Below are positions 1 to 64,000 of a DNA stretch of 64,000 nt, piece by piece. How positions within the stretch are numbered: the stretch's first letter is position 1; every line of letters begins with the position of its first letter. A program made the translations under genes and the position numbers. This stretch comes from Arthrobacter sp. zg-Y238 (GTDB lineage: Bacteria > Actinomycetota > Actinomycetes > Actinomycetales > Micrococcaceae), in contig NZ_JANFLU010000011.1 of NCBI RefSeq assembly GCF_024385525.1, positions 248,001 to 312,000 of the forward strand, given 5' to 3'. Below the pieces are notes generated by a model, which saw only the letters and a program-made list of their open reading frames with translations, had not been told where the DNA came from and ran no database searches.

Positions 1-951
1 TCCGGAAATGCGATCTTCGAGTATTACTGCGGAAAGTACATCGGCAAATTCTTCGGCGTTTTTGCGCCCTTGTTCTTCTTCTGCCTGTTCGCAGTCATGC
101 TCTCCGGAGCCGGTGCCGCGCTCAACGAGCACTTGGGCTGGAACAGTCAGGTGGGAATCCTTGCGATGGCAGTGGGAGTGCTGCTGACGGTGATGATGGG
201 GCTCGATGGCTTGGTGGGTATTGTGTCCAAACTCGGTCCCGTCATCGTCGTCCTGTGCCTCGTCGTCGGCATCATCGGTATCGCCAGGAGCCCGCAGGGC
301 ATCGCGGCATCAGCGGATACCCTCCCCACCATCGACGTTCTGCAGGCGGCCCCGAACTGGGCCGTGTCGGGATTCAACTACCCGGGACTGGGGATCCTGA
401 TGCTGGTCCCGTTCCTTGCAAGCCTGAGCACACGAGTCCGCAATGACAGGGAAGCCGTCACCGCCGGATTGGCCGGAGCCATGACGTTTGTGGCGGCGGT
501 TGCCGTGGTGGCTTTCGGGCTGCTGGCCAACATCGGTGACGTGTATGACAAGCAGATCCCCATGCTGTGGATTGCCAACCAGATTTTCTCCGGCGCGGGC
601 AGCATCTTCTCGGTGGTCCTCTTCGCAGGCATTTACACCACCGCCGTTCCGCTGCTGTGGACGGCGATCAACCGGATCGAGACAAACGACAGGAGCAACC
701 GGGCACAGATGTTCGCCCTCATTGCCACGGTGGCTGCGGTGCTGTTGGCGCAGGTGCCGTTCGCGGAACTCGTCAACGTCCTGTACCCGGTTGCCGGTTA
801 CCTGGCACTGGTTCTGGTGGGGTGCATTGTCATCCGGCAGATCCGAAACATCCGGGCCCGGAAGCGGGGGACCGACGTCTACGCCGTTGCGTTCGAGCGG
901 TTACCTGAGGAGAAGGCAGCTACTGCGCCCCAAGACGTCCAGGCCGGGTAG
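1..951 (+). CDS. YkvI-like integral membrane transporter, 5' end outside the window
   Basis: The reading frame is open from the first base, so the gene is cut by the window edge. A TTG at 70 is an internal codon rather than the start, because coding continues upstream with typical membrane-protein residues (FEYYCGKYIGKFF). About 317 residues are visible, with roughly eight hydrophobic segments, then a basic cytoplasmic tail after residue 275. The FEYYCGK motif and overall pattern resemble the YkvI family, which belongs to the APC-type permease superfamily and has no firmly known substrate. A GC-rich hairpin follows the stop. Membrane location is secure; the family call is from recall of motifs and the substrate is unknown. 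Confidence 0.7.
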   Translation, partial: SGNAIFEYYCGKYIGKFFGVFAPLFFFCLFAVMLSGAGAALNEHLGWNSQVGILAMAVGVLLTVMMGLDGLVGIVSKLGPVIVVLCLVVGIIGIARSPQGIAASADTLPTIDVLQAAPNWAVSGFNYPGLGILMLVPFLASLSTRVRNDREAVTAGLAGAMTFVAAVAVVAFGLLANIGDVYDKQIPMLWIANQIFSGAGSIFSVVLFAGIYTTAVPLLWTAINRIETNDRSNRAQMFALIATVAAVLLAQVPFAELVNVLYPVAGYLALVLVGCIVIRQIRNIRARKRGTDVYAVAFERLPEEKAATAPQDVQAG

Positions 952-987
952 CCCGGCGACCACAGGCGGCCACAGGCGACCACAGCC

Positions 988-1013
988 GGCCCCGGCAGCC
1001 CCACTCCGGGGCC
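988..1013 (+). terminator. GC-rich hairpin after the YkvI-like gene
   Basis: A perfect 8-bp stem (GGCCCCGG pairing with CCGGGGCC) with a 10-nt loop lies 36 bp after the stop at 951. It has no T-run, as is common for actinobacterial terminators, so termination is inferred from position and stem stability. Confidence 0.4.
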
Positions 1014-1109
1014 AAGCCGCAGTTTGCGATAAAGTCAGGGGCAGTCTCTTCACACAAATTGGACATAAGCAGGCACGAAAAAGACGTGTGAAACAACGAT
1101 GGGGGTTTC

Positions 1110-1604
1110 ATGACAACGCGATTCGGGAAGTCCGCCGGTGAACGGGCCACCTCAAAAGCAGTCGTCGCCGCCCTACAGCTGGGCGAGCACGTCACGTTCG
1201 ATGAACTGCTGGCCGCCGTGACCAAGACGCACGGAAAACCCATTGAACTGCGCGACATCGACTCCGCCGTGATTCCTTCCGTCACCGGTCTCTGGATCGA
1301 GAAGGACACGAAGTCGATCATCCTGCTGCCCTCCGGCGACAACCGGCTGCACCGCACCCACGCCGCCTGCCACGAGTTCGGACACATCCTCCTGCGCCAC
1401 CAAGGATGCGGCGGAGTGGAAACGGCCATGCCGTCCCTGTTCCAGCACGTCGGCAGCCGCCAGGGAATCCGCCGGATGCTGGCGCGGTCCCTGGCTTGGA
1501 ACGAAACCGAACGCGCCGCCGAGCAGGTGGCCTACCTCCTTTCGCTGGCCCTGCTGCCTCGGGAACGCGACAGCTCCAGCACCTTTGAACGGACCTTCCT
1601 GTGA
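1110..1604 (+). CDS. ImmA/IrrE-family metallo-endopeptidase
   Basis: A 164-residue protein with the zinc-protease motif HEFGH at residues 88-92, the hallmark of ImmA/IrrE (DUF955) peptidases. ImmA cleaves the repressor of ICEBs1, and IrrE cleaves the DdrO repressor in Deinococcus. A typical partner is therefore an XRE-type DNA-binding protein, and one is encoded three genes downstream (3146-3577). The stop overlaps the GTG start of the next gene by 4 bp, so the two are translationally coupled. No signal peptide or membrane segment is visible, so it should be cytoplasmic. No phage or ICE genes are nearby, which suggests a chromosomal signalling cassette. Family call is firm; the substrate is inferred. 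Confidence 0.85.
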   Translation: MTTRFGKSAGERATSKAVVAALQLGEHVTFDELLAAVTKTHGKPIELRDIDSAVIPSVTGLWIEKDTKSIILLPSGDNRLHRTHAACHEFGHILLRHQGCGGVETAMPSLFQHVGSRQGIRRMLARSLAWNETERAAEQVAYLLSLALLPRERDSSSTFERTFL

Positions 1605-2605
1605 TCACCCTGCAGATGATGCCGGCCGCCGCCCTCTGGACGCTGGTGATCATCCGGCTGGTGGGTCTGCGCTTCGGCTGGAAGCTTGGCATCCTGCCCG
1701 GCATGGCTGCGGTGGCCATCGGCGCCACCCTGAACATTGACCAGGTCTACCTGTACGTCGATTCCCTGCTGGGGGAGCGGAACCTGCTCAACCTGATCGT
1801 CCACCTGCTCATGGGTGCCGGAATGACGGAACTGTGCCGCCTGCTGCTCAAGGCCACCGGCAGAACGGACGACGACGGCGGGCGGCATGTGAAGGCACTG
1901 ATCGGCATGGGTGTTGTCCTGGCCGTCATTCAGACGACCCTGCTGCTGGTGTCCGATACCCCTGGCTCCGCCACCAACTTCACCGACACCTTCGCCTCCA
2001 TCCCCACGATTGCAGCGTACCAGGCGAGCTTCTTTGCCTGGATCGGCGTGGTGCTCGGCTATACCGGCGTCGAATGCCTGCGCCGGGACAAGAGCGGGGA
2101 ATCCCGGGAGTTCGGCGTCGGCCTGAGCATCCTCAGCGCCGGGTGCCTGGCCGGAGTCGGCGCCGTGTCCGTGAAAATGCTGCTCATCGGTCTGGAATTC
2201 GCCGGCGTGCAGGCGTCCTTCGGCCTCTACATCGGCTACCGCATCCTTATGGCGCTGACCATGTTCGGCTTCGCGGTCGGGTTCGCGGTGCCGTCCTACG
2301 CCCGCCTCAAAACCGCCGCCGCCGACCGCCGTCGTCGTGCCGAGGATCTGGACGCCCTGCGGCCGATCGTGCGCCGCCTGATGAAGACCTGCGAAGGCAC
2401 GCGGGCCCTGGAAGCGGCCAACGTATCCCTCAACGCCCGCACCTCCAAGACCCAGCTCTACCGCTGGTTCATCTTCATCGGCGACATCCGGGTCCTGGAA
2501 CCCGGGCTGCTGTCGCCGGAGGAGACCCGCATCATTGACGAGATAGGCACAAGAATTGAAGACAAGGGAACACCCGCCCGCCGCGCAGCTATCCTCGGCG
2601 GCTAG
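1601..2605 (+). CDS. DUF6545 / MAB_1171c-like polytopic membrane protein
   Basis: A 334-residue protein beginning with GTG inside the GTGA overlap with the ImmA gene. The first ~230 residues hold about seven or eight hydrophobic segments. The remaining ~100 residues are a charged cytoplasmic domain containing LYRWFIFIGDIRVLEP, which resembles the L-Y-R-x-x-I-x-I-x-D signature of actinobacterial MAB_1171c-type proteins (DUF6545). These are annotated as putative transporters but no transport activity is established. Its place between a repressor-cleaving type of protease and a regulator suggests a membrane sensor or signal transducer, which is inference. Its last 50 bp overlap the next gene. 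Confidence 0.65.
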   Translation: MITLQMMPAAALWTLVIIRLVGLRFGWKLGILPGMAAVAIGATLNIDQVYLYVDSLLGERNLLNLIVHLLMGAGMTELCRLLLKATGRTDDDGGRHVKALIGMGVVLAVIQTTLLLVSDTPGSATNFTDTFASIPTIAAYQASFFAWIGVVLGYTGVECLRRDKSGESREFGVGLSILSAGCLAGVGAVSVKMLLIGLEFAGVQASFGLYIGYRILMALTMFGFAVGFAVPSYARLKTAAADRRRRAEDLDALRPIVRRLMKTCEGTRALEAANVSLNARTSKTQLYRWFIFIGDIRVLEPGLLSPEETRIIDEIGTRIEDKGTPARRAAILGG

Positions 2606-3140
2606 CTGGTACTCCAAAATCCTGCCGCCGGCCCTGGTGCTGGCGGTCCTCATCATTGCTGCGGGGATCGAGGCGGGGCTGGGACCGGTGGGCGTGCTCC
2701 TGCTCCTGGCCGGCGTCGTCGTGGTGCCCGGGGCGATCTACAAGGGCACCAAGGGACTGTTCCGACGCCGCGGGATCCCTGACCGCTGGCGGGCCGCCCT
2801 GGTGGCTGCCCTGATGCTGGCCGGCGCAGTCGTCTGCTACCTCCTGCCCGTGGCCTCCCCGGTGCCGGAAACGGTGACCGGGCTGCTGCTCGGCAACCTG
2901 GGCCTCGTCTTCTTCCGGCGCTGGCTCAACGTTTCGGCGCACGTGTCCGTCCTGACCTTCGGCGTGCTCTGGGTAATCGCGACATACGGGGCGGGCTGGG
3001 CGTGGCTGTTGATACTATCGCCGTTGATGATCTTCAGCCGGGTGTCCCTCGGCGAACATACCCTGAGGGAAGCGCTGTCCGGCGCGGCCCTGGGACTGGC
3101 CACCTTCTGCTGTTTCCTCGCAGTTATGACATGGAGCTGA
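2556..3140 (+). CDS. PAP2-superfamily-like membrane protein
   Basis: A 194-residue protein with five or six hydrophobic segments. SRVSLGEHTLREALSG at residues 161-176 matches the third phosphatase signature (SR-x5-H-x3-D/E). NVSAHV at 125-130 sits where the PSGH motif is expected but lacks its Pro and Gly, and the first K-x6-RP motif is not clear. It may therefore be a degenerate lipid phosphatase or a non-catalytic relative. The TTG start at 2556 lies inside the preceding gene (50-bp overlap); a later start is possible because no strong ribosome binding site decides it. It is the third gene of the ImmA cassette. Confidence 0.6.
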   Translation: MKTREHPPAAQLSSAASWYSKILPPALVLAVLIIAAGIEAGLGPVGVLLLLAGVVVVPGAIYKGTKGLFRRRGIPDRWRAALVAALMLAGAVVCYLLPVASPVPETVTGLLLGNLGLVFFRRWLNVSAHVSVLTFGVLWVIATYGAGWAWLLILSPLMIFSRVSLGEHTLREALSGAALGLATFCCFLAVMTWS

Positions 3141-3145
3141 ACTAC

Positions 3146-3577
3146 GTGAATGATTTTGATCTTCCCCCGGAGCGTGCTGCGGGCATCCGACGAGCCGAAA
3201 CGCTTGCCCGGAAGATCAATCTCCTGCTGGACGTCATCATGTCCGACTCCGGCAAGCCCTTTGACTACCCGACAATTAGGGACGCCGCGCAGAAAGCCGG
3301 CTACTACCTCTCGCGCACCCGGTGGTCGCTGCTGAAATCCGGCAAGGAGCAGGTGGTTCCGGAGGAAGCCCTGCGCGCCATTGCCGCCGTCTTCGACGTC
3401 GACCCCGACTATCTGCTGCAGGAAGACGGAAACCTGCCTGAGCGGGTCGAGGCCGAGCTGGAGCTGCTCCGCAGCCTGCGCCGTGCCGAGGTGCGGAACT
3501 TTGCGGCCAGGGCACTGGGTCCGGTGGATCCGGAGGCCTTGAAGGCGATCGCGAAAATCCTGGACGAGGATCACTAG
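3146..3577 (+). CDS. EspR-like helix-turn-helix regulator
   Basis: A 143-residue protein. I chose the GTG at 3146 because GGAG lies 9 bp upstream; an in-frame ATG at 3131 is the alternative, and the frame extends further upstream without support. An XRE-type HTH spans about residues 40-90 (PTIRDAAQKAGYYLSRTRWSLLKSGKEQ...ALRAIAAVFDVDPDYL). A C-terminal helical part carries a repeated LRR...VRNFAARALG...EALKAIAKIL pattern. This layout resembles mycobacterial EspR, a nucleoid-associated activator with an HTH and a C-terminal dimerisation domain. As the last gene of the cassette it is the best candidate substrate for the ImmA-like protease and may bind the palindrome at 3671-3690. Both roles are inferred. 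Confidence 0.7.
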   Translation: MNDFDLPPERAAGIRRAETLARKINLLLDVIMSDSGKPFDYPTIRDAAQKAGYYLSRTRWSLLKSGKEQVVPEEALRAIAAVFDVDPDYLLQEDGNLPERVEAELELLRSLRRAEVRNFAARALGPVDPEALKAIAKILDEDH

Positions 3578-3670
3578 CCCTCCGCCTCCCGTCCCGGGGC
3601 CTTCTGCGGCCTGCGCGACGTCGAGTAAAACTTTGACCCGGACACCGAGCGGTGGTAGCGTCTCACCCAT

Positions 3671-3690
3671 GTCTCACACATGTGTGAGAC
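3671..3690. promoter_or_regulatory. Perfect 20-bp palindrome, probable operator
   Basis: GTCTCACACATGTGTGAGAC is a perfect two-fold palindrome, 93 bp past the stop of the EspR-like regulator and just upstream of a TTGAAA hexamer. A partial direct copy of one arm (GTCTCACCCAT) ends immediately upstream. Perfect dyads of this size are typical binding sites for dimeric regulators. The binder may be the adjacent HTH protein or a lactate-responsive regulator of lldD; the sequence does not decide. Confidence 0.6.
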
Positions 3691-3886
3691 GAGTTTGAAA
3701 AGTTCATAAACGGCGGACAGAGCGATCCTGAGCCCGATGGGGAATCTTCGTGTATTTGTGGCTGGGGGGTCACTGCCGAAGTCTCCACCTCGAAGGCCTA
3801 CAGGCCTCCGTTCCCGTTTGTCGGCGCGTTTCGGCGCGCTGTATCTGTAGCATCCGCTGCCTGTGGGGGGTCGGTGGAAGGCTGCA

Positions 3887-3921
3887 AGCGAAGCCAGCGG
3901 ATATCCTCCGCTGGCTTCGCT
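3887..3921 (+). terminator. Strong intrinsic terminator hairpin
   Basis: A 15-bp perfect stem (3887-3901 with 3907-3921) and a 5-nt loop, followed by GTTTAA, lie about 105 bp before lldD. It would end a transcript coming from the upstream cassette or from a small RNA in this gap, which implies that lldD has its own promoter. Confidence 0.75.
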
Positions 3922-4025
3922 GTTTAACGAAAAGGCATTGAGGCTGCGCGTAACGATCGGTCAACTCCTGCTCCATGGCGGTTCCGCCGTCTTAGACTGG
4001 CGCCAAGCCGAGTCAGAAAGCAGCC

Positions 4026-5234
4026 ATGAAGCGCCGAATTCCCCAGTACTCCGAACTCCGCGATCTCGTCCAGTTCAAGTCCCTCGACCTGGACCGCCGC
4101 CGTGCCCGCCTGGCCAAGGCCACCAACATCTGGGAACTGAGGGACATCGCGAAGCGGCGGATCCCGGCCGCAGCCTTCGACTACGTGGACGGCGGCTCAT
4201 TCGGGGAGCACGCGCTCCAGCGCAACCGCGAGGCCTTCAACAACATCGAATTCGTGCCGCACGTGCTGCGCGATGTGACCAGCGTGGACCTGAGCACCAA
4301 GATCGCCGGCACCGAGTCGGCCCTGCCCGTCGGCATCGGACCCACCGGGCTGACAAGGCTGATGCACACCGAAGGGGAGGTGGGCGGCGCGCAGGCCGCG
4401 GCCGCCTTCGGGGTGCCCTTCTCGCTCTCCACGATGGGCACCGCCTCCATCGAGGAACTGGCCGCAACGGTGCCCGACGCCGCCAAATGGTTCCAGCTCT
4501 ACCTCTGGAAAGACCGCGAACGTTCGCGTGAACTGGTGCAGCGGGCCGCGGCGGCGGGGTACGGCGCGCTGATCGTCACGGTGGACACCCCGGTGGCCGG
4601 CGCCAGGCTCCGCGACACCCGCAACGGCATGACGATGCCGCCCACCCTGACCGCCAAAACCATTCTGGACGCCTCCTACCGGCCCGAGTGGTGGTTCAAC
4701 TTCCTCACCACCAAACCGCTGGGCTTCGCCAACTTCGAGGGTGAACGGGTCTCCCTGGCCGAAACCGTGAACACCATGTTCGAACCCTCGCTGAACCTCG
4801 CCGACTTGGACTGGCTGCGCGAGACCTGGCCGGGCAAGCTCATCGTCAAGGGCATCCAAACGCCCGACGACGCCGTCGAGGTCCTGGCCCGCGGTGCGGA
4901 CGCCCTGGTGGTCTCCAACCACGGCGGAAGACAGCTGGACCGTGCCCCCGTGCCGCTGCGGATCCTGCCGTCCATCCGGGCCGCCGTCGGACCCGAAGCG
5001 GAGATCATCCTGGACTCGGGCATCATGTCCGGCGGCGATATCGTGGCGGCGCTTGCTGCCGGCGCGGACTTCACGCTGATCGGCCGGGCCTACCTGTACG
5101 GGCTGATGGCCGGCGGCCGGCAGGGCGCCGAACGCACCCTGGAGCTGCTGCGGACCGAAATGACCCTGGTGATGCAGCTGCTCGGCGTCACGAGCGTGGC
5201 CGAGCTGCGTCCGGAGCATATCCGCAGCGTGTGA
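4026..5234 (+). CDS. lldD: FMN-dependent alpha-hydroxy-acid (L-lactate) dehydrogenase
   Basis: A 402-residue TIM-barrel flavoenzyme. The signature SNHGGRQLD at 297-305 contains the catalytic His (299) and Arg (302). FQLYLWKDR, TVDTPVAGARLRD and the FMN phosphate-binding IILDSGIMSGGDI follow the family order. The length fits L-lactate dehydrogenase (LldD), which oxidises lactate to pyruvate and passes electrons to the quinone pool at the membrane. Glycolate, mandelate or other hydroxy acids cannot be excluded from sequence alone. It is monocistronic, flanked by a terminator upstream and a convergent MFS gene downstream; no lactate permease is beside it. Confidence 0.85.
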   Translation: MKRRIPQYSELRDLVQFKSLDLDRRRARLAKATNIWELRDIAKRRIPAAAFDYVDGGSFGEHALQRNREAFNNIEFVPHVLRDVTSVDLSTKIAGTESALPVGIGPTGLTRLMHTEGEVGGAQAAAAFGVPFSLSTMGTASIEELAATVPDAAKWFQLYLWKDRERSRELVQRAAAAGYGALIVTVDTPVAGARLRDTRNGMTMPPTLTAKTILDASYRPEWWFNFLTTKPLGFANFEGERVSLAETVNTMFEPSLNLADLDWLRETWPGKLIVKGIQTPDDAVEVLARGADALVVSNHGGRQLDRAPVPLRILPSIRAAVGPEAEIILDSGIMSGGDIVAALAAGADFTLIGRAYLYGLMAGGRQGAERTLELLRTEMTLVMQLLGVTSVAELRPEHIRSV

Positions 5235-5289
5235 CCCGCAGGGCTCGCTCGCCGCCGGGAATTGCAATCCGCGGGCGCCGGTCCACCGG

Positions 5290-6555
5290 TCAGGACGCGG
5301 CGTCGGAGGGGGCAGCCCGGAGTCCGTCGTCTTCCGGCGTGTGGTGGTTTCGGGTGCGGGCAATGGCCCCGGCAGCGCTGACGCCGCACGCCCCTGCGGC
5401 AACGGCAAAGGCCAGCCCGAAATCGGACGCTTCGATGAGGGCACCGGTCAGCGCTGCCCCGGCGGCCTGCCCCAGAATGAGGCTGATGAAGAGGGCCGAC
5501 GTGCCGGCTGCACTACTGCTCGCCGTGGCGGTGGCCCAGATGATGAGGACCGACGTCGCGGCGGTGTAGGCCAGTCCGAACAGTGCAGCCGCGGCGAAGG
5601 AGATTCCGGTACTTCCCGGTGCGAGGGCCATACCCGCCGTGGCCGCTGCGGTGGCCAGTACCGTGACCGGCCAGGTGAGGCGGATCGAGTGCCGGGCCAG
5701 CCAGGGGGCGGTCAGCACTGCGGCCGCGCCGCCGACGCCAAGGGCAATCCAGGCTCCGGCGGACAGCGCGACGGGCATGCCGCCCTGATCCTCGAGCAGG
5801 GTGCGTCCGTACACCCAGACCGCGGCGCAGCCGATGCCGTAAATGAACGCCGCAGTGAGCGGCCATTTCAACGCGCCCAGACCGAGCCCCCGCTGCTGGC
5901 TTCCGCCGCGCTGCCGCTGCCCGGCGTCGTCGTTCCCGTTTGCACCTTCTGCATCGTCTTGAAGACCCGCATTCCCGCGGTCCCGCGAGACGTCCCCAAG
6001 CAGCACCCCGATCATCCCCGCCACTGCGATCACCGCGATCAGCACCCACGCCAGCCGCCATGCGGGCCCCAGCAGCAGTGCGAGCAGCCCGGCTGCGACC
6101 ACGCCGAAGCCGGTTCCGGAGTTCACCACCGACTGTCGCTTCGCCGCGGAGAACGGCTTCGTGTTGCGCTGCACCAGTTCCACCAGGGCAGGGGAGGCGA
6201 ACCCGGCACCCATCCCGGCCAGCAGCACGGCCGCGGCAAAGAACCCCGTGGACGAAGCCGCCGCGATACCGGCCGAACCGAGTGCCGCCGTCGACCCCGC
6301 CAGAATGGTCATCAGCCGCGGATGCCGCGGCGCGTACGCGAACCCCAGCCCGGCGGAGACGCAGTAGATCACCGAGGCGCCGGAGGAGAGCAGCCCGCCG
6401 ACGGCAGGGGTCAGTTCGAAGGAGGCGGAGAAGGCCGGCAGGAACAGGCCGTAGCCCAGCCGTGCCAGTCCGTAGGTCGCGGCGATAAGTGTCACCGCGG
6501 CGACCGCGAAGAGCGGGCCGGCGGTCGGAACAGAAGGCTGTAACGGTCGTTTCAT
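5290..6555 (-). CDS. MFS transporter, probable TetR-controlled exporter
   Basis: About 421 residues from the ATG at 6555; a 16-residue upstream extension would run into the divergent promoter and is rejected. There are about 12 hydrophobic segments in two halves, joined by a long hydrophilic, Gly/Asn/Gln/Arg-rich central loop (around residues 190-230). The pattern is that of major facilitator proteins such as drug or metabolite efflux pumps. It is transcribed divergently from a TetR-family gene with only 26 bp between starts, so the TetR protein very likely represses it. The substrate is unknown. Confidence 0.8.
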   Translation of the reverse strand: MKRPLQPSVPTAGPLFAVAAVTLIAATYGLARLGYGLFLPAFSASFELTPAVGGLLSSGASVIYCVSAGLGFAYAPRHPRLMTILAGSTAALGSAGIAAASSTGFFAAAVLLAGMGAGFASPALVELVQRNTKPFSAAKRQSVVNSGTGFGVVAAGLLALLLGPAWRLAWVLIAVIAVAGMIGVLLGDVSRDRGNAGLQDDAEGANGNDDAGQRQRGGSQQRGLGLGALKWPLTAAFIYGIGCAAVWVYGRTLLEDQGGMPVALSAGAWIALGVGGAAAVLTAPWLARHSIRLTWPVTVLATAAATAGMALAPGSTGISFAAAALFGLAYTAATSVLIIWATATASSSAAGTSALFISLILGQAAGAALTGALIEASDFGLAFAVAAGACGVSAAGAIARTRNHHTPEDDGLRAAPSDAAS

Positions 6556-6558
6556 TGA

Positions 6559-6568
6559 AACGTACGTT
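6559..6568. promoter_or_regulatory. Palindrome in the MFS/TetR divergent gap, likely TetR operator
   Basis: AACGTACGTT is a perfect 10-bp palindrome centred in the 26 bp between the two start codons. A TetR dimer bound here would cover both starts or promoters and control both genes, the usual autoregulatory arrangement. Confidence 0.6.
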
Positions 6569-6581
6569 ATATGCTGTGCGC

Positions 6582-7172
6582 ATGGTTGGACAACCCAGTG
6601 CACGAAACCGGCTGCTCGACGCCGCCGAGGAACTCGCCTTCACGCAGGGTGTCGCGGCGACGCCCGTGGACCGGATCCTGCAGCGCGCCAACGTTGCCCC
6701 GGCGACGCTGTACGCGCATTTCGGCAACAAGGAGGGCCTAATCGCGGAGGCCCTGCGCCGCCGGCTGCAGAACTGGGACGCGGCCTGGCAGCGGGAAATC
6801 GACGCCGCCGCCACGGACCGGGACCGGCTCCTGGCGGTCTTTCCCGCCCTCACGAGCTACCGGTCCGGCACGTCTGCCGCGCGCTGGTGTGCCGCGCTCG
6901 GCGTCGCGGCCGAAACCGTCGACCCGGGCCAGCAGCTCGCCGAAACCCTGTCGCAGGATACGCAGCTGCTCACCGACCGCTTCCGCGAACTGGCTGTCCC
7001 CGTTGTCGGCGCGGACGACGCCGACGCGCTGGCGGCCCACCTGCTGCTGATCTTCACCGGCGTACTGGGCATGCTGCTCCGCGGTTCCTCGCCGGAAGAA
7101 GCGGCGGCCACTGGCCGTGCCACCGCCGGGTTCGTTATCGACGGGTTCGGCTCGTCCCGCTCGGCCGGGTAG
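6582..7172 (+). CDS. TetR/AcrR-family transcriptional regulator
   Basis: 196 residues from the ATG at 6582; upstream in-frame codons overlap the divergent MFS gene and are rejected. The N-terminal HTH is clear: RNRLLDAAEELAFTQGV followed by TPVDRILQRANVAPATLYAHFGNKEGLIAEAL (about residues 7-55). The C-terminal ligand-binding domain is helical and not assignable to a ligand. It most likely represses itself and the divergent MFS gene through the palindrome between them. The gene has little or no leader, so translation may be leaderless. Confidence 0.85.
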   Translation: MVGQPSARNRLLDAAEELAFTQGVAATPVDRILQRANVAPATLYAHFGNKEGLIAEALRRRLQNWDAAWQREIDAAATDRDRLLAVFPALTSYRSGTSAARWCAALGVAAETVDPGQQLAETLSQDTQLLTDRFRELAVPVVGADDADALAAHLLLIFTGVLGMLLRGSSPEEAAATGRATAGFVIDGFGSSRSAG

Positions 7173-7268
7173 TTCCGGACGACGACGGCGGCGGCCGTTT
7201 GCGGGTCGGGGTGGGCATGTGAGCGGCGTGTCGGCGGAAGGTGTCTTGGTTCCATCAGAGAATGAGGC

Positions 7269-7808
7269 ATGGATCTCATGACCTCCGCGGCGGCCGCTGC
7301 TGCTCTTGCCAGCGCCGTCGCTGCCTTCTTCAGCTGGATGGTGGCACACAATTCAATGCTGGCCGAGCGCCGCCGCTATGCGGCAAGCCTGCAAGCAGAC
7401 CTAACAACGGGGGAAGTTGCAGCCGCCCGTAACGTTATTGGGAGCTGGCTATATGGGCCGCACGTAAGACACTCCCAAATTGAGGAAAGCGAACTGATCC
7501 AGTCTTACTACACGGTCGCATGGGCTATAGAACGTCTTGCGGCCGGACGGAGTGCTCTCGGTGTGTTGCGCTTTTCCGATCGGCGCACAATCGCGACTTT
7601 CGACAAGAGAATTAAGTGGCATGTCCAAGAGCAAGCCAGAAATCTAAAGATTCTTGCTCAACATATCAAGATGGACAATGGGGATCTCCTTCAATCCTTG
7701 AACGCGCTCAAGGAAGAAATCCCTGATCTCGATACGAGTGCTTCGAGTCACTCCTTCATATGCGATGCGCCGGACTGCCGTCGAACTAATCCGATCCCGG
7801 AAGCATGA
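7269..7808 (+). CDS. Hypothetical membrane-anchored protein
   Basis: 179 residues with one N-terminal hydrophobic segment (about 5-27) and a charged, mostly helical remainder. No catalytic motif is recognisable; a Cys pair near the C-terminus (CDAPDCRR) could bind a metal. Its codons are clearly less GC-biased than those of its neighbours (many AAA, ATT, CTT, GAT), suggesting a recently acquired orphan gene. The topology (short outside or membrane part, long cytoplasmic helix) resembles small signalling or DUF4760-like proteins, but I do not assign a family. Confidence 0.6.
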   Translation: MDLMTSAAAAAALASAVAAFFSWMVAHNSMLAERRRYAASLQADLTTGEVAAARNVIGSWLYGPHVRHSQIEESELIQSYYTVAWAIERLAAGRSALGVLRFSDRRTIATFDKRIKWHVQEQARNLKILAQHIKMDNGDLLQSLNALKEEIPDLDTSASSHSFICDAPDCRRTNPIPEA

Positions 7809-7857
7809 AGCATGTGACGAAAGGTCTGCGTTCTAAAGGGCGTGACCGCTTTCGTCC

Positions 7858-8349
7858 CTATATGGCAGACCTCTCTCCTACACCCGGCCGTTTGCCGGCC
7901 GGGGCTTCACCGGGGCTGAGGTACTGGACGTCGCGGCGGCCGTCGGTGAGGATCCGCAGGTCCTCGTCCAGGTTCCGCCGCAGCTCCATCAGTGCGAACT
8001 GGTAGCTCCCCGGATCTGCGGCAACATCGCGCAGGTAGCGGTTGCTGGCTGCGGACATCCGCATCAATATCTCGGTGGCACCGGATCCGGGCGTGAGATG
8101 CGCGAGTGTCTCCATGAGGTTTTCGCGCAGATCCTGCACGGCGGACCTGTGCCGGGCTTCCATCGGTCCGCCCTGTGCCGGCTGCGGATCGATCGGGGCC
8201 AGCGTGCGTTTCAGATGCAGGTAGGTGACCAGCTCGTTGAGCGCCCGGGACTCGTGCCGCCGGTCCAGGCTCCGCTTGGTCAGCCAGCCTGCACCGAAGC
8301 CGATGAGCACCCCAACGATGGGCCAGAGAACGTTCCAGATCCACTCCAT
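7858..8349 (-). CDS. Hypothetical single-pass membrane protein
   Basis: 163 residues from the ATG at 8349, chosen because GGAGG lies just upstream and residue 1 begins a clear transmembrane segment (MEWIWNVLWPIVGVLIGFGAGW). The rest is a charged helical cytoplasmic domain (ETLAHLTPGSG, LMELRRNLDEDLRIL). No known domain is recognised. It shares with the convergent neighbour at 7269-7808 the plan of N-terminal anchor plus helical cytoplasmic domain, but I see no sequence similarity. Confidence 0.6.
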   Translation of the reverse strand: MEWIWNVLWPIVGVLIGFGAGWLTKRSLDRRHESRALNELVTYLHLKRTLAPIDPQPAQGGPMEARHRSAVQDLRENLMETLAHLTPGSGATEILMRMSAASNRYLRDVAADPGSYQFALMELRRNLDEDLRILTDGRRDVQYLSPGEAPAGKRPGVGERSAI

Positions 8350-8528
8350 CGCAACCTCCTCCAGGACGTGCAGAGAGGCTACGGCCGTATCCGGGCATCG
8401 GCTAGAGAACCGACGTCGGACCGGACTACTTGGTGTCCGTTCCGGATGGTAATTGCTCCTCCACAAGTCCTGTAGCCTTTGGGTCGATGCATTTGCATCC
8501 ACATTCATGTCTTGTCCATGGGGGACCT

Positions 8529-9329
8529 ATGCCTGTTTTGCCCGCACGCCGCACTGCATCTTCCGCCCGCTCCCGGGTGCTCACTCTTGGCGCGCTGGCG
8601 ATCAGCACCGTCGTCGTCCTGTCCGGCTGCGGCGGCGGCGACGCAGAACCCGCTGCCGCCACTCCGTCGCCGACCAAGACCACCTCGTCCCCGTCACCGA
8701 CGCCGACACCGACTGCGACGCAGATCGCGAACAAGGCCTGCAAGACCGCCGGTGCCACCCAGACGCAGAAGCAGGCTGGAACCGCGAGCCCCACGCCCAC
8801 GCCGTCGGCATCCACCAAATCCGCCAAGGCCACGCCGTCGTCGTCCCCGTCCCCGTCGACGACAACGGCTTCGCCGTCAGCCACACCGTCAGCCACCCCG
8901 ACGTCCCAGTCCGTGGTTTATGTCTGCACCGAAAATGACAACGGCTTGCTCGTCTGGATGGACGAGGACAGCTCCATCAAGCTGATTGCCGAGCGCCAGG
9001 AAGCTGCGGACAAGCAAGCGGCAGAGGAAGCCGCGGCAGCAGCCGAACAGCAGCGCCTTGATGACGAGGCAGCTGCAGCTGAGGCGCAGCGCGTGGCCGA
9101 CGAGCAGGCAGCCGCGGCGGAAGCGCAGCGAGTGGCGGACGAACAGGCCCGCCAGCAGGCTGTTCCCGCCCCCGTGGTTCCGGCACCGGCGCCGCCCGCG
9201 CCGCCGGCCAGCGTTTACTACCCCAACTGCACCGCGGCCCGTAACGCCGGAGGCGCTCCCGTCTACGCCGGTGGACCCGGCTACGGCACTCACCTGGACC
9301 GCGACGGCGACGGCGTCGGTTGCGAGTAA
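8529..9329 (+). CDS. Lipoprotein with coiled coil and C-terminal Excalibur domain
   Basis: 266 residues from the ATG at 8529, preceded by a GGGGGA ribosome binding site. A signal peptide ends in the lipobox LSGC (Cys 34), so the protein should be lipid-anchored outside. Then come a Thr/Ser/Pro-rich linker, a short motif YVCTENDNGLLVWMD, an Ala/Glu/Gln-rich coiled coil, and a C-terminal Excalibur domain (NCTAARNAGGAPVY...HLDRDGDGVGCE). That domain has the DxDxDG calcium loop and the paired cysteines of this actinobacterial and Bacillus extracellular family. It shares the central motif with the next gene. A terminator follows. Confidence 0.8.
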   Translation: MPVLPARRTASSARSRVLTLGALAISTVVVLSGCGGGDAEPAAATPSPTKTTSSPSPTPTPTATQIANKACKTAGATQTQKQAGTASPTPTPSASTKSAKATPSSSPSPSTTTASPSATPSATPTSQSVVYVCTENDNGLLVWMDEDSSIKLIAERQEAADKQAAEEAAAAAEQQRLDDEAAAAEAQRVADEQAAAAEAQRVADEQARQQAVPAPVVPAPAPPAPPASVYYPNCTAARNAGGAPVYAGGPGYGTHLDRDGDGVGCE

Positions 9330-9356
9330 TCCCCTCCAGTTTCCGGAAGCAGTAGA

Positions 9357-9397
9357 AGTTGCCCTTGGACCCGCCTAGCGTGGTTCCAAGGGCAACT
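9357..9397 (+). terminator. Hairpin terminator after the Excalibur lipoprotein gene
   Basis: A perfect 13-bp stem (AGTTGCCCTTGGA with TCCAAGGGCAACT) and a 15-nt loop lie 27 bp after the stop at 9329. It separates this gene from the related membrane protein gene that follows. Confidence 0.7.
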
Positions 9398-9508
9398 CGC
9401 GTTAACGGTTCCGGTATCCGGTCCGGCCAGCGCTGTTGCCGCATCAGAAGCCGGCCGCGGTCCGCGGATCGGGGGGAGACCGGCCCGGTTCCACAGCGCT
9501 GAGGCATC

Positions 9509-10702
9509 ATGTCGCACGAATCAACACCGGCAGCAGCTCCCTTCGATGCATCCGTGCCGCAGCGAAGTCCCAGTCTCGGGAATCCCCGCTCCGCGTGGTT
9601 GGTCCTCGGCCTGGCAGCCGGGTTGCTCTGGGTGGCGGCATTGCAGGGGAGCCTCGGCGTCATCGTGTGGCTGCTGGCCATCGGATCGCTACTGGTGCTT
9701 ACCGCGCTCTACGCGTTGGGTTTCCGACGTCGCAGCTGGGCCAACCTGGACACGCTCGAACAGCGGAAATTTGCCCTGTCCCTCGGTGCCGTGGTGCTGG
9801 TGGTCGGCATGGTCGCTGGAGTCGTCTCGACGCCGGATCCCGTTCCAAGTTCGCTATCTGCAGAGGCCGACGGCCTTCGGCCACGGCCCGATCTTTTCGC
9901 CCTGCCGACGACGCCGCCGCCCGGGTCCGTCCTGAACCTCCCCCTTCCGCCCGGAGTGGAGGACGCCACCGACGATTCTGCCAACGAGCCGGGCGGTGTT
10001 GCCGTACTTGCCGATGCTTTGGTTCAGGAACCCGCCCAGCAGGTTTCCATCCGAAACGGCCCGTGTGCCACCGAAGAAGAAGTCCGCACGGAAGACCAGG
10101 TCGAGTACCGCTGCACGCGCAACCCGGCCGGGGATCTCGTGTGGCTGGACGGTGCATCCCGGCTGGAACAAGCCGAGCAGGCGGAAAAGGAACGCCAGAC
10201 CGAAGCGGAAAGGGTGCGTCAGGCGGAGGCAGCCCGATGGGAGCAGGCACAGCAACAGGCAGCCGAAGAACGCGCCCGCGCGGAGGAAGCCGCCCGGAAC
10301 CCACAACCGGCACCTCAACAGCCGCCGGTGAACCCACCGGGCAATTCGCCGCAGCCTCCGCCGACCGAACCCTCGCCTGAACCGCCGGAACCAGGCCAGC
10401 CGCCTACGCAGCCACCGACCGAGCCGCCGGCGGAACCTCCCACGGAACCGCCGACTTCCCCGCCCAGCCCGGACCCGACGGCGCCGCCCACCGTGCCGCC
10501 CACACCGCCGGGACCGCCCAATCCGCCGGAGCCGGGGACGCCGGACCCGGACATTCCGGTCATTCCGCCGGAATTCCCGTTCCCGCCCAACCCGCCGTCG
10601 CCGCCCCGGCCAACACCGCCGCCGTCGTCGTTCGCTCCGCCGCCAGACGCACCGGATGCGACTGAGGCGGCCATCGAAGCCGTAGTGCCTGCCGCCCGGT
10701 AA
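9509..10702 (+). CDS. Proline-rich membrane protein related to the preceding lipoprotein
   Basis: 397 residues. Three hydrophobic segments lie at about 29-48, 51-70 and 90-110, followed by a soluble part carrying CATEEEVRTEDQVEYRC and NPAGDLVWLDGAS, then a Glu/Ala/Gln/Arg coiled coil. The last ~130 residues are almost entirely Pro, Glu, Thr and Ser in PTEPP-type repeats. The CT(E/R)N-x3-GLLVWMD / GDLVWLD motif followed by a coiled coil is shared with the gene at 8529-9329, so the two have a common module. The Pro-rich tail probably spans the cell wall. No enzymatic function is visible. Confidence 0.7.
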   Translation: MSHESTPAAAPFDASVPQRSPSLGNPRSAWLVLGLAAGLLWVAALQGSLGVIVWLLAIGSLLVLTALYALGFRRRSWANLDTLEQRKFALSLGAVVLVVGMVAGVVSTPDPVPSSLSAEADGLRPRPDLFALPTTPPPGSVLNLPLPPGVEDATDDSANEPGGVAVLADALVQEPAQQVSIRNGPCATEEEVRTEDQVEYRCTRNPAGDLVWLDGASRLEQAEQAEKERQTEAERVRQAEAARWEQAQQQAAEERARAEEAARNPQPAPQQPPVNPPGNSPQPPPTEPSPEPPEPGQPPTQPPTEPPAEPPTEPPTSPPSPDPTAPPTVPPTPPGPPNPPEPGTPDPDIPVIPPEFPFPPNPPSPPRPTPPPSSFAPPPDAPDATEAAIEAVVPAAR

Positions 10703-10708
10703 ACCGCT

Positions 10709-11938
10709 CTACCGGAACGCGGAAATGCCCGTGATGTGCTGGCCCAGGATCAGGGTGTGGACCTCGTCGGTGCCCTCGTAGGTCCGCACCGATTCGAGGT
10801 TGTTGGCGTGCCGCAGCGGTGAATAGTCCAGGGTGATGCCGTTGCCGCCCAGGATGGCGCGGGCTTCCCGGCAGATCGCGATCGCTTCGCGCACGTTGTT
10901 CAGCTTGCCCACGGAGATCTGCACCGGTTCCAGCGTGCCGGCATCCTTGAGCCGCCCGGTGTGGATGGCCAGCAGCACGCCCTTGGATATTTCCAGCAGC
11001 ATGTTCACCAGCTTCTCCTGGGTGATTTGGTAGGCGGCGAGCGGCTTGTCGAACTGCAGCCGTTCCAGCGAGTACTTCAGCGCCTCCTCGTAGCTGTCCC
11101 GGGCCGCGCCCATCGAGCCCCAGAGGATCCCGTAGCGGGCCTCGTTCAGGCAGGAGAACGGGCCGCGCAGGCCCTTCGCGCCGGGCAGCAGCGCCGAATC
11201 GGGCAGCCGTACATCCGTCAGGAACACATCGCACTGGATGGAGGCCCGCATGGAGAGCTTCGGTTCGATCGGCACGGCGGAGAAGCCCGGGGTGTCCGTG
11301 GGCACGAGGAAGCCACGGACGCCGTCGTCGGTCTGCGCCCAGATCACGGCGACGTCGGCAATGGAGGCCAGCCCGATCCACCGCTTGGTTCCGTTAAGGA
11401 CCCAGCCGTCGCCGTCGTGCCGGGCAAACGTGCTCATACTCGACGGGTCGGAACCTGCGGTGGGTTCGGTGAGGCCGAAGCAGCCGATCAGTTCGCCGCG
11501 GGCCATGCCCGGCAGGTACCGGTTCTTCTGTTCCTCGGAGCCCCATTTATGGATCGCTGTCATGGCCAGCGAGCCCTGCACGGAGACGAAGGTGCGCAGG
11601 CCCGAGTCGCCGGCCTCCAGTTCCATCGCGGCGATCCCGTACTCGACGGCGGAGCGGCCGGGGCAGCCGTAGCCTTCCAGATGCATGCCGAGCACGCCGA
11701 GATCGCCCAGCTCTCGGACGATCTCCACCGGGAACACAGCGTCCTCGTACCAGTCCTTGATGTTCGGGCGGATGCGCGCATCCACGAAGGCCCGGACTTT
11801 CGCGCGGAGGGCGAGTTCGTCCTCGGTGAGGAGTCCGTCCAGGCCCAGGACGTCCGACGTCGTGCGGAGGGTCTCGAGGTCCGGCGCAGCGGGGGCCGGG
11901 GACGCCGGGGCGGTAGACGGCGTCGTGGGCATGCTCAT
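10709..11938 (-). CDS. gcdH: Glutaryl-CoA dehydrogenase-like acyl-CoA dehydrogenase
   Basis: 409 residues with a Pro/Ala-rich N-terminal extension of ~18. The FAD-dependent acyl-CoA dehydrogenase fold is shown by FGLTEPTAGSDPSSM, the KRWIGLA region and the C-terminal RTYEGTDEVHTLILGQHITG, whose Glu (about 388) is the catalytic base. FVSVQGSLAM and the GTDEVHTLILGQ ending are characteristic of glutaryl-CoA dehydrogenases, which convert glutaryl-CoA to crotonyl-CoA in lysine, tryptophan and benzoate breakdown. It diverges from a thiolase that could act on a downstream product. A general acyl-CoA dehydrogenase is the alternative. Confidence 0.8.
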   Translation of the reverse strand: MSMPTTPSTAPASPAPAAPDLETLRTTSDVLGLDGLLTEDELALRAKVRAFVDARIRPNIKDWYEDAVFPVEIVRELGDLGVLGMHLEGYGCPGRSAVEYGIAAMELEAGDSGLRTFVSVQGSLAMTAIHKWGSEEQKNRYLPGMARGELIGCFGLTEPTAGSDPSSMSTFARHDGDGWVLNGTKRWIGLASIADVAVIWAQTDDGVRGFLVPTDTPGFSAVPIEPKLSMRASIQCDVFLTDVRLPDSALLPGAKGLRGPFSCLNEARYGILWGSMGAARDSYEEALKYSLERLQFDKPLAAYQITQEKLVNMLLEISKGVLLAIHTGRLKDAGTLEPVQISVGKLNNVREAIAICREARAILGGNGITLDYSPLRHANNLESVRTYEGTDEVHTLILGQHITGISAFR

Positions 11939-12046
11939 GGTTCCTCCTGCGGCCGCAGCTCTGCGGCCCGAACGGGGTATCTTGCCGGGATCGGCGGCGT
12001 GTTGTCCAAGTCACACTACTATTGCGGGCGCAGTACTATTTCCAGC

Positions 12047-13231
12047 ATGACTGAGGCTTATCTGGTGTCCGGCGTCCGCACTCCCGTCGGCCGCTACGGC
12101 GGTGCCCTCTCGAGCGTCCGCCCCGACGATCTGGCAGCCTTGGTGCTTCGGGAAGCGGTGGCCCGCGCAGGGGTGAACCCGGCCGACGTCGACGAGGTAC
12201 TGCTGGGCAACACGAACCAGGCCGGCGAGGACAACCGGAACGTGGCACGGATGGCGACCCTGCTCGCCGGGTTCCCCGACACCGTGCCGGCGATGACGGT
12301 GAACCGGCTATGTGCCTCCGGGCTCAGTGCGATCATCACGGCCTCGCAAATGATCAAGACGGGCGCCGCGGACATTGTGGTGGCCGGGGGAGTGGAGTCG
12401 ATGTCGCGGGCGCCGTGGGTGCTGGCGAAACCGGAGACGGCCTTCGCGAAGCCGGGGGAGCTGGCCGATTCCGCGATCGGTGCCCGGTTCACCAATCCTC
12501 GGTTCTACGACCTGCCCGGCACCACCTACTCCATGCCCGAAACCGCCGAGGAACTGGCCGCCCGGGACGGGATCTCCCGCGAGGACTCCGACGCGTTCGC
12601 GCTGCGCTCGCATCAGCGGGCGGTCGCGGCCATTGACGAGGGGCGCTTTACGGACGAGATCTTGCCGGTGGAAACGAAGAAGGGCGTGGTGAAAACCGAC
12701 GAGGGTCCGCGCCGGGAAACCAGCATCGAGGCCCTGGCGAAGCTGCGGCCCATCGTCCGGCCCGACGGCGTGGTGACCGCCGGGAACTCGAGCTCGCTGA
12801 ACGACAGCGCGTCCGCCGTCGTCGTCGCCAGTTCCGACGCCGTCCGCAGGCTCGGGTTGAACGCCCGCGCCCGGATTGTCGACGGCGCCTCCGCCGGAGT
12901 GGCGCCCGCCGTGATGGGCATCGGGCCGGTGCCGGCGACGCAGAAGGTGCTGGACCGGGCCGGCTGGTCGCTCGGCGACATTGAAGCCGTGGAGCTGAAC
13001 GAGGCCTTCGCCGCGCAGTCGCTGGCGTGCATGCGGGCACTGAACCTGGACGAGTCGATCGTGAACCGCGACGGCGGGGCCATCGCCCTGGGTCACGCGC
13101 TGGGGTCGTCCGGGTCCCGGCTGACGGTGACGATGCTGAACCGGATGGAACGCGAGGGTGCTTCGAAGGCCTTGGTGACCATGTGTGTGGGGCTGGGCCA
13201 GGGTGTGTCGATGCTGCTGGAACGGGTGTAG
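12047..13231 (+). CDS. Acetyl-CoA C-acyltransferase (thiolase)
   Basis: 394 residues from the ATG at 12047; the frame is open far upstream but that part is antisense to the dehydrogenase gene. The three catalytic residues are present: Cys 89 in NRLCASG, His 350 in GHALGSSGSR, and Cys 380 in MCVGLGQG. NTNQAGEDNRNVARMA is typical of the PcaF/PaaJ beta-ketoadipyl-CoA thiolases as well as of acetoacetyl-CoA thiolases, so substrate chain length is open. It is divergent from glutaryl-CoA dehydrogenase across a 108-bp promoter region, which suggests joint control of an acyl-CoA degradation route. Confidence 0.85.
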   Translation: MTEAYLVSGVRTPVGRYGGALSSVRPDDLAALVLREAVARAGVNPADVDEVLLGNTNQAGEDNRNVARMATLLAGFPDTVPAMTVNRLCASGLSAIITASQMIKTGAADIVVAGGVESMSRAPWVLAKPETAFAKPGELADSAIGARFTNPRFYDLPGTTYSMPETAEELAARDGISREDSDAFALRSHQRAVAAIDEGRFTDEILPVETKKGVVKTDEGPRRETSIEALAKLRPIVRPDGVVTAGNSSSLNDSASAVVVASSDAVRRLGLNARARIVDGASAGVAPAVMGIGPVPATQKVLDRAGWSLGDIEAVELNEAFAAQSLACMRALNLDESIVNRDGGAIALGHALGSSGSRLTVTMLNRMEREGASKALVTMCVGLGQGVSMLLERV

Positions 13232-13239
13232 GCGCTTAC

Positions 13240-13368
13240 CTACGCGTCAGCGAGCCTCGCGAGCAGCTCGGCATCCTTCGTGAGGATGGAGTGGAGCGCA
13301 GCGTCGATTGCACGCCGGCGTTCGTCTCGATCCTCGTTGTCTTGGGGGTCCTCATGCTGCTCAGTCAT
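13240..13368 (-). CDS. Possible 42-residue acidic small protein
   Basis: A complete small reading frame from ATG at 13368 to TAG at 13240, starting MTEQHEDPQDNEDRDERRR and ending LTKDAELLARLADA. It has an acidic start followed by an amphipathic helix, and its stop lies only 9 bp from the convergent thiolase stop. The composition looks like a genuine small soluble actinobacterial protein rather than random GC-rich sequence, but the ribosome binding site is weak (GGTAGAG) and no family is recognised. Confidence 0.4.
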   Translation of the reverse strand: MTEQHEDPQDNEDRDERRRAIDAALHSILTKDAELLARLADA

Positions 13369-13494
13369 GCGAGCACTCTACCGTCTGCCTGTGGCGGTCT
13401 GGATTCTGGCCGTCGGCCAAACCAGCTTGGAAGAGTCGCATATTTCTCCGGGATAGGCTGTGGCAGATAATCGGTCTGTAGATATGGGGGAAGA

Positions 13495-14094
13495 ATGCAC
13501 AAGGGAAGTGTCTCCGCGCTGCTGCTTATCGGTTTTCTGGGATTAGCAGGGTGCTCATCCGAAGCAGCCAAACAACCCGTTTCCGCAGCTTCCCCGAGCG
13601 TATCGGCGTCGGCCAAGACCACCCCGGCCCCAACCACCACCGGGACGACGGCCCCGGCCACGCCCGCGGCCGCCCCCGGTACGTCCGCTCCCGCCGACGA
13701 CGCTGCGCATCCCCTGACCGCCATAACCATCGCCCAACGTCTGCAGGCAGCGGTACCGACCATCACATCCGTCATTGAAGTGACGGAAGCCAATGATTCA
13801 ACCGGGTCTATCGGCCAGCCCGGCAAGTACACGTCCGCTGCGTGGATTGCCGACACCGGTGCTGCGGCGACTGAGAACAGCGTGGTCGGCGGAGCCGTCG
13901 TGGAGGTATTCGCCAGCGAAGGAGAAGCCCAGGACCGCTTGTACGCACTGCAGCAGCACATCAGCATGGGACCGGCCTTCAACGCTGAGTACCACTATCT
14001 GCAGGGAACGGTGCTCCTACGGGTGTCGGGAGCACTAAGTCCCGAGCAAGCGGCTCTCTACGAGCAGGCCTTCACCGGCGCCACTCTCGAATAA
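13495..14094 (+). CDS. Hypothetical lipoprotein
   Basis: 199 residues with a GGGGGAAGA ribosome binding site. A short signal peptide ends at the lipobox LAGC (Cys 20), followed by a ~50-residue Ala/Ser/Thr/Pro linker and a compact C-terminal domain (about 70-199). That domain has the pattern LTAITIAQRLQAAVPTI...GGAVVEVFASEGEAQDRLYALQQH, as in small extracytoplasmic alpha/beta modules. It is likely an exported membrane-anchored protein of unknown role. The next gene begins 41 bp downstream in the same direction. Confidence 0.75.
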   Translation: MHKGSVSALLLIGFLGLAGCSSEAAKQPVSAASPSVSASAKTTPAPTTTGTTAPATPAAAPGTSAPADDAAHPLTAITIAQRLQAAVPTITSVIEVTEANDSTGSIGQPGKYTSAAWIADTGAAATENSVVGGAVVEVFASEGEAQDRLYALQQHISMGPAFNAEYHYLQGTVLLRVSGALSPEQAALYEQAFTGATLE

Positions 14095-14135
14095 ACCAGT
14101 CTCCAGTAAACCGGTCACAAACGAGGGGAATAGCC

Positions 14136-14570
14136 ATGGGGTTGTTCAGCGCGAAACCGATAGTGGAAAAGATGGAACAGTGGACCTCGGTCCAGCCGCC
14201 GCAGGCGGTCCTGGATGCGTTGGCCGCGGCCTTCTCGTCCCACGGTGAGGACGTCCGCCGCGACGAGTCCCGGCTGGTCGTGCACGTCGGCTCGTACTGG
14301 AAGTACCGGATGCTGGGCACCTTCTTCGCCGCAGGCCGTGCCAGCGTGCCGCTGACCCTGATGTTCAGCACCTCCCCCTCCGGCTCCGGGACGGCCATCA
14401 ACGTCCACGGCTACGATACGTACGGGTTTCGGATGGGCAACGGAACCCTCTTTGACGTCCCGGTGCTGTTCAACCACCGGTTGGAGGAATTCCTCAGTTA
14501 TGCAGCGGCGGTGGTGGGCATTCGCCGGCCCATCTCAGGTCCCGCTCCCGTCCCGCCGTTCCACCTTTAG
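14136..14570 (+). CDS. Hypothetical small cytoplasmic protein
   Basis: 144 residues with a good GAGGGG ribosome binding site before the ATG. There is no signal or membrane segment. The sequence alternates short strands (SRLVVHVGSYWKYRML, VPLTLMFSTSPSG, TAINVHGYDTYG) and ends in a helix and a Pro-rich tail, like small alpha/beta proteins of unknown function. It converges with the HAD gene of the Ter operon, their stops overlapping by 4 bp. No function assigned. Confidence 0.6.
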   Translation: MGLFSAKPIVEKMEQWTSVQPPQAVLDALAAAFSSHGEDVRRDESRLVVHVGSYWKYRMLGTFFAAGRASVPLTLMFSTSPSGSGTAINVHGYDTYGFRMGNGTLFDVPVLFNHRLEEFLSYAAAVVGIRRPISGPAPVPPFHL

Positions 14571-15373
14571 CCCCGCACCAGCCCCAGCATCCGCCGGACA
14601 ATTTCTTCCCCGGCCAGAATCCCGCGCGCCTCGGTGACCTGCAGGTGCGGCTCGAAGTAGCCGGCGTCGTCCAGTTCGCCGTGTGCGGGACGGAAGGCGA
14701 TGTCGGCGCACTCCAGCATCGGCCGGTCCAACAGGGAATCCCCGGCAGCGATGATGCGGTCCGCACCGATCCGGCGGGCAACCTCGGCAACGGCCTGCTG
14801 CTTGGTGACCGGCGTCGGCACGCAGTAGAGCTTGCGGCCCTGCAGCGACACGGTCCAGCCGCGCGCATCGCACCAGTCCTCCAGAGCCAGCAGGAACTCG
14901 CCGGGGAGGGCATCCCGGTCCACAATTGCGTACGCGAACAGATCCTCAGCGGAACGAAGCTTCAGAATCCATTCATGGAACTCAGGACGGCCCAGGTAAG
15001 CCTCGATCTCGGCCAGCGGAGCGCACCCGGACGTGACGAGGCCGCGCACGGAGGCCTGCCAGTCGGCGTCGGGCTCCCCGTGGTGCAGGATGACGCCGCC
15101 GTTGGTGGTGACCGCATACTCCGGCGTGGGCCCGGGCAACTGGATCCGCCGGTACTGCGCGACGGTCCGCGTGGTCACCGGGACGAACACGGACGCCTCG
15201 GCAGCGGAGACCAGCAGTGCCTCGGCGGCACGGGTCATGAAGGACAGCGGCTTACCCTCATAGACTTCGGCCACCACCATGGCCGGAGCCAGGGCATCCT
15301 CGGTGTTCAGGAACAGTGCGTTGGCGGAGTAGATCAGGGTGCGGTCCAGGTCGGACGCGAGCATCGTCTTCAC
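14567..15373 (-). CDS. HAD-superfamily phosphatase of the Ter metabolite module
   Basis: 268 residues from a GTG whose bases overlap the TGA of the preceding gene (GTGA), so it is translationally coupled. HAD motif I is SDLDRT (Asp 8 and 10), and the GDSLLDRPML near the end is motif IV with its acidic pair. A cap domain lies between. Size and context match the HAD enzymes that accompany PRTase, TRSP and CitE-like proteins in Ter stress operons, where they are predicted to dephosphorylate a nucleoside-like metabolite. That pathway is a prediction from comparative genomics and the substrate is not known. Confidence 0.8.
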   Translation of the reverse strand: MKTMLASDLDRTLIYSANALFLNTEDALAPAMVVAEVYEGKPLSFMTRAAEALLVSAAEASVFVPVTTRTVAQYRRIQLPGPTPEYAVTTNGGVILHHGEPDADWQASVRGLVTSGCAPLAEIEAYLGRPEFHEWILKLRSAEDLFAYAIVDRDALPGEFLLALEDWCDARGWTVSLQGRKLYCVPTPVTKQQAVAEVARRIGADRIIAAGDSLLDRPMLECADIAFRPAHGELDDAGYFEPHLQVTEARGILAGEEIVRRMLGLVRG

Positions 15374-18072
15374 GCGTCGGCCCCCGGAACGGCGGCCGCA
15401 ACTGCCCGGCCGTCCGCGCCCACGGCGCCGGCGGTGAACCGGGGATGGATCAGGCCTACGCAGCTGAACGGCAGGTCCGGCACCTCCTCCACGGGTACGC
15501 CGCGCTGTTCGGCCAGCAGCAGCACATGTGCCACGTCCTCCAGCGCCCCGGGATGCACCAGCACCTTCCACGGCACCCGGCGCAGCAGCACGCGGGTGGT
15601 CTCGCCGACGCCGGGCTTCACCAGGTTCACGTTGTGGATGCCGTACTCCTCGCTCAGGCGCTCCACGGCCTGCCAGCCCACCCAGGTGGGGGTCCGGTCC
15701 GCAGCAGCGAGCGATGCCGCAGCAGCCTCCGCTTCGGGCCGCACGTCGTCGAAGTGCCGCTCGATCGCCGCCAGGAAATCCCGGGACACATCGGCACCGG
15801 CCAGATGGGCGTAGAACTTCGCGCCGTGGAAATCCTCGGGCGCAATGAGGTCCTTGTTGAATACCGTGCGGGAGACCAGCCCGGAGACGGTCGAGTTCAG
15901 GCAGGCCGACGGAATCAGGTAATCCTCCCGCGTGCCGAACAGCTCCACGGAATGGCCGGGATCGGCCAGCACCGCAAGTTCGGACGAGAACCGCACGCCG
16001 TCGGTGGCTTCGAACTTATCCAGCGCCGCGGTCAGCTCGCGCGTGATGGCGCCCTTGCCGGTCCAGCCGTCCACGAACAGGATCCGCTCGGGGGAGTACG
16101 TCCGCGCCAGGTACCGCAGCGCCGTTTCATCCATCCCCACGCCGCGCACAATGCTCATGGTGTAGTGCGGCAGGTCCAGCCCGTGCATCCGCTGCGCCCA
16201 CCGGCGCATCAGGATTCCGATCGGCGTTCCGGCCCGGGCGAGCGACACCAGCACCGGCTCGCGGTTCCGGGCGGCCAGCGCCAGCTCGGTCACGGTGCCG
16301 ACGGCGGACGCGACCCGCGGCGCGGAACGGCGCAGCGCCTCCTCGTACAGGTCCTGGTACTGGGCCGAGGGCAGGTACTCCATCGGCAGCGACTCGGCGT
16401 AGTTCGCCCCGCCGGACTGGATGGCCGCCTCCCGCTCGGCGGTGGGGGCCTCCAGCTGGGCGTCCCGCAGGTCCTTCAGCAGCCAGGTCACGTCCTCGGG
16501 CGCGTAGGACCCGAACGCCGGGCCGGTCAGCGGCACGGCCGCAGCAACGGAACCGGTCCAGTCCGCGGGGACATCGGCCGGCAACAGTACGACGACGACG
16601 GCGCCGGTCACCGCGCGCAGCGCCTCGGTCACACTGCCCGGGCCGGTGATGGATGCAGGGTCGGTGCCGGGTTCGGGCAGGAGCACAATGCTGTCGAAGC
16701 CGGTGTTCGCTGCGCTGCCGTCGGCCGCCCGGCGGGGCCCGACGTTATAGGCGTGCCGCGGGCCGGGACCGTCCTCAGTGACATCGTGGCTGGCGAAGTC
16801 CACGGCATTGGCAATGGCGTAATCCGGCCGGTCGATCGGCACGATGGGGGAGCGGGTGGTGGTGGAGAACCGGACAGAGGCACCCGGCAGCGCTTCGGCC
16901 ACGGCGTTGGCGATGGTCAGCGGCACATGGATGAATTCCTCGCAGCCCAGGACCAGCACCGATTCCGCCGAAGCGGGCAGCGCGGCGGAGATACGGGAGG
17001 CAACGAGAGCCAGGCTCTCTGCCGAGACAGCTCCCGGCAGGGCGTCCGGCAGGGTGCCGAGGTAATCGGAGGAGATGCCGGCACGGTTGCCGAAGCGGTC
17101 ACTGCGCAGGCTGCGGGCGGTGTCCTCCAGCAGAGTCACGGTGCCAGGGGCGGAATCGGAACGAGCGGCCCCGGCAGGGGAATCCGGAAGCCCGCCGATC
17201 AGTTGCTCGGCCCGGACCAGGATGTCCTCACCGAGTTCGATGCTGCCCGTCCCGAGAGCTACCACGCGGATGCTGCAGCCCAGCTCGTCCGCCAGCTCGT
17301 CGAAACGGGCACGGTCGGCGTCGGAACGCAGGTCGATGAGGGAGGCCACCACGTAGAGCGGATGCGGTGCGGCGGCGTGGAGTTCGGTGATGGTGTTGAT
17401 GACGGTGGCGCCGGTGCTCAGCTCGTCGTCGACCAGCACCACGGGACCCGGGCTGTTCAGCTGGGCCGGATCCACGGGCAGCAGCCGGTGCGAGGTGGCG
17501 TGCGAATGGGCTTCCTCGAACGCGCCGTACGCCACCGCACCCTCCGGGGCATGCCGGGTGGAATGGATGTAGTACGAGCCGAGCATGTCGGCAACGAGCC
17601 GGCCCAGACCGGTGGCGGTCTCCGCGTAGCCGATGGTCACCACCTCGGGGTGGGAGACGGGCAGGTCCCAGAGCCGTTCGCGGGCATACTGCAGCCGGGC
17701 GCGCGGTGTGCGGGGAGCGGCGTGGCGGCCGCCGTCGTCGTTCGCCCGCCTGGACCCGGCCGCACTCTCGCCGTCCTCGAGCACCGCCGCCAGTTCGGCT
17801 GCGACACCGCGCAGCACGGCGTCGTCCACCTTGCTGCCGAGCGCCGCTCCGGCCAGTGCGCCGAGCAGCTCGCCGGCCGCCAGGACGAGCGCCGGTTCGG
17901 TGGGCACATGCTTGGCCAGCACACGGGACACGAGCAGGTGCGCGCGGCGGGGGTTGCGGCGCAGGGCCAGTCCCACCAGGTCCTCTACCGGCAGCAGCGC
18001 TGCAGGATCAGAGGTGATCCGCACTCCCAGGGCCTCGTTCACAAATCCGCCGGTCCAGGGGTGGTGCTTCAA
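15370..18072 (-). CDS. Fused phosphoribosyltransferase-TRSP and StiP/PELOTA-type protein
   Basis: 900 residues from the TTG at 18072, which overlaps the stop of the upstream aldolase gene (TTGA) with GGAAG upstream; an earlier ATG at 18162 lies inside that gene and is rejected. The N-terminal part has a PRTase PRPP loop (VVLVDDELSTGAT, about residues 211-223), followed by a TRSP-like region (TVTLLEDTARSLRSDR...). The C-terminal half resembles StiP-family PRTase-related proteins (LVSLARAGTPIGILMRRW, ERILFVDGWTGKGAI) and ends in a PELOTA-like RNA-binding segment (VNLVKPGVGETTRVLLRRVPWKVLVHPG). In other Ter operons these are usually separate genes, so this looks like a natural fusion. It probably makes a ribosylated nucleoside-like metabolite, which is inferred from family literature. 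Confidence 0.75.
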   Translation of the reverse strand: MKHHPWTGGFVNEALGVRITSDPAALLPVEDLVGLALRRNPRRAHLLVSRVLAKHVPTEPALVLAAGELLGALAGAALGSKVDDAVLRGVAAELAAVLEDGESAAGSRRANDDGGRHAAPRTPRARLQYARERLWDLPVSHPEVVTIGYAETATGLGRLVADMLGSYYIHSTRHAPEGAVAYGAFEEAHSHATSHRLLPVDPAQLNSPGPVVLVDDELSTGATVINTITELHAAAPHPLYVVASLIDLRSDADRARFDELADELGCSIRVVALGTGSIELGEDILVRAEQLIGGLPDSPAGAARSDSAPGTVTLLEDTARSLRSDRFGNRAGISSDYLGTLPDALPGAVSAESLALVASRISAALPASAESVLVLGCEEFIHVPLTIANAVAEALPGASVRFSTTTRSPIVPIDRPDYAIANAVDFASHDVTEDGPGPRHAYNVGPRRAADGSAANTGFDSIVLLPEPGTDPASITGPGSVTEALRAVTGAVVVVLLPADVPADWTGSVAAAVPLTGPAFGSYAPEDVTWLLKDLRDAQLEAPTAEREAAIQSGGANYAESLPMEYLPSAQYQDLYEEALRRSAPRVASAVGTVTELALAARNREPVLVSLARAGTPIGILMRRWAQRMHGLDLPHYTMSIVRGVGMDETALRYLARTYSPERILFVDGWTGKGAITRELTAALDKFEATDGVRFSSELAVLADPGHSVELFGTREDYLIPSACLNSTVSGLVSRTVFNKDLIAPEDFHGAKFYAHLAGADVSRDFLAAIERHFDDVRPEAEAAAASLAAADRTPTWVGWQAVERLSEEYGIHNVNLVKPGVGETTRVLLRRVPWKVLVHPGALEDVAHVLLLAEQRGVPVEEVPDLPFSCVGLIHPRFTAGAVGADGRAVAAAVPGADA

Positions 18073-19259
18073 TTCATGCTCGCTTCCAGAAGATCTACAT
18101 AGGTGATGTCGGGGGCTGCAACGCCGAAGGCGGCGGCCCGGACGAGGGTGGAAGCTGCCCACGCCTGATGCGGTTTCATTTCGTTCATTTTGTTGCGGTA
18201 GGGCGACGCCGCGGCGCCGCCCCCGGCCTCGCCGGAAATATGGAGGGCGTCCAGGTACGCCTCATGGCTGATCACGGACATGGCGTGGACCAGGGGAACA
18301 TGCGAGGGGTGGATGACGGTTTTACCGAGCAGTCCGTTGGCCTGGTCCAGTTCGATTTCGCGGATCAGCCCGTCCAGGTTCGCCGTCAGCAGCCGTTGGC
18401 GCAGGCCCAGCTCGTCGGCTTCCGCGAAGGGGGAGGATCGAAGCATCGGACGCAGCAGCCGCTCGCCGGAGCTGTAGTGTTCCCAGACCGGTCCGCTGAT
18501 GACAAAGCCGCCCGGCCTGCCGAGCATGTTGACGATGTCCCCGATCACCGCGGAGACCACCTTGACGTCGTAAATGGTGAGGTCCCGGGAACGACGCAGC
18601 CCGTAGGCGCTGGACATGTCCGTAGCGCCGATCCGCACGGCCAGGATGTCCGGCCGGTTCGCTTCCAGCACCTCGAAGATGCCGCCGAGGGTATGGGTGC
18701 GGGTCTCGGCGTGGATCATCAGCGGAGACTCGAGGATCGGCATGATCCGCAGCGGCCGGGCACCGGGATCGGCGGCCCACCGGGCGTCGTTCACGGTGTG
18801 CAGCGCGTCGAGGAAGCGCTGGGCGGCGCCGGAGGTGTTTTCGAACTTCGGAATCACAAACCCGGTGAGGACGTCCAGGGTCTGTCCGCCGCGCTCGGCA
18901 AGGCTCAGCAGCTGTTCGGGCGTGCGGACGCGGACGAAGAGCATCAGGTCTTCGGCGTCGCCGGCCTTCCGGACGCCGGCGGAGTGCAGTTCGGCGAGGG
19001 CTTCCACCAGATTGGTCTCCGCGGCCGGGACCTCGGCGTCGGCAATGGAATCCTCCAGACAGATGACCATGCTGACGGCTCCGCGGGCGGCCTGCTTGCG
19101 GACGTCCTTGACCAGGTCCGGCCGGGTCGCGGGGCAGTAAAGCGTGGCCCCGAGCGCGCTGGCCAGCAGGCCGGCATCGGAATCGAGGGTCAGTTCCTGG
19201 GGTGCGAGGTGGAACAGGCGGGCGGTTTCGGGCTCGCTCAGGTAGGAGAAGTGGCGCAT
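18069..19259 (-). CDS. HpcH/HpaI aldolase / citrate-lyase beta-like protein (Ter-associated)
   Basis: 396 residues. The CitE-like TIM barrel is indicated by ALYCPATRPDLVKDVRK at the start, MVICLEDSIADAEV, VIPKFENTSGAAQRFLDAL, IMPILESPLMIHAETR (metal-binding Glu) and KTVIHPSHV near the end. Such lyases make or break C-C bonds of CoA esters or keto acids. In Ter operons they sit with PRTase/TRSP and HAD enzymes in a predicted biosynthetic module. Its stop overlaps the TTG start of the fused PRTase, and its start is 4 bp from the preceding gene, so it is mid-operon. Confidence 0.8.
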   Translation of the reverse strand: MRHFSYLSEPETARLFHLAPQELTLDSDAGLLASALGATLYCPATRPDLVKDVRKQAARGAVSMVICLEDSIADAEVPAAETNLVEALAELHSAGVRKAGDAEDLMLFVRVRTPEQLLSLAERGGQTLDVLTGFVIPKFENTSGAAQRFLDALHTVNDARWAADPGARPLRIMPILESPLMIHAETRTHTLGGIFEVLEANRPDILAVRIGATDMSSAYGLRRSRDLTIYDVKVVSAVIGDIVNMLGRPGGFVISGPVWEHYSSGERLLRPMLRSSPFAEADELGLRQRLLTANLDGLIREIELDQANGLLGKTVIHPSHVPLVHAMSVISHEAYLDALHISGEAGGGAAASPYRNKMNEMKPHQAWAASTLVRAAAFGVAAPDITYVDLLEASMN

Positions 19260-19263
19260 CGCT

Positions 19264-20175
19264 TTACCGCCCCTGGTAGGGGAGGCGGGTGGTCATGGTG
19301 AAGCCGAAGGCCTCCCAGATGGCTTTGAACTCCATGCCGTACGGCAGTTCCTCGGCCCGCAGCTCCAATACGTCGTCAATGCGGATCACGGAAAGCGCGT
19401 AATAGCTGCGGTGGCCGGCCTGCGCCGGGATGGTCACCGACTTGCCGTTGTAGACCCCCACACTCATGGGCTGCTTCGGCTTCGGGAAAAACAGTGCCCG
19501 GCGCAGCATCCGAACATGGCGCAGCGGGATCAGCGCGAGGTCATCCTCATAGCCGACCAGCGGCCGGTTGCCCGGAGCCTGGACCATAACGCCGTCCAGG
19601 TCTTCGGGCCGGAACTCGCCGGCGGAAACGGAGCCGGTGCTGTATCCCGGCCCTTCCCACACCGCACGCACGGTACCGGCGACCACGAGGCTGCCCACGG
19701 CGGATTCCATCGGGGTCAGGCGCACTACCGGGTTCTGCCGGTCCAGGCTGCGCAGCTCGCCCATGCCCGGTGCCGGGAAGAGCCTGTTGTGCAGGGGCTC
19801 TGCCCGTACCGGTTCAGCAGCGCGGGAGGACGACGTCGGCCGGGACGCTGCGGGGGCAGCGGCACGGCTGCTGGCCGCCTCGGCATTGGGGGACAGGCCC
19901 AGCGAAAGCGACGGGGAGACCGACGGCGCGGGCTGCTGCCGCGGCTGCGGGGACAGCGAGAGGGACCCCGGAGCCGGAGCTGGAGTGGCCGGCCGGGCGG
20001 CGGGGGCTGAAGTGCGCGGCGCTGCGGCGGCGGGTGCCGGCGTCGTTCGAGGTGCCGGGGCCGCCTGCGGCGCGGGGGCAGCCTGGGGTGCAACCGGAGC
20101 CGCAGCGCGCGGCTTGACCCGGCGGCTCAGGAAGGGAAGGTCGGTGCGGACGGCCGACGAGCGGTTGACGGCCAT
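19264..20175 (-). CDS. Uncharacterised Ter-operon protein with Pro/Ala-rich N-terminus
   Basis: 303 residues. Residues ~20-125 are a low-complexity Ala/Pro/Ser/Arg linker. The C-terminal ~170 residues form a compact domain (VRLTPMESAVGSLVVAGTVRAVWEGPGYSTGSVS...YNGKSVTIPAQAGHRSYYALSVIRIDDVLELRAEELPYG) that looks beta-rich. It lacks the GLGWD and acidic motifs of TerD, so it is not a TerD paralogue. It is separated by only 3-4 bp from genes on either side and so is cotranscribed with the TerD and metabolite genes. Its function is unknown, and no family is recognised. Confidence 0.65.
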   Translation of the reverse strand: MAVNRSSAVRTDLPFLSRRVKPRAAAPVAPQAAPAPQAAPAPRTTPAPAAAAPRTSAPAARPATPAPAPGSLSLSPQPRQQPAPSVSPSLSLGLSPNAEAASSRAAAPAASRPTSSSRAAEPVRAEPLHNRLFPAPGMGELRSLDRQNPVVRLTPMESAVGSLVVAGTVRAVWEGPGYSTGSVSAGEFRPEDLDGVMVQAPGNRPLVGYEDDLALIPLRHVRMLRRALFFPKPKQPMSVGVYNGKSVTIPAQAGHRSYYALSVIRIDDVLELRAEELPYGMEFKAIWEAFGFTMTTRLPYQGR

Positions 20176-20178
20176 CGC

Positions 20179-20730
20179 CTAAAGGTCGAATCCGAAGTCG
20201 GCAGCCAGCCCGCGCAGGCCGGTGGTGTACCCCTGGCCCAGGGCGCGGAACTTCCAGTCGGTGCGGTGCCGGTACAGCTCGCCGAACATCATGGCGGTGA
20301 TGCTGTCCCGGTTCGCCGAGGGCAGGTCGAAGCGGACCAGTTCCCCGCCGTTGGGCCGTGCCACCCGGATGTAGGCGCTGCGCACGGCGGCGAACGTGCC
20401 GGGTCCGCGCATCTCCGGATCGGCGTAGACGGCGAAGACAATCTTGGAGACGGCGTCCGGCACCCGGGACAGGTCGACGTCGATCTGCTCGGTGTCGTCG
20501 TCGCCCTCGAACACGACGGAACCCTCCGGGCTGGCGATCTGGTTGAAGAAGACCAGGTGCTCGTCGGAGAGGACCCGGCCGTCGGAGCCGCACAGCAGGG
20601 TCAGCGGAACGAGTTCGGCTGCGGGCCCGCGGCTGGGAATCACGTCCCAGCCCAGTCCCACCAGGACGGAGCTGAGGCCGGGGTTTTCGGCGGTGAGGGC
20701 GGCGTTGGCGCCGGCTACCAGGGTTCCCAT
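20179..20730 (-). CDS. Divergent TerD-family protein
   Basis: 183 residues with the TerD frame: LSSVLVGLGWD near residue 25, HLVFFNQIASPEGSVV, DVDLSRVPDAVSKIVFAVYAD, and YRHRTDWKFRALGQGYTTGLRGLAADFGFDL at the end. It departs from its paralogues at the metal sites: the FDLDAS segment is replaced by ELVPLT, and the acidic DNxTGxGxGDDE loop is shortened to EGDDDTEQ. It may be a non-metal-binding structural or scaffold member. Its start overlaps the stop of the XpaC-like gene by 1 bp. TerD proteins are calcium-binding beta-sandwich proteins of a membrane-linked stress complex. Confidence 0.85.
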   Translation of the reverse strand: MGTLVAGANAALTAENPGLSSVLVGLGWDVIPSRGPAAELVPLTLLCGSDGRVLSDEHLVFFNQIASPEGSVVFEGDDDTEQIDVDLSRVPDAVSKIVFAVYADPEMRGPGTFAAVRSAYIRVARPNGGELVRFDLPSANRDSITAMMFGELYRHRTDWKFRALGQGYTTGLRGLAADFGFDL

Positions 20731-21248
20731 CAGTGCTCCCCGAAGGTCAGGGAGGAGGGGGAGAACTTGTCATCGAGGAACCGCCCGTGGGTGGACAGCT
20801 CGGCAATGGCACCGGTGCGGACCTGGTTCTCCAGGTCCCGGGCAATGCCTTCCAGGATGGTGAGTTGGTCAACGAGCAATGTGGTGGCCTCTGAACTCTC
20901 GGTCCGCTCCCGGTCGCTGAGGGCCACATAGGCACGCAGGGGAGTAGGGAGGTAATTGGTAATGATGGCGTTGAGCAGCACGCGCTGCTCGGTGGAGGCG
21001 CCGTGGCTGCCCACGTATTCCACCAAAGGCGCCAGGATGTCATCGATCTGCCGGACCATGGAGGACACCAGGGTCGGCAGCGCGGCGCCGGCCCTGCGCA
21101 CCGCCCTGCGCAGGTTCTCCAGGGACTTTACGGTCTCCTGGTGTTCGGCGTCGGGGCCCGACGGCGGCGTGGCCGCGGACAGCGCCGGCGGCGGTTCCGG
21201 CTCCGGCGAGTTGCCGAAGAGGGAACCGAAGAACCTGCCTACTGCCAT
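20730..21248 (-). CDS. XpaC-like helical protein
   Basis: 172 residues. After a short N-terminal region (RFFGSLFG, Pro-rich linker) the protein is all-helical with TVKSLENLRRAVRRAG, VRQIDDILAPLVEYV and NYLPTPLRAYVALSDRE...TLLVDQLTILEGIARDLENQV. This matches the C-terminal pattern of XpaC proteins, which are typically encoded next to TelA (for example xpaC-yaaN in Bacillus). It lies just downstream of telA here, supporting a TelA partner role. The XpaC assignment rests on helix pattern and context. Confidence 0.6.
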   Translation of the reverse strand: MAVGRFFGSLFGNSPEPEPPPALSAATPPSGPDAEHQETVKSLENLRRAVRRAGAALPTLVSSMVRQIDDILAPLVEYVGSHGASTEQRVLLNAIITNYLPTPLRAYVALSDRERTESSEATTLLVDQLTILEGIARDLENQVRTGAIAELSTHGRFLDDKFSPSSLTFGEH

Positions 21249-21286
21249 GGCCGGCTCCTACCCACCGGTGCTGTCCTGCCCGGCAT

Positions 21287-22480
21287 TTAGCGGGACTCGC
21301 TCTGGCGGGAGCGCTCGAGGTACGGCTTGGCCTGCGTGATGGTGGATTCCAGGGACTTCACGGTCCCTTCCATGTTGCGGGCCGCTTCCGAACGGAACGT
21401 GTCGATCGCATCCATGGTCTGGTACACGTTGTCGAACGCCTTCTGCAGGGTTTCCACGCTCACGCCGGAGCTGGAGGCCTGCTGGTGGATCCGGGCGGTC
21501 TGGTCCTTGAGCATTTCGCTGGTGCTCAGGATCATGTTGTTCGTGGTGGCGTTCACCGCGTCGATCTGGTCCAGCACCATCTTCTGGTTGGCCAGGGCCT
21601 GGGCCACGATCACTGCGGTGCGCAGGGCGGAAATGGTGGTGGTGCGCGCCCGCTCCACGCCCTTGATCAGTTCCACGTTGTTCTTGCGGATCAGGTCCAT
21701 GGCGAGGTAGCCCTGCACGGACACGGCCAGCTGGGTGAGGATGTCCTGGCGGCGCTGCCGGATGGGGAAGAGCACGTCCGCTTCCAGGGCGTTGGCCTGC
21801 TCAATCTGCCCGGAGTTCTTGAGCTTGTCCACCTTTTCCACGCAGGCGGCATCCAGCGACTCGGCGAGCACGGAGTATTCGCTCAGGGTCTGCATGGTCT
21901 TCCACAGCTCCACCTTTTCCCCGGCGAGGGAGGCATTGTCCTTGAGCAGTTCATCCTGGCCGGCCATCAGTGCCTTGATGATCTTGTCCAGCTGGACCTG
22001 CGCGGACTCGTACTTCTGGAAGTACTTGGCCAGCTTGTTGCCGCCGGGAATGATGCCGAGGATCTTGCGTCCGGTGCCCAGGTTCGCCTGGTTCGGGGTG
22101 AGGTCCTCGACGGTGCTGCGCAGGTCGCCCAGGGTGACGGCGACCTTCTTCTGAGCGTCGTTGCCGGACTTCTTCGCCCCGGCCACGGAGGTGGAGGAGC
22201 GGTCCAGCAGGCGGGTGGAGTATCCGGCGGACTGCACCATTTCCGCACCGGCCAGCTTGTTGATGGAATCCACCTGGGCGGTGAACTCCGGGCTGCGGGC
22301 GTCCAGCTTGGAGACTTCCTCCATGAAGGACTTGGCCTGCGCGGCAATTTCGACGCGGCGTTCCTCCGGCACCGGAACCATGCCCGGAGCGCTCTCGGGA
22401 GCGACCGGAGCGGGCGGTTCCGGAGCTTTCAGCACCAGGGCGGCTTCGGTGGCGTCCGGGGGAGTCAGCGGTGTGGTCAT
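21287..22480 (-). CDS. telA: Toxic anion resistance protein TelA
   Basis: 397 residues from the ATG at 22480; a 36-residue upstream extension covers the hairpin at 22515-22549 and is rejected. After a Pro/Ala-rich start it is almost wholly helical, with the TelA hallmarks KILGIIPGGNKLAKYFQKYESAQVQLDKIIKAL and RQRRQDILTQLAVSVQGYLAMDLIRKNN, then long coiled coil to the C-terminus. TelA/KlaA proteins belong to the Ter stress complex and are linked to tellurite, colicin and membrane stress resistance; the mechanism is unresolved. Confidence 0.9.
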   Translation of the reverse strand: MTTPLTPPDATEAALVLKAPEPPAPVAPESAPGMVPVPEERRVEIAAQAKSFMEEVSKLDARSPEFTAQVDSINKLAGAEMVQSAGYSTRLLDRSSTSVAGAKKSGNDAQKKVAVTLGDLRSTVEDLTPNQANLGTGRKILGIIPGGNKLAKYFQKYESAQVQLDKIIKALMAGQDELLKDNASLAGEKVELWKTMQTLSEYSVLAESLDAACVEKVDKLKNSGQIEQANALEADVLFPIRQRRQDILTQLAVSVQGYLAMDLIRKNNVELIKGVERARTTTISALRTAVIVAQALANQKMVLDQIDAVNATTNNMILSTSEMLKDQTARIHQQASSSGVSVETLQKAFDNVYQTMDAIDTFRSEAARNMEGTVKSLESTITQAKPYLERSRQSESR

Positions 22481-22514
22481 GGTCCAGCCTTTTCTTGTGA
22501 GCTGCGTATACGGA

Positions 22515-22549
22515 GCGGGGAGTGTCCCGGCCTGCGGAACACTCCCCGC
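22515..22549 (-). promoter_or_regulatory. Intercistronic hairpin between terD and telA
   Basis: An 11-bp perfect stem (GCGGGGAGTGT with ACACTCCCCGC) and a 13-nt loop lie in the 91-bp gap, the largest inside the Ter operon. There is no T-run on either side. It probably stabilises or partly terminates the upstream mRNA so that TerC and the TerD proteins are made in excess over TelA and the enzymes. Confidence 0.5.
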
Positions 22550-22571
22550 AGGGTGTAACTGAAATGCGAGT

Positions 22572-23153
22572 CTAGCTGAGCTGCACACCGAAGTCGGTGG
22601 CGATGCCGGCCAGACCGGTGGCGTAGCCCTGGCCGACGGCCTTGAACTTCCACTCGCCGTTGTTGCGGTACACCTCGGCGAAGATCATGGAGGTCTCCGG
22701 AGCGGCGTCCTCGCTGAGGTCGAAGCGGACAATTTCGCTGTCGTTGTCCTGGTTGATGACGCGGCAGTACGCTCCGCGGACCTGGCCGAAGTTCTGGTTC
22801 CGGGCTTCGGCCTGGTCGATGGAAACGACGATGACCACGCGGTCGACGTCGGCGGCCATCTGGGTCAGGTCGATCAGGATCTGCTCGTCGTCACCTTCGC
22901 CGGCGCCGGAACGGTTGTCGCCCAGGTGGGTGACGGAGCCGTCCTTGGCTGCGGGCTGGTTGTAGAAGATGAAGTCGTCGGAGGAGCGCACCTTGCCGTT
23001 GGCTGCGATCATCAGCGCCGAGGCGTCCAGGTCGAAGGGTTCGCCCGTGGTGGTGCGCGGGTCCCAGCCGAGGCCGACTACGGCCTTCTGGAGTCCGGGA
23101 TCGGTTTTGGTGAGGGAAAGGTTGTTGCCCTTGGTGAGGGTCAGTCCTGCCAT
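22572..23153 (-). CDS. terD: TerD-family protein
   Basis: 193 residues from the ATG at 23153, with AAGGAGC upstream. It has the full TerD signature: LTLTKGNNLSLTKTDPGL, VGLGWDPRTTTGEPFDLDASALMI, the acidic loop DNRSGAGEGDDEQILIDL, and the ending WKFKAVGQGYATGLAGIATDFGV. The two acidic regions match the calcium sites known in TerD. It is a close tandem duplicate of the next gene upstream (23182-23763), with the same length and ~28-bp spacing. It is cytoplasmic and probably associates with TerC at the membrane. Confidence 0.93.
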   Translation of the reverse strand: MAGLTLTKGNNLSLTKTDPGLQKAVVGLGWDPRTTTGEPFDLDASALMIAANGKVRSSDDFIFYNQPAAKDGSVTHLGDNRSGAGEGDDEQILIDLTQMAADVDRVVIVVSIDQAEARNQNFGQVRGAYCRVINQDNDSEIVRFDLSEDAAPETSMIFAEVYRNNGEWKFKAVGQGYATGLAGIATDFGVQLS

Positions 23154-23181
23154 GCTGTTCAGCTCCTTGTAGACGTGGGGA

Positions 23182-23763
23182 TTAGTCGAGGGCGATGCCG
23201 AAGTCGGTGGCAACCCCGTACAGCCCGGACGCGTAGCCCTGGCCGATGGCGCGGAACTTCCACTCTCCGCGGTTGCGGTAGATCTCGGCGAAAATCATGC
23301 AGGTTTCCGCTGCGGCGTCCTCGCTGAGGTCGTAGCGGACAACTTCTGCGTCGGTGTCCTGGTTGACCACCCGGCAGTACGCATCGCGCACCTGCCCGAA
23401 GTTCTGGTGCCGCGCTTCGGCCTGGTCGATGGAGACCACAATGACCACGCGGTCGACGTCGTCGGTCAGGATGCTGAGGTCAATCAGGATCTGCTCGTCG
23501 TCGCCGTCGCCCTGGCCGGTGCGGTTATCGCCCTGGTGGACCACCGAGCCGTCCTTGGCGGACAGCTGGTTGTAGAAAATGAAGTCGTCCTGGGAGCGCA
23601 CCTTGCCGTCGGCTCCGAGCAGCAGTGCAGAGGCGTCCAGGTCGAACGGATCTCCGCTGGTGGTGCGCGGATCCCAGCCCAGGCCGATCAGGGCCCGTTC
23701 CAGGCCCGGGTCAGCCTTAGTGAGGGAAAGGTTGCTTCCTTTGGAAAGTGTCAGGCCGGACAA
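23182..23763 (-). CDS. terD: TerD-family protein (tandem paralogue)
   Basis: 193 residues, collinear throughout with the gene at 22572-23153. It begins MSGLTLSKGSNLSLTKADPGL and carries GLGWDPRTTSGDPFDLDASALLLG and DNRTGQGDGDDEQILIDL, with the same TDFG end. Conservation of both acidic loops implies that metal binding is kept. The pair points to a recent tandem duplication. It is cotranscribed, with short gaps of 28 bp on each side. Confidence 0.93.
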   Translation of the reverse strand: MSGLTLSKGSNLSLTKADPGLERALIGLGWDPRTTSGDPFDLDASALLLGADGKVRSQDDFIFYNQLSAKDGSVVHQGDNRTGQGDGDDEQILIDLSILTDDVDRVVIVVSIDQAEARHQNFGQVRDAYCRVVNQDTDAEVVRYDLSEDAAAETCMIFAEIYRNRGEWKFRAIGQGYASGLYGVATDFGIALD

Positions 23764-23791
23764 GGTGCTCTCCTTACGGACGGGCGGGTGG

Positions 23792-24382
23792 TTAGAGCGA
23801 GCGGGCTGCGGTGGGGATCAGGTCCATCACGGTGCGCCCCTGGGCGCGTTCGCCGATGGCCTTGAAGCTCCAGCCGGAGCCTTCGCGGCCAACCTTGGCC
23901 ATAACCATGGCCGTGTGGGTGCCGGCGTCGGTCAGCTGGTACCGGGCGATTTCCGGGCTGCCGGGCGTGGAGTCGTCGATCAGGCGGCAGAAGGCGTTCT
24001 GCACCTGGTCGAAGGTCTGCCGGCTGTAGCTGGAGATCACGAACACAATGTTCTGCACAGCGGGGGAGACGGCTGCCAGGTTCACCAGGATGACCTCGTC
24101 GTCGCCCTCGCCGGCGCCGGTGAGGTTGTCCCCGGTGTGCTTGGTGGAGCCGTCCTTGCTGGCGAGCTGGCCGTACCAGACCTGGTCAACAGCGTTGCCG
24201 TTGGCGTCGAAGAAGATGGCCGAGGCATCGAGGTCCACTTCCGCGGTCTTCTTGCCGCCGAACAGGCCGCGCTTGACCGGGGCTGCGGAATCCCAGCCCA
24301 GTCCCAGGCGGGTCTTGCTCAGCGCTCCGCCGTCCTTCTTCGTCAGTGACAGCGACTGACCTTTTTCCAGGCTCAGGCCCAT
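23792..24382 (-). CDS. TerD-family protein
   Basis: 196 residues starting MGLSLEKGQSLSLTKKDGGALS. GLGWDSAAPVKRGLFGGKKTAEVDLDASAIFFD has an inserted basic stretch between GLGWD and the acidic VDLDAS. The second acidic site, DNLTGAGEGDDEVILVNL, is intact. The C-terminus (EGSGWSFKAIGERAQGRTVMDLIPTAA) differs from the TDFG ending, resembling the TerZ/TerA-side variants of the family. It is the second gene of the operon, 12 bp after the TerC-like gene. Confidence 0.9.
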   Translation of the reverse strand: MGLSLEKGQSLSLTKKDGGALSKTRLGLGWDSAAPVKRGLFGGKKTAEVDLDASAIFFDANGNAVDQVWYGQLASKDGSTKHTGDNLTGAGEGDDEVILVNLAAVSPAVQNIVFVISSYSRQTFDQVQNAFCRLIDDSTPGSPEIARYQLTDAGTHTAMVMAKVGREGSGWSFKAIGERAQGRTVMDLIPTAARSL

Positions 24383-24394
24383 GATTCTCCCTCG

Positions 24395-25504
24395 TTAGTT
24401 TGTGTAGACAGGTTCTGTGGCTGCGCCCGACTTCGCTGCGCGCTTGTTGCGCACAATCGAGGAGGTCAGCGACGCGAGGATGAAGACCACGCCGATGAGG
24501 CCGGTGATGACCTCGTTGATCTCGATTTCGATGGTGAGCAGCAGGATGGCTGCCAGGGCGCCGATGGCCCAGTGGGCACCGTGGTCCAGGTAAACGAACT
24601 CGTCCAGGGTGCCCTGCTTCACGAGGAAGACGGTCAGGGAACGGACGAAGATCGCACCGATGAGGCCAAGGCCCAGGGCAATGATGATGGGGTCCGAGGT
24701 GATCGCGAAGGCGCCGATGACACCGTCGAAGGAGAAGGACGCGTCGATGACTTCCAGATAGAGGAAGAGCATGAAGGCGGCCTTGCCGGTGGCCTTCACC
24801 AGTGCGCCGTTGCCGGACTTCGGGGCACGTGCCTCGACGTCGTCGGCATCGAAGTCGTCGTCGCCGTCGACGTCGAACATGTCACCCAGGCCGGTGACCA
24901 GCAGGTAGGTGATCAGGCCGGCGGCGCCGGCGACGAAGACGTCCGTGGTGTGCGAGGGATCCGAGAGGGCACCGGCGGCCAGCAGGGCACCGAGGCCTAC
25001 GATCAGGGAAGCGCCGTTGACCTTGCCGACCTTGGCGAACGGGGTTTCCAGCCAGCGCAGCCACCGGATGTCACGGTCTTCGAACATGAAGTCCAGGAAG
25101 ATCATCAGCAGGAACAGGCCACCGAAGGCGGCGATCTGCGGGTGGGCTTCATGCAGGAGGTAGCCGTAGCTGCCGGGCTCGTCCGGGTCGCCCTTCTCGA
25201 GGGCCAGCTGCAGGGCTTCGATCGGGTTGATGCTGGCGGTGACGCCGACAATGACGAGCGGGAAGACGATGCGCATGCCGACGACGGCGATCAGGATGCC
25301 CACGGTGAGGAACATCTTCTGCCAGAAGGGGCTCATTTTTTCGAGGATGCGCGCGTTGACCACGGCGTTGTCGAAACTAAGGCTGATTTCGAGGACACCC
25401 AGGATGGCGCAGAGGATAAGTGCCTCTACCCCGCCGTAGAAGAACGCCGTTACCAGCGCGGCGGCCGTGATGACAAACGACCAACCGAAAGTTTTGAAAA
25501 ACAC
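24395..25504 (-). CDS. TerC/DUF475-family integral membrane protein
   Basis: 369 residues from the GTG at 25504, chosen because AAGGAG lies 11 bp upstream and the following residues (MFFKTFGWSFVITAAAL) begin the first membrane segment. About nine hydrophobic segments are present. Two acidic, metal-ligand-type membrane motifs, EISLSFDNAVVNARIL and EVIDASFSFDGVIGAF, are the TerC hallmark. An acidic loop (DMFDVDGDDDFDADDVEARA) lies between them. TerC proteins are the membrane hub of the Ter stress complex and some export Mn2+. It is the first gene of the leftward operon. Confidence 0.9.
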   Translation of the reverse strand: MFFKTFGWSFVITAAALVTAFFYGGVEALILCAILGVLEISLSFDNAVVNARILEKMSPFWQKMFLTVGILIAVVGMRIVFPLVIVGVTASINPIEALQLALEKGDPDEPGSYGYLLHEAHPQIAAFGGLFLLMIFLDFMFEDRDIRWLRWLETPFAKVGKVNGASLIVGLGALLAAGALSDPSHTTDVFVAGAAGLITYLLVTGLGDMFDVDGDDDFDADDVEARAPKSGNGALVKATGKAAFMLFLYLEVIDASFSFDGVIGAFAITSDPIIIALGLGLIGAIFVRSLTVFLVKQGTLDEFVYLDHGAHWAIGALAAILLLTIEIEINEVITGLIGVVFILASLTSSIVRNKRAAKSGAATEPVYTN

Positions 25505-25814
25505 TCTGCTTGCAGCTCCTTCAGTTCCTGCGCGCAGCCGGTGGGGCGGGAAGGGCAAAAACTAGGTAGAGGATGGCTTCATCCAAAATCGAATTAGGCT
25601 TCAGTATGTCGCACCCCGGACACCGCGGGCAACTACCGGCGGTGACGTTCGCGGAGAGGGTAGAGCCGAGGGAGTGCAGGCCACCGGAGCGGCGGCCGAC
25701 GGCGGTCGTCCGGCCCGTCCCTTGACGGGGCTGCGGCGATTGGGCGGCGGCCCCGCGGTCTGAAACAATAATGGAAAGCCTGCTTACTCAGGCACCCATT
25801 TGAAGGAGGACTGC
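25505..25814. other. Divergent promoter region between the Ter operon and a small rightward gene
   Basis: No gene is seen in these 310 bp. The part nearest the TerC-like gene is AT-richer (25560-25610) and holds a 5-bp inverted repeat (GGATG..CATCC at 25571-25584), so the Ter operon promoter probably lies here. I cannot point to a convincing -35/-10 pair. An AACAATAATGG stretch near 25765 may belong to the rightward promoter. Confidence 0.4.
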
Positions 25815-26120
25815 ATGCAGGACGAAAAGTATGGGAACGGAAATCCGGAACCGGTTATGAACATTCCGGCAGCCGACGTCGTCAGCGGCGGCGCATCCGC
25901 CGCCCCGCCCGCGCAGGTGGACCCCGCCGAGGTTGCCATCCTGGCCGAGGCCGAAGATCCGGGTACCGACCCGCTCCGGCTGCAGGAACTGGCCACCGAC
26001 TATCCGCTGGCCCGCCCCGCGGTGGCAGCCAACCCTGCTGCCGGCCCGGAACTGCTTGCCTGGCTCGGCGCTCTTGGCGACGCCGGCGTGAACGAAGCAC
26101 TTGCGCGCCGCGGCCGCTAG
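25815..26120 (+). CDS. Small variant leucine-rich-repeat protein
   Basis: 101 residues from the ATG at 25815, with an excellent AAGGAGGA site. The N-terminal third is a flexible Gly/Ala/Pro segment. The C-terminal ~65 residues (PAEVAILAEAEDPGTDPLRLQELATDYPLARPAVAANPAAGPELLAWLGALGDAGVNEALARRGR) form a variant leucine-rich-repeat unit. The same unit, nearly position by position, ends the large membrane protein at 30328-32628. It is soluble and probably a protein-interaction module. A strong terminator follows, so it is monocistronic. Confidence 0.75.
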   Translation: MQDEKYGNGNPEPVMNIPAADVVSGGASAAPPAQVDPAEVAILAEAEDPGTDPLRLQELATDYPLARPAVAANPAAGPELLAWLGALGDAGVNEALARRGR

Positions 26121-26137
26121 CCGCCACTGAGAACCAG

Positions 26138-26181
26138 AACGTCCCGCTGCAGGAAGTCGATGCAGCGGGACGTTCCTTTTA
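26138..26181 (+). terminator. Strong intrinsic terminator
   Basis: A 14-bp perfect stem (26138-26151 with 26161-26174) and a 9-nt loop are followed by CCTTTTAAA. It ends the transcript of the small variant-LRR gene 18 bp upstream. Confidence 0.9.
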
Positions 26182-26323
26182 AAGAAGCAATTCCCTACGC
26201 CTAAGGGACGATTTCGTACGCGGGAATCGCGGTAACGGGCTTTGAGGGTGCCTAAGGATAGTCTGACGAGGAGAGAAGTGAACAGGCGCCTGGAGTGCAG
26301 GTGCTGTCCTGAGGGGGATGTAA

Positions 26324-27472
26324 ATGACAGATGCAAAGTTCGAGGCACGGTTGGCAGTGCTGGCTGAATGGGCGCGAGAAGCGGCGGTCCAAGGGCACCC
26401 GGTTCCGTCTGAAACCGATCTAGAGACGATCAGTCGGCTAAAGGATGCTTCCACCGACCAAGTGGACCGGCAGGCTGTAGAGCCTTGGCTGCCCACCATT
26501 CAGTGGCTGTTGAAACAGGCAGCTTTCGGGGTCTCCGCACCTCATCTGCAGCTGCCCATTGAGCTGGCGCGTCCTCTGGGTTTCGTGGAAGCGATTGAGG
26601 AAGTTCCCAGCCCTCAGGATCCTGCTCCAGTGATTGTCTCCTCGGAGGTTGCACCAAGTGTGCCTGTTCCGCCGCAGCCGGCAGCTACCGTTGAGGTCAG
26701 TCTTGTGGACGTAGTGCCCGCACAAAAGGGTGAGGCGGAAGGCACCATGACGGTGGTTGCCAAAATCAAGCCGGCAACAGCGCAGAGCCGAATGCCGAAA
26801 TGGGAATCGGACGCGCGTGAGCACGTAACGGCAGCCGTGAAAAAATTCGCGAAACCGCTGCAGAGTCTCCTTGAGCGGGATGCCAACGAGGGCGATACCC
26901 GGCTCGTCGTGACCGATCTGCTCTGTGAAGGCCTCGGCTATGACAAGTTCCGGGACCTCACCACGGAATACATGGTGAAGCAGGATTTCGCGGACTATGG
27001 CGTTCGCATCGACAAGCAGCTTGTCGGTTTTATTGAAGTGAAGCGCATCAGCCAGAAATTGAATGAGCGTCACCTCCGCCAGGTTCAGATGTACGCAGTA
27101 AACGAGGGCGTCGAATGGATGGTCCTCACCAATGGGCAGGTTTGGCGTGCCTACCACCTGACCGGTGGGCTGCCTGTGGTGGTGGATATGGCGTTCGAAG
27201 TGGATCTGCTCGGTCCCGAGAGTGTGGCCGAAAAAGCGGAAAAGCTCTTCTACCTTCACCGGGAAGCGCTTAAGCGCCGGAAGATTGACGAACTCTGGAA
27301 GCACCGCGCGGCTACATCCCCTGAAGCGCTGTTGGATATCCTCCTCTCCGATACAGTGCTGGATGCCATCCGCAAGGAGGTCAAGCGCAATAGCGGTATC
27401 TCCACTACCGTGCAGGACCTGGCGACCGTGCTGCGTATGGAAGTTGTCGACCGAAAGCTCATTGCGAAGTAG
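26324..27472 (+). CDS. Orphan HsdR_N-like PD-(D/E)XK nuclease-domain protein
   Basis: 382 residues. The N-terminal ~150 residues are helical then Pro/Val-rich. Residues ~165-285 match the N-terminal nuclease domain of type I restriction R subunits: VVTDLLCEGLGYDKFRDLTTEYMVKQDFADYGVRIDKQLVGFIEVKRISQKL...RQVQMYAVNEGVEWMVLTNGQVWRAYHL. The nuclease core is Asp 230 and Glu 238-Val-Lys 240. No helicase domain, HsdM or HsdS is present, and the protein ends after a ~90-residue helical tail. Codons are less GC-biased than the neighbours', suggesting acquisition. It may be a stand-alone defence or repair nuclease; the role is unknown. Confidence 0.75.
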   Translation: MTDAKFEARLAVLAEWAREAAVQGHPVPSETDLETISRLKDASTDQVDRQAVEPWLPTIQWLLKQAAFGVSAPHLQLPIELARPLGFVEAIEEVPSPQDPAPVIVSSEVAPSVPVPPQPAATVEVSLVDVVPAQKGEAEGTMTVVAKIKPATAQSRMPKWESDAREHVTAAVKKFAKPLQSLLERDANEGDTRLVVTDLLCEGLGYDKFRDLTTEYMVKQDFADYGVRIDKQLVGFIEVKRISQKLNERHLRQVQMYAVNEGVEWMVLTNGQVWRAYHLTGGLPVVVDMAFEVDLLGPESVAEKAEKLFYLHREALKRRKIDELWKHRAATSPEALLDILLSDTVLDAIRKEVKRNSGISTTVQDLATVLRMEVVDRKLIAK

Positions 27473-27722
27473 CTCAAGCGGATAGGGGTAGAGGCTCATT
27501 CGTGGATCTTGGGCGGATGGGGTCGGGTCTTCGTCGGCGGCGGTTCTGAATCCACCGCCGAAACCTTCGACGACAGCTACGTTCTCGACGTCAGTCTCAG
27601 CCGCTGAAACTGCCCCCTCGCCTGACCACGGCCCGTGCTAGGGTCTAGTGCCGTACGTATCTGTTGGCTCGGGGGACCATCACTTACTCCTTCCGGGTCC
27701 TTGCTGACATCCTGGGGGAGTC
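27473..27722 (+). other. Intergenic region with a possible gene remnant (27509-27607)
   Basis: In one frame from 27509 to a TGA at 27605-27607 the DNA reads as a protein-like tail (GRVFVGGGSESTAETF...SYVLDVSLSR) with GC-biased codon use, but it has no start or upstream body. It may be the stump of a deleted gene. The last ~60 bp (CTAGGGTCTAGTG, 27638-27650) may hold the promoter of the next gene. Confidence 0.25.
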
Positions 27723-30242
27723 TTGAAACACTGCACGTCCTGCGGCGCTGAACTGCAGCCGCATTGGAAATTCTGTACCAATTGCCAGGCGCCTCAGCCG
27801 GCACTGTCGGGCGGCGAAACCACCGCTCCTCAGGGCACGGAAGCCGATGCTGCCCCGGGTTCCGGAACGCACCGCGCCGACTCCCCGCAGGCCGGAGCCC
27901 CGCAGGCAGCCTCCCCTCAGGCCGTCGACTCCCAGAGCCCGGCCCAGGCCGAGCAGCAGACGCAGCGGTTCGAGCAGGCTCCGGCACAGCAGCACAGCGA
28001 GCAGCCGACGCAGCGGTTCGAGCAGGCTCCGGCACAGCAGCACAGCGAGCAGCCGACGCAGCGGTTCGAGCAGGCTCCGGCCCAGCAGCACAGCGAGCAG
28101 CCGACTGCAGCTATGCGCACTCCGGCTGCACCCACTTCAGTTTTCGACCCACCCTTTGTCTCGCAGGCTGCGGCCCAGTCGGGATCCGGCCAGCCCGGCA
28201 CCGGTTACACCGGCCCCGCCGGCTCAGGTCCCGCGCCCGGAGGCCCGGCCGCCGGTGGTCCCAATTCGGGTGGTCCCAACTACGGTGCTCCCAACGACGG
28301 CGGCCCCGCTGGCCCGCAGGGACCCGCCGGACCCGGCGCGCCGTCGTCGGGCGGCAAAAAGCCCTCCCGCAAGCTGACGATCATCCTGGTCTCCGTGCTG
28401 GCCCTCCTCGTAGTCCTTGGGCTGGCAGCGTTCTTCATCGTGCAGAACATGGTCCGCGGAGGTGCCGGGTCCGCCGAAGGCGCTGCCGACAAGGTGGTGG
28501 AGGCCATCGAGTCCAAGGACATCATTGGACTGGCCACCATGGTGCCGCCGGAGGAACGCGAACCGCTCCAGCGCATCCAGGAACAAGTGATGGACAAGGC
28601 CGAGGAATTCCAGCTGGAGGAAGCGATCAATAAGGTCGCCGACGAAGAAACGGAAATCGACGACGAACTGACCTTCGACGGCATGAGCATCACCTTCGAG
28701 GGTGTCGATCCCGAGGTCACCGAGATTGACGACTCTACTGCGCTGATCAAGTACACCTCCGGTGAGGCACGGATTCAGCTGGATCCGGCTGAAACCACCG
28801 GAGCCATCCGCTCCGGTCTCGAGGCCGGCGGCTACGAAGACGAAGAAAAGATCGATGAGACCGTCCAGCTCAACGAAATGGGACCGGATGGCTCTCCGCT
28901 GACCCTGGTGGCCACCGAACGTGACGGCCGTTGGTACGTGAGCCCGATGTACAGCATCGTTGAAATGATCAACGAGAGCGAAGGCTACGACCGCGGCAGC
29001 GTTCCCGAAACAGCGGGCGGCAGCGACAGCCCGGCCGCAGCAGCGCAGGCCGCAGTAGAGGCCGTTCCAGACGTGGTTTCCGAAGGAAGCCTGGAGGCTC
29101 TGGCCGGGACACTCTCCATCCACGAAGGCAGCCTGCTGTTCCTGTACCAGGACCTGTTTGACGACATGATGGCCGGGGCGAGCGGAGAAGAGCTGAATAT
29201 CAGCGACGTGCGCTTCACGGATGGCGACAAGGACGGCGACCGTGCCGTCGCCGTCGTCGAGAACATCACGGTTGAAAGCGAATACGGTGACAAGATCACC
29301 CTGACCAGCGACTGCATCGAAGGTGAGCGGGAGTCCGACAGCATCTGCTTCAGCGATTCCGGTTACTCCATTGAGCCCTCCATGGAGATGCTGGGCGGCG
29401 CGAAGATCATGAGCCTGACCACCATTGAGGAGGAAGGCAAGTGGCGGGTGAGCCTGGGGCACACCATTGCGGACTGGGTCATCAACTGGACCGATTCCCT
29501 GACCCGTGAGCAGGCGCTGGCCCTGATGCAGCTCGCGAACACCGAGGATGCCACCGGAGATATCAGCGTGGACGAATCCACCGAGGTGGAGTTCAACTCG
29601 GCGGGCTTCGCGGTCCTCAATCTGACGGTGGACGAGGACATGGCTCTGGAACCGGAAGACGGCGACTTCGGCGACATGCTGGTGTACTCCGAGGACGGCA
29701 AGGAGCAGATCGCGGACCTCGGATGGGGCGATGAGGTCGAGGCGGGCAACTACAAGCTCGTGGTCTTCGCCGGCTCGGAATGGCAGGAAGGGTTCGCCGA
29801 AAAGGGCAACGACTTCGAGCACTCCGCCGACCTGACCCTGGTTGAGGGGAAGGGCTACGACTTTTCCAATGACTCGGACTACTCTGACTCGGATTACTCC
29901 GCGGATTCAGTGCCTTCCGGCTCGTACATCAGCAGTGATTTCGGAGTGCTTTCCACCGGGTCCTCGGCAGAGTCCGTGAAGAGCCACACCATCGCGGGCG
30001 CGGACGTCGAAGCCGATCTGGAGATCAGCGCTCTCGGCTCATCGACTTCAACGATCGTGCTTGGCATCACGCTGGACGGTAAGGAAGAGAAGCTCGAAAT
30101 CCCGATGGGGGAGAGGGTCGAGTACTCCATCGCCTACCCCAATGACGGCAAGGACCATGAGCTGAAAGTCCAGATTCTGTCTTCCACTCCGGAGACCGAC
30201 TTCGACCTCGTGAGCTACACGGTCGCGGTCAAGACGAAGTAG
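27723..30242 (+). CDS. Zinc-ribbon membrane protein with tandem repeats and large exported part
   Basis: 839 residues starting at TTG after GGGGGAG. An N-terminal zinc ribbon has Cys 4, 7, 18 and 21 (CTSC...CTNC). A ~180-residue Gln/Pro/Ala/Gly-rich linker includes three copies of a 16-residue repeat. One transmembrane helix follows at about residues 218-240 (LTIILVSVLALLVVLGLAAFFIV). The ~600-residue extracytoplasmic part is very acidic and contains two related alpha/beta modules (AADKVVEAIESKDIIGLATMVPP..., TLSIHEGSLLFLYQD...) and a Ser/Asp/Tyr-rich stretch. This plan resembles zinc-ribbon, single-TM envelope proteins such as TcaA. The role is unknown, probably envelope sensing or maintenance. 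Confidence 0.75.
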   Translation: MKHCTSCGAELQPHWKFCTNCQAPQPALSGGETTAPQGTEADAAPGSGTHRADSPQAGAPQAASPQAVDSQSPAQAEQQTQRFEQAPAQQHSEQPTQRFEQAPAQQHSEQPTQRFEQAPAQQHSEQPTAAMRTPAAPTSVFDPPFVSQAAAQSGSGQPGTGYTGPAGSGPAPGGPAAGGPNSGGPNYGAPNDGGPAGPQGPAGPGAPSSGGKKPSRKLTIILVSVLALLVVLGLAAFFIVQNMVRGGAGSAEGAADKVVEAIESKDIIGLATMVPPEEREPLQRIQEQVMDKAEEFQLEEAINKVADEETEIDDELTFDGMSITFEGVDPEVTEIDDSTALIKYTSGEARIQLDPAETTGAIRSGLEAGGYEDEEKIDETVQLNEMGPDGSPLTLVATERDGRWYVSPMYSIVEMINESEGYDRGSVPETAGGSDSPAAAAQAAVEAVPDVVSEGSLEALAGTLSIHEGSLLFLYQDLFDDMMAGASGEELNISDVRFTDGDKDGDRAVAVVENITVESEYGDKITLTSDCIEGERESDSICFSDSGYSIEPSMEMLGGAKIMSLTTIEEEGKWRVSLGHTIADWVINWTDSLTREQALALMQLANTEDATGDISVDESTEVEFNSAGFAVLNLTVDEDMALEPEDGDFGDMLVYSEDGKEQIADLGWGDEVEAGNYKLVVFAGSEWQEGFAEKGNDFEHSADLTLVEGKGYDFSNDSDYSDSDYSADSVPSGSYISSDFGVLSTGSSAESVKSHTIAGADVEADLEISALGSSTSTIVLGITLDGKEEKLEIPMGERVEYSIAYPNDGKDHELKVQILSSTPETDFDLVSYTVAVKTK
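27963..28106 (+). repeat. Three 48-bp tandem repeats encoding QRFEQAPAQQHSEQPT
   Basis: Units at 27963-28010, 28011-28058 and 28059-28106 are near-identical and in frame inside the zinc-ribbon protein gene. Such perfect coding repeats expand and contract by slippage, so length may vary between strains. The encoded 16-residue unit is a Gln-rich spacer between the cytoplasmic ribbon and the membrane helix. Confidence 0.95.
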
Positions 30243-30327
30243 CAGGCTTCCCGGCGGGCGGTCCAGCCTGTTTCCGGTCTGCCGGGCCACCGGCATAAAT
30301 GATTCTTGAAGATCCAAGGAAGGCGTT

Positions 30328-32628
30328 ATGAAATTCTGTCCCGAATGTGGGAAACAGCAAGAACCGGGAGGCCGGTTCTGTGCGGACTGCGGGTACGCCA
30401 TAGGTGCCGCACCCGCGGCTGCTTCCGCTCCAGTTGCGGAGCCTGCCGCCGAACCCGCAACACCAGCTGCCGGACCGGCGGAAGATCGGCAGTTCGCAGC
30501 AGTCGGCGCACCAAGCCAGCCCGGTCAGCCAGGTCAGCCGGGCCAGAGTGGTTACGGCCAGGCGCCTTACGGCCAGCCCGGCCAGCCCGGTCAGCCAGGT
30601 CAGCCGGGCCAGCCCGGCCAGGGTGGTTACGGGCAGGCGCCTTACGGCCAGCCCGGTCAGCCCGGCCAGGGCTACGGCCAGTCCGGCTACGGTCAGCCGA
30701 CCCAGCAGCGTCAAGAGCAGCAGTATCCGGGCCACCCCGGCTACAGCCAGGCCCAGGCGCAGGTTTCCGCCGGCACCAAGCGTCCGTCGCCCTTTGCCGG
30801 GGTTCCGATCAGCGACTACGTCCGTGACGGCCTGGCTTTCCTGGCCCTCTTTGCGTCGCTGTTCATGACCTGGTCCATCAGTACGAGTAGCTACGACGAC
30901 CCCAGCAAGGCCGGAACCCGGGTAGACGTACTCCTCATTAGCCTCCTAAGCATGATGTCCATTGGCGTCAGCTACCTGTGGCGCGCGGGCGTCTTCGGAC
31001 CCACCATCGGCTACCGGAAGATCCAGGACATTCGCCTCCTGGCCAATCTTCCGTACGTGATCCTGGTGCTCGTCTACTTCGTGCTGAGCCTCGTCTCCGG
31101 CTTCGGGGACGACGATTTCCGTTACCTGGGCAACGCCGTCGCCTTCGGACTCGCAGGTGCCATCCTCGCGGCACAGCCGCGAAAGGGTGAAATAGCTCCC
31201 GGCGAAGTTGATGCGGCACGCCACCGGCGGTGGCTGTTCGTCATGCTGGGCATCGTGGGCTTCATGGCCGTCACCACCATCCTGCAGATCATCCTGCTTG
31301 CCATGGAAGTGCAGGAGTACTACACGGGCGGGGACCGATGGATGTTGCTGGTTTCCCGAACTGTTGCGGCGCTCCTGTCGGTAGCGGTTCTGGGACTCAT
31401 CGCACTGAAGGTCTTCCGCGGCTCCGACGCCTGGCGTTTTGCCGGTGTGGCGCTCGGGGTGGGCGGCGCTTTCCTTGCGGTGCTGGGACTCATGGGCGTG
31501 GATTCGATTCCGCAGGGGTTCTTCCCGGGTGGAGCAGGATTCTCCATCTTGTTCTGGATGGCTTTCGGCGCTACGGTTTCCGCTCCGTCCGTCGCCCGCA
31601 CCACGGACCGGAACGCAGTTGCCCCCGCGGACCGGCTCGCTGCCCTCCGCCCCGTACTGCTCCTGACCCTGATCCTGGCCGCGGCTTTGGCTGTCTTCAT
31701 GCTGATCGGACTGGTGCAGACACTGATCGAAGACTACGACGGCGTGGCCTCCTGGTCGGTTGGCCTGGTTCTGGCGCTCCTGTTGGTCGCCGCCACCGCA
31801 CTGACCCCGAAGCTTGCCTCCCGCGACGAGCGGTCCGCTTTCGTGATGGGCAGCGTGTACGCGGGTGCCGTGTTTGTCCTGGCGCTGATCCTCATGATCC
31901 TTTTCGAAGTCCAGGACTTCGAGTGGTCGACGGGTGCCGAGCCGTTGCCGGTCGGGACGGTCATGTCCCTGATCATGGTGCTTACCTGGGTTATGCCGTT
32001 CGCGGTGCTGGCCGTGCTTTGGCTGGACAAGGCAGCGCGGGCACACTTCAAGTCGCTGCCGGCCTCCGGCAACTTGGGCACCGGTTTCGCCTTTGAAGGG
32101 GCTCCGGCCCAGGCACAGGTTCCCGCCATTCCGACGCCGGCGGATTTCGTTGGGGCTCAGCAACACCAGTTCCCGCACCAGGGCCAGCCCGCTCAGCAGC
32201 AGGCTCCGGTTCAGCCCCAGCAGCAGGTTCCCGTCCAGGAGCCCCAGCAGCAGGTTCCCGTCCAGGAACCCCAGCAGCAGGTTCCGGTTCAGCCCCAGCA
32301 GCAGGCTCCCGTCCAGGAACCCGCAGCCGGACCGGCTCCGGCCCAGGAACCCGTGCAGTCTGCGGCAGCTGAGCCGCAGGACCAGGACCAGGACGAGGAA
32401 GTGTCCGAGGACACCGTTCGGCGTACCCCGGTCGCTGACCCGGATGCCGCCCTGCTGGCTGAAGCCGCCGATCCGGCCACGCCCCTGGCCCGGCTCCAGG
32501 AACTGGCTACCCACCCGCGTGCCCGAGTAGTCGTGGCAGCCAACCCGTCCACCTACCCGGCACTGCTGACCTGGCTGAGCCAGCTCGGAGACCCGGCCGT
32601 GAACGAGGCGCTGGGCCGCCGTCGGTAA
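30328..32628 (+). CDS. Zinc-ribbon polytopic membrane protein with C-terminal variant-LRR domain
   Basis: 766 residues with AAGGAAGG upstream of the ATG. The zinc ribbon has the same spacing as the preceding gene (Cys 4, 7, 18, 21: CPEC...CADC). Next comes a Gly/Gln/Pro/Tyr-rich linker (GQPGQPGQ, GYGQAPYGQP), then a ~420-residue region with about 12 hydrophobic segments, starting near DGLAFLALFASLFMTW. A PQQQVPVQE repeat linker and an acidic stretch follow. The last 65 residues are a variant-LRR unit closely similar to the protein at 25815-26120. It shares the zinc-ribbon start with the preceding gene, 85 bp upstream, and may work with it. No transport motif is recognised. Confidence 0.75.
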   Translation: MKFCPECGKQQEPGGRFCADCGYAIGAAPAAASAPVAEPAAEPATPAAGPAEDRQFAAVGAPSQPGQPGQPGQSGYGQAPYGQPGQPGQPGQPGQPGQGGYGQAPYGQPGQPGQGYGQSGYGQPTQQRQEQQYPGHPGYSQAQAQVSAGTKRPSPFAGVPISDYVRDGLAFLALFASLFMTWSISTSSYDDPSKAGTRVDVLLISLLSMMSIGVSYLWRAGVFGPTIGYRKIQDIRLLANLPYVILVLVYFVLSLVSGFGDDDFRYLGNAVAFGLAGAILAAQPRKGEIAPGEVDAARHRRWLFVMLGIVGFMAVTTILQIILLAMEVQEYYTGGDRWMLLVSRTVAALLSVAVLGLIALKVFRGSDAWRFAGVALGVGGAFLAVLGLMGVDSIPQGFFPGGAGFSILFWMAFGATVSAPSVARTTDRNAVAPADRLAALRPVLLLTLILAAALAVFMLIGLVQTLIEDYDGVASWSVGLVLALLLVAATALTPKLASRDERSAFVMGSVYAGAVFVLALILMILFEVQDFEWSTGAEPLPVGTVMSLIMVLTWVMPFAVLAVLWLDKAARAHFKSLPASGNLGTGFAFEGAPAQAQVPAIPTPADFVGAQQHQFPHQGQPAQQQAPVQPQQQVPVQEPQQQVPVQEPQQQVPVQPQQQAPVQEPAAGPAPAQEPVQSAAAEPQDQDQDEEVSEDTVRRTPVADPDAALLAEAADPATPLARLQELATHPRARVVVAANPSTYPALLTWLSQLGDPAVNEALGRRR

Positions 32629-32663
32629 CCGGCGTTAAGTAATAGGTATGAAGCGGCGGTCGT

Positions 32664-32695
32664 CGTCGTTGGTGGGGGTATGACTGCCAACGACG
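32664..32695 (+). terminator. Hairpin after the variant-LRR membrane protein gene
   Basis: A 9-bp stem (CGTCGTTGG with CCAACGACG) and a 14-nt loop lie 36 bp past the stop, and it can be extended imperfectly by flanking GC pairs. There is no T-run. Probable terminator separating this gene from the SGNH lipoprotein gene. Confidence 0.45.
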
Positions 32696-32744
32696 CCGGC
32701 CGCCGGCGTTTAACTTCCACCAGCTCAATGATTCAGGGGCGCTC

Positions 32745-33839
32745 ATGAAAAACCGAACCTGCGCGGGCGTGAGGCGACGGGCGGCAGCCGGCATCGTGGG
32801 GGCCGCAATACTGCTCTCCGGGTGCTCGACCGCACCTGCCGCGGGTCCGCCGTCGGGCAGTACGACGACGGCGGCCAGTACCGATCCAACGCCCAGCGAT
32901 CCAACGCCCAGCGATCCAACGCCCAGCGATCCAACCCCCAGCCCCGCCCCGACGCCGGAACCGCCCCGCCCCTCGGGCTGGCTCGCGGAGGTAACCGGCG
33001 ACGCCGGACGCCTGGCCATCCTCGGCGACTCCTTCGCCGCAGGGGAGGGCGCCGGCGATTACCAGCCTGCAGTGTCCGGCGACGGGGATTCCTGCCACCG
33101 CAGTCTCCACCCGCCCGCTGCGGAACTGTTTGCCCCGCAGAACATCGCAAACCTCGCATGTTCCCGGGCAACCACCGGGCACCTGACCGCACAGCAACGA
33201 CTGGCAGTACCGGACCCCGGAGCCGGACCGGCAACCGACCCCGGCACGGTCCCGGCACAGCTGGACCAGCTGCAGGGCTTCGAACCGACCCTGGTGGTGC
33301 TCTCGGTGGGCGGCAACAACCTCGACTTCGCCGGAATCTTGCAGGCCTGCCTGCTGGAAACCACTCCCTGCAGCGATGACCCGCAACTGGTCGCCCATGC
33401 GGCGGAGCAACTGTCCGCCCTTGAGGCCGACCTGACGGACGCCTATTCCAATGTGGCGGCGGCGGTCTCTGCTCCCGTGCTGGTGCTTCCGTACCCCCAG
33501 CTTTTTGATGAGCCCGACGGCGGTTGCGGCCGGCTCAGCACGGAGGAGCAACGCTTCGGCCGGGACCTCATAGATGACTTGAATGCCGTCATCCGGTCGG
33601 CCGTGGACACATCGGCCGCGTCGAACCTCTACTACGTGGACGCCCTTGAACAGGCCCTGGCCGGACACGGCGCCTGCAGCCCGGAACCGTTCGTGCATGC
33701 GGCAGATCTCTCCGGGCTGTTGCAGGCCGCGGACTCGTTTACTGCCAACCAGGAGCTGCTGCACCCCACCGATGCGGGCTACCGTGCCATGACCGCGGAA
33801 CTGGTCCGCTGGGCCGCCGAGCATCCCGTGCCGCAGTGA
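32745..33839 (+). CDS. SGNH/GDSL-family hydrolase lipoprotein
   Basis: 364 residues. A signal peptide ends in LSGC (Cys 27), followed by a Thr/Ser/Pro/Asp linker with DPTPS repeats. The catalytic domain begins at AILGDSFAAGEG (nucleophile Ser 96), continues with LSVGGNNLDFAGIL (block III Asn), and ends with LLHPTDAGY (the catalytic Asp-x-x-His pair in reversed spacing LHPTDAGY, with His before Asp). It resembles secreted SGNH esterases/lipases with several Cys that could form disulfides (C-x-C pairs around SCHRS, ACLLETTPC). It probably hydrolyses esters of lipids or cell-wall polymers outside the cell. The substrate is unknown. Confidence 0.8.
   Translation: MKNRTCAGVRRRAAAGIVGAAILLSGCSTAPAAGPPSGSTTTAASTDPTPSDPTPSDPTPSDPTPSPAPTPEPPRPSGWLAEVTGDAGRLAILGDSFAAGEGAGDYQPAVSGDGDSCHRSLHPPAAELFAPQNIANLACSRATTGHLTAQQRLAVPDPGAGPATDPGTVPAQLDQLQGFEPTLVVLSVGGNNLDFAGILQACLLETTPCSDDPQLVAHAAEQLSALEADLTDAYSNVAAAVSAPVLVLPYPQLFDEPDGGCGRLSTEEQRFGRDLIDDLNAVIRSAVDTSAASNLYYVDALEQALAGHGACSPEPFVHAADLSGLLQAADSFTANQELLHPTDAGYRAMTAELVRWAAEHPVPQ
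32883..32942 (+). repeat. Four 15-bp tandem repeats encoding DPTPS
   Basis: Unit GATCCAACGCCCAGC occurs at 32883, 32898, 32913 and, with one change, 32928, in frame in the linker of the SGNH lipoprotein. It sets the length of the stalk between lipid anchor and enzyme and may vary by slippage. Confidence 0.95.
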
Positions 33840-33924
33840 GCCGCATCACGGCAAAGCCCGGTGCCTGCGTAATACTGGGACTGCCGGCAAGGACGCCGGC
33901 CCCCAACGAGAGGACGGGCGCACC

Positions 33925-34734
33925 GTGACGGAACTCCCGCAGCACCAGACCGAGGCATTCGCAGGATTCTCCACGCTCCGGGTGGCCGAGGGAGCGGACC
34001 GGATCCACGTCCAGCTGCACCGGCCCGAGGTCCGCAACGCCATTGACGCGGCCATGGTGGCGGAACTGCATGCGGTCTGCGCCGAACTGGAGCGGCGGCC
34101 GCGGGTGCTGATCCTCTCCGGCACCGAGGTTGGTGGAAAGGGGATCTTTGCCTCCGGAGCGGACATTACCGAGCTGCGCGAACGGCGCCGCGACGACGCC
34201 CTGGCGGGCATCAACTCCGGTCTCTTCACCCGAATTGCCGCCCTGCCGCTGCCCGTGATTGCAGCCTTGGACGGATTTGCCCTGGGCGGCGGGGCGGAAC
34301 TGGCCTACGCCGCGGACTTCCGGCTGGGCACCCCGCGGCTGAAGATCGGCCAGCCTGAAGCGGGGCTGGGAATCATGGCGGCTGCCGGAGCCACCTGGCG
34401 GCTGAAGGAGCTGGTGGGGGAGCCGCTGGCCAAGGACATGCTGCTGGCCGGGCGGATCCTGTCCGGGGAGGAAGCACTGGCCGTCCGGCTGATCACCGAA
34501 ATCCATCACCCGGCCGGCCTGCTGCCCGCCGCCCATGCGCTTGCGGACCGCATCGCCGCGTCCGATCCGCTGGCCCTGCGCCTGACCAAAGCCGCCTTCG
34601 CGGCACCGCGTGAAGCCCATCCGCTGATCGACAACCTTGCCCAGGGGATCCTCTTCGAATCCGAGGCGAAGTTGGACCGTATGCAGGCCTTCCTCGACCG
34701 CAAGGAGAGCCCCCGTGGCACCCGGGAGCGCTAA
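33925..34734 (+). CDS. Enoyl-CoA hydratase/isomerase family protein
   Basis: 269 residues from a GTG with AGAGGA upstream. It shows the crotonase fold: IHVQLHRPEVRNAIDAAMVAEL, then the oxyanion-hole segment KGIFASGADITEL and LDGFALGGGAELAYAADFRLG, with the acidic residues of GQPEAGLGIMAAAG. It would hydrate trans-2-enoyl-CoA in beta-oxidation or related acyl-CoA breakdown. It overlaps the following 3-hydroxyacyl-CoA dehydrogenase gene, whose start lies 20 bp inside its 3' end, so the two catalyse consecutive steps. Confidence 0.88.
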   Translation: MTELPQHQTEAFAGFSTLRVAEGADRIHVQLHRPEVRNAIDAAMVAELHAVCAELERRPRVLILSGTEVGGKGIFASGADITELRERRRDDALAGINSGLFTRIAALPLPVIAALDGFALGGGAELAYAADFRLGTPRLKIGQPEAGLGIMAAAGATWRLKELVGEPLAKDMLLAGRILSGEEALAVRLITEIHHPAGLLPAAHALADRIAASDPLALRLTKAAFAAPREAHPLIDNLAQGILFESEAKLDRMQAFLDRKESPRGTRER

Positions 34735-35587
34735 TGCCGGTACCGTTCCGGCACGGGTAGGGGTGCTGGGCGGCGGACGCATGGGAGCAGGCATTGCCCA
34801 CGCCTTCCTCCTGGCCGGAGCAGAGGTGCTGGTGGTCGAACGGGACGAGGAAGCCGCCGACGCCGCCCGCACCCGGGTCACCGGGTCACTGGCCAAAAGC
34901 GTGGAACGGGGGGATACGGACGAAAGCACCCAAGAGCTCGGCGAGCGTGCCGTCTTCGCCGTGGATTACGAGGAGTTCGCGGGCTGCGGCCTGGTAGTGG
35001 AAGCGGTACCGGAGGACTTCGCGCTGAAATCCACCGCCCTGTGTGCTGTGGAGGAACAGCTCGACGACGGCGCCTGGCTGGCGACCAACACCTCGTCGCT
35101 GTCCGTGGACCGGCTGGCTGCGGGCCTGAAGCGGCCGGAGAACTTCTGCGGCCTGCACTTCTTCAATCCCGTGCCGGCTTCCCGCTTGGTGGAACTGGTC
35201 CTCGGTGCCCGGACGTCGGAGCAGCTGGCCACGAGCGCACAGGGATGGATCGAAGCCCTGGGCAAGGCCGCCGTCGTCGTCCGCGATGCGCCCGGCTTCG
35301 CGTCCTCCCGGCTCGGCGTCGCCATTGCCCTGGAAGCCATGCGGATGGTGGAGGAGGGTGTGGCGTCCGCCGAGGATATCGACGCCGCCATGACGCTGGG
35401 CTACCGCCACCCCACCGGCCCGCTGCGCACCACTGATCTGGTGGGACTGGACGTCCGGCTGGGGATTGCCGAGTACCTGCATTCGACGCTGGGAGACCGC
35501 TTCGCGCCGCCGCAGATCCTCCGGGACAAGGTGGCCCGCGGCGAACTCGGACGGAAGACCGGGCAGGGCTTTTTCAGCTACGAATAG
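34715..35587 (+). CDS. 3-hydroxyacyl-CoA dehydrogenase (3-hydroxybutyryl-CoA dehydrogenase type)
   Basis: 290 residues from the GTG at 34715, which has AAGGAGA 8 bp upstream; an earlier start at 34637 lies within the hydratase gene and is rejected. The Rossmann motif VGVLGGGRMGAGIAHAF starts near residue 16. The catalytic region follows with TNTSSLSVDRLAAGLKRPENFCGLHFFNPVP (His and Asn), and the helical C-terminal domain has DLVGLDVRLGIAEYLHSTLG. It oxidises 3-hydroxyacyl-CoA with NAD+. It is translationally coupled to the hydratase, and its 3' end overlaps the convergent nucleoside hydrolase by 14 bp. Confidence 0.88.
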   Translation: MAPGSANAGTVPARVGVLGGGRMGAGIAHAFLLAGAEVLVVERDEEAADAARTRVTGSLAKSVERGDTDESTQELGERAVFAVDYEEFAGCGLVVEAVPEDFALKSTALCAVEEQLDDGAWLATNTSSLSVDRLAAGLKRPENFCGLHFFNPVPASRLVELVLGARTSEQLATSAQGWIEALGKAAVVVRDAPGFASSRLGVAIALEAMRMVEEGVASAEDIDAAMTLGYRHPTGPLRTTDLVGLDVRLGIAEYLHSTLGDRFAPPQILRDKVARGELGRKTGQGFFSYE

Positions 35588-36632
35588 CCTCGTCCGGAGC
35601 CACCGTGTTCAGGAACGTCCGGACCATGGCGGGGTGGTCCAGCGCCATGGCCACCGAAATCACCGGTGCGGGGGCGAGCAGGCCGTGCACCGCGTCCTCG
35701 CCGGCGATTCTCCGCCGGTCCACCAGGGTCTGCCCGCGGCTGTGCCCGGCAAGCTCCACCCGCACCGGGTAATCCTCCAGCACCACGGTTTCCGGTGCGG
35801 CGATCAGGCAGGCGGCACCGGCGTCGCCGATGGTCATGGGCTCGAGGGTGCCGTCATTGGCGCTCACCGTGGGAAGGGGCTCCGCGCCCAGGACGCCCCC
35901 GGCCGCCCGAGTCCGGGCGCCCAAGGCCAGCAGTGAACCCACGAGCTGTGCACCGGGATCCGTGGAGGCTTCCAGTTTCAAGTACTGCGGCGCATCGAGG
36001 GTGGCGAGCATAAAGACGTCCAGCCCGTACATGGTCACGGGCACTCCGCTTTCCAGCACCACGGCCAGCGCCTCGGGGTCATGCCAGGCATTGAACTCGG
36101 CATGCGAGGTGGCATTGCCCATCCCGGCGGATCCGCCCATAAACACAATCCGTTCCAGCTTCCGGGCCGTGAGCGGGTAGGCACGCAGGAACACCGCCAG
36201 ATTGGTCAGCGGGCCGATGCCCAGCAGGGTCACCGGTTCCGGAGAATCTTCAATGGTGCGGTGCAGGAGTTCGACGGCGGCCAGCGGGGAGGCCAGTGCA
36301 CTGGCGGCCGGCAGCTGCAGCCCGCCGATCCCGTTGGCGCCGTGGAAGGCGTGGGCATTGCGGGACTCGTTGATCAGCGGCCGCTCCGCCCCGCGGGCCA
36401 CCGGAACATCCGGCCGTCCGGCAAGGTCCAGCACGTCCAGGGTATTGCGCAGTACCTGGTCGACGTCGGTGTTCCCGGCCACGCAGGTCACTGCCCGCAG
36501 GTCGATGCGTGGGCTGCGGGCCAGGAAGGTCAGGGCCAGGGCATCGTCCACGCCGGTGTCGACGTCGGCAATGACCGGGATGCGGCGCGGCTGTTCGGAG
36601 GAGGAAGAAGAATGCACGGCGCCGTCTTTCAC
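35574..36632 (-). CDS. Inosine-uridine-preferring nucleoside hydrolase family
   Basis: 352 residues from a GTG at 36632; a second GTG 15 bp later is possible because no clear ribosome binding site decides. The family motif DVDTGVDDALAL at residues 23-34 supplies the Asp cluster that binds Ca2+ and ribose. VFMGGSAGMGNATSHAEFNAWHDPEA and the C-terminal acidic/His region are also typical. The enzyme splits the N-glycosidic bond of ribonucleosides for salvage. It is divergent from a DadA-like oxidase across a 73-bp gap containing an inverted repeat. Confidence 0.85.
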   Translation of the reverse strand: MKDGAVHSSSSSEQPRRIPVIADVDTGVDDALALTFLARSPRIDLRAVTCVAGNTDVDQVLRNTLDVLDLAGRPDVPVARGAERPLINESRNAHAFHGANGIGGLQLPAASALASPLAAVELLHRTIEDSPEPVTLLGIGPLTNLAVFLRAYPLTARKLERIVFMGGSAGMGNATSHAEFNAWHDPEALAVVLESGVPVTMYGLDVFMLATLDAPQYLKLEASTDPGAQLVGSLLALGARTRAAGGVLGAEPLPTVSANDGTLEPMTIGDAGAACLIAAPETVVLEDYPVRVELAGHSRGQTLVDRRRIAGEDAVHGLLAPAPVISVAMALDHPAMVRTFLNTVAPDEAIRS

Positions 36633-36647
36633 TTAAACTGCTGGAAA

Positions 36648-36663
36648 TTACCTGACAAGGTAA
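36648..36663. promoter_or_regulatory. Inverted repeat in divergent promoter region
   Basis: TTACCT-GACA-AGGTAA is a 16-bp inverted repeat in the 73-bp gap between the nucleoside hydrolase and oxidase genes. The size and spacing suit a GntR-type dimer, but no such regulator is encoded nearby. It may coregulate both genes. Confidence 0.45.
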
Positions 36664-36705
36664 CCAGAGAATTGAACCCTGCGGTACTTCATGAAGGGGA
36701 AAAGC

Positions 36706-37851
36706 ATGCCGAACACGCTTCCGCCGGATACCGTCGCCGTCCTGGGCGGCGGGGTGCTGGGACTTTCCACTGCGGTGCAACTGCTGCGCGGCGGTGCGGA
36801 CGTGCTGCTGGTGACGGAGGCGGAAGTGGGCAGCGGAGCCTCCGGGCGCTCGCTGTCCTGGCTGAACGCCGGCGGCGGATACGGCGAGGATTACTACCGG
36901 CTGCGGATGGCCGGCATCGACCGGTACCGGACCCTGCTGGCCCAGAACCCCGGCATTGACTGGCTTGCCTTCGACGGCGGCCTGTACTGGGACGATGATC
37001 CGTTTGTTGTCATCGAACGGCACAACCAACAGACCCGACAGGGCTACGAGGCCCGGATGGTGGAACGCGAAGACGTTCCGGCCATGGTGCAGGGCGTCGA
37101 CCCGGGGGTCCTGCCGCACCGGGTGCTGGTCAACCCGGGCGAGGGCTGGGTGTCGCTGCCGCACCTGGTCCGGTACTTGGCCGAGGAGTTCACAATGCGC
37201 GGCGGCACCCTGATCGAACACGCCGGCAGATGTACTCTTACCCGCGGGTCCGGGTCCGACGGCGTCGTCAGGGTGCGCGGGATCCGCACCGCCGGCGGGG
37301 AAGAATACGCGGCCGACGCCGTCGTCGTCGCCTGCGGAGCCGGCACCCCCGCGGTACTCGCCGAGGCCGGTGTCCATCTGCCCGACGCCTCTGACCCGGC
37401 CATGCTGGTGATCAGTGAACCGGTGGACCACGGACTGCGGGCCGTGCTGAACACGCCGCGGATTTCGCTGCGCCCGCACCCCGGCGGACGGCTCGCGATG
37501 GATTCCACCTGGTACCTGGACCGGGTGCAGCGCCTTGGGGACGGCAGCTGGAGCGTGGATCCCGAGGTGCCGGCCGAGCTGGCGGCGGAGGCGAGCCGGG
37601 TGCTGGCCGGGCATCCGGAGGTGGTGCCGCAGAGCAGGGAGCCGGGGTTGAAGCCGGTGCCGGGGGACGGCGAACCGGTGCTCGGTGAGCTTGTCGCGCT
37701 GCCCGGCTGCTGGACCGCCTTCACGCACTCGGGGGCCACACTGGGCCTCATCGCCGGGGAGCTGGTATCCGATGAAATCCTCACCGGCCGCCGGCATCCG
37801 CTGCTGGAACCGTTCCGGCCCGAGCGTTTCAGTTTCGGCTGGGATTCCTAA
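36706..37851 (+). CDS. FAD-dependent amino-acid oxidase/dehydrogenase (DadA-like)
   Basis: 381 residues from the ATG at 36706; an ATG at 36691 lies on the GAAGGGG that serves as ribosome binding site for the chosen start. The FAD-binding Rossmann motif VAVLGGGVLGLSTAVQLLRGG is at residues ~10-30, then GASGRSLSWLNAGG, and the C-terminal KPVPGDGEPVLGEL...THSGATLGLIAGEL that closes the DAO fold. Family members oxidise D-amino acids, glycine derivatives or related amines. It is divergent from nucleoside hydrolase and convergent with the ROK regulator; the substrate is unknown. Confidence 0.8.
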   Translation: MPNTLPPDTVAVLGGGVLGLSTAVQLLRGGADVLLVTEAEVGSGASGRSLSWLNAGGGYGEDYYRLRMAGIDRYRTLLAQNPGIDWLAFDGGLYWDDDPFVVIERHNQQTRQGYEARMVEREDVPAMVQGVDPGVLPHRVLVNPGEGWVSLPHLVRYLAEEFTMRGGTLIEHAGRCTLTRGSGSDGVVRVRGIRTAGGEEYAADAVVVACGAGTPAVLAEAGVHLPDASDPAMLVISEPVDHGLRAVLNTPRISLRPHPGGRLAMDSTWYLDRVQRLGDGSWSVDPEVPAELAAEASRVLAGHPEVVPQSREPGLKPVPGDGEPVLGELVALPGCWTAFTHSGATLGLIAGELVSDEILTGRRHPLLEPFRPERFSFGWDS

Positions 37852-37863
37852 GCCGGGTGATTC

Positions 37864-39051
37864 CTACGCCGGTCGCGGCGCAGCCAGCACCGGGGCGAAG
37901 GCAAGTTCCGCGGCACCGACCAGCAGCAGTTCCGAGCGCAGCGCCGCCCGGCGCAGCTGGACGCGCTCGCCGAGGCCCGCCACCGCCTCCGCGGCAACGG
38001 CGTCGGTCAGCCGCTCGGGATTGGAAGCGAACAGGGTGCCGAGGAATCCGCCCAGGACAATCGTGTCCGGATTGAAGATGTTCACGAAGTTCGTCAGCGC
38101 CACTGCCAGCTGGTCCAGCTGTCGGTCCGCTTCGGCGCGCACCGCGGCGGTCTGCTGGTCGGCCATCGCCGCGTCCAGTGTGTCCTGGTCCGCGCGGTCC
38201 AGTCCCAGGACCTCCAGCAGGCCGGCCAGGTTCACTTCCGTTTCCAGGCAGCCGCGCCGGCCGCAGTGGCATTGTTCGCCGTCGCTGCGGACCAGCGTGT
38301 GCCCGAGCTCGCCCGCGTAGCCGTCCGCCCCGCGCAGCGGCGTGCCGGCAACGATGATCCCGCCGCCGATCCCGCTCGCACTGCCGTTGAGGTACACGGC
38401 ATTGCCGGTATCGACGGCGGCACCGAAGAGACTCTCTGCCACCGAGCCCAGCGTGGCGTCGTTGCCGGCGAACACCGGCAGGGCCAGTGCCTCGGCCAGG
38501 GGAGCGGCCAGCGGCTCGTTCCGCCAACCCAGGTGTGGTGCCAGCAGCACCTGGCCGTCGGAGGTGCGGGTGAGGCCGGGAACGGCCACACCCACGCCGG
38601 CAATCCGGTCCATCCCGGCCAGATCCGGAGCCATCCCGGCCAGCACGGCGCGGGTGATGCTTACCGTCTCGGCCACGCTCGGCCGGGAAACGGTGTCATG
38701 GCGGACCCGGCGGTGCACCCGCCCGCCCAGCCCCACCAGGCCTACGGTCACGGCGTCGACGTCGGGATGCACCACTACGGCGGCCACCCGCTCGTTGGGG
38801 TGGACCAGCGGGCTGGGCCGGCCGACCCGTCCGGCGGGGGGATCCGTCTCATATGCCAGCCCCATGCCGGCCAGTTCGCCGACCAGGGCACCGATGGTGG
38901 AGCGGTTGAACCCGGTAAGCCGGGTCAGGTCCGCGCGGGAGAGCTGCCCGTTCCGGTGCAGCAGGGTCAGGATGCGGGAGAGGTTGGCGGACCGCAGGTT
39001 ATCGGTGCCGCGGCCCGCCGGGGCAGGCGCGCTGATAATGCCGCTTTCCAC
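37864..39051 (-). CDS. xylR: ROK-family transcriptional repressor, probable XylR
   Basis: 395 residues from the GTG at 39051, preceded by GAGGGA at 9-bp spacing; an ATG at 39081 is the alternative. The N-terminal winged HTH is LSRILTLLHRNGQLSRADLTRLTGFNRSTIGALVGEL. The sugar-kinase-like ROK domain has GVAVPGLT, FAGNDATLG, SGIGGGIIV, and the zinc motif GHTLVRSDGEQCHCGRRGCLE. It is divergent from xylA, so it most likely represses xylA-xylB and is released by xylose. The operator proposed at 39217-39228 lies between them. Confidence 0.85.
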   Translation of the reverse strand: MESGIISAPAPAGRGTDNLRSANLSRILTLLHRNGQLSRADLTRLTGFNRSTIGALVGELAGMGLAYETDPPAGRVGRPSPLVHPNERVAAVVVHPDVDAVTVGLVGLGGRVHRRVRHDTVSRPSVAETVSITRAVLAGMAPDLAGMDRIAGVGVAVPGLTRTSDGQVLLAPHLGWRNEPLAAPLAEALALPVFAGNDATLGSVAESLFGAAVDTGNAVYLNGSASGIGGGIIVAGTPLRGADGYAGELGHTLVRSDGEQCHCGRRGCLETEVNLAGLLEVLGLDRADQDTLDAAMADQQTAAVRAEADRQLDQLAVALTNFVNIFNPDTIVLGGFLGTLFASNPERLTDAVAAEAVAGLGERVQLRRAALRSELLLVGAAELAFAPVLAAPRPA

Positions 39052-39187
39052 GTCTTTGTTCCCTCTCCCGTTGATGGTCATCCTCCAGCCTACCTGTCGC
39101 CGTCGTGATTTGGTTGGGGGCGGCAACAAAATGTCCTCCGGCAGGCTCTGAAGACCCGCGGAGGGGAGTTTTATTGTCCGAAAACCA

Positions 39188-39228
39188 TTGACAGGGGAGT
39201 ATTGCCCCAATATGTTGTTGCTTCCAAC
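39188..39228 (+). promoter_or_regulatory. xylA promoter and ROK operator
   Basis: TTGACA (39188-39193) and TATGTT (39211-39216) are separated by 17 bp, a near-consensus sigma-70-type promoter 35 bp before the xylA start. GTTG-N4-CAAC (39217-39228) overlaps the expected transcription start and fits the inverted repeat bound by ROK-type XylR proteins. A GGGG-N7-CCCC repeat lies in the spacer. Confidence 0.65.
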
Positions 39229-39250
39229 TAATACTTATTCTGGAGCTAAC

Positions 39251-40438
39251 GTGACAATGACGCCATCGCCTTCCGACCGCTTTACCTTCGGCCTCTGGAC
39301 CATCGGCTGGACCGGAACCGACCCCTTCGGCACACCGACGCGGGCCGCCCTGGATCCCATCAAGGGCATGCACAAGCTCGCCGAACTGGGCGCCTACGGG
39401 GTGACCTTCCACGACAACGATCTGGTTCCCTTCGACGCCACGGCGCAGGAGCGGGACATCATCATCAAGAACTTCACCAATGCCCTGGCCGAAACCGGCC
39501 TCAAGGCACCCATGGTGACCACCAACCTGTTCACGCACCCGGTGTTCAAGGACGGCGGCTTCACCTCCAATGACCGCTCCGTCCGCCGCTTCGCACTGCG
39601 CAAGGTGCTGCGGAACATCGACCTCGCCGCGGAACTCGGCGCGGAAACCTTCGTGATGTGGGGCGGCCGCGAAGGCAGCGAATACGACGGTTCCAAGGAT
39701 TTCTCCGCAGCCTTTGACCGTATGCGGGAGGGCATCGACACCGCTGCTGGCTACATCAAGGAGAAGGGCTACGGGCTGCGCATCGCCATCGAGCCCAAGC
39801 CCAACGAACCGCGCGGCGACATCTTCCTGCCGACCATCGGCCACGGCCTGGCGTTCATTGCCCAGCTTGAGCACGGTGACATTGTCGGCCTGAACCCGGA
39901 AACCGGGCACGAGCAGATGGCCGGGCTGAACTTCACCCACGGCATCGCCCAGGCCCTGTGGTCCGGCAAGCTGTTCCACATTGACCTCAACGGACAGAAG
40001 TCCATTAAGTTCGACCAGGACCTCGTCTTCGGGCACGGCGACCTCACCAGCGCCTTCTTCACCGTGGACCTGCTGGAGAACGGCTTCCCCAACGGCGGAC
40101 CGCGCTACGAAGGTCCGCGCCACTTCGACTACAAGCCGTCCCGCACCGAGGGCTACGAAGGCGTCTGGGAATCCGCCAAGGCCAACATGGACATGTACCT
40201 GCTGCTCAAGGAACGTGCCCTCGCCTTCCGTGCCGATCCCGAGGTGCAGGAAGCCATGCAGTACGCCGGCATCACCGAGCTGTCACAGCCCACGCTGGCT
40301 GCCGGTGAATCCGTCGCGGACCTGCTCTCCGACGCAGCGTCCTTCGAGGACTTCAACGCCGACGCCGCCGCGGACCGCGACTTCGGGTTCGTGAAGCTGA
40401 ACCAGCTGGCGCTGGAACACCTGATGGGTGCCCGCTAG
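39251..40438 (+). CDS. xylA: Xylose isomerase
   Basis: 395 residues from the GTG at 39251, with GGAG 5 bp upstream; an ATG two codons later is the alternative. It is a group I (actinobacterial, short) xylose isomerase: [30 protein letters not shown], the active-site [15 protein letters not shown], the metal ligands in [11 protein letters not shown] and [10 protein letters not shown], and [17 protein letters not shown]. It converts D-xylose to D-xylulose in the cytoplasm with Mg2+ or Mn2+. It is the first gene of xylA-xylB-epimerase and is probably repressed by the divergent ROK protein. Confidence 0.96.
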
Positions 40439-40474
40439 GCTACCTGCGCACGACGCGCAAAACATCACCGAATC

Positions 40475-40511
40475 GTGCTGCCGCCGGGTCCTGGGGGACC
40501 GGCGGCAGCAC
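40475..40511 (+). promoter_or_regulatory. Long hairpin between xylA and xylB
   Basis: A 16-bp stem with one bulged base, made of 40475-40490 pairing with 40496-40511, ends 17 bp before the xylB start. There is no T-run. It probably protects the xylA message or limits read-through, giving more isomerase than kinase. Confidence 0.6.
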
Positions 40512-40528
40512 CCGTTGAAAGGCTCGAC

Positions 40529-41950
40529 ATGCCACTCGTTGCCGGAGTCGACAGCTCCACCCAGTCCTGCAAGGTAGTCATCCGAGATGCTCAGACCGGC
40601 GCGCTGCTGCGCGAAGGCACGGCCCGCCACCCGGCGGGCACCGAGGTGGATCCGGAAGCGTGGTGGGCAGCCTTCCTGGAGGCCGCGGCGGCTGCCGGGG
40701 GACTGGACGACGTCGACGCCGTCTCGGTGGGCGGGCAGCAGCACGGCATGGTCTGCCTGGATGAAACCGGTGCAGTGGTCCGCCCGGCGCTGCTCTGGAA
40801 CGATGTCCGCTCCGCCGCCGCCGCGGACAAGCTCATAGCCGACGCCGGACCCGACGGCGCCCGGTACTGGGCCGACACCACGGGTACCGTGCCGGTGGCC
40901 TCGATTACCGCGACGAAGCTGCGCTGGTTGGCCGAAAACGAGCCGGAGAATGCCGCCCGCACCGCCGCCGTCTGCCTGCCGCACGACTGGCTGAGCTGGC
41001 GCCTGGCCGGTTACGGGCCGGGCAGCGGGGCGGAGGGACTGGCCGCCCTGACCACCGACCGGTCCGACGCTTCCGGCACAGGCTACTGGTCCCCGTCCAC
41101 GGGGGAGTACCTTCCCGACGTCCTGGAGCAGACCCTCGGCCACGTGCCGCAGCTGCCCCGCGTCCTGGGTCCGCTCGAAGCGGGTGCACGCACTCCCGCC
41201 GGCGCGCTGATCGGCCCGGGTGCCGGTGACAACGCGGCCGCCGGGCTGGGCGTCGCGGCCGGGGTGGGGGATGTGGTGGTCTCCATCGGCACCTCAGGCA
41301 CCGTGTTCGCCGTCGCCGACGCCCCGACGTCGGACGCCTCCGGACTTGTGGCCGGCTTTGCCGACGCCACCGGCCACTTCCTCCCGCTGACCGCCACCCT
41401 GAATGCCTCCCGCGTCCTGGACGCCACCGCTGCCCTGCTCGGGGTGGAACTGAACGAACTGACGCGGCTGGCCCTCTCCGCGCCGCCCGGTGCCGACGGC
41501 CTGGTGATGGTGCCCTACTTTGAAGGCGAGCGAACCCCCAACCTGCCGGACGCCACCGGTTCCCTGCACGGCATGACGCTGCGGAACTTCACTCCCGCCA
41601 ACCTGGCCCGCGCCGCCGTCGAGGCCGTGGCCTGCTCCCTTGCGGACGGCTTCGCGGCGCTGAAGAACACGGGGGTCTCCGCGCAGCGCGTCATCCTGGT
41701 GGGCGGTGCTGCCCGGTCCGAGGCGATCCAGCAGGCCATTGCCGCGGTCTTCGAGCTTCCCGTCACCGTCCCGCGCCCGGGGGAGTACGTGGCCGACGGC
41801 GCCGCCCGGCAGGCCGCTGCCATCCTCACCGGCGAGTGGCCGGCCTGGAACGACGGCGCGTCCGTGGTGGTGACGGCGGATCCCACTCCCGGGGTGCTGC
41901 AGCGTTACCGGCAGGCGGCGGGAAGCCCTACGCTGCCGGCTGCCGGATAG
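40529..41950 (+). CDS. xylB: Xylulokinase
   Basis: 473 residues from the ATG at 40529 (GAAAGG upstream); an upstream ATG-like extension would run through the hairpin and is rejected. FGGY-kinase motifs are present: [18 protein letters not shown] (phosphate 1), [14 protein letters not shown], the catalytic region [34 protein letters not shown], and [23 protein letters not shown] (ATP-binding). It phosphorylates D-xylulose to xylulose-5-phosphate for the pentose phosphate pathway. It is in an operon with xylA and the aldose epimerase gene, which starts 10 bp later. Confidence 0.93.
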
Positions 41951-41960
41951 GATCGGCCCC

Positions 41961-42878
41961 ATGACTTCCTCATTCGGCCCCAACGGCCGTCCCGTTTCCC
42001 TGGCCGCGGGGGATTACCGGGCCACCATCCTGCCGGTGGGCGCCACGCTCGCCGGGTTGACCTTCCGCGGCCGGGACCTGGTGCTGCCGCTCGCCGAGGA
42101 CGAAATCCCGCAGGCCTTCACCGGCAAGGTGCTGATGCCCTGGCCGAACCGGATTGTCGGCGGCCGCTACACCTTCGACGGCACCGAGTACCAGGTGCCG
42201 GTCAACGAACCCGAGACCGGTATGGCCCTGCACGGGCTGGTGGCGTGGGATGCCTGGGATGTTGCCGAAACGTCGCCGGAGCGTGTGGTTCTGCGGCACC
42301 GGCTGATGGGCCAGCCCGGCTACCCGTTCCAGCTGGAACTGCAGGCGGTCTATGCGCTCGATGCTGAAACCGGGCTCAGCGTGGAGCTGTCCGCCGCCAA
42401 TGCGGGTACGGCGTCCGCACCCTATGGCGTCTCCGCCCACCCGTATCTCACGGCGGACCGAGTGCCCGTGGACCGCTGCGTGCTGGACGTTCCTGCCGCG
42501 CGGGTGCTGGGCGGCCCGGAGCAGTCCGGGAGCCCCCTGGGTTTGAGTGAACTGCGGGACACCGAGGGCACCGTGCTCTCCTTCTCCGCTCCGGAACCGA
42601 TCGGCGCCCGCAGCGTAGACCATGCCTTCACCGGCTTGCCCGGCGGCGGGTGGCAGGTGACGCTCACCGACCCGGAGACCGGCTTCGGCGCCGTCCTGTC
42701 CTCCACCGGCAAGGATGCGCCGTGGCTGCAGGTCTACTCCGGCGAGAAGATGGACCGGCTGGGCGTGGCCGTGGAGCCGATGACCTGCCCGCCGGATGCC
42801 TTCAACTCCGGCAAGGATCTCATTGTGCTGGCGCCAGGCGAGGAGCGCCGGCTGGGCTACCGGATTGCTGCTGCCTAA
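41961..42878 (+). CDS. Aldose 1-epimerase family protein
   Basis: 305 residues of the GalM-type beta-sandwich fold: PVSLAAGDYRATILPVGATLAGLTFRGRDLVLPL, PWPNRIVGGRYTFDG, the catalytic-type His residues in MALHGLV and GVSAHPYL, and VDHAFTGLPGG. The C-terminal catalytic Glu would be in the VAVEPMTCPPDAFNSG segment. It probably interconverts anomers of xylose or another sugar. It follows xylB by 10 bp and is likely cotranscribed, which favours a xylose mutarotase role. Confidence 0.85.
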   Translation: MTSSFGPNGRPVSLAAGDYRATILPVGATLAGLTFRGRDLVLPLAEDEIPQAFTGKVLMPWPNRIVGGRYTFDGTEYQVPVNEPETGMALHGLVAWDAWDVAETSPERVVLRHRLMGQPGYPFQLELQAVYALDAETGLSVELSAANAGTASAPYGVSAHPYLTADRVPVDRCVLDVPAARVLGGPEQSGSPLGLSELRDTEGTVLSFSAPEPIGARSVDHAFTGLPGGGWQVTLTDPETGFGAVLSSTGKDAPWLQVYSGEKMDRLGVAVEPMTCPPDAFNSGKDLIVLAPGEERRLGYRIAAA

Positions 42879-42928
42879 CCACCGTGCTGTCCTGTTTCCC
42901 GCAAGGGAACCGGCCTACCCTTTGAGGT

Positions 42929-43387
42929 ATGACTCAGGATCCCGTCGAGTCCAATCCCGACCATTACAAAGTGGTGTTTGAAAACGATCGCGTGCGCGTG
43001 CTCGAGTACCGCGACGCTCCCGGCCATACAAGCGTTATGCATCGGCATCCGGACAGCGTGATGCTTACCGCCAGCTCCTTCCGGCGGCGGCTGCATTCGG
43101 GCGGAGGGCCCGGGGGTGGTCCTGTGCCGGGGCCGATGCCTGTGCCGGGCGCGGGTGGAGGACCGGGCGCGGGTGGAGGACCGGGCGCGGGGCCGGGCGC
43201 GCCGACTCCCGCTCCGGGCGGCGGAATGGACGTGGAGCTGCCCGCCGGTGCCGTCCGTTGGCTTCCCGCCCAGGAGCACTACGGGGAAAACACCGGAGAG
43301 ACGGAAACCCATGTGTTTTTCGTGGAGCTGAAGGAACCGGACCCGTCGGGGGAGCTGCCGGACGGGCCGCGGCCTGCCGACCCCTGA
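42929..43387 (+). CDS. Cupin-like protein with a Gly/Pro-rich insertion
   Basis: 152 residues. The beginning (HYKVVFENDRVRVLEYRDAPGHTSVMHRHPDSVMLTASSFRRRLHS) and the end (MDVELPAGAVRWLPAQEHYGENTGETETHVFFVEL) together look like one small single-domain cupin of about 105 residues with metal-ligand-type His and Glu. Between them sits a ~45-residue low-complexity Gly/Pro/Ala insert (residues ~54-98), partly built of 18-bp tandem repeats. The insert would form a disordered loop between two strands. Function unknown; cytoplasmic. Confidence 0.7.
   Translation: MTQDPVESNPDHYKVVFENDRVRVLEYRDAPGHTSVMHRHPDSVMLTASSFRRRLHSGGGPGGGPVPGPMPVPGAGGGPGAGGGPGAGPGAPTPAPGGGMDVELPAGAVRWLPAQEHYGENTGETETHVFFVELKEPDPSGELPDGPRPADP
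43145..43180 (+). repeat. Two 18-bp tandem repeats inside the cupin gene
   Basis: CCGGGCGCGGGTGGAGGA is repeated exactly at 43145 and 43163, with a partial third copy from 43181. It encodes PGAGGG units in the low-complexity insertion and marks a slippage-prone site. Confidence 0.9.
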
Positions 43388-43418
43388 CCTGCTCTTTCAG
43401 TCGCTGTAGACTTCCCGG

Positions 43419-43949
43419 ATGCAGACCCTGGAGACCGATCGACTGACCCTGCGCCCGTTCACTTCCGAGGACGCGGACTTCGTCCTGGACCTGTATTCCC
43501 GCATGGAGGTGCAGCGTTTTCTGGGCGCCGTTCCGAAGCTGATGAAGGACCTCGACGAGGCGAACGCCCTGATCCAGGCCTGGGCCCGACTGGATGACGG
43601 AACCTGCGGCATCTGGGCCGTGCAGGATCGGGAAACCGGGAACCTGGCCGGAACCCTGCTGCTGAAGTCCATTCCGGCGTCGGGTCCGGAGCGGAAGCCC
43701 TCGGGCGATATCGAAATCGGCTGGCATTTCCATCCTGACAGCTGGGGCAGGGGCTACGCGCCGGAGGCCGCGGCCGCCGTCCTGCAGCACGCTTTCAAGC
43801 AGGGGCTGCCCCGTGTGGTGGTGGTGATCGATCCGGCCAACACTTCCTCCCGGCGGGTCTGCGAGAAGATCGGCGTGGTTCCCCAGGGCAGCACGGACCG
43901 GTATTACAACACCGTCCTGGAGCTGTTCACCACCGAGAACCCGGGCTAA
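43419..43949 (+). CDS. GNAT-family N-acetyltransferase (RimJ/RimL type)
   Basis: 176 residues starting METDRL-like (MQTLETDRLTLRPFTSEDADFVLDLYS), the usual beginning of RimJ/RimL-like acetyltransferases. IEIGWHFHPDSWGRGYAPEAAAAVLQHAF contains the acetyl-CoA-binding GRGYAPEA loop, and VIDPANTSSRRVCEKIGVV is the closing motif. It acetylates an amino group on a protein N-terminus or small molecule. It has no obvious ribosome binding site, so it may be leaderless. It converges with the esterase gene, overlapping by 4 bp. Confidence 0.85.
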   Translation: MQTLETDRLTLRPFTSEDADFVLDLYSRMEVQRFLGAVPKLMKDLDEANALIQAWARLDDGTCGIWAVQDRETGNLAGTLLLKSIPASGPERKPSGDIEIGWHFHPDSWGRGYAPEAAAAVLQHAFKQGLPRVVVVIDPANTSSRRVCEKIGVVPQGSTDRYYNTVLELFTTENPG

Positions 43950-44938
43950 CCCGCCAGCTGCTTCTGCAGGAACGCCAGCGCGGCGACGTCGTCCTCGATG
44001 GCCCCGGCCTCGTGTCCGTTGAACGGCCACACCGTCAGCTCCTTCGGCCCGGCGTAGTTGTTGTACGCGGCGTAGACCGTGGACGGGGGAGTGGTGGTGT
44101 CCATCAGCGCCACCGAGAACAGTGCAGGAGCCGTGGACCGCGGAACCAGGTTCACGGCGTCGAAATAGGCCAGCGTCTCCATCACCGTCTCCGCCTGCCC
44201 GCGCTGGACTGCCAGGTAGTCCCGGATCTCGCGGTACGGATAGGAATCGGTGACGGTCACGGCCCGCGGGAAATCGGACAGGAACGGCACGAACGCGACG
44301 ACGGCGGCCACGTCCGGGCAGAGTGCCGACGCCGCGAGGGCCAGTGCCCCGCCCTGGCTCTGTCCCAGCACGGCCACCCGGGCCGGATCGACCTGGACCG
44401 CTGACGCCTCCGGCAGGGAGCGCATGGCCTCCACCGCCCGGACGGCGTCGGTGAACAGCCGCCGGTAGTAATAGGTCTGCGGATCGAGCACGCCGCGGGT
44501 CATCACGCCCGGCACCTGCGGTCCGGCGCTGCCGGCGGCGTCGGGTGTGGCGCCCTTGCTCCAGCCGGCCCCCTGCCCGCGGGTATCCATCTGCAGGTGC
44601 GCGAACCCGGCCGAGGCCCAGAACAGGTTCTCGTGGGCGTCCCCGCGGCCGCCGCCGTAGCCGACAAACTGTACGACGCCGGGCAGCGGAGCGTCGCCGC
44701 GGATGCTCCGGGCCGGCAGCCGCAGCCAGGCGCGGATGGGGTCACCGCCGAAGCCCGGAAAAACCACATCGTAGAGCTCCACGGTCCGCAGCCCGCTGGG
44801 GTAGGGGGTGACCTCTACCGACAGCGGGTGCTGCCGTGCTTCGTCCAGGGTGTCCGCCCAGAACCGGTCCAGGTCCTCCGGGGCACGGGTGCTGCCTCGA
44901 TAGGCGGCCAGCTGGTCGGCGGGCAGGTCGGAGTACAT
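43946..44938 (-). CDS. Acetylxylan esterase / cephalosporin-C deacetylase family (CE7)
   Basis: 330 residues with no signal peptide, the usual CE7 size (~320). The markers are MDTRGQGAG (RGQ motif), GQSQGGALALAAS (nucleophile Ser in GxSxG) and the C-terminal NGHEAG (catalytic His). It removes acetyl groups from acetylated xylo-oligosaccharides inside the cell. It is the last gene of the leftward cluster of binding protein, permeases, GH3 glycosidase and esterase, which supports a xylo-oligosaccharide role. Confidence 0.88.
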   Translation of the reverse strand: MYSDLPADQLAAYRGSTRAPEDLDRFWADTLDEARQHPLSVEVTPYPSGLRTVELYDVVFPGFGGDPIRAWLRLPARSIRGDAPLPGVVQFVGYGGGRGDAHENLFWASAGFAHLQMDTRGQGAGWSKGATPDAAGSAGPQVPGVMTRGVLDPQTYYYRRLFTDAVRAVEAMRSLPEASAVQVDPARVAVLGQSQGGALALAASALCPDVAAVVAFVPFLSDFPRAVTVTDSYPYREIRDYLAVQRGQAETVMETLAYFDAVNLVPRSTAPALFSVALMDTTTPPSTVYAAYNNYAGPKELTVWPFNGHEAGAIEDDVAALAFLQKQLAG

Positions 44939-44989
44939 GCGGTATCGGCTCCCGGGTTTCGGCGGTGCGTTGCGTGCGGTTGCGGGTGT

Positions 44990-47353
44990 TCAGCCCAGCG
45001 GCGCCACGTCCGCCGGGCAGTGCAGCCGCCGGGTGTGGTCCACTACCCGCACGGTTCCGGTCAGGCTAACACCGGCCGTACCGCGGATGTCGGCACTCGA
45101 TGCTCCGAGCCGCAGCTCCAGGTCACCGGGCTCCACAATCCGCTGCCCGTCCCGCCCGGTGAAGGACGCGGCGTCGGCCGGAACCGTAAACCGCACCCTC
45201 GCCGCTTCTCCGGCGCGCAGCGGGACCCGGGCGAACCCGGCCAGCCGCTGCACCGGACGCACTACCGAGGCCACCGGATCGTGCAGGTAGAGTTGGACGA
45301 TCTCGACGCCGTCGCGCCCGCCGGTGTTGGCCACTGTCACGGAAACGGAGGTTTCGCCGTCGACGCCGAACTCCGCCGGACCGTCCAGGGCGATATCCGT
45401 CCAGTCGAAACTGCTGTAGCCCAGCCCGTGGCCGAACGCGAAGGCAGGTGTCGGGTCGATGCTGGACACGTCGCTCAGCTGCGCGAGCGGAGCGGCCAGA
45501 TACGTGGACGGCTGCGCACCGGGGGACGCGGGAACACTGACCGGCAGCCGGCCGCTGGGATTCACCCTGCCGCTCAGCACACCGGCAATCGCCGGTCCGC
45601 CCTCTTCACCGGGGAAGAACGCATGCACAATCGCGGCGGCTTCCGTGGCGGCGCGGCCCAGGGCATAGGGGCGTCCGGTGAGCAGCACCAGCACCACGGG
45701 TTTGCCGGTGTCCAGCAGTTCATCCAGCAGCTGCTGCTGCACCCCGGGCAGGACCAGCGACTCGGTGTCGCAGCCTTCGCCGCTGGTGCCGCGTCCGAAG
45801 AGACCGGACCGGTCACCCAGCACAGCCACGACGACGTCGGCGTCCCGGGCGGCGGTCAGCGCGTCGGCGAATCCGTCCGTCTCGGGGCCGTCCACGCTGC
45901 AGCCGGTGGTCACGGTGAGGGAGCTGTCCGGGAACTCGCCGCGCAGCGACGCCGCGACGGTTGGCAGCTCGATTCCCGCCGCCACCTCCGGGTGCTGCAC
46001 ACCAACGTGGGCGGGGAAGGAGTAGCAGCCGAGGAACGCCATCGGGTTGTCGGCATTGGGTCCGACGACGGCGATCCGCCCCGGCGCTGCGAGCGGCAGG
46101 ATTCCGTTGTTGGCGGTGAGGATCAGTGCCTGTTCGGCGACCTCGGCCGCCAGGGACCGGTTCTCCGGCCGGTCCAGGTCCACCGAACCCAGGACGCCGG
46201 ACGAGTCCGTGAGGTCCACTCCGGCCAGGGCCGAGGGCACCGGGGACCAGTCCGGGTCCAGCAGCCCGAGTTCGACCTTCTGGGTCAGGACCCGCAGCAG
46301 TGCGGTGTCGATGACGGATTCGTCCAGCCGCCCGGACTCCAGTTCCGCGATGAGGTGTTCGCCGAACGCATCCACGGTGGGCAGTTCCACGTCCACGCCG
46401 GCGGTCAGCGCGGCTGCAGCGGCCTCGCCGAGTGAACCGGCCACGCGGTGCAGTTCCTTGAGGAAGCTGATCCCGAAATAGTCGGCCACCACCGTGCCGT
46501 CGAAACCCCACGTCTCGCGCAGCAGGCCGGTGAGCAGCGAGCGGTCCGCAGCGGAGGGGACGCCGTCGACGTCGGTATAAGCGTGCATCACCGAGCGCAC
46601 CCCGGATTCCCGTACGGCCATTTCGAACGGCACCAGCAGTACGTCCGCGCGTTCGCGTGCACCGACGGACACCGGCGCCAGGTTGCGGCCGGCCTTGGAC
46701 GCCGAGTAGCCGACAAAGTGCTTTAACGTGGCCACCACGCCCGCGCCTTCGAGCCCGCGGATGTAGGCCGAAGCGATGCTGCCCACCAGATAGGGGTCTT
46801 CGCCGATGGTCTCCTCCACCCGGCCCCAGCGGGCGTCGCGGACGACGTCGAGCACTGGAGCGAGTCCCTGATGCACGCCGACCGAGCGCATGTCGGTGCC
46901 GATGGCCGCACCGATCCGGCCGATCAGCTCCGGGTTGAACGTGGCACCCCAGGACAGCGGCACCGGATACGCCGTGGCACCCCAGGCCGCGAACCCGGCC
47001 AGGCATTCCTCATGCGCCATGGCCGGGATGCCGAACCGGTTGGACTCGGCGATCCGCTGCTGGGTGCGCATCAGGGACAGGGCGCCCATACCGGCGTCGA
47101 CCGGCAGGGTGCCGAAGGGCCGGGTGAGCTGGCCCAGCCCGTTCGGCAGGAGCTCCTCCAGCGGCGCCGGTTCCTTCATGTCGTGCTGGTGGGGTGCTAC
47201 CTGGCCGCCTTCGTTGGACGCACCCACCCAGACGCCGAAGAGCTGGGCCACCTTTTCCCGCAGTGTCATCTGCTCGGCCAGCCGGGCGGCGCGCTCGCGG
47301 GCGGTCAGGGAGGTGTCCCGCCAGGGGAGGTGCTGAACTGTTGTTTCTGTCAT
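44990..47353 (-). CDS. Glycoside hydrolase family 3 (beta-xylosidase/beta-glucosidase)
   Basis: 787 residues with no signal peptide, hence cytoplasmic. The GH3 (alpha/beta)8 domain shows KHFVGYSASKAGRN (211-224) and the nucleophile Asp 291 in GTVVADYFGISF. The C-terminal alpha/beta sandwich and a fibronectin-III-like domain (LAGFARVPLRAGEAARVRFTV) complete the three-domain form. It would release single sugars from imported oligosaccharides. With an acetylxylan esterase downstream and an ABC importer 2 bp upstream, beta-xylosidase is the most likely activity. Confidence 0.88.
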   Translation of the reverse strand: MTETTVQHLPWRDTSLTARERAARLAEQMTLREKVAQLFGVWVGASNEGGQVAPHQHDMKEPAPLEELLPNGLGQLTRPFGTLPVDAGMGALSLMRTQQRIAESNRFGIPAMAHEECLAGFAAWGATAYPVPLSWGATFNPELIGRIGAAIGTDMRSVGVHQGLAPVLDVVRDARWGRVEETIGEDPYLVGSIASAYIRGLEGAGVVATLKHFVGYSASKAGRNLAPVSVGARERADVLLVPFEMAVRESGVRSVMHAYTDVDGVPSAADRSLLTGLLRETWGFDGTVVADYFGISFLKELHRVAGSLGEAAAAALTAGVDVELPTVDAFGEHLIAELESGRLDESVIDTALLRVLTQKVELGLLDPDWSPVPSALAGVDLTDSSGVLGSVDLDRPENRSLAAEVAEQALILTANNGILPLAAPGRIAVVGPNADNPMAFLGCYSFPAHVGVQHPEVAAGIELPTVAASLRGEFPDSSLTVTTGCSVDGPETDGFADALTAARDADVVVAVLGDRSGLFGRGTSGEGCDTESLVLPGVQQQLLDELLDTGKPVVLVLLTGRPYALGRAATEAAAIVHAFFPGEEGGPAIAGVLSGRVNPSGRLPVSVPASPGAQPSTYLAAPLAQLSDVSSIDPTPAFAFGHGLGYSSFDWTDIALDGPAEFGVDGETSVSVTVANTGGRDGVEIVQLYLHDPVASVVRPVQRLAGFARVPLRAGEAARVRFTVPADAASFTGRDGQRIVEPGDLELRLGASSADIRGTAGVSLTGTVRVVDHTRRLHCPADVAPLG

Positions 47354-47355
47354 GT

Positions 47356-48174
47356 CTACTTTCCGCCAACGCCCATAAGGCCCTGGACCAGTGCGCGGCG
47401 CGCAAAGAGGTACACCAGCAGGACGGGAATCATGGAGAGCATCACTGCGGCGAGGATGCCCGGCACGTTGATGCCGTACTGGGTTTGGAAGTTGAAGAGG
47501 CCAAGCGTGATCACCTTGGTGGATTCCGACTGGGTCAGGATCAGCGGGAGCAGGAACCCGTTCCAGCCCTGCAGTGCGGCGAACACTGCGATCGTGGACA
47601 GGCCGCCTTTGGACAGCGGCAGCACCAGGCGCAGGAAGGTACGTGTGGTGGACGCTCCGTCCACGGACATGGCTTCGTAGAGTTCGGGCGTGATGTCCCG
47701 CATGGTCCCGGAGAGGATCAGCGTGCAGATCGGCAGCGCGAACGCGGCCGTGGGCAGGATGATGCCGAGCAGGGTGTCATACAGGCCCACCGAGTTGATC
47801 AGGTAGAACATCGGCACAATCACTGCCTGGACCGGAATGGCCAGCCCGAGCAGGAAGAACCGGAAGATCAGCGTGGTGGAGCGGGACTGGCTGCGCACGA
47901 TTGCGTAGGACAGCGGCGGCACCACCAGCAGGACAATGCCCACCACGCCGGCCGTGACAATGAAGGTGTTCAGGAAGTACTTGCCGAACCCGCTGTCGAA
48001 GACCATCAGGAAGTTCTCGAAGGTCAGGCTGGTGGGTACGGACAGCGGGCCGTTGGCGCTGAACTCGGGGCGGGTCTGCACGCTGGCGGCCACCATGACA
48101 TACAGCGGCAGGGCTACGATCAGGAGCCAGACGGTGACCGCAGCTCCGGCAATGTAATTGGGGCGGGTACGCAT
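47356..48174 (-). CDS. ABC sugar transporter permease (MalG type)
   Basis: 272 residues with six hydrophobic segments and the cytoplasmic EAA-type loop ELYEAMSVDGASTTRTFLRLVLPLSKGGL at about 185-215, which contacts the ATPase. The pattern is that of the second permease of CUT1 importers for oligosaccharides. It overlaps the first permease by 1 bp and is followed by the GH3 gene after 2 bp. No ATPase gene is present in the cluster; actinobacterial CUT1 systems often share one, such as MsiK. Confidence 0.9.
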   Translation of the reverse strand: MRTRPNYIAGAAVTVWLLIVALPLYVMVAASVQTRPEFSANGPLSVPTSLTFENFLMVFDSGFGKYFLNTFIVTAGVVGIVLLVVPPLSYAIVRSQSRSTTLIFRFFLLGLAIPVQAVIVPMFYLINSVGLYDTLLGIILPTAAFALPICTLILSGTMRDITPELYEAMSVDGASTTRTFLRLVLPLSKGGLSTIAVFAALQGWNGFLLPLILTQSESTKVITLGLFNFQTQYGINVPGILAAVMLSMIPVLLVYLFARRALVQGLMGVGGK

Positions 48175-49124
48175 CAGACTCCCTCCATGGTGCTGCGCAT
48201 TTTGTCGTAGCCGGAAACCTTCACCATGATCAGTGAGATGGCGGTGGCCACCACCACCAGGACCAGGGCAATGGCGGAGCCCATGCCGAAGTTGTAGCGG
48301 CGGAAGGCTTCCTCATACATGTAGAAGGCGGTGATGGTGGTGTCCGTTCCGGGTCCGCCGTTGGTCAGGATCAGCACCGTCTCGAAGGTGGTCAGGCCGC
48401 CGACCACCATCAGGATCACCGAGGTGATGATGCTGTTGCGCAGCTGCGGGAGCGTAATGGAAAAGAACTGGCGCACCCGTCCGGCGCCGTCGATTTCCGC
48501 GGCCTGGTACAGCACCGGCGGAACCGATTTGGCGGCGCCCTGGTAGATCAGCGTGTGGAAGGGGGTGAACTGCCACATGCCCACGAAGATGATCACGCCG
48601 ATGGCGGTGGACTGGTTGCCAAAGAGGTTCCCGTCCCCGAACAGCCACTTGAGCTGTGCGGGAACACCGAAGTTCGGATCCAGCAGCGCACGCCACAGCA
48701 CCGAGATGGCTGCGGAGGAGAGCAGCAGGGGGAGGAAGAAGATGGCGCTGAGCACGGCGCGGTTGCGCTGCGGGCCAGCGGCCCAGACACCGAGCAGGAT
48801 GCTCACCGGAGTCTGGGTGGCAACACCCAGCACAATGAACAGCACGCTGAGCCACAGGCTCTTGAGCATCACCGAATCGCCGGCGAGCGTTTCCCAGTTC
48901 TCGGTGCCGACAAACTTCGGGTCGCCCAGCCCGGTCCAGGTCATAAAGGACAGGACGACGACGGCGATCAGCGGCACCACGGCGAAAAGCAGGAAAAAGA
49001 CGGTTGCGGGCAGGGTCCAGGCGACGCCCGGACGGTTCAGCCGGGCCCGGCCGGCCCGCACCGGACGACCCTTGGCGGGGTTGTCCGGTGCGGCCGGAGG
49101 CCGGGGTGGAAGCAGAGTGGTCAT
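48174..49124 (-). CDS. ABC sugar transporter permease (MalF type)
   Basis: 316 residues with an N-terminal basic/Pro-rich cytoplasmic stretch, six hydrophobic segments and the EAA loop VLYQAAEIDGAGRVRQFFSITLPQLRNSI. It is the partner of the following permease, with which it overlaps by 1 bp, and lies 20 bp after the binding-protein gene. It would take up oligosaccharides, probably xylan-derived. Confidence 0.9.
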   Translation of the reverse strand: MTTLLPPRPPAAPDNPAKGRPVRAGRARLNRPGVAWTLPATVFFLLFAVVPLIAVVVLSFMTWTGLGDPKFVGTENWETLAGDSVMLKSLWLSVLFIVLGVATQTPVSILLGVWAAGPQRNRAVLSAIFFLPLLLSSAAISVLWRALLDPNFGVPAQLKWLFGDGNLFGNQSTAIGVIIFVGMWQFTPFHTLIYQGAAKSVPPVLYQAAEIDGAGRVRQFFSITLPQLRNSIITSVILMVVGGLTTFETVLILTNGGPGTDTTITAFYMYEEAFRRYNFGMGSAIALVLVVVATAISLIMVKVSGYDKMRSTMEGV

Positions 49125-49144
49125 GGTCTCGGCAATCGGTCCGG

Positions 49145-50452
49145 CTATTTCTTCAACGACTGCATGGCTTCAATGAAGCCGTCTTCGTCGATGCTTCCGG
49201 CGAAGAAGTCGGCAACAGCACTGTGGATGGTGGGTGTTGCGGCCGGCGGGTAGGCCTGGTCCCAGGACAGCTGGAAGTTAGGCGCATCCTGCACCAGTCC
49301 GAACTGGAAGCGGGCGTAGTCCGGGTTGGTCGCCTGGTCCAGGAAGCCCTCGGTGCTGGTGGTGGTGGGCAGGTTGCCGATGGCCATCTGCTCCTGGACA
49401 AATTCGTCCGAGTACATCAGCTTCAGGAAGTCGCGTGCGGCTTCCGGGTAGCGGGTGTCCTTGAGGACGGAGTAGTAGTTGTTGGTGTTGCCGACCAGGT
49501 TGGCAGGATCTCCCTTGCCTCCCTCGATCTCGGGGAATTCGCTCCAGCCCAGGCCGCTGGCTGCGAACTCGGGGTTGACGTCCTGGATGGTGGAGTACTC
49601 CCAGGAGCCCATCAGTTCGAAGCCGGCCTGGCCGGTGGAGAGCAGGGTGTGGGAGCCGCCGTCGGTGAACTTCACGGACTGGAAGTTGGTGCCGAACGCC
49701 CCGGTGTCCACGAGTTCGCGCAGCATGCCCAGCGATTCGCGGCTTTCTTCGGAATCCCAGACGTCGGTGTCGCCGTCGATAGCGGACTGGAAGAGTTCCG
49801 GTCCGGCTACGCGGTCATAGACGTAGGAGAACCACATCTGGGTGGGCCATTCGTCGCCGCCGCCGAGGGCGATCGGGGTCTTGCCTGCAGCCTTGAGCTT
49901 CTCGACGGCGTCGAGCAGTTCGTCCCAGGTCTGCGGTGCTTCCTCGATGCCTGCCGAGGCGAGCACTTCCTTGTTGTGGAAGAGCATCACGGGCTGGGTG
50001 CCGCGCATCGGCACACCGTACGGGGTGTCGTCGACCGTGGCGACGTCGAACACCGAGGGAAGGAAGGCGTCCTTGAGCTTCGGATCCTCCTCGATGAAGT
50101 CATCCAGCGGCATCAGCAGGTCTGCGTCCACGAAGTCCTGGATACTGCCTCCGCCCCAGTTGAAGAAGATGTCCGGTGCTGCGTCGGTGCTCATGACCGT
50201 CTGCAGCTTCTGCTGGTATTCGGCGCCGGGGATGGTGTCCAGCACCACCTTCACGTCGGAGGTCTCGTTGAAGCGTTCGACCATGGCGGATTCGACGTCG
50301 TTGCTCGCGTCTCCGTAAACGAGGACATGGATCTCATTTTCGGGACGGTCCGAGGCAGCGGAGTCGCCGCCTCCACAGCCGGCCAGGGTGAGGCTGAGCG
50401 CCAGTATGCCGGCGGCAGCCAGGACCGGGGTCCGGGACGAGGGTTTGTTCAT
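49145..50452 (-). CDS. ABC sugar-binding lipoprotein
   Basis: 435 residues. The signal peptide ends in the lipobox LAGC (Cys 26). The mature part has the family 1 extracellular solute-binding fold: VLVYGDASNDVESAMVERFNETSDVKVVLDTIPG, DIFFNWGGGSIQDFVDADLLMPLD, MLFHNKEVLASAGIEEAPQTWDELLDAVEKLKAAGKTPIALG. It captures oligosaccharides outside the membrane for the two permeases. GGAAGG precedes the start. Its promoter region carries paired LacI-type operators. Confidence 0.92.
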   Translation of the reverse strand: MNKPSSRTPVLAAAGILALSLTLAGCGGGDSAASDRPENEIHVLVYGDASNDVESAMVERFNETSDVKVVLDTIPGAEYQQKLQTVMSTDAAPDIFFNWGGGSIQDFVDADLLMPLDDFIEEDPKLKDAFLPSVFDVATVDDTPYGVPMRGTQPVMLFHNKEVLASAGIEEAPQTWDELLDAVEKLKAAGKTPIALGGGDEWPTQMWFSYVYDRVAGPELFQSAIDGDTDVWDSEESRESLGMLRELVDTGAFGTNFQSVKFTDGGSHTLLSTGQAGFELMGSWEYSTIQDVNPEFAASGLGWSEFPEIEGGKGDPANLVGNTNNYYSVLKDTRYPEAARDFLKLMYSDEFVQEQMAIGNLPTTTSTEGFLDQATNPDYARFQFGLVQDAPNFQLSWDQAYPPAATPTIHSAVADFFAGSIDEDGFIEAMQSLKK

Positions 50453-50465
50453 CGTTGAACACCTT

Positions 50466-50495
50466 CCGAAAGTTTCGGTATATTGGTCGAAAGTT
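50466..50495. promoter_or_regulatory. Paired LacI-type operators upstream of the ABC transporter operon
   Basis: CCGAAA-G-TTTCGG (50466-50478) is a perfect 13-bp dyad. TCGAAAGTT (50487-50495) repeats its core with the centres 21 bp apart, two helical turns, on the same face. CGAAA-type dyads are bound by actinobacterial LacI regulators of xylan and cellobiose genes, and the LacI gene is divergent. Confidence 0.7.
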
Positions 50496-50592
50496 ACTAG
50501 ATGCCGTCAGCATAAGATGCACATAATGTGATGCGCAACACTTTTCCAATAAACTGTTGTCCCGCATTGCTTCGAACCCCGAAGGACTACCT

Positions 50593-51624
50593 ATGCAGTC
50601 ATCACTGCCGCAGAACCCGGTCACGCTGGCCGACCTGGCGTCCGAGGCCGAGGTTTCACTTTCGACAGTTTCGAAAGTTCTCAACGGGAGGACGGACGTT
50701 TCGCGGAAAACACGCGCGAAAGTCGAGGCGTTGCTGGAGGAGCACGGCTACCGCCGTAAGGGTGGGGCCAAGTCGCGGCTGCTGGAACTGGTGTTCCACG
50801 AACTCGAAAGCGCCTGGGCACTGGAGATTATCCGCGGCGTGGAAAACATTGCCCGCGAGAAGGGCCTGAGCGTGGTCCTGACGGAGAGCGGTACCCGGCA
50901 CGCGCCGTCGCCCGAGTGGGTGGAAGGTGTGATCGCCCGCCGGCCGGTCGGCGTCGTTCTGGTTTTCTCCGACCTGGCGCAGGACTCGCGCCGGCAGCTC
51001 GAAGCGCGGTCCATCCCGTTTGTAATCATCGATCCGGCGGGGGACCCGGCTCCGGACGTGCCGTCCGTCGGATCGGCAAACTGGTCCGGAGGCATGATGG
51101 CCACCCGCCATCTGATCGATCTGGGGCACACCCGGATTGCTGCGATCACGGGGCCGGAGGACATGATGTGTTCGCTGGCCCGGATTGACGGCTACCGATC
51201 TGCGCTGAACAACGCCTCCCTGCCGTTGGACCGGGATCTGATCCGGTACGGAAACTTCCACGTCGACGGCGGCCGCGACCACGCTCTGGAACTGCTTAGC
51301 CTTCCGGACCGTCCCACTGCCATTTTTGCCGGCAGCGACCTGCAGGCGCTGGGGGTTCTCGACGCCGCCCGGCAGCTGGGCATTAGCGTCCCGGATGAGC
51401 TTTCGATTGTGGGGTACGACGATCTGCAGGTGGCGCAGTGGTCCAGTCCTGCGCTGACCACGGTGCATCAGCCGCTGATTGAGATGGCCGAGGAAGCTGC
51501 CCGGATGGCTGTTCGCTTGTTCGAGGGGGAGCGGCCAAACAACCTGCGCCTGGACCTGGCCACCTCGTTGGTGGTGCGGCAGAGCACTGCTCGGGTGCCT
51601 GCGGCCGTGGGTTCGTCTGGCTAG
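50593..51624 (+). CDS. LacI-family transcriptional regulator of the oligosaccharide cluster
   Basis: 343 residues from the ATG at 50593 (GAAGGA 6 bp upstream); a TTG at 50557 is less likely. The HTH VTLADLASEAEVSLSTVSKVLNGRTDVSRKTRAKV with hinge helix precedes a periplasmic-binding-protein-like sugar domain (VVLVFSDLAQDS, DLGHTRIAAITGPEDM, PTAIFAGSDLQALGVLDAARQLGISVPDELSIVGYDDL). It is divergent from the binding-protein gene and should repress that operon until a xylo-oligosaccharide binds. An extra operator-like sequence lies in its own HTH codons. Confidence 0.92.
   Translation: MQSSLPQNPVTLADLASEAEVSLSTVSKVLNGRTDVSRKTRAKVEALLEEHGYRRKGGAKSRLLELVFHELESAWALEIIRGVENIAREKGLSVVLTESGTRHAPSPEWVEGVIARRPVGVVLVFSDLAQDSRRQLEARSIPFVIIDPAGDPAPDVPSVGSANWSGGMMATRHLIDLGHTRIAAITGPEDMMCSLARIDGYRSALNNASLPLDRDLIRYGNFHVDGGRDHALELLSLPDRPTAIFAGSDLQALGVLDAARQLGISVPDELSIVGYDDLQVAQWSSPALTTVHQPLIEMAEEAARMAVRLFEGERPNNLRLDLATSLVVRQSTARVPAAVGSSG
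50659..50677. promoter_or_regulatory. Possible internal operator within the lacI HTH codons
   Basis: CTTTCGA-N5-TCGAAAG is an inverted repeat of the same CGAAAG core as the upstream operators. It lies in the codons for STVSK of the helix-turn-helix and uses GTT and TCA codons that the rest of this gene largely avoids. It may be an autoregulatory roadblock or looping site. Confidence 0.4.
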
Positions 51625-51650
51625 GTTCGGTTCGCTTGGCCGGCCCGTGC

Positions 51651-51691
51651 CGAGCACGCTTGGAACGGGAGGCGAGCACGCTTGGGACGGG
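51651..51691. repeat. 19-bp direct repeat after lacI
   Basis: CGAGCACGCTTGG(A/G)ACGGG occurs at 51651-51669 and 51673-51691 with one mismatch, in the 110-bp gap between the convergent lacI and DUF222 genes. Its meaning is unknown. No hairpin terminator is obvious here. Confidence 0.8.
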
Positions 51692-51734
51692 CGCTGGTTC
51701 CAGCCGGAGGCCGGATTGCCCATGGTTTGTCCGA

Positions 51735-53564
51735 CTAAAGTCCATCCGACCAAGTCCGTTCGCCCAGTATCGGTCCGCGTGACCGAAGCCCGTCGGTTCG
51801 GAGGCACGCTTTCTGCACGCCCGTCAATCTGCACGCCCCCCAAAACGGTGGTGCCTGTTCCGGCTGGGACTGTTCATGGTCCGTTCGCCCACGGTCCGGG
51901 TCCGGCGCTGGACGCGGCGGGTCGAGTTCCAGGAAGGGCTCGGTCCGATAGACCCGTCCGGTCGGCGAAGTCCACTCGATTACCCCGGGTTCGGGCTGGC
52001 ACGCTTTCCAGAAGCCCAGGGTCTTGAACCGGTGGTGCCGTCGGCACAGATGTTCCAGGTTTCCGTGGTCGGTGGGACCCCCGCGGGCCCAGTCGATGGT
52101 GTGGTCAATGTCCGCGTTCGCGGTGCTGACCCGGCAACCGGGGAACCTACAGGTTCCGTCCCTTGCGCGGAGCCAGCGGCGAAGCCCGGCTGGGACTTTT
52201 CTGCGCCGTCCCACCCCGAGGATTTCCCCTGTCTGTGGGTCCTGGGCGAGTCCGGTCCATCCGACGGCATTGCGGGCGAGCCTGCGGGCTTCTTCGGCGC
52301 TGATGGGGCCGTAGCCGTGCAGTTCCGCGGGCTGGTCGTCGGCTCCGAAGAGGGTTTCGGCGCTGATCAGCACCATGATTTCGGTCCGAGGGACGATTCC
52401 CTCGTCCGGTCCTGATCCCACGTCCGCTCTGGCGTCTATATCGGGGTTGCCTTCCATCTTGGGGCTGCCTTCTATATTGGGACTGCCTTCCGGGCCGCCG
52501 TCAAAACCGAGGTTTCCCTCGTACCGGGTGGCTGCGCCAGTGTCATTGCCGGTGTGGACGGTGCCGGGTCGGACTCCGGTCGCGTTTCGGGTTCCGGCTT
52601 CGCCTCGGGTTCCGGCCGTCGCGAAAAGTCTCCGGCTGCCGCCCATCAGCAGCTGCGCCAGAATGTCCGCACGCAACTGATCCGTGCTCCGGGAATCCCC
52701 TCCCGCCTGCTCGCCTCGGGCCGCAGTGCTGAGAGCGGTATAGATCTGCTGCGCTTCCGCGGCCCGGAGGTGGGCTGAGAGGCAGGACATGCCGTCCTCT
52801 TCCCGGTCCAAGGTGACCATGCGCTGCTCGAAAGCGGTCAGGTGCCGTTTGCTGACGGTCTCCGGGAACTTCTTTTCGCGCAGCCGCCGGGCCTTGGCCG
52901 AGAACTGCGCCCGCGTCTGACCTTCCGCAGCCTTCAACAGGTCCGCCTCGAACGCTGGCAGTTTCGAGTCAGGAACGTACTGACACTGATCCAGGACCAC
53001 CTGCGCATGCTGGTACGAAAACCGCCCCTCCTCCAAGCCGGCCAGGGTCGCCGTATGGGTGCCGCACAGCTGCCCGGCCTCGCTCAGCATCCGCTGACCG
53101 GTCACCTGCGGAACATTCAGAATGGCTGCACATTCGGCCGCCGCGAGGCTGAAAGCGATCCCCGGTTTATCCCACTCCGACGGGTCGAAGAAGTTGTCCC
53201 GGAAGATTTGCTCCATCCGGTTCAATAGGTTGGCCCGCTGCGCCTGCCCCCAGGAAATCAAATGCTCCACCCGGACCAAGGCCTCACCAACCATGGCTTC
53301 ATCAAAGGCTTCAAGGTTCTGCAGCGCCAACGTCCCGGTGAAACCGTCCGGGTAGGCCTCAACAGGATCGACACCGGAATCCGCGGAGCCGGAGGTACAC
53401 TCGCCAGCGACTCCGGCAGACGCTCGCGCCGCAAGTTGCGCCCGGTATACGGACAAAGTTATCGAAGAGCAGGGCGCATTTGCTTCACCAGGCTGCCCCT
53501 CCGGCTGCTGGTCTTTAGTGCCTGGCTCTTCGGTTGTCGGTTCGGTATTCCCGAGCTGATCCAT
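51735..53564 (-). CDS. DUF222 / HNH endonuclease-domain protein (13E12 family)
   Basis: 609 residues. The N-terminal DUF222 helical domain covers roughly residues 60-300 (ALVRVEHLISWGQAQRANLLNRME, GQRMLSEAGQL, FSYQHAQVVLDQ). A variable linker of ~70 residues includes EGSPNIEGSPKMEGNPDID repeats. The C-terminal HNH domain is complete: CRFPGC...DIDHTIDWARGG...NLEHLCRRHHRFK. A ~70-residue basic/Pro-rich tail follows. These proteins are multicopy in actinobacterial genomes and of uncertain role; some resemble mobile REP13E12 genes, but no flanking repeats or integrase are present here. Confidence 0.85.
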   Translation of the reverse strand: MDQLGNTEPTTEEPGTKDQQPEGQPGEANAPCSSITLSVYRAQLAARASAGVAGECTSGSADSGVDPVEAYPDGFTGTLALQNLEAFDEAMVGEALVRVEHLISWGQAQRANLLNRMEQIFRDNFFDPSEWDKPGIAFSLAAAECAAILNVPQVTGQRMLSEAGQLCGTHTATLAGLEEGRFSYQHAQVVLDQCQYVPDSKLPAFEADLLKAAEGQTRAQFSAKARRLREKKFPETVSKRHLTAFEQRMVTLDREEDGMSCLSAHLRAAEAQQIYTALSTAARGEQAGGDSRSTDQLRADILAQLLMGGSRRLFATAGTRGEAGTRNATGVRPGTVHTGNDTGAATRYEGNLGFDGGPEGSPNIEGSPKMEGNPDIDARADVGSGPDEGIVPRTEIMVLISAETLFGADDQPAELHGYGPISAEEARRLARNAVGWTGLAQDPQTGEILGVGRRRKVPAGLRRWLRARDGTCRFPGCRVSTANADIDHTIDWARGGPTDHGNLEHLCRRHHRFKTLGFWKACQPEPGVIEWTSPTGRVYRTEPFLELDPPRPAPDPDRGRTDHEQSQPEQAPPFWGACRLTGVQKACLRTDGLRSRGPILGERTWSDGL

Positions 53565-53861
53565 ACCTCAGGATTTCATCCGGCACTGACATTTCCGGGT
53601 CCAAACCAGCCCCTAAATGGGTTCCCCGGAAATCAAAAATACCTGTCTTTTCTGCAGCACTACCTACCCCCGGGAACCTGGCTCCGAAAAGCGTTCGCCG
53701 GGGGAGCCCTCAACGCCTCGGCACCGATATCTCAGCACCCAGGTTCGACGGATCACCTGATCATGGCTAAGGTCAGCGGGACCGATCCACCGGAGAGAGC
53801 CTTGCCAAAACACCCTGCGCCTGAACCGCCGGACCACCCTTCAGACGGCGACCCGGCGCCA
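53565..53861. other. Gene-free gap upstream of the DUF222/HNH gene
   Basis: This 297-bp stretch is slightly AT-richer near 53600-53670 and should contain the promoter of the leftward DUF222/HNH gene (GAGG lies just before its ATG). I see no protein gene, RNA or clear terminator in it. Confidence 0.4.
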
Positions 53862-54251
53862 TCAGCCCGCAGGCGGTGAAAGGATTTCCACCCGGTTTCC
53901 GAACGGGTCCTTGCAGTGGAACCGCTCGTAACCCTCGAAGGTGTACCGGTCAGTCCAGGAGACCTCGAAGCCGCCCGTTGAAATCCGGGCACCCAACTCC
54001 TCGAGCTCCTTAGCTGATTCCAGCAGCAGGGCCGGGTGCGCCTTCTTGGCAGGAACAAAGGGGGAGTCCACTCCCGCATGAATCTCCGCCACGACGGCAT
54101 CGCCGTCGAACGCCCGGAACCAGCAGCCGCCCCGGCCGGCGAGCGACGGCGGCTTGTCCACCTCAGTCAGTCCCAGTGCCTCACCGTAAAATCGCCGGGC
54201 CTGGTCCTCCCCGCCCTTGGGTATTGAAACCTGTACATGGTGCAGCCGCAT
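53862..54251 (-). CDS. Glyoxalase/bleomycin resistance (VOC) superfamily protein
   Basis: 129 residues from the ATG at 54251, preceded by GGGGG; longer upstream frames run into low-complexity repeats and are rejected. MRLHHVQVSIPKGGEDQARRFYGEALGLTEVDKP is a typical VOC first module, and YERFHCKDPFGNRVEILSP the usual ending, with metal-type His 4 and Glu near the C-terminus. It could be a dioxygenase-like or lyase-like enzyme or a drug-binding protein; no context links it to a pathway. Confidence 0.85.
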   Translation of the reverse strand: MRLHHVQVSIPKGGEDQARRFYGEALGLTEVDKPPSLAGRGGCWFRAFDGDAVVAEIHAGVDSPFVPAKKAHPALLLESAKELEELGARISTGGFEVSWTDRYTFEGYERFHCKDPFGNRVEILSPPAG

Positions 54252-54430
54252 GAATCCCCCGAGTCTCGACTGATTGCAGTAACGAAACCGATTGTGCCAG
54301 AGGGCGCCGTTGACCGGTTTCGGGACCGGTTTCAGACTGGGAGCAGCACGTCCGCCATCCGAGCCATCGCGCCCCCGCCAGCCGAGCCACCGAGCCCCCG
54401 CCACCGAGCCACCAACCGAAGGTGCTTCCC

Positions 54431-55333
54431 ATGGACAAGAACTTCCTGAACTACCCGGACTGGCAGGCCACCGCCGACACCCTGCACCTCTACCTGCAGG
54501 TGGCGGGCAAGGTGAAACTGGAACGCAGCTACCCCGAACCGGAATGGGGCCACGTGCGGATGCCCCTCACCGTCCAGGGCATCGGTACCGGCATCATGCC
54601 GGGACCGGATACGAACTTCGAAATTTACTTCAACCTGCGCCAGCATCATGTGGATGTGCAGAACACCAACTACATCCGCACCCGGATCGAACTCAGCGAC
54701 GGCCTCAGTGTGGCGGACTTCTACCGCCAGCTGATGGGGGCGCTGGAATTCATCGAGGCGCCCACCTCCATCAACACCGACCCGCAGGAATTCTACGATC
54801 CGGTGCCTTTCGACGCCGATACCAAGCACTCCACGTATGACAAACATGCGGTGGAGCTCTTCCTGGACAACCTGCACTTCGCCCATCGAAGCCTTGAACA
54901 GTTCCTCGGGCCGGTGCGCGGAAAGGTCTTCGCGCCGTCGTACTGGTTCGGCACCATGGACCTTTCCGGAACCATCTTCAGCGGCCAATCGGAGCCGTAC
55001 CCGGGAAACGGAGTGATTGCCGTGAACTGCTTTGACGAGCGGTTCTGCGAATTCGGCTTCTGGCCCGGCGACCCGTCCTCCACGGATCCCGCGTTCTACG
55101 TGATGCCCTATCCGTTCCTCTCCAACATCGGCAGCTACGGCACCATGCTGGCTCCGGCAAAGGCACAATTCCTCACCCGATCCAGCGAATTCATCCTTAC
55201 GCTCAAGGACGCCTTCTCCTATGACGATCCACAGCAGGCCGTGGTGGACTTCTGCCGCACGAGCTTCGACATAGTGCAGCGGCTGGATCCGTGGGACGAC
55301 ATCGACTGGATCACCGAACCGCTGACCTACTGA
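54431..55333 (+). CDS. DUF5996-family protein
   Basis: 300 residues from the ATG at 54431 (GAAGGTG upstream); a GTG three codons earlier is possible. The sequence is evenly alpha/beta with conserved-looking Trp, His and Asp: DWQATADTLHLYLQVAGKVKLERSYPEPEWGHVRMPLTVQG, NLRQHHVDVQ, RFCEFGFWPGD, AFYVMPYPFLS. It matches the DUF5996 pattern widely seen in actinobacteria and proteobacteria without known activity. It stands alone, after a repeat-rich 180-bp gap. Confidence 0.75.
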   Translation: MDKNFLNYPDWQATADTLHLYLQVAGKVKLERSYPEPEWGHVRMPLTVQGIGTGIMPGPDTNFEIYFNLRQHHVDVQNTNYIRTRIELSDGLSVADFYRQLMGALEFIEAPTSINTDPQEFYDPVPFDADTKHSTYDKHAVELFLDNLHFAHRSLEQFLGPVRGKVFAPSYWFGTMDLSGTIFSGQSEPYPGNGVIAVNCFDERFCEFGFWPGDPSSTDPAFYVMPYPFLSNIGSYGTMLAPAKAQFLTRSSEFILTLKDAFSYDDPQQAVVDFCRTSFDIVQRLDPWDDIDWITEPLTY

Positions 55334-55445
55334 CGGCAGGTCGGCGTCGGTTGGATCTGCGGCTAGTGACGCAGCATACTGCCGGAGATGGAACAATCAC
55401 CTGTGAGCTACCTCATTGGCGAGGGTGCCCGACAAGGGGGAAACG

Positions 55446-56402
55446 ATGGACGCGCGGGATGAACAGGCGCTTGACGCGGTCAAGCTCTACTACGGAACCG
55501 GACTTTCGCAGGGCGAGGTTGCCCAGCGGCTAGGGCTGTCGCGTCCGACTGTTTCCAAGCTCATCCAACACGGCAAGGACCGAGGGTACGTCTCCATCCA
55601 GATCCATGATCCGCGGGAGCAGGAATCCTCGCTGGCTACGGAGCTGTGCAAGGCCTTCGGCCTCTCCGCCGTCCGCCTCGCCGTCGTGCCGGAGAGCGGA
55701 CCCGACGCCCTGGTGGGGGAGCTCGGCAAGGTAGGCGCGGCACTGCTGGCCGAGAATGTCCGTGACGGCGACTCGGTGGGTGTCACCTGGGGTCAGACGA
55801 TGTACGCCGTGGCGCGGAACCTTCAGCGCCAGGAGCGCCGCGGGGTGGAAATCATCCAGCTCAAGGGCGGGGTGTCCTACACCACCCGGGCCACCAACGA
55901 CTTCGAGACCATCACCCTGTTCTGCAATGCCTTCGGTGCCTTTGCCCGGACCCTGCCGCTGCCGGTGATTTTCGACAGCGTGGAGGTCAAGCGGCTCGTG
56001 GAGAGGGAGGAGCACATCCGGAGGGTCATCGAGATGGGCCGGGAGTCCGACGTCGCCGTCTTCACCGTGGGTGCAATCCGTCCGGACGCCATGCTGTTCA
56101 ATCTTGGCTACCTCAGCGAGACGGAGGAAGCCGGCATTGCTGCGCACGCCGTCGGGGATATCTGCTCACGCTTTTTCGACGACGACGGGAACCCCTGCGT
56201 CCCGCAGCTGGATGAGCGGACGGTCGGCATCACGCTGCAGGACCTGCGCAGGGTGCCCACCCGCCTCATGGTCGCCGGCGGCGAGCACAAGGCAACGGCT
56301 ATCGAAGCCGCACTGCGTTCCGGATATGCGACCCATCTGGTGATCGATCAGGACACCGCCCGGCAGGTACTGCGGATGACCAGGCAGCGCGCTGCGTCCT
56401 AG
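55446..56402 (+). CDS. deoR: SorC/DeoR-type regulator of deoxyribose catabolism
   Basis: 318 residues from the ATG at 55446, with AAGGGGG upstream. The N-terminal HTH (DAVKLYYGTGLSQGEVAQRLGLSRPTVSKLIQHGKDRGYV) is followed by a sugar-phosphate-binding SorC domain (DSVGVTWGQTMYAVARNL, LKGGVSYTT, VFTVGAIRPDAML, GEHKATAIEAAL). It resembles Bacillus DeoR, which represses deoxyribonucleoside genes and is induced by deoxyribose-5-phosphate. It lies directly upstream of deoC, with an inverted repeat in the gap. Confidence 0.87.
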   Translation: MDARDEQALDAVKLYYGTGLSQGEVAQRLGLSRPTVSKLIQHGKDRGYVSIQIHDPREQESSLATELCKAFGLSAVRLAVVPESGPDALVGELGKVGAALLAENVRDGDSVGVTWGQTMYAVARNLQRQERRGVEIIQLKGGVSYTTRATNDFETITLFCNAFGAFARTLPLPVIFDSVEVKRLVEREEHIRRVIEMGRESDVAVFTVGAIRPDAMLFNLGYLSETEEAGIAAHAVGDICSRFFDDDGNPCVPQLDERTVGITLQDLRRVPTRLMVAGGEHKATAIEAALRSGYATHLVIDQDTARQVLRMTRQRAAS

Positions 56403-56419
56403 TCGAATTTGCGGAAAAT

Positions 56420-56441
56420 ATGTCAATAGTTGGTTTGACAT
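56420..56441. promoter_or_regulatory. deo operator and promoter
   Basis: ATGTCAA-N8-TTGACAT is a perfect 7-bp inverted repeat in the 91 bp between the regulator and deoC. TTGACA (56435-56440) may be the -35 hexamer, with TACAGT (56459-56464) as a weak -10, so a bound repressor would block the promoter. Confidence 0.7.
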
Positions 56442-56493
56442 GTGTTCCGAGCCACTTCTACAGTGAGTGAAAACCCTCAATGAGGAGGCTCAC

Positions 56494-57150
56494 ATGTCGA
56501 AGATTTCGCAACTCATCGATCACACCCTGCTTGCCCCGACGGCAACAGCCACGCAGATCGACACCCTGGTCCAGGAGGCCGTTGAACACGGGTTCAAGAC
56601 GGTCTGCGTCAACCCGGCCTGGGTCAGCCGGGCCCGCCGTGCCTTAGAAGGAACCCCGGTCGGTGTGTGCACCGTCGTCGGCTTCCCGCTCGGCGCATCC
56701 ACCACGGCCGTAAAGGTTTTCGAAACCACCGACGCCGTCACCAACGGAGCGCACGAGGTGGACATGGTCATCAACATCGGCTGGGCACTCGCCGGCCAGT
56801 GGGATGACATTGAAGCGGAAATCCGCGCCGTCGTCGACGCCGCCGGATCCCAGGTACTGGTCAAGGTCATCCTCGAGACCTGCCTGCTGACTGCGGAACA
56901 GACCGCGGAAGCCTCGCGCCGCTCCGTCGCCGCGGGCGCGGACTTCGTCAAGACCTCCACCGGCTTCTCCAAGCACGGCGCCACCGTCGAAGCCGTGCGG
57001 CTGATGCGGGAAACAGTGGGACCCGACCTTGGCGTCAAGGCCTCCGGCGGTGTCCGCACGCCCGAGGATCTCGCCCGGATGGTGGAAGCCGGTGCCAGCC
57101 GCATCGGAGCCTCCGCCGGCGCAGCCATCCTGGCGGGGAGCACCATCTAA
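56494..57150 (+). CDS. deoC: Deoxyribose-phosphate aldolase
   Basis: 218 residues from the ATG at 56494 (GAGGAGG 6 bp upstream). It is a class I aldolase: the Schiff-base Lys 153 lies in FVKTSTGF, the proton-relay Lys 182 in [10 protein letters not shown], and Asp 90 in [10 protein letters not shown]. It splits 2-deoxyribose-5-phosphate into glyceraldehyde-3-phosphate and acetaldehyde. It heads an operon with a permease, an epimerase and a sugar kinase; its last base overlaps the permease start. Confidence 0.95.
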
Positions 57151-58496
57151 TGCTCTTCAAGACGTCAGCCGTCCAGCAGCCGGACGGCTACCTCAGCCGT
57201 ATCCCGTGGTTCCAGTTCCTCTTGATCTCCCTGTGCTTCCCCCTGTGGGGCGCCGCGGCAAGCCTGAACGACATCCTCATCACACAGTTCAAGTCAGTGT
57301 TCACCCTTTCGGACCTGGCCACCGCCTTCGTCCAGTCGGCGTTCTACGGCGGCTACTTCGTCATCGCGATTCCCGCCTCCCGCATCATTCGCCGGTTCAC
57401 GTACAAGACCGGCATCCTGATCGGCCTCGGCGTCTACATCGTCGGCTGCGCGGCATTCTTCCCCGCCTCGCACATGGCCACTTACAGCATGTTCCTGGTG
57501 GCGCTGTTTGCCATCGCCATCGGTCTGAGCTTCCTGGAAACGGCCGGCAACACGTACTCCACCATGCTTGGCCCGAAGCCCACTTCGACGCTCCGGCTCA
57601 ACATCTCCCAGACCTTCACGCCGCTGGGTTCCATCCTGGGCATCCTGCTGGGCAAGTACCTTGTCTTTACCGACGGCGACACCCTGGACGCGCAGATGGC
57701 CGGCATGACCATGGAGGAGAAAACAGCCTTCAGCGCCGAAATGCTGCAGCGGACCCTGCTGCCGTACCGCTACATCATCATGATCCTGGTGGTGGTCTTC
57801 ATCGTGGTGGCGCTGACCAAGTTCCCGCACTGCAAGCCGCTGGGTGACCGGACGCATCTGGCCACTGCCCGCGTGGGGGAGACCCTGGCCTACCTGGCCC
57901 GCAACAAGGAATTCCTGCGCGGCATCTTCGCCCAGTTCATGTACGTGGGTATGCAGACCGCGGTGTGGTCCTTCACCATCCGGCTGGCACTGAACCTGGA
58001 TGATTCCATCAACGAACGCGATGCCACCAACTACATGGTGTTCGCCTTTGCCGCCTTCTTCCTCGGCAAGGTCGTCGCCAACTTCCTGATTGCCCGCTTT
58101 GACGTCAACGCCGTCCTGATGGGCTTTGCCGCCCTCGGCAGCCTGGCCCTGGTGTACGTCATGCTGGTTCCGAACATCACCGCGGTCTGGGCCGCAGTGC
58201 TGGTCTCAGGTCTCTTCGGTCCCTGCTGGGCCACCATCTTCGGCCGCACGCTGGACACCATCACGGACAAGCGCCACCAGGAAACCGGCGGCGCCGTGCT
58301 GGTGATGGCCATTGTCGGCGGAGCAGTCATCCCCGTGGTCCAGGGCCTGGTCTCGGATGCTTCCGGCTCCCTGCAGTTCTCCTTCATTGTGTCCGTGGTC
58401 TGCTTCCTGGTGGTCCTGCTGCACTTCGGCCGCCTGCGCCGGCTAACCGGGCGCACCATCAGCACGGAAAAGGAAGCCGAGTATGTTTCGCATTAA
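57150..58496 (+). CDS. deoP: FucP-like sugar:proton symporter, probable deoxyribose permease
   Basis: 448 residues with 12 hydrophobic segments. It belongs to the FucP branch of the MFS: FPLWGAAASLNDILITQFK, the FVQSAFYGGYFVIAIPA segment, LETAGNTYSTMLGP, and a large central loop. In Salmonella and other bacteria a FucP-like DeoP imports 2-deoxyribose in the deoQKPX system. Here it is flanked by deoC and a DUF4432/DeoX-type gene, which supports the same substrate. Its 3' end overlaps the next gene by 14 bp. Confidence 0.85.
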   Translation: MLFKTSAVQQPDGYLSRIPWFQFLLISLCFPLWGAAASLNDILITQFKSVFTLSDLATAFVQSAFYGGYFVIAIPASRIIRRFTYKTGILIGLGVYIVGCAAFFPASHMATYSMFLVALFAIAIGLSFLETAGNTYSTMLGPKPTSTLRLNISQTFTPLGSILGILLGKYLVFTDGDTLDAQMAGMTMEEKTAFSAEMLQRTLLPYRYIIMILVVVFIVVALTKFPHCKPLGDRTHLATARVGETLAYLARNKEFLRGIFAQFMYVGMQTAVWSFTIRLALNLDDSINERDATNYMVFAFAAFFLGKVVANFLIARFDVNAVLMGFAALGSLALVYVMLVPNITAVWAAVLVSGLFGPCWATIFGRTLDTITDKRHQETGGAVLVMAIVGGAVIPVVQGLVSDASGSLQFSFIVSVVCFLVVLLHFGRLRRLTGRTISTEKEAEYVSH

Positions 58497-59505
58497 CCTG
58501 GCCCGGTCCGCTTTCTCCGCGGTCCCGGTAACCCTGGCCGAATCGGACGAATTCACGGTCACGGGTATCCGGTACCCCTCCGGCGTCGAGTCCGTCACCG
58601 TGGCCAACTCCCGCGGCCGGGTGGAAGTCCTGCCGTTCCTGGGGCAGATGGTCTGGGATGCGGAGTTCGACGGCGTGAGCCTGCGGATGGATTCGCCCTT
58701 CCGGCAGCCCTATCCCGCCACTTTGATCGAAGACACCTACGGCTGCTTCGCCTTCCACTCCGGACTGCTCGCCGCCGGTTGCCCGTCGCCGGAGGATAAC
58801 CACCCGCTGCACGGGGAGTTCCCGTGCGCGGTCTTCGACGAAGCCTGGCTCGAAATCGACACTGACTCCGTGGCCGTCTCCGGACGCCATGAATTCGTCA
58901 AGGGATTCGGTGACCACTACGAGGCAGTTCCCGCCGTCCGCCTCCGGGCCGGTTCGGCCATGTTCGACATCGACCTGTCCGTGACCAACCTGTCCGCAGT
59001 ACGCACCATGCCGCTGCAGTACATGTGCCACATGAACTACGCCTACTCGGACGGGGCGCGGATGACGCAGTCCCTGCCCGACGGCGCGTTCGCACTGCGC
59101 GGGACCGTGCCGGCGCACGTCTTCCCGACGCCGGAGTGGACGGTCCTGAACGAGGCCATCCGCAGCGGGCAGGTAGCCGCGGACGTGCTGGATGCTGCCC
59201 AGGGGTATGACCCGGAGATCGTGTTCCTCGCCGATGACCTGCCCGCGTACGGGCAGGACCTGGAGTTCCGGCTCGAACGCACCGACGGCATTACTTTCTG
59301 CACCCGCTTCTCCAGTGCCGACTTCCCGGTGGCCACCCGGTGGCTGCTGCACAACCCGGATCAGCGGGTGGCGTCATTTGTCCTGCCCGGTACCTCCCGG
59401 CCCGAAGGATTCCTCGCCGCGAAGGCAGCGGGAACGTTGATTGAACTGGCACCTGGAGCGTCCCGCTCCTTCCACGTCAGTACCGGCATTACAGAGGAGG
59501 CGTAA
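58483..59505 (+). CDS. deoX: DUF4432 aldose-epimerase-like protein (DeoX-like)
   Basis: 340 residues of the aldose-1-epimerase-like fold: GRVEVLPFLGQMVWDAEFDGVSLRM, FAFHSGLLAAGCPSPEDNHPLHGEFPC, GFGDHYEAVPAVRLR, MPLQYMCHMNYAY. The conserved HGE and MCHMNY motifs fit DUF4432, whose members accompany deoxyribose kinase genes. It is presumed to interconvert deoxyribose anomers before phosphorylation. It overlaps deoP by 14 bp and is followed 5 bp later by the kinase. Confidence 0.83.
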   Translation: MFRINLARSAFSAVPVTLAESDEFTVTGIRYPSGVESVTVANSRGRVEVLPFLGQMVWDAEFDGVSLRMDSPFRQPYPATLIEDTYGCFAFHSGLLAAGCPSPEDNHPLHGEFPCAVFDEAWLEIDTDSVAVSGRHEFVKGFGDHYEAVPAVRLRAGSAMFDIDLSVTNLSAVRTMPLQYMCHMNYAYSDGARMTQSLPDGAFALRGTVPAHVFPTPEWTVLNEAIRSGQVAADVLDAAQGYDPEIVFLADDLPAYGQDLEFRLERTDGITFCTRFSSADFPVATRWLLHNPDQRVASFVLPGTSRPEGFLAAKAAGTLIELAPGASRSFHVSTGITEEA

Positions 59506-59510
59506 GCCCG

Positions 59511-60419
59511 TTGGATATTGCAGTGATCGGCTCAAACATGGTGGACCTGGTGTCCTATCTCAGCCGCATGCCGGACGAAGGCGAGACGGTCGAGGCCTGG
59601 GACTTCCAGATGGGCTGCGGCGGCAAGGGAGCCAACCAGGCCATGGCTGCCGCCCGCATGGGCTCCTCGGTCCTGATGCTTACCCGGATCGGCAATGACG
59701 CGTTTGGCGAAACCACTCGGCGCAACTTCGAAGCCAACGGCATCGACACCACCTACGTCCTGGAGACCGAGGCCACCAGCGGCGTCGCGCCCATCTTCGT
59801 GGATGACAACTCACGCAACTCGATAGTCATCGCCAAGGGCGCCAACGCCTTCCTGACACCGGCGGACATCGAGGATGCAGCCGAGGCGATCGCCCAGTGC
59901 ACCCTGATCGTGCTGCAGCTGGAGGTCAACCTCGAGACGGTTTATGCGGCCATCGACTTCGGCAACCGGCACGGCATTCCCGTCCTGCTGAACCCCGCTC
60001 CGGCCACGCCGGAGCTGGACTTTGCGCAGGTGGCAAAGTGCGACTACTTTGTACCCAACGAAACCGAGCTGGCCCTGCTCACCGGCATGCCGGTGGAAAC
60101 CCTTGACCAGGTGCAGGCCGCGGCCGGAACCATCCTGGACCACGGCGTCAAGAACGTCATTGTCACCATGGGCTCGCGCGGGGTCCTGTGGCTCTCGGCC
60201 GCCGGACCCGTCCTGGTTGAAGGCCGGACCGTCCCCGCGCTGGATACAACGGGCGCCGGCGATGCGTTCATCGGCTGCTTCAGCCACTGCTTGGTGGAAT
60301 CGGGAGACGTCCCTGCGTCGTTGGCCACGGCCAATGCCTACGCTGCGGATTCCGTCACCCGGCGCGGCACTCAGACCTCCTACGCCACGCGCGAGCAGTT
60401 CGAAAAAACGGGCGCCTAA
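59511..60419 (+). CDS. deoK: PfkB-family sugar kinase, probable deoxyribokinase
   Basis: 302 residues from a TTG with GAGGAGG 10 bp upstream. It has the ribokinase signatures: GCGGKGANQAMAAARMG (sugar site, ~37-53), LNPAPATPE, NETELALLTG, and the ATP/catalytic motif LDTTGAGDAFIG, whose Asp is the base. As the last gene of the deoC-deoP-deoX operon it is most likely deoxyribokinase (DeoK), giving deoxyribose-5-phosphate for DeoC; ribokinase is the alternative. Confidence 0.88.
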   Translation: MDIAVIGSNMVDLVSYLSRMPDEGETVEAWDFQMGCGGKGANQAMAAARMGSSVLMLTRIGNDAFGETTRRNFEANGIDTTYVLETEATSGVAPIFVDDNSRNSIVIAKGANAFLTPADIEDAAEAIAQCTLIVLQLEVNLETVYAAIDFGNRHGIPVLLNPAPATPELDFAQVAKCDYFVPNETELALLTGMPVETLDQVQAAAGTILDHGVKNVIVTMGSRGVLWLSAAGPVLVEGRTVPALDTTGAGDAFIGCFSHCLVESGDVPASLATANAYAADSVTRRGTQTSYATREQFEKTGA

Positions 60420-60498
60420 GGAGCGGTGGGGGGATTCGCCTGAACCCGGGGCATGCTGACATACTGTTGGTAAACCCGATTTGAAGGCGGATCCCTCC

Positions 60499-60954
60499 AT
60501 GTCACCCCGCAAACTGTTCCGCACCCTCGCCCTGGCCGAAGCCGTAACCTGGACCCTGCTCCTGATCGGCATGTTCGCCAAGTACGTGCTGGATTTTGAG
60601 CCCCTGACGCCGATCTTCGGCGGCCTGCACGGCTTCGTTTTCCTGGCCTACGGCGTGGTCACCCTCTTTGTCTGGGCCAACCAGAAATGGCCGGCCCGCA
60701 CCGGCATCCTCGGCCTGGCCACCACAGTGATCCCGTGGGCCACCATTCCCTTCGAGAAGTCGGTGGACCGCCGCGGCATGCTGAACGGCGGCTGGCGGAT
60801 GGCCCCCGGGGGCGAAGAGCCCACCAACGGCGTGGACCGGATCGCCGCCCTCGTGCTGCGCCGACCCGTCGCCGCCGGGATTGTGGCCCTGGTCGCCGTG
60901 GCTGTGGTCTTCACCGTCCTGCTCTACCTCGGCCCGCCCGTCCCTAAGGGGTAA
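60499..60954 (+). CDS. DUF3817 integral membrane protein
   Basis: 151 residues from the ATG at 60499 (GAAGGCGG upstream). Three hydrophobic segments at about 10-30, 38-60 and 66-84, plus a C-terminal one (VAAGIVALVAVAVVFTVLLYL), match DUF3817 (start RKLFRTLALAEAVTWTLLLIGMFAKY). A Gly/Pro/Asp-rich loop lies before the last helix. Role unknown. Its stop codon falls in a 17-bp tandem repeat. Confidence 0.8.
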   Translation: MSPRKLFRTLALAEAVTWTLLLIGMFAKYVLDFEPLTPIFGGLHGFVFLAYGVVTLFVWANQKWPARTGILGLATTVIPWATIPFEKSVDRRGMLNGGWRMAPGGEEPTNGVDRIAALVLRRPVAAGIVALVAVAVVFTVLLYLGPPVPKG

Positions 60955-61005
60955 GCGTCCCTAAGGGGTAAGCGTCCCGAAGGGGTAAGGATCCCGAACG
61001 GTAAC
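60939..61005. repeat. 17-bp tandem repeats at convergent gene ends
   Basis: CGTCCCTAAGGGGTAAG repeats at 60939, 60956 and (one change) 60973, with a degraded fourth copy at 60990-61005. The first copy contains the stop codon of the DUF3817 gene, so the end of the gene was duplicated downstream. The repeats include the short dyad CCCTAAGGGG and may act as a bidirectional terminator. Confidence 0.9.
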
Positions 61006-61007
61006 CG

Positions 61008-62327
61008 CTAGGACTCGGCGGCGAGCGGGGCGGCGGACCCGCCGGAGCTCGGCGCGGCACTGCGACGCAGCCGACGCCGCCCCGGACGGTTGGAGCCGCC
61101 GCCGCGGTACGCCGTCGTCGCCGTGGCCAGGATCAGGACAATCAGGACGGCACAGCCGATGATGACCGAAACCATGGCCATGGCCCCGCCGCCGAGAATG
61201 CCGACCAGCGGGCTGATGATTCCGGCCAGGCCCACCTGCAGGGCACCGATCAGTGCCGCGGCGCTGCCGGCCATGTGCCCGTAGTCGTTCAGGGCCAGCA
61301 CGGACGAGTTCGAGGCAATGAAGCCGTGCATGGCCAGGACCAGCCACAGTCCGGCGGTCAGGCCGGCGACGCCGCCGAGACCGGTCAGCACAATCACCGG
61401 CAGCAGTACGGTCAGCCCCAGCAGCAGGATGACGGCCAGCCGCAGGATACCCATGGGGGAGTAGCGGCCCACGAGCCAGGCATTGAGCTGTGCGGAAATG
61501 ACCATGCCTACGCCGTTGATCGCGAACACCGCGGCGTACTGTGCCGGGCTGAGTCCGTACTCATCCTGGAAGACGAACGGCGAGCCCACCACGTAACTCA
61601 TGATCACAGCCATGCCCAGGCCGGGAATGGTGGCCAGGGCCAGGAACTGCCGGTCCTTCAGCAGGACCCGGAAGCCGCTGAAGGTACTGGCACCGCCCTT
61701 GGTCCGGCGCCGTTCCGGCGGCAGCGTTTCGGGCATCCACTTCAGCACGATCGCTCCGAGGACCACGCCGATCAGCGCCAGGGCAAGGAACACCGCCCGC
61801 CAGTTCCAGAGCCCGGAAACGGCCTGCCCGATGCTGGGTGCCAGCAGCGGTGCCAGGCCGATGATCAGCATCAGCCGGGAAAGCATCGCGGCGGCGGAGG
61901 AGCCGGTGAACCGGTCGCGGACCACGGCCAGGGCCACCACGCCGGCGGCAGCGTTGAAGAAGCCCTGCAGCAGGCGCAGCACAATCAGCGCGCCGATGTT
62001 GGGCGCCAGGAAGCACAGCAGCGAAACCACCACATGCAGGGCAATGCCGATGATCAGCGGCAGCCGCCGGCCGAAGCGGTCGGAGAACGGTCCGATGACC
62101 AACTGCCCGACGGCGGCGCCGAGCAGGGTGCCGGAGAGCGTGAACTGCGCGGCGGCGGCGCTGGTGTGCAGGTCCTCGGCGACCTCCGGCAGGGCCGGCA
62201 GGTACATGTCGGTGGTCACTGCCGGAAGGGCGGCCAGGGCGCCGAGCATCAGGATGTACTTGATGCTCGTGCGGGTCGCAGTGCGGTTTCGTGTTCCGGT
62301 TTCGGGCGGGGTATCGCTCACAGGCAC
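61008..62327 (-). CDS. Bcr/CflA-type multidrug efflux MFS transporter
   Basis: 439 residues with 12 hydrophobic segments. The N-terminal half carries the DHA1 signatures LPAVTTDMYLPALPEVAEDL and GQLVIGPFSDRFGRRLPLIIG, the hallmark of Bcr/CflA drug exporters. A Ser/Arg-rich tail of ~35 residues ends the protein. It would expel drugs by proton antiport. It is convergent with the DUF3817 gene and followed upstream by an NAD-binding protein gene on the same strand (28-bp gap). Confidence 0.87.
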   Translation of the reverse strand: MPVSDTPPETGTRNRTATRTSIKYILMLGALAALPAVTTDMYLPALPEVAEDLHTSAAAAQFTLSGTLLGAAVGQLVIGPFSDRFGRRLPLIIGIALHVVVSLLCFLAPNIGALIVLRLLQGFFNAAAGVVALAVVRDRFTGSSAAAMLSRLMLIIGLAPLLAPSIGQAVSGLWNWRAVFLALALIGVVLGAIVLKWMPETLPPERRRTKGGASTFSGFRVLLKDRQFLALATIPGLGMAVIMSYVVGSPFVFQDEYGLSPAQYAAVFAINGVGMVISAQLNAWLVGRYSPMGILRLAVILLLGLTVLLPVIVLTGLGGVAGLTAGLWLVLAMHGFIASNSSVLALNDYGHMAGSAAALIGALQVGLAGIISPLVGILGGGAMAMVSVIIGCAVLIVLILATATTAYRGGGSNRPGRRRLRRSAAPSSGGSAAPLAAES

Positions 62328-62355
62328 TCCTGGTGCGGTTGTATGTTTCTAAATT

Positions 62356-63201
62356 CTAGGGGTGGCGTACGCCGGCACCGGCCAGCACGGCGCGGTAGCC
62401 TTCCCGGTACGTGGGGTAGGCGAATTCGAATCCGGTTGCGCGCAGACGCCGGTTGCTCAGCCTGCGGTTGCCGCTGCGGCTGCTGGACGTGTCGCCCGCC
62501 GGCGGGAGTTCGCGGCCGAGCTCGGCAGCCAGGAAACCCAGCACCTCAGCCAGCTCCACCGGCTCCATATCCACTCCAACATACAGCGGCGCGGGAGGGG
62601 AAACCCGGGTGGTCAGGTGCACGATGGCCGCGGCGGCGTCGTCCCGGTGGATGCGGTTGGTCAGCTGGGTTCCGGCGGGTACGACGGCGGTTCCGACGTT
62701 CACGGAATCGATCAGCCGGGTGCGTCCCGGCCCGTAGATGCCGGACAGCCGCAGCACCACCGCATCGGGGCGGCGGTTGTGCAGCAGCTGCTCCGCCTCG
62801 AGGATGACGGCACCGGTGGCCGACGCCGGGCGGGCCGGGGTTCCCTCGTCCACCTCGCCGCCGTCGGCATCGCCGTACACCGCAGTGGAGGAAACGAACA
62901 GGATGCGGTGCGGCTCCACGCCGTCGCGCTCAAGCGCGTTCAGGACGTTGGCGGTGCCGGTGACGTAGGCGGCACGGTAGGCCTCCTCGGTCCGCTGATC
63001 GGCGGCCACCGCAATAACGACGACGTCGGTGTCCGCAGGAATGCGCGGCAGGTCGCCGGTCAGGTCCACCGCCTGTCCGGCGATTTGCTTCGGCAGTTTC
63101 TCCGGGGAGCGCCGCCATCCGAGCACGGAAAAGCCGGCCGCAGCAAACCGCAGGCAGGCCTCCGTGCCCAGATCGCCGCAGCCGGCGATCAGGACTGTCA
63201 T
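62356..63201 (-). CDS. NAD(P)-binding epimerase/dehydratase-like protein (YeeZ-like)
   Basis: 281 residues. It begins with the Rossmann motif MTVLIAGCGDLGTEACLRFAAAG and continues with the short-chain (extended SDR) features VSSTAVYGD and LRLSGIYGPGR. The catalytic Tyr-x3-Lys is not clearly present (SGIYGPGR lacks the Lys), so it may be an atypical SDR that binds nucleotide without classic catalysis, as in YeeZ-type proteins. It lies 3 bp after the DJ-1/PfpI gene, so it is probably cotranscribed with it. Confidence 0.8.
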   Translation of the reverse strand: MTVLIAGCGDLGTEACLRFAAAGFSVLGWRRSPEKLPKQIAGQAVDLTGDLPRIPADTDVVVIAVAADQRTEEAYRAAYVTGTANVLNALERDGVEPHRILFVSSTAVYGDADGGEVDEGTPARPASATGAVILEAEQLLHNRRPDAVVLRLSGIYGPGRTRLIDSVNVGTAVVPAGTQLTNRIHRDDAAAAIVHLTTRVSPPAPLYVGVDMEPVELAEVLGFLAAELGRELPPAGDTSSSRSGNRRLSNRRLRATGFEFAYPTYREGYRAVLAGAGVRHP

Positions 63202-63204
63202 GTT

Positions 63205-63906
63205 CTATTCAGCCAGGGCGGAGATGACGGCCTTGGCCACATCCTCGCTGGACTGGGGGTTCTGGCCCGAGATCAGGTTCCGGTCGCGGACCACGTAGCT
63301 GGTCCAGGCGGGACCGGTTTCAACCACGGCGCCCTTGTTCCGGAGCACTTCCTCCACGAACCAGGGGGTGTTCTCGCCAGTGCCGCCGTTAAGCTCCTCC
63401 TCGTCCGTGAAGACGGTGAGCTTGCGGCCGGAGAAGATGAACTCGCCGTCCGCGGTTTCGGCGGCCAGCAGGCCGGCCGGGCCGTGGCAGAACGGGGCAA
63501 TGATCTTGCCCGCGGCGTCCGCCTCAATGAGGATCCGGCCCATGTCCTTGTCGAACGCCAGGTCCGCCATGGGACCGTGCCCGCCCGGCATCACCACGGC
63601 GTCGTACTCTGACGCGTCTGCATCGGCGAGCACCAGCGGCGAGGAGAGCTCGGCGTCAATGTACGCGATGTACTGGGTGAAGGCAGCGGCCTTTTCCGGG
63701 CTGCCGGCGGACTCGGGTGCCAGGGACACCTGATCCACGGTGGGCTTCACGCCTCCGGGGGTGGCGATGCGGACCGTGTGTCCGGCTTCGCGGAGCACCC
63801 GGTGGGATTCAACCAGTTCCTCGGCCCAGTAGCCGGTGGGGTGTTCGCTGCCGTCCTTCATGGTGAGGGAGTCTGCTGCGGATACAACCATCAGGATATT
63901 TGCCAT
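63205..63906 (-). CDS. DJ-1/PfpI-family protein (Hsp31-like)
   Basis: 233 residues. The nucleophile elbow is IAPFCHGPAGLL (Cys ~138, His ~139). The acidic partner probably lies in the N-terminal HPTGYWAEELVESH, the pattern of the Hsp31/glyoxalase III branch, and MPGGHGPMADLA is the oxyanion loop. It may convert methylglyoxal to lactate or act as a chaperone/deglycase under stress. It is followed 3 bp later by the SDR-like gene. Confidence 0.88.
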   Translation of the reverse strand: MANILMVVSAADSLTMKDGSEHPTGYWAEELVESHRVLREAGHTVRIATPGGVKPTVDQVSLAPESAGSPEKAAAFTQYIAYIDAELSSPLVLADADASEYDAVVMPGGHGPMADLAFDKDMGRILIEADAAGKIIAPFCHGPAGLLAAETADGEFIFSGRKLTVFTDEEELNGGTGENTPWFVEEVLRNKGAVVETGPAWTSYVVRDRNLISGQNPQSSEDVAKAVISALAE

Positions 63907-63950
63907 GCGTTCTTTTTTCCTTTGCTTGGCGGGAAAAGCGGAAAGTGTTG

Positions 63951-64000
63951 TTACTTGGCCGGTGCTGCGGCGGCGCCGGCGGCGTCCAGCTCAGCGAAGG
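63951..64000 (-). CDS. C-terminal end of a gene cut by the window edge
   Basis: In the frame ending at TAA (63951-63953) the sequence reads ...FAELDAAGAAAAPAK, an Ala/Pro-rich tail with GC-biased codons. The rest of the gene lies beyond the window. It is upstream of, and on the same strand as, the DJ-1 gene (44-bp gap), so it may belong to the same stress operon. The product is not identifiable. Confidence 0.5.
   Translation of the reverse strand, partial: FAELDAAGAAAAPAK

What the first reader, a model, noticed from the sequence alone, without database searches (positions are those of the whole stretch)
1110..3690. Compact cassette: ImmA/IrrE protease, DUF6545 membrane protein, PAP2-like protein and EspR-like regulator, with a downstream palindrome
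Seen: four overlapping or near-abutting genes, a GTGA overlap, and a perfect 20-bp dyad 93 bp after the regulator. Known: ImmA/IrrE proteases cleave XRE/DdrO-type repressors, and EspR is a nucleoid-associated activator. Inference: DUF6545 senses an envelope or lipid signal, the protease cuts or inactivates the regulator, and the PAP2-like protein is the output or a co-sensor. No phage or ICE is nearby, so this could be an undescribed proteolytic signalling system.
Basis: partly seen in the sequence, partly recalled or inferred. Interest (0 to 1): 0.62.

Follow-up and report, generated by a model that had tools for sequence, protein, structure and literature searches.

The report
Sensor-like operon with predicted small RNA
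In Arthrobacter, a four-gene signalling operon (a membrane receptor-like protein, a lipid-phosphatase-like protein, a protease and a repressor-like protein) sits beside a predicted switch for a small RNA that matches no known RNA family, and a relative of that RNA lies next to a related membrane protein elsewhere in the chromosome.

Summary
The main point was missed. The dyad lies 20 bp (19 in one of 17) downstream of a conserved promoter-like -10, and no conserved protein gene follows. Behind it is a structured RNA (window about 3668-3925, z -6.6) with UGGGGG hairpins and a terminator-like stem, with compensatory changes and no Rfam match over it. A second operon type (9 of 29 genomes; alpha/beta hydrolase instead of PAP2) has its own UGGGGG RNA at its operator; the model of that RNA matches exactly those 9 genomes. 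All 29 genomes also carry a core relative of the RNA, beside a gene-2-like membrane gene in 20 of 20 loci read. Most likely: a 7TM receptor-like protein gates an ImmA-type protease that inactivates an EspR-like repressor of a small RNA. Genes, operator-like site and RNA locus are well supported; repression, cleavage, sensing, RNA expression and function are inferred. My literature searches found no description.

The parts
1110..1604 (+). ImmA/IrrE-type (M78-like) zinc-protease gene, HEFGH ... ERAAEQVA
   Evidence: zinc-site residues H88, E89, H92, E138 invariant in 26 of 26 aligned sequences
1601..2605 (+). MAB_1171c-like membrane protein; predicted 7TM bundle plus C-terminal helical domain (GTGA overlap with gene 1)
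   Evidence: model pLDDT 88.8; 7TM arrangement
2556..3140 (+). PAP2-fold membrane protein (TTG start uncertain); S127, H129, S161, R162, H168 kept
3146..3577 (+). EspR-like HTH regulator (GTG start preferred; ATG 3131 not conserved)
3633..3661 (+). predicted sigma-70 promoter TTGACC-17-TAGCGT
   Evidence: same place in relatives; only 8 of 12 consensus matches in the window copy, below the scan's threshold
3671..3690 (.). operator-like dyad GTCTCACACATGTGTGAGAC; a further half-site TCACCCATG at 3663-3671
3668..3925 (+). predicted small RNA (5' end inferred from the promoter)
3758..3773 (+). RNA hairpin 1, GTGGC-TGGGGG-GTCAC
3851..3876 (+). RNA hairpin 2, CATCCGCTGCCTGTGGGGGGTCGGTGGA region, shared with the core RNA
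3888..3925 (+). terminator-like stem GCGAAGCCAGCGGA/TCCGCTGGCTTCGC plus short T tract
   Evidence: not called by the terminator scan, which asks for at least 5 T

Best explanation
The cassette is a signalling module whose output is a small RNA. Resting state: the EspR-like protein (3146-3577) binds the ACATGT-core operator that covers the start of the promoter at 3633-3661 and blocks an RNA of about 260 nt. Signal: the 7TM receptor-like protein (1601-2605) senses an envelope or lipid cue, perhaps made or removed by the PAP2 enzyme (2556-3140; alpha/beta hydrolase in sister modules), and lets the ImmA-type protease (1110-1604) inactivate the repressor. Output: the RNA is made; its hairpins present UGGGGG segments that act in trans on C-rich mRNA segments or by binding a protein. 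Its 3' half is a relative of a core RNA that lies next to another gene-2-like membrane gene, so the cassette would be a second entry into the host's own RNA regulon. Shown by sequence: gene order, operator-like dyad, fixed promoter-dyad geometry, structured RNA locus, kinship of the RNAs. Inferred: repression, cleavage, sensing, transcription, RNA targets.
For: All four genes in 17 of 17 close loci (one with a frame-broken protease). Dyad behind the regulator in 17 of 17 genus loci and on plasmid locus L047; -10 ends 20 bp from the dyad centre in 16 of 17 and 19 bp in one, and 19 bp on two plasmid copies. ACATGT-core palindromes beside 17 of 17 type A, 9 of 9 type B and 18 of 72 other regulator rows; mean at most 0.05 per group in 20 mononucleotide shuffles. 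One full site in the genome. RNA: z -6.6, 0 of 200 shuffles as stable; hairpin 2 plus terminator stem: 95% of cells paired, 5 of 20 pairs with changes on both sides, covariation score above 500 of 500 shuffles and above all six slid versions; hairpin 1: 94.5% paired, score above 500 of 500. TGGGGG in the 320 nt on the RNA side: 17 of 17 type A, 9 of 9 type B, 6 of 11 other 4-gene rows; background 0.19 per 640 nt. Type B RNA model: a match in each of the 9 genomes with a type B operon and in none of the 20 without. Core RNA in 29 of 29 genomes; in 20 of 20 core loci read, an ORF ending about 50 bp upstream matches the gene 2 profile (E 1e-18 to 3e-6). In the family, 52 of 295 genomes match the core RNA model and in 52 of 52 the core HTH gene lies 0.7-1.0 kb upstream on the same strand (lists compared by eye). 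EspR profile match; protease zinc site invariant.
Against: No expression data. In the window copy the promoter is 8 of 12 and the terminator lacks a T run; the scan reports neither. Number of further pair types is not above shuffles (274 of 500, 465 of 500), and for hairpin 1 the pairs with changes on both sides (2 of 5) are reached by 137 of 500. Outside the genus, rows with protease and membrane gene but no PAP2 have TGGGGG near background (6 of 26), solitary regulators too (3 of 35), so the RNA is not a universal partner. 32 of 62 regulator places in 60 family loci show no protease/membrane pair (a few contigs end nearby). The core HTH protein is not detectably related to the EspR-like regulator. 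A search of the own genome for a 12-nt complement of the G loop gave fewer hits than its reversed control (19 against 35).
Confidence: 0.6

Rival explanations
1. A mobile-element control module: protease, membrane protein and repressor control conjugation or maintenance genes of plasmids (as ImmA/ImmR do for ICEBs1), and the chromosomal copies are domesticated or stray; the RNA is a by-product.
For: Regulator relatives on 57 plasmid records, 20 conjugative and 12 mobilizable; membrane protein on 14 records, 11 conjugative; ParA genes are annotated near the module on L047, L048, L049 and L051, a conjugal transfer gene on L047, and CHAP, M23 or transglycosylase genes on L048-L051; operator-like sites on both sides of the module on L047 and, weaker, L048; cassette flanks differ between genomes.
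Against: In the genus all 17 type A loci keep the RNA element, and its 3' half resembles a core chromosomal RNA. 25 of 57 plasmids are typed non-mobilizable, L047's among them.
Confidence: 0.2
2. A toxin-antitoxin or defence-linked pair: COG2856 protease with an Xre-type partner (predicted TA-like in PMC2701414), or CapP/CapH-like control of a defence locus.
For: PADLOC matches capP E 9.7e-5 and capH E 0.003; PMC2701414, passages.
Against: I saw no defence or toxin gene among the ORFs of window 1-7000 (translations read by eye, no family search of the flanking genes); the conserved neighbour is the RNA; the regulator has no match in phage records.
Confidence: 0.08
3. EspR-like nucleoid-associated global regulator with an accessory protease.
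For: EspR homology.
Against: A single full operator in the genome; the motifs beside its relatives are ACATGT-core palindromes, unlike the EspR inverted repeat quoted in PMC3315491 (passages). Weaker sites were not searched.
Confidence: 0.05
4. The structured region is a leader or attenuator of the next gene (4026-5234) rather than a free RNA.
For: The HP2 5' arm could also pair with the terminator 5' arm in the window (read from the sequence).
Against: The downstream flanks fall in 9 groups among 19 loci (strict nucleotide threshold, so perhaps too many groups); the alternative pairing is broken in L043 (read).
Confidence: 0.07

Closest known systems
ICEBs1 ImmA/ImmR (RapI-PhrI) proteolytic derepression (PMC6540685, passages)
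   Same: M78-type protease beside an HTH repressor; cleavage would free a promoter
   Different: Input looks like a 7TM membrane protein plus an enzyme, not RapI-PhrI; regulator is EspR-like; the promoter leads into an RNA, not excision or transfer genes
EspR of Mycobacterium tuberculosis (PDB 3r1f, 3qf3)
   Same: Profile homology over positions 13-122 of 142
   Different: One full operator in the genome against at least 165 bound loci
MAB_1171c family 'putative transporter' (NF042915)
   Same: 34 of 34 aligned membrane proteins match; a MAB_1171c knock-out had about 50% less biofilm (PMC8707978, passages)
   Different: Here context and model suggest a receptor; no evidence of transport was sought
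Gac/Rsm: 7TMR-type sensor LadS acting on GacS and the sRNAs RsmY/RsmZ (PMC7695008, passages)
   Same: 7TM-type membrane input, small RNAs as output (their exposed GGA motifs: recalled)
   Different: No two-component relay here; unrelated parts
6C RNA (RF01066) and Ms1 RNA
   Same: Actinobacterial RNAs; 6C has C-rich loops (recalled), the mirror of these G-rich ones
   Different: 6C not found in this genome (150 of 1056 candidates scored); Ms1 is tied to a HAD-hydrolase gene (PMC9130861, passages); no Rfam match over these RNAs

Membership tests
ImmA/IrrE (M78) metallopeptidase | HExxH plus third ligand E downstream (motif recalled) | tested here: met
   invariant in 26 of 26 aligned sequences
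ImmA/IrrE (M78) metallopeptidase | Pfam PF06114 above gathering score | tested here: not met
   window protein 14 bits against 22; 5 of 26 members match at E<=0.01
ImmA/ImmR system | protease cleaves the neighbouring repressor | not testable with these tools
   needs biochemistry
ImmA/ImmR system | operator-like dyad at a promoter-like sequence | tested here: met
   (sequence geometry only; binding not tested)
EspR family | homology to EspR | tested here: met
   E 5.1e-12 to 3r1f
EspR family | many genomic binding sites (nucleoid-associated) | tested here: inconclusive
   one full operator at <=3 mismatches; half-sites and weaker sites not searched
PAP2 superfamily | PAP2 fold | tested here: met
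   ranks 1-20 all PAP2-type enzymes (class of the acid phosphatases recalled), top Z 13.5 over 136 residues at 3.5 A; rank 21, unrelated, Z 7.3
PAP2 superfamily | motifs C2 (PSGH) and C3 (SRxxxxxHxxxD), recalled | tested here: inconclusive
   VSAH and SRxxxxxHxxxE in the window protein; SGH in 3 of 21 members; first motif not identified
DUF6545 (PF20182) | Pfam match | tested here: not met
   0 of 1 genome; no Pfam family for gene 2
MAB_1171c family (NF042915) | NCBIfam score above the cut-off of 100 | tested here: not met
   window protein 63.8 bits, E 1.4e-17: a relative below the cut-off; 34 of 34 members match at E<=0.01
CapP/CapH defence regulators | association with a CBASS or other defence operon | tested here: inconclusive
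   none seen among ORFs 1-7000 of the window by eye; flanking genes not searched; weak profile matches
6C RNA | RF01066 match | tested here: not met
   not among matches to E<=10 in window 1-7000
7TM receptors (GPCR-like) | 7TM receptor fold | tested here: inconclusive
   Foldseek best E 0.033; Z up to 14.8 over 235 residues at 4.4 A, within the range helical bundles reach by chance

The most novel reading that the evidence does not exclude
Micrococcaceae have an undescribed RNA regulon: a core HTH-7TM-sRNA locus whose RNA displays a UGGGGG segment, and mobile receptor-protease-repressor cassettes that make related RNAs on their own cue. It would be a bacterial 7TM receptor to protease to repressor to small-RNA pathway, with cassettes exchangeable in sensor enzyme and operator but converging on one RNA element.
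Probability: 0.45. Interest if true: 0.85.

Novelty: new variant of a known kind. Interest (0 to 1): 0.66.

Why it matters
Regulated proteolysis by ImmA-type proteases is known from mobile elements; here the same core is tied to a receptor-like membrane protein, an exchangeable lipid/ester enzyme and a small-RNA locus. If right, it gives MAB_1171c-like proteins a testable role (receptor), offers a small-RNA family to Micrococcaceae genetics, and shows cassettes feeding into a host RNA circuit. RNA-seq of one strain and a regulator knock-out would settle the main claim.

Tried and rejected
Attenuator reading: the HP2/terminator alternative pairing fails in L043 and downstream flanks differ. Small protein from GTG 3750-3941 inside the RNA: the short forms L041, L042, L046 lack that part. 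6C sponge: no 6C match in the genome. Loop-target search with CCCCCCACAGGC at up to 1 mismatch: 19 hits against 35 for the reversed control, two of the 19 being the RNAs themselves. Universal pairing of regulator and RNA: not so outside the genus. Rfam: best match in window 1-7000 E 0.71, unrelated; in four core loci only tRNAs pass, and none of the listed matches lies over the RNA.

Literature: searches (open-licence PMC papers only; seen as listings with starts of abstracts) showed no paper on this RNA or cassette. Passages were read of PMC9130861, PMC8707978, PMC2701414, PMC7695008, PMC3315491 and PMC6540685; no paper was read whole.

Rows dropped or limited: the profiles left out L041 P0001 and L035 P0001/P0002 (frame breaks in genome G022); identical loci were merged; A5 holds 25 of 31 regulators; A12 was made without L148 and L158 (not submitted) and L166 (pattern missed it). 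60 regions were fetched from the non-genus places (about a hundred places, not counted exactly), mostly the best-scoring place of each genome. Of 12 family-level R1 places outside the genus fetched, 9 (L167-L173, L177, L178) are core loci and 3 (L174-L176) are not. Flank groups rest on a nucleotide threshold and may be too many.
Full report
What was checked. The four ORFs, the GTGA overlap and the perfect dyad are in the sequence at the stated places. The regulator start is better placed at GTG 3146: behind the ATG at 3131 a stop codon follows in 3 of 19 type A copies, and the reads of 2 more begin at the later place.

Conservation of the cassette. Gene 2 as query finds close relatives in 17 of 29 genomes (22 of 29 have some match at E<=0.001, the weak ones being other membrane proteins); these 17 loci carry the four genes in the same order (in one genome the protease read is broken in two). 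Flanks fall in 13 upstream and 9 downstream groups among 19 loci, two of them plasmids; the unit has moved, or its surroundings have been rearranged or have diverged beyond the threshold. Close relatives sit on plasmids of Paenarthrobacter and Arthrobacter.

A second type. Nine of the 29 genomes have a diverged operon (23-31% identity in genes 1 and 2; 47-50% in the regulator): protease, membrane protein, alpha/beta hydrolase (Pfam above cut-off), regulator. In 62 regulator places of 60 family loci outside the genus, 30 have protease and membrane gene: 6 with PAP2-like, 6 with the hydrolase, 11 without room for a third gene, 7 other or unidentified (L108 and L111 counted twice); 32 have no such pair in reach. 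The constant part is therefore protease + membrane protein + regulator; the third gene is exchangeable. The regulator family is found in 84 of 295 Micrococcaceae genomes, in 39 of 347 genomes drawn from the order, in 57 plasmid records (20 conjugative, 12 mobilizable, 25 non-mobilizable) and in no phage record.

The proteins. Regulator: EspR by profile. Protease: zinc-site residues invariant in 26 of 26 aligned sequences, Pfam below threshold. Gene 3: PAP2 fold, the 20 best structural matches all PAP2-type enzymes (Foldseek's first match 5jki, E 0.7). Gene 2: MAB_1171c-like, predicted with high confidence (pLDDT 88.8) as a seven-helix bundle with a C-terminal helical part; GPCR-like arrangement, with the caution that helical bundles score high by chance.

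The operator. ACATGT-core palindromes stand behind the regulator in 17 of 17 type A loci and before the protease in 9 of 9 type B loci, and beside 18 of 72 other rows (16 loci); 20 mononucleotide shuffles give at most 0.05 per group on average. In type A a promoter-like sequence precedes the dyad, with a 17-bp spacer in 16 of 17 (18 in one, as scored); -10 to dyad centre is 20 bp in 16 and 19 bp in one, and 19 bp on the two plasmid copies. The window copy scores only 8 of 12, and the tool's stricter scan reports neither promoter nor terminator.

The RNA. No conserved gene follows the dyad. The stretch 3668-3925 folds at -128.6 kcal/mol against a shuffled mean of -95.6 (z -6.6). Alignments over 17 loci show a conserved 3' half (HP2 and a terminator stem) and a variable 5' half, with hairpin 1 in 14 of 17. 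The covariation scores exceed 500 of 500 shuffles, though related sequences can do so without structure; every slid version scores lower. Two other measures do not exceed shuffles (further pair types: 274 and 465 of 500; for hairpin 1 also the number of pairs changed on both sides: 137 of 500). Type B RNAs (nine) form a long hairpin with the invariant segment GTTGGGGGAC; 9 of 31 predicted pairs have compensatory changes. The type B model finds its RNA in the nine genomes with the operon and in none of the other 20 (besides, one weak match elsewhere in G023 and three weak opposite-strand ones). The transcribed strand of the type B RNA is inferred. Rfam has no match over these RNAs (for type A, for the core RNA; type B was not scanned).

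A core relative. The type A model (HP2 plus terminator) matches 29 of 29 genomes: 17 places at the cassette, one further place in G023 (probably the partial cassette read as L073), one per genome at a conserved locus (own genome: C1:80431-80510), and a list of weak matches (E 1e-6 or worse), many on the opposite strand of the same hairpins. In 20 core loci read, the RNA lies about 50 bp behind a membrane-protein ORF that matches the gene 2 profile in 20 of 20 (E 1e-18 to 3e-6), itself behind an HTH gene of about 241 aa (own genome; convergent to ptsH/ptsI by my reading). The HTH gene occurs in 134 of 295 family genomes, 15 of 32 genera; a model of the core RNA with its promoter region matches 52 of 295 (3 of 32 genera), each time 0.7-1.0 kb behind that HTH gene (compared by eye). 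Of 20 further HTH loci read (19 without and one with a model match), 15 have a GGGGG run in the 260 nt behind the membrane gene, 12 of these as TTGGGGGG, mostly before a terminator-like stem; in the other 5 none was seen, in one of them because no membrane gene was found. Within the core RNA the pairing test is not strong, as it varies little (1 pair changed on both sides; 38 of 500 shuffles reach that).

How it most likely works: see the explanation section. The receptor-protease-repressor order is by analogy with ImmA/ImmR (PMC6540685, passages) and is not shown here. The single full operator makes a dedicated repressor likelier than a nucleoid protein. Why the cassette carries a relative of a core RNA is open: capture of a host RNA by a mobile unit, or gene conversion between copies.

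What limits the claim. Everything is comparative sequence evidence. Outside the genus the RNA is not tied to the regulator, so elsewhere the same regulators may serve other promoters, on plasmids perhaps transfer genes.

Noticed in passing
window 1050-1109: Possible 5'-leader hairpin TTCACA...TGTGAA just before the ribosome-binding site of gene 1; its arms seem to change together in several relatives (seen, not counted formally).
   Followed up: no
L041 and L035 (genome G022): The protease gene appears frame-broken in both operon types of this one genome; sequencing error or decay.
   Followed up: no
L051 (Arthrobacter sp. FB24 plasmid 1): A gene annotated as MpaB-family oxygenase directly precedes the protease-membrane-regulator set, perhaps another exchangeable enzyme.
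   Followed up: no
L147-L173, L177, L178, L201-L220: Core HTH-7TM-sRNA locus with a conserved promoter region TTCACA...CATGA...TGTG; its half-sites resemble the cassette operator.
   Followed up: partly
L047, L048: On two plasmids operator-like sites stand both before the protease gene and behind the regulator; L048 has a hairpin with TTTGGGGGA in its loop behind it.
   Followed up: partly
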